Shown here in pieces: positions 1 through 7,848 of a DNA stretch of 7,848 nucleotides. Within the stretch, counting starts at the first letter, position 1. Each line of letters opens with the position of its first letter. A program made the position numbers and the translations under genes. Under the pieces are notes generated by a model. That model did not search any database. It was not told the DNA's origin and saw only the letters and a program-made list of their open reading frames with translations. This DNA comes from Chloroflexota bacterium. Lineage in GTDB: Bacteria > Chloroflexota > Anaerolineae > UBA3071. The stretch is taken from positions 1 through 7,848 of the forward strand of contig JACNHM010000282.1 in the NCBI GenBank assembly GCA_014383605.1. Reading direction: 5' to 3'.

Positions 1-326
1 GCCAGACGGCGCTCCAGCTCCCCAATGCGCTGGAGCAACAGCTCCGACAGACGATCCAGGAACGCCACGTCGTGGCCACCGCAACGCTGGCACGTCCAAG
101 GCGGCAGGCTGCCGGCCCAGAACACGTAGTACTCGATCTGCACGGGCCCGTCGCAAGTGAAGCAGTAGCCAGCGGCAGCCGACTGCCACGCCGAGGGATC
201 CCAGCTGGCGTGGTCGCTCGAAGAGGCGTTTACCGCCCCCGGGACGAGTCTGCCGGTGGCCACGGCATCCGGTCTCCAGTCTTCCCCTTTCATCGTTCCC
301 TCTGTTCGTGTTGGAGTCGGTACCAT
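1..326 (-). CDS. Zinc-ribbon protein, partial (runs off left edge)
   Basis: An open frame with no stop before base 1, so the C-terminus is missing. Two in-frame ATGs are plausible. The one at 326 has GGAG six bases upstream; the one at 293 has GAGG five bases upstream. I use 326 but cannot decide. The visible product has a polar N-terminus, then CFTC and CQRC pairs separated by 20 residues. This four-cysteine spacing is typical of a structural zinc ribbon. A leucine- and glutamate-rich stretch (around DRLSELLLQRIGELERRL) follows and looks helical or coiled-coil. No membrane segment is visible. It is the last gene seen in the operon, 71 bases after the stop of peptidase 3. I do not recognise the family. 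A regulatory or protein-interaction role is only a guess. Confidence 0.7.
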   Translation of the reverse strand, partial: MVPTPTRTEGTMKGEDWRPDAVATGRLVPGAVNASSSDHASWDPSAWQSAAAGYCFTCDGPVQIEYYVFWAGSLPPWTCQRCGGHDVAFLDRLSELLLQRIGELERRL

Positions 327-345
327 AGTGCTCTCCACGTTGGTT

Positions 346-383
346 AGGGCGCATAGTGGGCGTACAGCAGGCCAGTGCGCCCT
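346..383. repeat. Inverted repeat between peptidase 3 and the zinc-ribbon gene
   Basis: The arms AGGGCGCA (346-353) and TGCGCCCT (376-383) are perfect reverse complements around a 22-base loop. They lie in the short gap after the peptidase 3 stop. There is no T-run after the stem on the minus strand, so this is not a standard intrinsic terminator. It could be an operator, an attenuator or chance. The rest of the 294-397 gap shows nothing else clear apart from the two candidate start sites of the next gene. Confidence 0.3.
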
Positions 384-397
384 GACCGCTCGCCGGC

Positions 398-850
398 TCA
401 GGCCGGGAAGCGAACGAGCAGCAGTAGCGCATAGGCCAGGGCCACCAGCGAGTACATGGGAATGGCCGGCGTGCCGTGCTCCTCCAGATATGCTTCCGAG
501 GGCAGGTGCAGGAGCGCCCCTGCACCCCTGCGCCAGCGCAACAAGAGCACGGGCAGAGCAACGATCACATACCCCACGCAGAAGAAGATCAGGAAATCGC
601 TCCCCGGCCACAGAGCGAAGAGGGTGGCAAGCACCTTGGCGTCGGCCCCGCCCAGGATGTACAGATGCCACAGCGAGTAGATCAGCGGCAGGGCCAGCAA
701 CGCCCACCACTGACGGTGCACCAGCTGCCAGGCCAGGATGATGAGCAACGGCGGCAAGGTCAGCCAGTTGGGCACCTGACGGGTGTTCAGATCGTAGGCG
801 CTCATGGCCACCAGCCAGGCGGCCAGGAGCAGAAACAACCACAGGCTCAA
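398..850 (-). CDS. Prepilin peptidase 3, A24 family (TadV/CpaA-like), intact
   Basis: A membrane aspartyl peptidase of 150 residues, a normal length for the short CpaA/TadV type that lacks an N-methylation domain. It would cleave leader peptides of Flp pilins and TadE-like pseudopilins on the cytoplasmic face of the membrane. The protein is mostly hydrophobic helices. The two expected catalytic aspartates are D20 in YDLNTRQVPN and D70 in GGADAK. The second motif is GxAD rather than the usual GxGD. The start is TTG at 850, overlapping the zinc-finger stop as TTGA, with purine-rich GAGAGG just upstream. Residues 51-79 are identical to peptidase 2, and 85 bases are identical at DNA level. Unlike peptidase 2, this copy keeps its C-terminal helices. 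Family assignment is firm; substrate preference is unknown. Confidence 0.88.
   Translation of the reverse strand: MSLWLFLLLAAWLVAMSAYDLNTRQVPNWLTLPPLLIILAWQLVHRQWWALLALPLIYSLWHLYILGGADAKVLATLFALWPGSDFLIFFCVGYVIVALPVLLLRWRRGAGALLHLPSEAYLEEHGTPAIPMYSLVALAYALLLLVRFPA
615..699. repeat. 85-bp perfect direct repeat, copy in peptidase 3
   Basis: These 85 bases are identical to 1207-1291. The tract encodes the region from the third hydrophobic segment through GGADAK to LATLFA. Outside it the two peptidase genes diverge clearly: 17 differences in the first 50 codons. A perfect block inside diverged paralogues suggests recent gene conversion or a recombination footprint. Confidence 0.9.
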
Positions 851-1083
851 CGTCCTCTCTCCAGTCCTTCCAACTGCTCGGCCAGGGCCAGGAGCTCTGG
901 CCACGGTTCGTACCCCGTCCCCTGACAGCGAGGGCAGGTGGCGGCGTTGGCTGCCGTGTAGCTCATGTGGCCCGGCGGACACACGTGCCCGAAGCCGCCG
1001 CAGCGGGAGCAGGTTCTCTTCGCCCGCCGGCGCAACTCGGCAGCTATGTCTCTCAAGCAGGCCTGGCTCAGGGCGATCCCCAT
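847..1083 (-). CDS. Small cysteine-rich zinc-finger-like protein
   Basis: A soluble protein of 78 residues. The start is ATG at 1083 with GGAGG seven bases upstream, inside the 3' end of the truncated peptidase 2. The N-terminal third is a basic helix (around LRDIAAELRRRAKR). The middle holds CSRCGGFG, a further Cys and His (VCPPGH), then CPRCQGTG. The CxxCxGxG pattern is the repeat unit of the DnaJ-type cysteine-rich zinc domain, though only two units are present and no J domain is visible. The C-terminus is an acidic leucine-rich helix. It is wedged between two peptidase copies and overlaps both. Zinc binding is a reasonable inference; the function is unknown. A second CxxC protein lies just downstream at 1-326. 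Confidence 0.75.
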   Translation of the reverse strand: MGIALSQACLRDIAAELRRRAKRTCSRCGGFGHVCPPGHMSYTAANAATCPRCQGTGYEPWPELLALAEQLEGLERGR

Positions 1084-1442
1084 GCCCCGGCCTCCTCCAG
1101 CGCCGCTCGATTGCGGATTTCGGATTTCGGAATGCGGAATATTCCGCAATCCGCTTTCCGCGTTCCGCAATGGGATGTTCCGCAATCCGCAATCGGCAAT
1201 CGGCAGGCGAAGAGGGTGGCAAGCACCTTGGCGTCGGCCCCGCCCAGGATGTACAGATGCCACAGCGAGTAGATCAGCGGCAGGGCCAGCAGCACCTGCC
1301 ACCGACAGTGCGCAAGCTGCCAGGCCAGGATGGCCAGCAGGAGCGGAATGGTCAGCCAGTTGGGGACCTGGCGGGTCCGCAGGTCGCAGGCCGACATGAC
1401 CACAAGCCAGACAGCCAGGGTGACCAGCAGCCATGGGTTCAC
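1068..1442 (-). CDS. Prepilin peptidase 2, A24 family, C-terminus replaced by repeat sequence
   Basis: The first 79 residues align with peptidase 3 without gaps (62 identical) and keep both candidate catalytic aspartates: D20 in CDLRTRQVPN and D70 in GGADAK. Immediately after LATLFA the frame enters the heptamer array at 1110-1206. It encodes an arginine-, cysteine- and isoleucine-rich tail (for example IADCG) and stops at 1068. The C-terminal roughly 70 residues present in peptidase 3, including the remaining membrane helices, are missing. The start is GTG at 1442, overlapping the previous stop as GTGA, with GGAGG seven bases upstream. Translation signals are therefore intact, but the enzyme is probably inactive or altered. 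It could be a pseudogene kept for coupling to the downstream gene. Confidence 0.75.
   Translation of the reverse strand: MNPWLLVTLAVWLVVMSACDLRTRQVPNWLTIPLLLAILAWQLAHCRWQVLLALPLIYSLWHLYILGGADAKVLATLFACRLPIADCGTSHCGTRKADCGIFRIPKSEIRNRAALEEAGAWGSP
1110..1206. repeat. Heptamer palindromic array (word GATTGCG / CGCAATC)
   Basis: On the minus strand, 7-base words related to GATTGCG (GATTGCC, GATTGCG, GAACGCG, GAAAGCG) run in phase for roughly 14 units. The words then switch to reverse-complement forms (CCGCATT, CCGAAAT). The switch centres on a palindrome around GCGGAATATTCCGC, at about 1134-1147. The array starts exactly where peptidase 2 loses similarity to peptidase 3 and ends just before the SD of the zinc-finger gene. 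The same word appears in the array at 6326-6390. Confidence 0.88.
1207..1291. repeat. 85-bp perfect direct repeat, copy in peptidase 2
   Basis: Partner of 615-699. Its left end touches the heptamer array at 1110-1206 directly, so the identical tract stops exactly at the array junction. In peptidase 3 the sequence continues into the normal C-terminal coding region. Confidence 0.9.
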
Positions 1443-1828
1443 GGGCTCTCCTCCAGAGCAGCCTGCGCCACTTCAAGGCAGCGAGTACATCTTGTCTCTC
1501 GATGGGCAGCCCACCACCCCGTCAGAGCCCTCCAGCCGGTCTTCAGCACCCGCAGGGTGTGGTCGAAGCGGGACACCTCCTTTCGGCTGTCTGTGAAATA
1601 CACGGCCAGGAAACAGCCGGCCACACCGATGGCTGCGACAATGGCCGTCTCATGGCAGACCAAGGCCATGGCCGCCGTCAGAACCTCCAGGCCCATGGCC
1701 ATCCAGGCGATGCGGTGGTGCAGCCTGCTGTGCCGGCCGCGCGAGGCTACGAAGGTCACAGCGAAGGTCACGAGGGCGAAGGCCAACATGGGTCTCACCT
1801 CTGCCAGCGGCAGTGCTTTGGCCGTCAC
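1439..1828 (-). CDS. Small multi-pass membrane protein of unknown function
   Basis: A protein of 129 residues from a GTG start at 1828 that overlaps the previous stop as GTGA, with GGGAGG seven bases upstream. An internal ATG at 1789 (GAGGTGA just upstream) would give 116 residues and starts right at the first hydrophobic segment. Two or three membrane segments are visible: around MLAFALVTFAVTFVA, then a long hydrophobic stretch with LEVLTAAMALV and AIGVAGCFLAVYF. The tail is basic and cytoplasm-like, with one CTRC pair near the end. I do not recognise the family. Position inside the pilus operon suggests an accessory role at the membrane, but nothing in the sequence proves it. Confidence 0.72.
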   Translation of the reverse strand: MTAKALPLAEVRPMLAFALVTFAVTFVASRGRHSRLHHRIAWMAMGLEVLTAAMALVCHETAIVAAIGVAGCFLAVYFTDSRKEVSRFDHTLRVLKTGWRALTGWWAAHRETRCTRCLEVAQAALEESP

Positions 1829-2430
1829 GCGCCCACCTCCCGCGCCCGCTGCAGCCACCGGCGACGCCCGCCCCAAGCCCCGCCGAGGGGCCAGGGCCAC
1901 CGCCGCCGTGCGGCGGGCCTCTCCCAGACCACCAGGGTCCACTGCTCGGAACGGGGGAGCAAGGGCTGCTCGCCCGGCCTCTTGTTGCTCAGCGCCGTGG
2001 CGAAGGCGGCGGTCAGCTCCTCGGCCACGAAGGGATGGGCCGTCAGCCCGTCCACGATGAACCAGCGGCCGCCGGGATAGAGCTGCCTGGCCCGCTCAGG
2101 CTGCGGCGTGAAGGTGAAGAAGCGGCGCTGTTGGTGGGCGAAGGTCATGCTCAACGGCGCATCCGTGTGCACGTCGAAGAGCTGATCCACCTCTGCCCGC
2201 TCGCCCAACACGTCGAAGGCGATCTGGCTGACGGTGACCAGCAGGCTCTCCGGGGGCACGACGATGCTGCGCCCCAGCCCAGCTCGTTGCAGGGCCAGTT
2301 GCTGCAGGCCCAGAGCATAGACGGTCCGTGAGTGGTGCAGCAGAGCGTGGCGCATCCGCTCGCCGGCCAGGAGCACGGCCAGGATCAGGATGAACACGAC
2401 CAGAAACCACTCGAACACAAACGTCGGCAT
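1825..2430 (-). CDS. Single-pass membrane protein of unknown function
   Basis: A protein of 201 residues. The start is ATG at 2430 with GGAGG five bases upstream. Residues 5-22 (around FEWFLVVFILILAVLLAG) form one N-terminal membrane anchor without a lipobox or cleavage site, so the rest probably lies on one side of the membrane. The soluble part has mixed alpha/beta character and ends in a very basic, tryptophan-rich tail (ERPAARRRWPWPLGG and after). It begins 32 bases after the lipoprotein stop, one of the few true gaps in the operon, and its stop overlaps the next start by four bases. I do not recognise the domain. Membership in a pilus operon is the only functional hint. Confidence 0.75.
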   Translation of the reverse strand: MPTFVFEWFLVVFILILAVLLAGERMRHALLHHSRTVYALGLQQLALQRAGLGRSIVVPPESLLVTVSQIAFDVLGERAEVDQLFDVHTDAPLSMTFAHQQRRFFTFTPQPERARQLYPGGRWFIVDGLTAHPFVAEELTAAFATALSNKRPGEQPLLPRSEQWTLVVWERPAARRRWPWPLGGAWGGRRRWLQRAREVGA

Positions 2431-2462
2431 CGGTTCCTCCTCAATCAGTCCCGTTGCCCTTC

Positions 2463-3512
2463 CTACGGCGCAACGAAGGACAGAATCACCGTCGGCTGGT
2501 TCTCCAGTACCGGCTTGGGGTTGAACGTCAACGTCAGCGATTCGCCTTTCTGCGGAGCCGGATAGAAGACGAACTCGCCCTCCAACGACTGTCCGGGCAT
2601 CAACGCCCCCACCCGTCCAACGTGCTCTGGCCAATCGTCCAGGCTCCACCCGTCGAGCACGTAGCGCCTTTCTCCTCGCAGCTCGGGCTGTGTGGTCCAG
2701 GCCAGGGTCACTGTTTCCTCGATGTCACCCTCGGCCAGCATGGCCACCACGTCGATGGCCACGTGGGTCGGTGCTACGTGGACACTCTCGATGGCCACGG
2801 TGAGCTTACCCATCGTGACCTCGGCCACATCGTTGGCCTGGCCGGGTTTCTCTCGCTTGGGCCAGTCCGGGTTGGGCAGCGGCCAGGGCTCGCTCCAGAA
2901 TGAGATCTCCTCGCCAGGCAAAGCCACAGGAACGACGGAGCGCAGCAGGTTGATCCCCAGCCGCAGCCGGTAGGCGTCGAAGGCCGGCAGGCCGAAGCGC
3001 CACTCGCCCGCAATCTTCTCTCCGGGCTCAATGGCCAGCACCTCTCCCTCCGGCCAGGCGGGATACTCGTACACCCGCCCCGTGTTGTCCTGCAGGAGCG
3101 GCGGTCGGCCGTCGGCGCTTTTCAGCTCCAGAGCCTTGTCGCCCAGGTTCACCGCTTCCCAGGAGATGGCCAGGACCTCTTCCGCGATGCGCATCTCCCG
3201 CACGGTAAAGGTGAGGCCGTCCTGCTCGTGGGTCACTCCTACCTCGTATGCGCCCTCTGGCCAGACGGCTTGCCGTTCCCGACTGGTGACGCCCGAGCTC
3301 TCGGAGACGGGGGGACGAGGAGACGGGGTGACCTCACCCCCTCTCCTTGTCTCCCTCTCACCTTGTCCCCCTGTCTCCGTGTCACCTTGTTCCCTGGTCT
3401 CGGCAGGTGCCGGGGTGCGCTCCACCAGTTGCCTCAGTTGCCCCAAGGGGCCGCAGGCCAGCGAGGCAAGCACGATGATGATCAGCAAGATGTGTAAACG
3501 CTTTGATGTCAA
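2463..3512 (-). CDS. Probable lipoprotein with repeat-coded linker
   Basis: A protein of 349 residues from TTG at 3512, chosen because AGGAGG lies six bases upstream and a signal peptide follows at once. A short basic start (TSKR) leads into LHILLIIIVLASLAC. Cys20 is the likely lipidated residue, although Ser at -3 departs from the usual lipobox. Residues 38-72 are encoded by the octamer array 3298-3401 and are rich in E, T, G, R and P. They act as a linker between anchor and domains. From about residue 80 the chain looks like two tandem beta-sandwich domains (for example LTFTVREMRIAEEVLAISW, later LTVAIESVHVAPTHVAIDV). These resemble the DUF4352-type extracellular Ig-like fold, but this is by pattern only. 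It probably sits on the outer membrane face as an accessory or unrelated envelope protein. Confidence 0.78.
   Translation of the reverse strand: MTSKRLHILLIIIVLASLACGPLGQLRQLVERTPAPAETREQGDTETGGQGERETRRGGEVTPSPRPPVSESSGVTSRERQAVWPEGAYEVGVTHEQDGLTFTVREMRIAEEVLAISWEAVNLGDKALELKSADGRPPLLQDNTGRVYEYPAWPEGEVLAIEPGEKIAGEWRFGLPAFDAYRLRLGINLLRSVVPVALPGEEISFWSEPWPLPNPDWPKREKPGQANDVAEVTMGKLTVAIESVHVAPTHVAIDVVAMLAEGDIEETVTLAWTTQPELRGERRYVLDGWSLDDWPEHVGRVGALMPGQSLEGEFVFYPAPQKGESLTLTFNPKPVLENQPTVILSFVAP
3298..3401. repeat. Octamer palindromic array (word GAGACAAG) inside the lipoprotein gene
   Basis: Read on the minus strand in steps of eight from 3401: GAGACCAG, GGAACAAG, GTGACACG, GAGACAGG, GGGACAAG, GTGAGAGG, GAGACAAG, GAGAGGGG, GTGAGGTC. 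The words then invert: ACCCCGTC, TCCTCGTC, CCCCCGTC, TCCGAGAG. There are thirteen units with no phase slip. The array is in frame and encodes the linker after the lipobox. It shares its word with the array at 7142-7189. Confidence 0.9.
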
Positions 3513-3607
3513 GATGTCCCTCCTGCGACGTTGGCCGCAGCCAGGGGGCCAGCCTGGTCTGCCGGCCTCTCTGAAAAGCTGGCTTGGTTGCACATGGGGT
3601 TGCCCAT
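3509..3607 (-). CDS. Possible 32-residue leader ORF
   Basis: ATG at 3607 opens a frame beginning MGNPMCNQASFSERPADQ. It ends in TGA overlapping the lipoprotein start as TTGA, the same coupling seen elsewhere in this operon. A strong AAAGGAGG lies upstream but only two bases from this ATG. The next in-frame ATG, four codons on, is 14 bases away, so neither spacing is ideal. A small CTCC/GGAG stem could mask the SD. The peptide has no recognisable domain. It may be a coupling or leader peptide for the lipoprotein, or just a chance frame in the 3513-3670 gap. Confidence 0.3.
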   Translation of the reverse strand: MGNPMCNQASFSERPADQAGPLAAANVAGGTS

Positions 3608-3670
3608 CGCCTCCTTTCTGGAGAGGAGAGAACACACTACCGGGCCGTGCCCCCACGTGCCGCCGGAAGG

Positions 3671-4273
3671 TCAGGACTGCACCTGCACCACTTCGGCAGC
3701 GTGAAAGGTGTGCACCGTGATGGGTTGGCCGCCGTTCACCAGGCCGAAGAGGTTCGTCTGCACGGGCACGGCCAGATAAACCCCCACGGCGGGGCCGTTC
3801 GTCGTCCAGTGGCTCTCCCCGGCCAGGCCGGCCCTGGGCACGGGGGGAAAGCTCTGAACCTGCCCCCCGTTGGGGTTGCTGATGACCTGGACGATGACCT
3901 CATAGCCCGTGATCCCTCGCCCGGTCATGCCCTCGGTGACCACATTCAGGGCGGTGGAGTAGGCGCTCGACCCCAACCCCAGCTCGCCCCGCCGGAGGCC
4001 ATAGTACCCCACAAAGTCCCGCCCCTGGTTGGCTCCGGCCATGGCCGCGTCGGCGGCCAGGCCATAGGCGAAGTTGCGCACCTCGTGCAGGTGGTAGACA
4101 TCCGCCAGCACGGCCGCCGCCAGGATGAGGATGACCACCAGCATCACCCCACCGGCCCAGGCCTGTCCCCTGCGGGAAGTAGACAAGGAAACAAGTGGAC
4201 AAGTAGACAAGGCGGCCCTGTTCCTTACTACCCCTTGTTTCCTTGTTTCCTTGTGTACTTGTCTACTCTTCAC
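3671..4273 (-). CDS. TadE/TadG-like pilus-assembly protein 2
   Basis: A protein of 200 residues. The start is GTG at 4273, overlapping the previous stop as GTGA, with GGAGG seven bases upstream. Residues 3-34 are encoded almost entirely by the octamer array 4179-4266 and form an unusual basic N-terminal extension. RRGQ follows, then one membrane helix at about residues 42-58 (GVMLVVILILAAAVLAD). Next comes the HLHEVRNFAYGLAADAAMAGA segment, which resembles the helical start of TadE/TadG pseudopilins with repeated small residues. The rest is a periplasmic or extracellular beta-rich domain. If RRG is the processing site, +5 is glycine, not the expected glutamate, so cleavage is doubtful. Its place directly after the TadE gene supports a minor pseudopilin role. 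Confidence 0.72.
   Translation of the reverse strand: MKSRQVHKETRKQGVVRNRAALSTCPLVSLSTSRRGQAWAGGVMLVVILILAAAVLADVYHLHEVRNFAYGLAADAAMAGANQGRDFVGYYGLRRGELGLGSSAYSTALNVVTEGMTGRGITGYEVIVQVISNPNGGQVQSFPPVPRAGLAGESHWTTNGPAVGVYLAVPVQTNLFGLVNGGQPITVHTFHAAEVVQVQS
4179..4266. repeat. Octamer palindromic array (word GTAGACAA)
   Basis: Plus strand: GTAGACAA, GGAAACAA, GTGGACAA, GTAGACAA (4179-4210), a 24-base centre, then TTGTTTCC twice, TTGTGTAC, TTGTCTAC (4235-4266). The two 32-base arms are imperfect reverse complements and the total is 88 bases, exactly eleven units. It begins four bases after the start codon of the TadE-like protein 2 gene and is read through in frame. Confidence 0.92.
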
Positions 4274-4749
4274 GGATATGCCTCCACCACGTTGCTGTGC
4301 TGCGCCCGGAGGGTGACCTGGGTCAGACTCATGAAAGGCACGAGCGGCTGGTAATCCAGGGAGGCGCTGACGGTGAACTCCGTCTGGAAGCTCGTCGCAG
4401 GCATGTCCATGACCACCTGCACGTCGTCCCCGTAGCCTCCTCCCAGGAGGTTGTTGTCCACCTCCTCCCGGATCATCTGCACCGCCGTGACGGTGTCCGT
4501 GGGGTTGAAGGAGAGATAGCGGACCGCCCGGTAGCAGCCCACGTCCATGGAATGCTTGATGGAAATGGCCCTCCCCAGTTCCACGGCGCCGAAGAAGAGC
4601 AACACGGCGATGAGGATGAAGAAGGTCGTCTCGATGGAGACGCTGCCCTTCTGTGCAGAGGAGCAGAGGAGTGGGGGTGCGGAGGAGCATTCACCTCTGC
4701 TCCTCCGCACCTCGGCACCCCTGCTCAGATCACCAGAGAAGCCAGGCAT
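4270..4749 (-). CDS. TadE-like pseudopilin 1
   Basis: A protein of 159 residues from ATG at 4749, with GGGAGG five bases upstream, inside the end of peptidase 1 (20-base overlap). A TTG nine codons further upstream is in frame but less likely. The leader is long (about 35 residues), and most of it is encoded by the octamer array 4653-4724. The mature part starts at QKG/SVSIETTFFILIAVLL, with Gly at -1 and Glu at +5, matching the prepilin peptidase rule. One membrane helix (about 41-57) precedes AVELGRAISIKHSMDVGCYRA, the usual TadE pattern. A C-terminal beta-rich domain follows. It is predicted to be a minor pseudopilin of a Tad pilus, processed by a neighbouring A24 peptidase. Confidence 0.82.
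   Translation of the reverse strand: MPGFSGDLSRGAEVRRSRGECSSAPPLLCSSAQKGSVSIETTFFILIAVLLFFGAVELGRAISIKHSMDVGCYRAVRYLSFNPTDTVTAVQMIREEVDNNLLGGGYGDDVQVVMDMPATSFQTEFTVSASLDYQPLVPFMSLTQVTLRAQHSNVVEAYP
4653..4724. repeat. Octamer palindromic array with 13-bp perfect hairpin
   Basis: Nine in-phase units on the plus strand: GTGCAGAG, GAGCAGAG, GAGTGGGG, GTGCGGAG, GAGCATTC, ACCTCTGC, TCCTCCGC, ACCTCGGC, ACCCCTGC. The core GTGCGGAGGAGCA (4677-4689) pairs perfectly with TGCTCCTCCGCAC (4698-4710) across an 8-base loop. At 72 bases it is divisible by three and by eight. It codes for the leader of the TadE-like pseudopilin. Confidence 0.9.
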
Positions 4750-5230
4750 ACACGCCTCCCGCCAGCGCTGCGGCAATGGTGAGGTGCGGCCCCCGGCCGC
4801 CCCGGGTCTCCTCTCCCTCGGCCGGGTGCAGTTTGAAGGCCAGCAGGTTGGACAGATAGAAGCTGCCCAGTTCCCGCAGCCTCCCCCGGTACCGGATGCA
4901 GAGGGCCATGCCGCCCACCAGGACGGCGGCGCCGCACAGGGCCCAGAAGAATCTCACGTCCGGCCAGAAGGCGAAGAGGGCCATGAGTAGTTTGGCATCC
5001 CCGCCCCCGTAGAAATGCAGCGTCCAGCCGAGGAGGATCCCCCACCAGATGGCCAGCACCCAGAGCGCCCCCAGCCCCCGCTGGCTGAACTGCCAGATCA
5101 ATCCTGCGGCCATCAAGGGCAGGGTCAGGCCGTTGGGAACCGTTTGCGTCCTCAGATCCAACCACAGGGCCAGAGCCAGCGCGCCAGTGATCAGCGCCTT
5201 GACCAGCAGACAGATCAGCTCAGAGCCCAT
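4730..5230 (-). CDS. Prepilin peptidase 1, A24 family (TadV/CpaA-like)
   Basis: A hydrophobic membrane protein of 166 residues from ATG at 5230. It overlaps the stop of Flp pilin 3 by 11 bases, with GGAGG nine bases upstream. The catalytic aspartates are D25 in WLDLRTQTVPNGLT and D78 in YGGGDAK. This copy has the canonical GxGD motif, unlike peptidases 2 and 3. About five or six membrane helices are visible, and there is no N-terminal methylase domain, as in Tad-type peptidases. It would remove the leader of Flp pilins and TadE-like proteins. Its place between a pilin and a pseudopilin makes it the best candidate for the main processing enzyme here. Confidence 0.88.
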   Translation of the reverse strand: MGSELICLLVKALITGALALALWLDLRTQTVPNGLTLPLMAAGLIWQFSQRGLGALWVLAIWWGILLGWTLHFYGGGDAKLLMALFAFWPDVRFFWALCGAAVLVGGMALCIRYRGRLRELGSFYLSNLLAFKLHPAEGEETRGGRGPHLTIAAALAGGVYAWLLW

Positions 5231-5426
5231 CGTGGATCGCCTCCAGTTTGCTTTTCAGCGTGTTGAAGATGGCCACCAGGATGGGCACCAGCAGCGCCGC
5301 CAGCAGCGCCCCGATGACCACGTACTCGATGGCCGCCGCAGCCTCTTCGTCTCGGAGGAGGTTTCGCCATCCGCCATCCGCAACCTGTGGTGAGCAAAGT
5401 CGAACCACCCGCAATCTGCCTTTCAT
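5220..5426 (-). CDS. Flp-type pilin 3
   Basis: A protein of 68 residues from ATG at 5426, overlapping the glycosyltransferase stop as ATGA, with GGAGG seven bases upstream. The pilin signature is EEAAAAIEYVVIGALLAALL, with E34-Y35 at the usual +5/+6 positions, followed by one hydrophobic helix and a short charged tail (NTLKSKLEAIHDGL). Two things are odd. The residue at -1 is Ala rather than the near-invariant Gly. The leader is also about 29 residues instead of about 11, and much of it comes from degenerate repeat sequence (5368-5424). Its mature part differs from pilins 1 and 2, so it may be a separate pilin subtype. It is translated immediately ahead of peptidase 1. Confidence 0.82.
   Translation of the reverse strand: MKGRLRVVRLCSPQVADGGWRNLLRDEEAAAAIEYVVIGALLAALLVPILVAIFNTLKSKLEAIHDGL
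5368..5424. repeat. Degenerate heptamer-like repeat remnant
   Basis: On the minus strand this leader region contains GATTGCGG, GTTGCGG, ATGGCGG and ATGGCG, related to the heptamer word at 1110-1206 and 6326-6390. It also has GGTGG and CCACC flanking a centre. Phase and inversion are poor compared with the other arrays, so I treat it as a decayed or weak example. Confidence 0.45.
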
Positions 5427-7141
5427 CCTTCATCCTCCAACTTCCAAATCCTGATCCCCCGCTCCTCGAAGCTCAGGAACGGGACCAGCCGGCCGGGGTT
5501 CCCCGTCCCGCTCTCCGGCTCCAGCTTCACCGTTCCCCAAAGGGCCAGGTACTCCACCCCAAAGCGCTTCATGGCTTCGATCACCGTCTCCGTCTCTGCC
5601 ACTTCCTCGCCGGGGACGACGATGCCTGCCCTGCCCGTGCAGTAGGCCATCGCCGGCGGGTTGGGGGACATGACCCGCACCTGCGCTGGCGTGGAGGAGA
5701 AGGCCTCCCCCAGCCAGCGACAGGCCTCCTGGCCCTGGCTGGCCTCCCGCCAGCCGTGCAGCAGGGCCGCCGCGGTGAAGAGAACGGCGGTGACCGCTGT
5801 GAGGACCTGCAGATAGCGAGTCATGGGCGCCCCGCGGATGCCCTTCAGCTGCCCCAGCAGCCTGCCTGCCTCTTCCACCCCCAGGGCCGCCAGCCCGTAG
5901 CCGAAGGGCAGGAAGGCCGACAGGCTGTGCAGGAAGGTCCCGTGCACCGCAGGGAAGGCGTAGACAATGCCCAGCACCAGCCAGAGGAGCAGGGGATAGA
6001 TCAGAACGGGAAAGAGCTCTCTTCTGCGCCGTACCGCCCAGACCCCCAACCCCAGGAAGGGGACCTGCCAGATCTGGAAGGCGGCGCGGCCAAAGACGAC
6101 GAGGGCGCTGAACCGCAACGCCTCCCAGCGGGTGGCCAGGATCGTCCTCCAGCCCTGGGCCAGGAAGCGAGCGATGTCCGTGCGGGGCTCCAGGGCGAAG
6201 AAGTGGTTGTAGTCGGTGAGAAAGGCCGCATACAGCGGATCCACCGGCGACAGCTTCCCCCAGACCCGCAGGTTTCGCAGGTACATGGGCGCGACGACGA
6301 TCAGGTAGAGCCCCAGGGAGCAGATGATTGCGGAATGCGGATTGCAGATTGCGGAGTGATTCCGCGTTCCGCATTCCGCAATCCGCCATCGTCTGTAGAC
6401 CATCGCGCACAGCAGCACCACCCACAACAGCGGCGCATCCTGCCGGGTCCAATGCGCCAGCCCGATCCACAGCCCGGTACCAGCCAGCCAGATGGCTCCA
6501 TTAGTCCCTGGTCTGATGGCCTCTTGGTCCTTGGTCTTCTGGTCTGGTGGCCCTTGGTCGGATGGCGTCGTAGCCCTTCTGACCAAAGGCCGAGCACGAT
6601 CAGACCAGCCGACCACCTGACCATCTGACCAACCGACCATGGACTTGTACATACTGTACAGCGCCATGCCCCCGGCGACCGTGTACAGCGTGTAGCAGTC
6701 CGTGTCCACCAGGTTGGCGGCCATGGAACCGCAGGCCAGGGAGAAGATAGCCGCCAGGGCCGCCGTGCGTCTCCGGCCGCTGATCTCCCACGTGAAGCGG
6801 TAGGAGAGCGCCGAAGCCAGGGCAGCCAGCACCACCGCAGCCACCTGCGCTCCCCGGAAGGAAACGCCGAATACCTTCATCGCCGCCGCCTCGGCCAGGG
6901 CCTGCCCCGGCAGCCAGATGGCGCCTGCCGGGTGGGGAAGGCCCTCGGGCCCGTCCTGGTAGTGGCCGATCACGTCTTCTACCAGCCCTCTCCCCTTGGC
7001 CAGGTTCGCGGCCAGGAGATAGTAGTAGATGCTGTCCCAGGTGCGGGGATCCTCAAGGACGACAGCCGTCCCTCCCCGCACCACCAGGGCAACGAGAAAG
7101 ACGATCAGCAGTGGCTTGAGACCGGCAACTCTCCCCTTCAC
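5423..7141 (-). CDS. GT-C membrane glycosyltransferase (ArnT/PMT-like, GT39-type) with two repeat inserts
   Basis: A multi-pass membrane protein of 572 residues from GTG at 7141. The octamer array directly upstream supplies a GGGAG-type SD. The first extracytoplasmic loop carries WDSIYYYLLAANLAKGRGL (D36 and the tyrosines) and then LPHPAGAIWLPG. This is the acidic-loop pattern of GT-C enzymes that use lipid-linked sugars. GLAHWTRQDAPLL matches the conserved TRxD/E loop of the same superfamily. About ten or more helices and a soluble C-terminal domain follow. Residues about 168-215 and 252-273 are encoded by repeat arrays and fall in loops between helices. Without them the length is about 500, normal for the family. 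Acceptor and donor are unknown. Its place between pilin genes suggests pilin or envelope glycosylation. Confidence 0.82.
   Translation of the reverse strand: MKGRVAGLKPLLIVFLVALVVRGGTAVVLEDPRTWDSIYYYLLAANLAKGRGLVEDVIGHYQDGPEGLPHPAGAIWLPGQALAEAAAMKVFGVSFRGAQVAAVVLAALASALSYRFTWEISGRRRTAALAAIFSLACGSMAANLVDTDCYTLYTVAGGMALYSMYKSMVGWSDGQVVGWSDRARPLVRRATTPSDQGPPDQKTKDQEAIRPGTNGAIWLAGTGLWIGLAHWTRQDAPLLWVVLLCAMVYRRWRIAECGTRNHSAICNPHSAIICSLGLYLIVVAPMYLRNLRVWGKLSPVDPLYAAFLTDYNHFFALEPRTDIARFLAQGWRTILATRWEALRFSALVVFGRAAFQIWQVPFLGLGVWAVRRRRELFPVLIYPLLLWLVLGIVYAFPAVHGTFLHSLSAFLPFGYGLAALGVEEAGRLLGQLKGIRGAPMTRYLQVLTAVTAVLFTAAALLHGWREASQGQEACRWLGEAFSSTPAQVRVMSPNPPAMAYCTGRAGIVVPGEEVAETETVIEAMKRFGVEYLALWGTVKLEPESGTGNPGRLVPFLSFEERGIRIWKLEDEG
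6326..6390. repeat. Heptamer palindromic array (word GATTGCG) inside the glycosyltransferase gene
   Basis: Plus strand in steps of seven: GATTGCG, GAATGCG, GATTGCA, GATTGCG, GAGTGAT, then inverted TCCGCGT, TCCGCAT, TCCGCAA, TCCGCCA. The two halves form an imperfect palindrome. It is read in frame as about 22 residues (RIAECG, then CNPHSAII) in a loop between two membrane helices. It uses the same word as 1110-1206. Confidence 0.9.
6501..6640. repeat. Octamer palindromic array (word TGGTCAGG) inside the glycosyltransferase gene
   Basis: On the minus strand from 6640: ATGGTCGG, TTGGTCAG, ATGGTCAG, GTGGTCGG, CTGGTCTG in exact 8-base phase. A less regular centre follows, and then reverse-complement words (GACCAAGG, GACCAGAA, GACCAAGA) with some 7-base spacing. 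It is read in frame as about 47 polar residues (GWSD, PSDQ, PDQK) between two membrane helices. Confidence 0.85.
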
Positions 7142-7189
7142 CGTGTCTCCCTGTCTCCTTGTCTCCGTGTCTCCCCCTCTCCCCGTCTC
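7142..7189. repeat. Direct octamer array (word GAGACAAG) filling the pilin 2-glycosyltransferase gap
   Basis: Six in-phase units on the minus strand: GAGACGGG, GAGAGGGG, GAGACACG, GAGACAAG, GAGACAGG, GAGACACG. The last unit abuts the GTG start of the glycosyltransferase, and the first lies just after the pilin 2 stop. The GGGAG inside the array is correctly placed to serve as its ribosome binding site. There is no inverted half, unlike the other arrays. Confidence 0.9.
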
Positions 7190-7193
7190 GACG

Positions 7194-7373
7194 TCAGGGC
7201 GGCGGCGTGGGGATCTGGCTCTCCAGGCTGGAACGAGCCGCCTCGCCCTTGTCCTTCACCGTGTCCATGAGGGCCCAGACGATGGTGCCCAGCAGGCCCA
7301 GGGCCAACGCCGCAATCACGATGTATTCCACCGCCGACGCCCCTCGTGCATCGGCGAGAAACTTCCTCCACAT
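7194..7373 (-). CDS. Flp-type pilin 2
   Basis: A protein of 59 residues from ATG at 7373 with AGGAGG five bases upstream. An in-frame extension of 14 codons to 7415 exists but would run through the hairpin and lacks this SD. The leader is MWRKFLADARG, cleaved before ASAVEYIVIAALALG, with Gly at -1 and Glu-Tyr at +5/+6: a textbook Flp signature. One hydrophobic helix is followed by WALMDTVKDKGEAARSS and a proline-rich end. It is clearly paralogous to pilin 1, sharing the ALALG-to-WALM-TVK-KG framework. It is predicted to be a major or alternative pilin subunit of a Tad pilus, processed by an A24 peptidase of this operon. Confidence 0.9.
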   Translation of the reverse strand: MWRKFLADARGASAVEYIVIAALALGLLGTIVWALMDTVKDKGEAARSSLESQIPTPPP

Positions 7374-7398
7374 ACGCTCCTCCTGAACCCAAAGTGTG

Positions 7399-7434
7399 GG
7401 GGATTGGGGGAGCACCCTTGCTCCCCCAATCCCT
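7399..7434. promoter_or_regulatory. Strong hairpin between pilin 1 and pilin 2
   Basis: GGATTGGGGGAGCA (7401-7414) and TGCTCCCCCAATCC (7419-7432) pair perfectly across a 4-base loop, with one further G-C pair outside. It lies 26 bases upstream of the pilin 2 start. There is no T-run after it, so it is not a typical intrinsic terminator. It more likely stabilises or processes the message, or attenuates readthrough from pilin 1 to the rest of the operon. Confidence 0.65.
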
Positions 7435-7442
7435 TCATGGCC

Positions 7443-7474
7443 GGGGGGACACCTCGCTGGCCAGGTCTCCCCCC
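7443..7474. promoter_or_regulatory. Second hairpin in the pilin 1-pilin 2 gap
   Basis: GGGGGGACACCT (7443-7454) and AGGTCTCCCCCC (7463-7474) are reverse complements with a single mismatch around an 8-base loop. It sits just after the pilin 1 stop and 8 bases before the stronger hairpin, making a tandem pair. A barrier to 3' exonucleases, giving extra pilin 1 message, is a reasonable inference. Confidence 0.55.
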
Positions 7475-7489
7475 GTAAGTCCGATGCGC

Positions 7490-7675
7490 TTACGGCGCGC
7501 TAAACGTAGGGAAGGTCGAGCTGGACACCTGGCTCTCGGCCAAGTCGCCCTTGCCCTTGACGGTGTTCATCAGGGCCCAGATGCAGGTGCCCAGAATCCC
7601 CAGAGCCAGCGCACCGCCCACCAGGTACTCCAGCATGGTGGCGCCGCTCTGATCCTTCATGAAACTCTTGAGCAT
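7490..7675 (-). CDS. Flp-type pilin 1
   Basis: A protein of 61 residues from ATG at 7675 with GAAAGGAG seven bases upstream, one of the strongest SDs in the window. The leader is MLKSFMKDQSG, cleaved before ATMLEYLVGGALALG, with Gly at -1 and Glu-Tyr at +5/+6. One hydrophobic helix follows, then WALMNTVKGKGDLAES and a short serine-, threonine- and proline-rich end. Length and layout fit the Flp family exactly. It is the first gene of the operon as seen here. It is separated from pilin 2 by two hairpins, which would suit a major pilin made in excess. Upstream genes lie outside the window, so the true operon start is not certain. Confidence 0.92.
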   Translation of the reverse strand: MLKSFMKDQSGATMLEYLVGGALALGILGTCIWALMNTVKGKGDLAESQVSSSTFPTFSAP

Positions 7676-7702
7676 GTGGTGTCTCCTTTCTTCTCTTTAT
7701 TC

Positions 7703-7718
7703 TCGTGATGTCGTGATG
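7703..7718. repeat. Tandem octamer in the pilin 1 leader
   Basis: TCGTGATG occurs twice without a gap (CATCACGA twice on the minus strand), 28 bases upstream of the pilin 1 start. It could be a regulator site or a minimal member of the octamer-array class. An AT-rich GAGAATAAAG lies between it and the SD, but I cannot define a promoter with confidence. Confidence 0.45.
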
Positions 7719-7774
7719 GCAGAGGCCGGTCACTGACGGCTGCCAGCCGCCGCCAGAGACCGCATCCCCTGCGG

Positions 7775-7796
7775 GAAGCCCCAAGAGCGGGGCTTC
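7775..7796. promoter_or_regulatory. Hairpin upstream of pilin 1
   Basis: GAAGCCCC (7775-7782) and GGGGCTTC (7789-7796) are perfect complements around a 6-base loop. No T-run follows on the minus strand. It may end an upstream transcript or lie in the 5' untranslated leader of pilin 1. I see no gene in 7676-7848. Confidence 0.4.
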
Positions 7797-7803
7797 GCCC
7801 CAG

Positions 7804-7848
7804 AACCTCAAACTGCAAACTCCCCATCGCTTTGAGGTTGGAAGTTTG
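7804..7848. repeat. Heptamer palindromic array at the right edge
   Basis: In steps of seven: AACCTCA, AACTGCA, AACTCCC, CATCGCT, TTGAGGT, TGGAAGT, then TTG at the window end. AACCTCAAA (7804-7812) is the exact reverse complement of TTTGAGGTT (7831-7839). It is the same architecture as the other heptamer arrays with a different word, and it probably continues beyond the window. Confidence 0.7.

Follow-up and report, generated by a model that had tools for sequence, protein, structure and literature searches.

The STRR sequences of cyanobacteria consist of one heptamer in direct repeats. Bacterial hepta- and octamer repeats have been explained as products of slippage or as regulator sites. Further examples are the TAACTGA repeats of the Beggiatoaceae, with one indirect repeat beside 169 sets (PMC4679880), and the (GATAGRA)n satellites of Chloroflexus aurantiacus (PMC6749651), which belongs to one of the phyla in which the arrays described below were found. 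In the genome of Geobacter metallireducens, sets of tandem octa- and heptanucleotides are paired on opposite strands; the genome has several word sets, with tandem 8-mers including GTTGCTYN and a GGACCGG heptamer set lying both within and between genes, and its authors take them for RNA elements or for sites that regulators are predicted to bind (PMC2700814).

Here we describe arrays of 7- and 8-base words in a 7,848-nucleotide stretch of a Chloroflexota genome (contig JACNHM010000282.1; hereafter the window) and in other genomes. Like STRR, TAACTGA and (GATAGRA)n these arrays are tandem and dispersed and include a 7-base unit, but those systems have one word each in direct repeats, whereas here the words are degenerate, the periods are 7 and 8 and the halves are inverted. 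Tandem 7- and 8-base repeats paired on opposite strands are shared with Geobacter metallireducens, so the array class has a precedent and the original prediction, that nothing known matches both features, was too strong. However, each Geobacter set was BLAST-matched and is shown as one alignment, whereas here words differ between sites and, at one site, between relatives. Units of a single word do align, and no common flanks were found in two of the genomes studied (G004 and G002). Replacement of the word at a site, polarity of unrelated words and arrays in protein linkers are features found here which do not appear in the available Geobacter description (PMC2700814). Rickettsia palindromic elements (RPEs) and MITEs are also palindromic and may sit in frame inside genes, but RPEs form families of about 150 bp encoding a conserved peptide (PMC10969869), whereas here no common element was found and both sequence and peptide vary with the word. 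Vertebrate interstitial and fusion telomeric sequences, which are inserted at break sites as is proposed below for the arrays, also consist of short words rich in G and, in fusion arrays, are ordered head to head; but they are eukaryotic, with one telomerase word, while here there are many words, each 7-8 bases long, and no reverse transcriptase has been linked to them (PMC8537989, PMC7215372).

Results

Arrays in the window

We compared the window to itself at offsets 3-40, using 30 dinucleotide shuffles as a control. Three segments were found at period 7 and five at period 8, with scores of 15-31, against a top score of 12-13 for the shuffles at offsets 7 and 8. There were no segments at offsets 3-6, 9-11, 13-15 or 17-22; offsets 16, 23, 24, 32 and 36 also scored, all located on the period-7 and period-8 arrays, and in the window only these two periods, plus multiples or slipped forms, stand out. 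A segment at offset 12 (5268-5310) is a direct repeat with no strand switch. Tandem Repeats Finder concurred with the self-comparison, and the seven clear arrays, two weak ones and 7- or 8-base periods that had been predicted were all recovered, the weak runs falling under the self-comparison threshold and being taken from Tandem Repeats Finder. The arrays, which are given without a strand, and the genes that carry them are as follows:

1107-1210: array 1, period 7, word GATTGCG with variants GATTTCG, GAATGCG and GATTGCC; G-rich arm 1107-1140, C-rich arms 1141-1171 and 1179-1205
2463-3656, minus strand: ORF of 397 aa with no Pfam match, carrying array 2 in frame in a linker
3302-3401: array 2, period 8, word GAGACAAG/GAGACGGG; G-rich arm 3302-3332, C-rich arm 3334-3401
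4177-4267: array 3, period 8, word GTAGACAA/GGAAACAA; G-rich arm 4177-4211, C-rich arm 4233-4267
4270-4776, minus strand: ORF of a TadE-like protein (PF07811, 23.2 bits against a cut-off of 22.9)
4653-4726: array 4, period 8, word GCAGAGGA/GAGGAGCA; G-rich arm 4655-4689, C-rich arm 4692-4726
5365-5384 and 5422-5448: weak period-7 runs, both C-rich on the plus strand
5423-7141, minus strand: ORF of a 572-aa protein that itself matches no Pfam family; arrays 5 and 6 lie in frame within it
6326-6390: array 5, period 7, word GATTGCG; G-rich arm 6326-6355, C-rich arm 6359-6390
6504-6640: array 6, period 8 with slips, word TGGTCNNN and reverse complement NNNGACCA; arms 6504-6578 and 6596-6640
7130-7189 (also bounded as 7138-7189): array 7, period 8, word TGTCTCCT, the reverse complement of the GAGACAAG family; one-armed, C-rich on the plus strand

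The word switches to its reverse complement in 6 of the 7 clear arrays, as had been predicted, with the following inverted arms among the 25 longest of 45 pairs: 1107-1145/1172-1210, 3302-3332/3349-3379, 4178-4212/4233-4267, 4661-4689/4698-4726, 6326-6348/6361-6383 and 6532-6557/6590-6615. Two words recur at separate sites, GATTGCG at 1109 and 6326 and the GAGACAAG type at 3303 and 7138, again as predicted. The strict phase that had been claimed is not universal: 6504-6578 requires a 23-base offset, and the words are degenerate. A search of the window against Rfam at the gathering score gave no match to a known structured RNA.

In the genes examined, in-gene arrays keep the frame and are located in leaders, loops or linkers. 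Array 4 encodes the leader stretch of the TadE-like protein ahead of a KGSVSIE motif, and array 3 lies directly beyond the stop of the same ORF, within an open frame (3671-4690, minus strand) whose true start is uncertain. Array 7 is intergenic, between the ORF of the 572-aa protein and a further minus-strand ORF at 7194-7415. The best-scoring relative of the 572-aa protein among 400 Chloroflexota genomes is 37% identical, and Pfam family PF13231 is present in two distant relatives. For the family of the 397-aa ORF no match was found at E 1e-10 in 400 Chloroflexota genomes, in a search that lacked a known positive and is therefore no evidence of absence. Viral contigs queried with P0002, a relative of the 572-aa protein, gave no related locus.

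Arrays in other genomes

Nine genomes (G001-G009) were retrieved by a GAGACAAG pattern with the G-rich word first, and we also sampled 20 Chloroflexota genomes picked without regard to words. Like arrays were numerous in the parts sampled of some genomes of Chloroflexota and Planctomycetota, with up to 89 in 400 kb; densities in G001-G009 are not random samples, because most contigs were picked for word matches. Array counts in the sampled genomes far exceeded those in shuffled sequence, which agrees with the prediction that the arrays are above chance level. Some contigs terminate in arrays.

The proposal of a single architecture whose words change was upheld, and the arrays are not copies of one element: no 9-mer was common to more than 4 flanks among 79 clusters in G004 or more than 2 flanks among 51 clusters in G002. 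A stem score of at least 14 was reached by 76 of 197 array clusters (window included) versus 6 of 197 random places; palindromes are thus common beyond the window, yet found in a minority of clusters. A dispersed sequence in G389 carries heptamer runs, one of them within a MITE-like insertion.

Polarity of paired arrays

In the paired arrays of the sampled genomes, G003 excepted, the G-rich strand of both sides runs 5' to 3' towards the middle, whether or not the two sides have the same word. Among 76 same-word inverted pairs, 68 were G-first, 4 C-first and 4 weak (68 of 72 scorable), and the 17 neighbour pairs with different words comprised 13 GC, 0 CG, 2 GG, 1 CC and 1 weak. Further stretches, drawn mostly from the genomes of the first set, gave 27 G-first, 0 C-first, 1 GG and 2 weak same-word pairs, and 7 GC, 1 CC and 0 CG different-word pairs. 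The G-first search pattern had itself found one pair of the first set and two of the second; leaving these loci out, the G-first count is 67 of 71 in the first set and 25 of 25 in the second, provided that both of its loci belonged to the 27. No such bias was seen in ordinary 10-bp stems that lie outside arrays (G>C to C>G 45:34, 9:20 and 12:10). In G003 polarity was absent by G/C count (5:6), with 1 GC to 2 CG pairs. What stays constant is therefore the polarity rather than the palindromic form.

Comparison of arms and units

Across 59 palindromes, the mean likeness of mirrored units was 0.868 versus 0.872 for shuffled units, and in 22 further palindromes it was 0.874 versus 0.866, where simulated fold-backs gave 0.952 versus 0.881. 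An arm-copy test in 8 genome-word groups gave permutation p values of 0.09-1.0. Array 1 was the sole palindrome of the 59 with mirrored units above shuffled at the 0.05 level, in a test whose power for one array alone is low: 18% of simulated fold-backs fell below 0.05. The arms thus do not resemble copies made by fold-back, although later scrambling of units could mask a fold-back; the switch noted above stands, but the arms are not unit-for-unit mirrors.

In most of the well-sampled words some positions are fixed and others vary, with chi-square values for unevenness of deviations of up to 140 on 7 df (GGTGAAGG in G004). The GAGACAAG group was an exception, at 9.9 in Gemmataceae-type loci and 12.9 in the window (7 df). 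Neutral point mutation of formerly perfect arrays was rejected, since deviations are uneven over word positions in most well-sampled families. We also rejected the choice of words only to avoid stops, the effect being weak: of 93 distinct words, 5, 32 and 56 had 0, 1 and 2 open strands, versus 10.8, 36.2 and 46.0 expected.

Replacement of words at fixed sites

At three in-gene sites, relatives bear different words and even different periods, as read from peptides. At the array 5 site P0002 and P0003 show an octamer-type peptide, at the array 6 site P0003 shows a heptamer-type peptide, and at the array 4 site relatives have other words or no array, P0028 and P0033 being empty at the protein level. 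Words in P0002, P0003, P0016, P0022, P0024, P0026, P0029 and P0032 were deduced from peptides, with P0029 and P0032 the least certain. At the DNA level, a polyketide-synthase-type gene in one sampled genome has tandem units which are 88-92% identical and linkers with differing words; no empty site of a pure array was found at this level. In the sites compared, array content turns over faster than the flanks, and the borders are retained. These comparisons support a swap of word and period at orthologous or duplicated sites.

Search for a word-adding enzyme

No enzyme for word addition was found. Reverse transcriptase (RVT_1), Ku and Y1 transposase were examined in 15 genomes of unstated completeness and rejected as markers, no link to array density being seen in the part of these genomes for which density was sampled. 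RVT_1, the marker used for a telomerase-like reverse transcriptase, was present in 12 of the 15, including array-poor ones, but was not detected in G004, the array-richest genome; divergent enzymes or unassembled regions could escape this search. Ku was present in 1 of 15, and Ku-type end joining is therefore not a general joiner.

Discussion

We tentatively propose, at a probability of about 0.38, that these interstitial convergent arrays of short words mark places at which a break or gap in the DNA had been sealed. Each exposed 3' end would gain G-rich words drawn from a pool that serves the whole genome, the source being either a candidate repeat-adding enzyme or copying from arrays elsewhere. 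Joining of two extended ends would give G-rich words, a junction and C-rich words, a polarity which would equal that of telomere-telomere fusions, where the G-rich strand runs 5' to 3' to the junction from both sides, as in the paired arrays of the sampled genomes other than G003. An array would survive only at a place that tolerates the insert; if an array broke again and was re-extended, the word would be swapped in place, and slippage could later add or remove units. Extension of G-rich 3' ends from two sides, as in telomere arrays that have fused, would fit the polarity, the arms that do not resemble copies yet share a word more often than under random re-pairing, the swap of words at fixed sites and the fixed and variable word positions. 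In favour of break-sealing, the right edge of array 1 is, by alignment, the truncation point (1207) of the second copy of a duplicated prepilin-peptidase gene, and 85 identical bases common to both gene copies adjoin this edge. A wider version is unlikely as a whole: that in several bacterial phyla an end-healing activity adds short G-rich words, drawn from a genome-wide lexicon of many words, to broken 3' ends and joins the capped ends, leaving hundreds of telomere-like scars, rewritable in place and some of them translated as leaders or linkers.

Several observations do not favour end extension. Lone arrays lean C-rich on the coding strand, which it does not predict; neighbouring units are somewhat alike, as slippage predicts; fewer than half of the clusters are clearly two-armed palindromes; and there are the lack of polarity in G003, the G389 run inside an insertion, and the searches for an enzyme and for an empty DNA site of a pure array, which found neither.

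Slippage expansion with ectopic recombination among same-word arrays, and with no dedicated system, is a possible explanation which we lean against. Arrays would start by chance, grow in steps of 7-8 bases, exchange units or blocks and persist where harmless. Neighbouring units are indeed more alike than shuffled ones (0.814 versus 0.762 at lag 1) and distant units less so (0.695 versus 0.73 at lag 5), a modest effect; long homogeneous arrays and 14-base higher-order runs are present, and G389 and G425 have the same word at an orthologous array. Heptamers are moreover the commonest long simple repeats in most genomes, for which slippage has been proposed, according to a later report (Mrazek 2007, via PMC4679880). 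This leaves unexplained the convergent G-rich polarity, above all for unrelated words, the change of period at one site and the same word variants in two phyla.

It is improbable that the arrays are inverted clusters of sites for DNA- or RNA-binding proteins, such as nucleoid proteins or regulators, kept by selection. The words do act like motifs in their fixed and free positions, arrays are rarer inside genes than at random places, and the Geobacter authors interpret theirs as IHF/HU sites (PMC2700814). Nevertheless, the words of one site swap between relatives and between duplicated units, arrays occupy protein leaders and linkers, the dozens of words in a single genome would require many proteins, and related species may be without arrays in the stretches seen.

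Fold-back template switching, in which a nascent array strand turns and copies itself into the second arm, is disfavoured as the main route and very improbable. Long imperfect palindromes, the array 1 result and the sharing of words between arms more often than under random re-pairing (0.69 versus 0.50 in G004, 0.81 versus 0.31 in G002) speak for it, but unit variants overall have no mirror correspondence and neighbour pairs of unrelated words have the same polarity. Of the original interpretation, a constant architecture with variable words is supported, as are words and periods replaced in place, but an origin of the second arm by template switching is not supported. Mobile elements of MITE or RPE type whose tandem cores vary are also very improbable. 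One G389 copy has TACCA/TGGTA terminal inverted repeats and a TCA target duplication and is missing from G425, but no fixed ends were found around arrays in G004 and G002, the TadE-leader inserts resemble array peptide from border to border, and a single mobile element behind all arrays was rejected, given the differing words and the absence of common flanks in those two genomes. Taken together, our findings speak against both a single mobile element and simple template switching.

New here are the in-place replacement of words, the polarity for unrelated words, the arms which do not resemble fold-back copies and the fixed and variable word positions. Polarity between unrelated words and word replacement at fixed places are predicted neither by slippage nor by regulator sites. 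The arrays also supply proteins with new linkers and leaders, and they recast an old curiosity as a testable question: how some bacteria seal DNA ends.

Arrays and gene content of the window

Arrays of phased 7- or 8-base words, most of them switching to the reverse complement near the middle, had been predicted from the sequence, and both features were confirmed. Self-comparison of the window gave scores of 15–31 at periods 7 and 8, versus best scores of 12 and 13 in 30 dinucleotide shuffles, and 6 of the 7 clear arrays have inverted arms. Other repeat offsets were multiples or slipped forms of 7 and 8, the sole exception being a period-12 direct repeat. Another weak pair of repeat runs, C-rich first, lies at the window end (7804–7848).

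A Pfam search of 10 ORFs showed that the minus strand carries Tad-pilus-like genes:

Three ORFs, minus strand: prepilin-peptidase matches
4270–4776, minus strand: the one TadE-like ORF, with array 4 in its leader
Two ORFs, minus strand: Flp-type; the ORF at 7194–7415 scores under its Pfam cut-off

A perfect 15-bp hairpin (7394–7433) lies directly upstream of the ORF at 7194–7415. The prepilin-peptidase gene is present twice (615–842 and 1207–1442), and the truncation point of the duplicated gene coincides exactly with the array at 1107–1205 (array 1). Adjoining the array edge, 85 bases are identical between the copies (615–699 and 1207–1291), with divergence beyond; this sequence pattern suggests recent gene conversion or copying.

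Words are replaced at fixed sites

Protein relatives of the ORF at 5423–7141 (572 aa, minus strand), which contains arrays 5 (6326–6390) and 6 (6504–6640) in frame, point at peptide level to changes of word at these positions. Both P0002 (61% identity) and P0003 (75% over 79% of the query) have array-like peptides at the two sites. At the array 5 site the window encodes a GATTGCG heptamer peptide and both relatives an octamer-type peptide, while at the array 6 site the window and P0002 are both of TGGTC type and P0003 has a heptamer-type repeat. In the alignment of 9 of 13 hits, array-like peptide was absent from six remoter homologues; P0008 does have short extra stretches.

The TadE leader behaved similarly in an alignment of 18 rows. 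The window has an octamer array, P0022 and P0024 a heptamer peptide, P0026 an octamer peptide differing from that of the window, P0029 and P0032 yet another type, and P0028 and P0033 no insert; among the remaining rows P0021 is near-identical to the window and the others are short or ambiguous. P0003 and P0022 may come from one contig, as may P0002 and P0023, since within each pair the longest contig listed has an equal length (3264 and 23232, respectively). In the family of the ORF at 2463–3656 (minus strand), an octamer-like stretch occurred in P0016 only among rows from other species.

Variable words between conserved units were also found within one gene of the Caldilineaceae genome G004:

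L026 12960–14032 (G004): polyketide-synthase-type protein linkers built from arrays

This 2825-aa ORF has ketoacyl-synthase, acyltransferase, KR and dehydratase matches. Its tandem units, 88–92% identical at the DNA level (200-base flanks compared), are read from sequence as putative acyl-carrier domains, with no Pfam carrier match listed. The linkers between them are arrays of differing words, every one in frame; linkers 1 and 2 have one octamer block in common and similar heptamers, and linkers 3 and 4 are more divergent. An octamer block is nested within the loop of a heptamer palindrome in this region.

Polarity of neighbouring arrays

We examined 101 neighbouring array pairs ≤ 60 bp apart. 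Among 76 same-word inverted pairs, 68 were G-rich first, 4 C-rich first and 4 weak. The 17 unrelated-word pairs comprised 13 G-then-C, 0 C-then-G, 2 with both arms G-rich, 1 with both C-rich and 1 weak; the other 8 pairs were same-word direct. Further stretches gave 27 G-first, 0 C-first, 1 doubly G-rich and 2 weak same-word inverted pairs, G-then-C order in 7 of 8 unrelated-word pairs, and 3 same-word direct pairs. The 20 genomes not selected by word gave 4 G-first pairs and 1 weak pair. One locus in the first set and two in the second matched the G-first search pattern, and excluding these left the result unchanged. A stem-based count concurred (5′ arm G > C in 66, C > G in 9), with the Chloroflexota genome G003 an exception (5:6), and no consistent G/C bias was found in ordinary stems outside arrays. 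Unrelated words are unable to pair, which makes the palindrome seem a secondary consequence of the polarity rule.

Origin of the arms

Template switching, raised in the original prediction, found no support as the origin of the second arm: across 59 palindromes, mirrored units were on average no more alike than shuffled ones, and only array 1 fell below 0.05. A further 22 palindromes concurred. Simulated fold-backs separate on the mean, although power for a single array is low (18%). In 8 groups of 3–8 palindromes, each weak singly, arms of one array were no more alike than they were to arms of other same-word arrays. The same word nevertheless occurred on both arms more frequently than after re-pairing. 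Because arms share a word but not mirrored variants, the word seems to be chosen per site or neighbourhood, with variants drawn from a genome-wide pool.

For most of the well-sampled families, deviations from the word cluster at particular positions. In one G004 family GGTGA is nearly fixed and the following two bases vary in ~40% of units, and in the GAGACAAG family of the Planctomycetota genome G002 GGAGA is close to invariant and three bases differ in 23–33%. Two small GAGACAAG groups (window and Gemmataceae-type loci) had no clear positional concentration. Adjacent units resemble each other, a modest effect.

Comparison of 20 kb of G389 with its congener G425 revealed one common array, identical in word and shorter in form, and a G389 heptamer run inside a 103-bp MITE-like insertion (L128 11592–11696) absent from G425. 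The insertion has TACCA/TGGTA ends and a TCA duplication, and is flanked by an ORF on either side, the first of which resembles purF on visual inspection. A MITE-like element therefore carries some arrays, in contrast to G004 and G002, where no conserved flanks were found.

Distribution across genomes and genes

Within the GTDB collection, the palindromic GAGACAAG pattern matched 13 loci, spread over 9 genomes (7 loci in 5 Chloroflexota, 6 in 4 Planctomycetota). All 9 contain the 14-base word pair (backward-read control 0/9). GATTGCG (≤ 1 mismatch), which played no part in their selection, was present in 7 and absent from G004 and G009; its backward control gave 0 in 8 genomes but 95 in G002, where GCGTTAG is itself an abundant tandem word. 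Five of 16 other genomes had one or two GATTGCG matches. The window variants GATTTCG, GAATGCG and GATTGCA were found again in G002 and G003.

Arrays exceeded chance, with G004 carrying 58 arrays of period 7 and 31 of period 8 in 400 kb, G002 46 and 7 in 400 kb, and G003 20 and 1 in 200 kb, versus 2, 0 and 0 in block shuffles with all periods summed. Two G004 sequences (L018 13499–13557 and 13573–13770) have many more genomic copies. Periods 9 and 10 are represented in G004 too. The loci noted with these longer periods were:

L014 8656–8730 and 13660–13697; L031 19421–19483; L110 12152–12182; L114 7272–7332: period-9/-10 arrays

Their words include CACAAAGAA and CCTTTGCGC (period 9) and CACGAATCTG (period 10), some arrays are palindromic, and they are possibly longer-word cousins of the 7/8 class. 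Clear two-armed stems were found in 76 of 197 array clusters (seven sources) versus 6 of 197 random places.

Of 20 Chloroflexota genomes picked without words, 7 contained one or more period-7/8 arrays in the 3–20 kb sampled per genome. Within the genus of G127, putatively Chloroflexus on account of its GATAGRA arrays, three genomes had no arrays in 85, 84 and 40 kb, in sharp contrast to a fourth with 3 arrays in 41 kb. G127 also has dozens of copies of a ~500-bp dispersed element. Contigs end inside arrays in G061 (two) and G389 (two) (ends of L123, L125 and L126; start of L127).

With gene positions from a home-made caller, clusters well inside genes numbered 18 of 79 in G004 (52.8 expected), 17 of 51 in G002 (37.2) and 4 of 21 in G003 (15.3). 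Lone arrays were C-rich on the coding strand in 20/23 genic and 17/19 co-directional intergenic cases in G004, and more weakly in G002 (10/14 and 9/15) and G003 (4/5 and 6/10).

Possible mechanism

Across 15 genomes, part of them sampled for array density, density showed no link with the candidate enzyme families RVT_1, Ku or Y1. Titles and abstract openings of the papers listed gave no account of the polarity or word swap, subscription literature being mostly outside the search. The nearest precedent in the portions consulted was PMC2700814, and comparison extended to parts of PMC4679880 (including Mrazek 2007 as cited there), PMC6749651 and PMC10969869. Cyanobacterial STRR, direct repeats of a single heptamer, served as a further comparison. 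Polarity, independence of the arms and in-place replacement are the traces expected if both 3′ ends were extended and then joined. By analogy, the arrays would match what telomere fusions or interstitial telomeric sequences at breaks would leave, as described in the sections consulted of PMC8537989 and PMC7215372.
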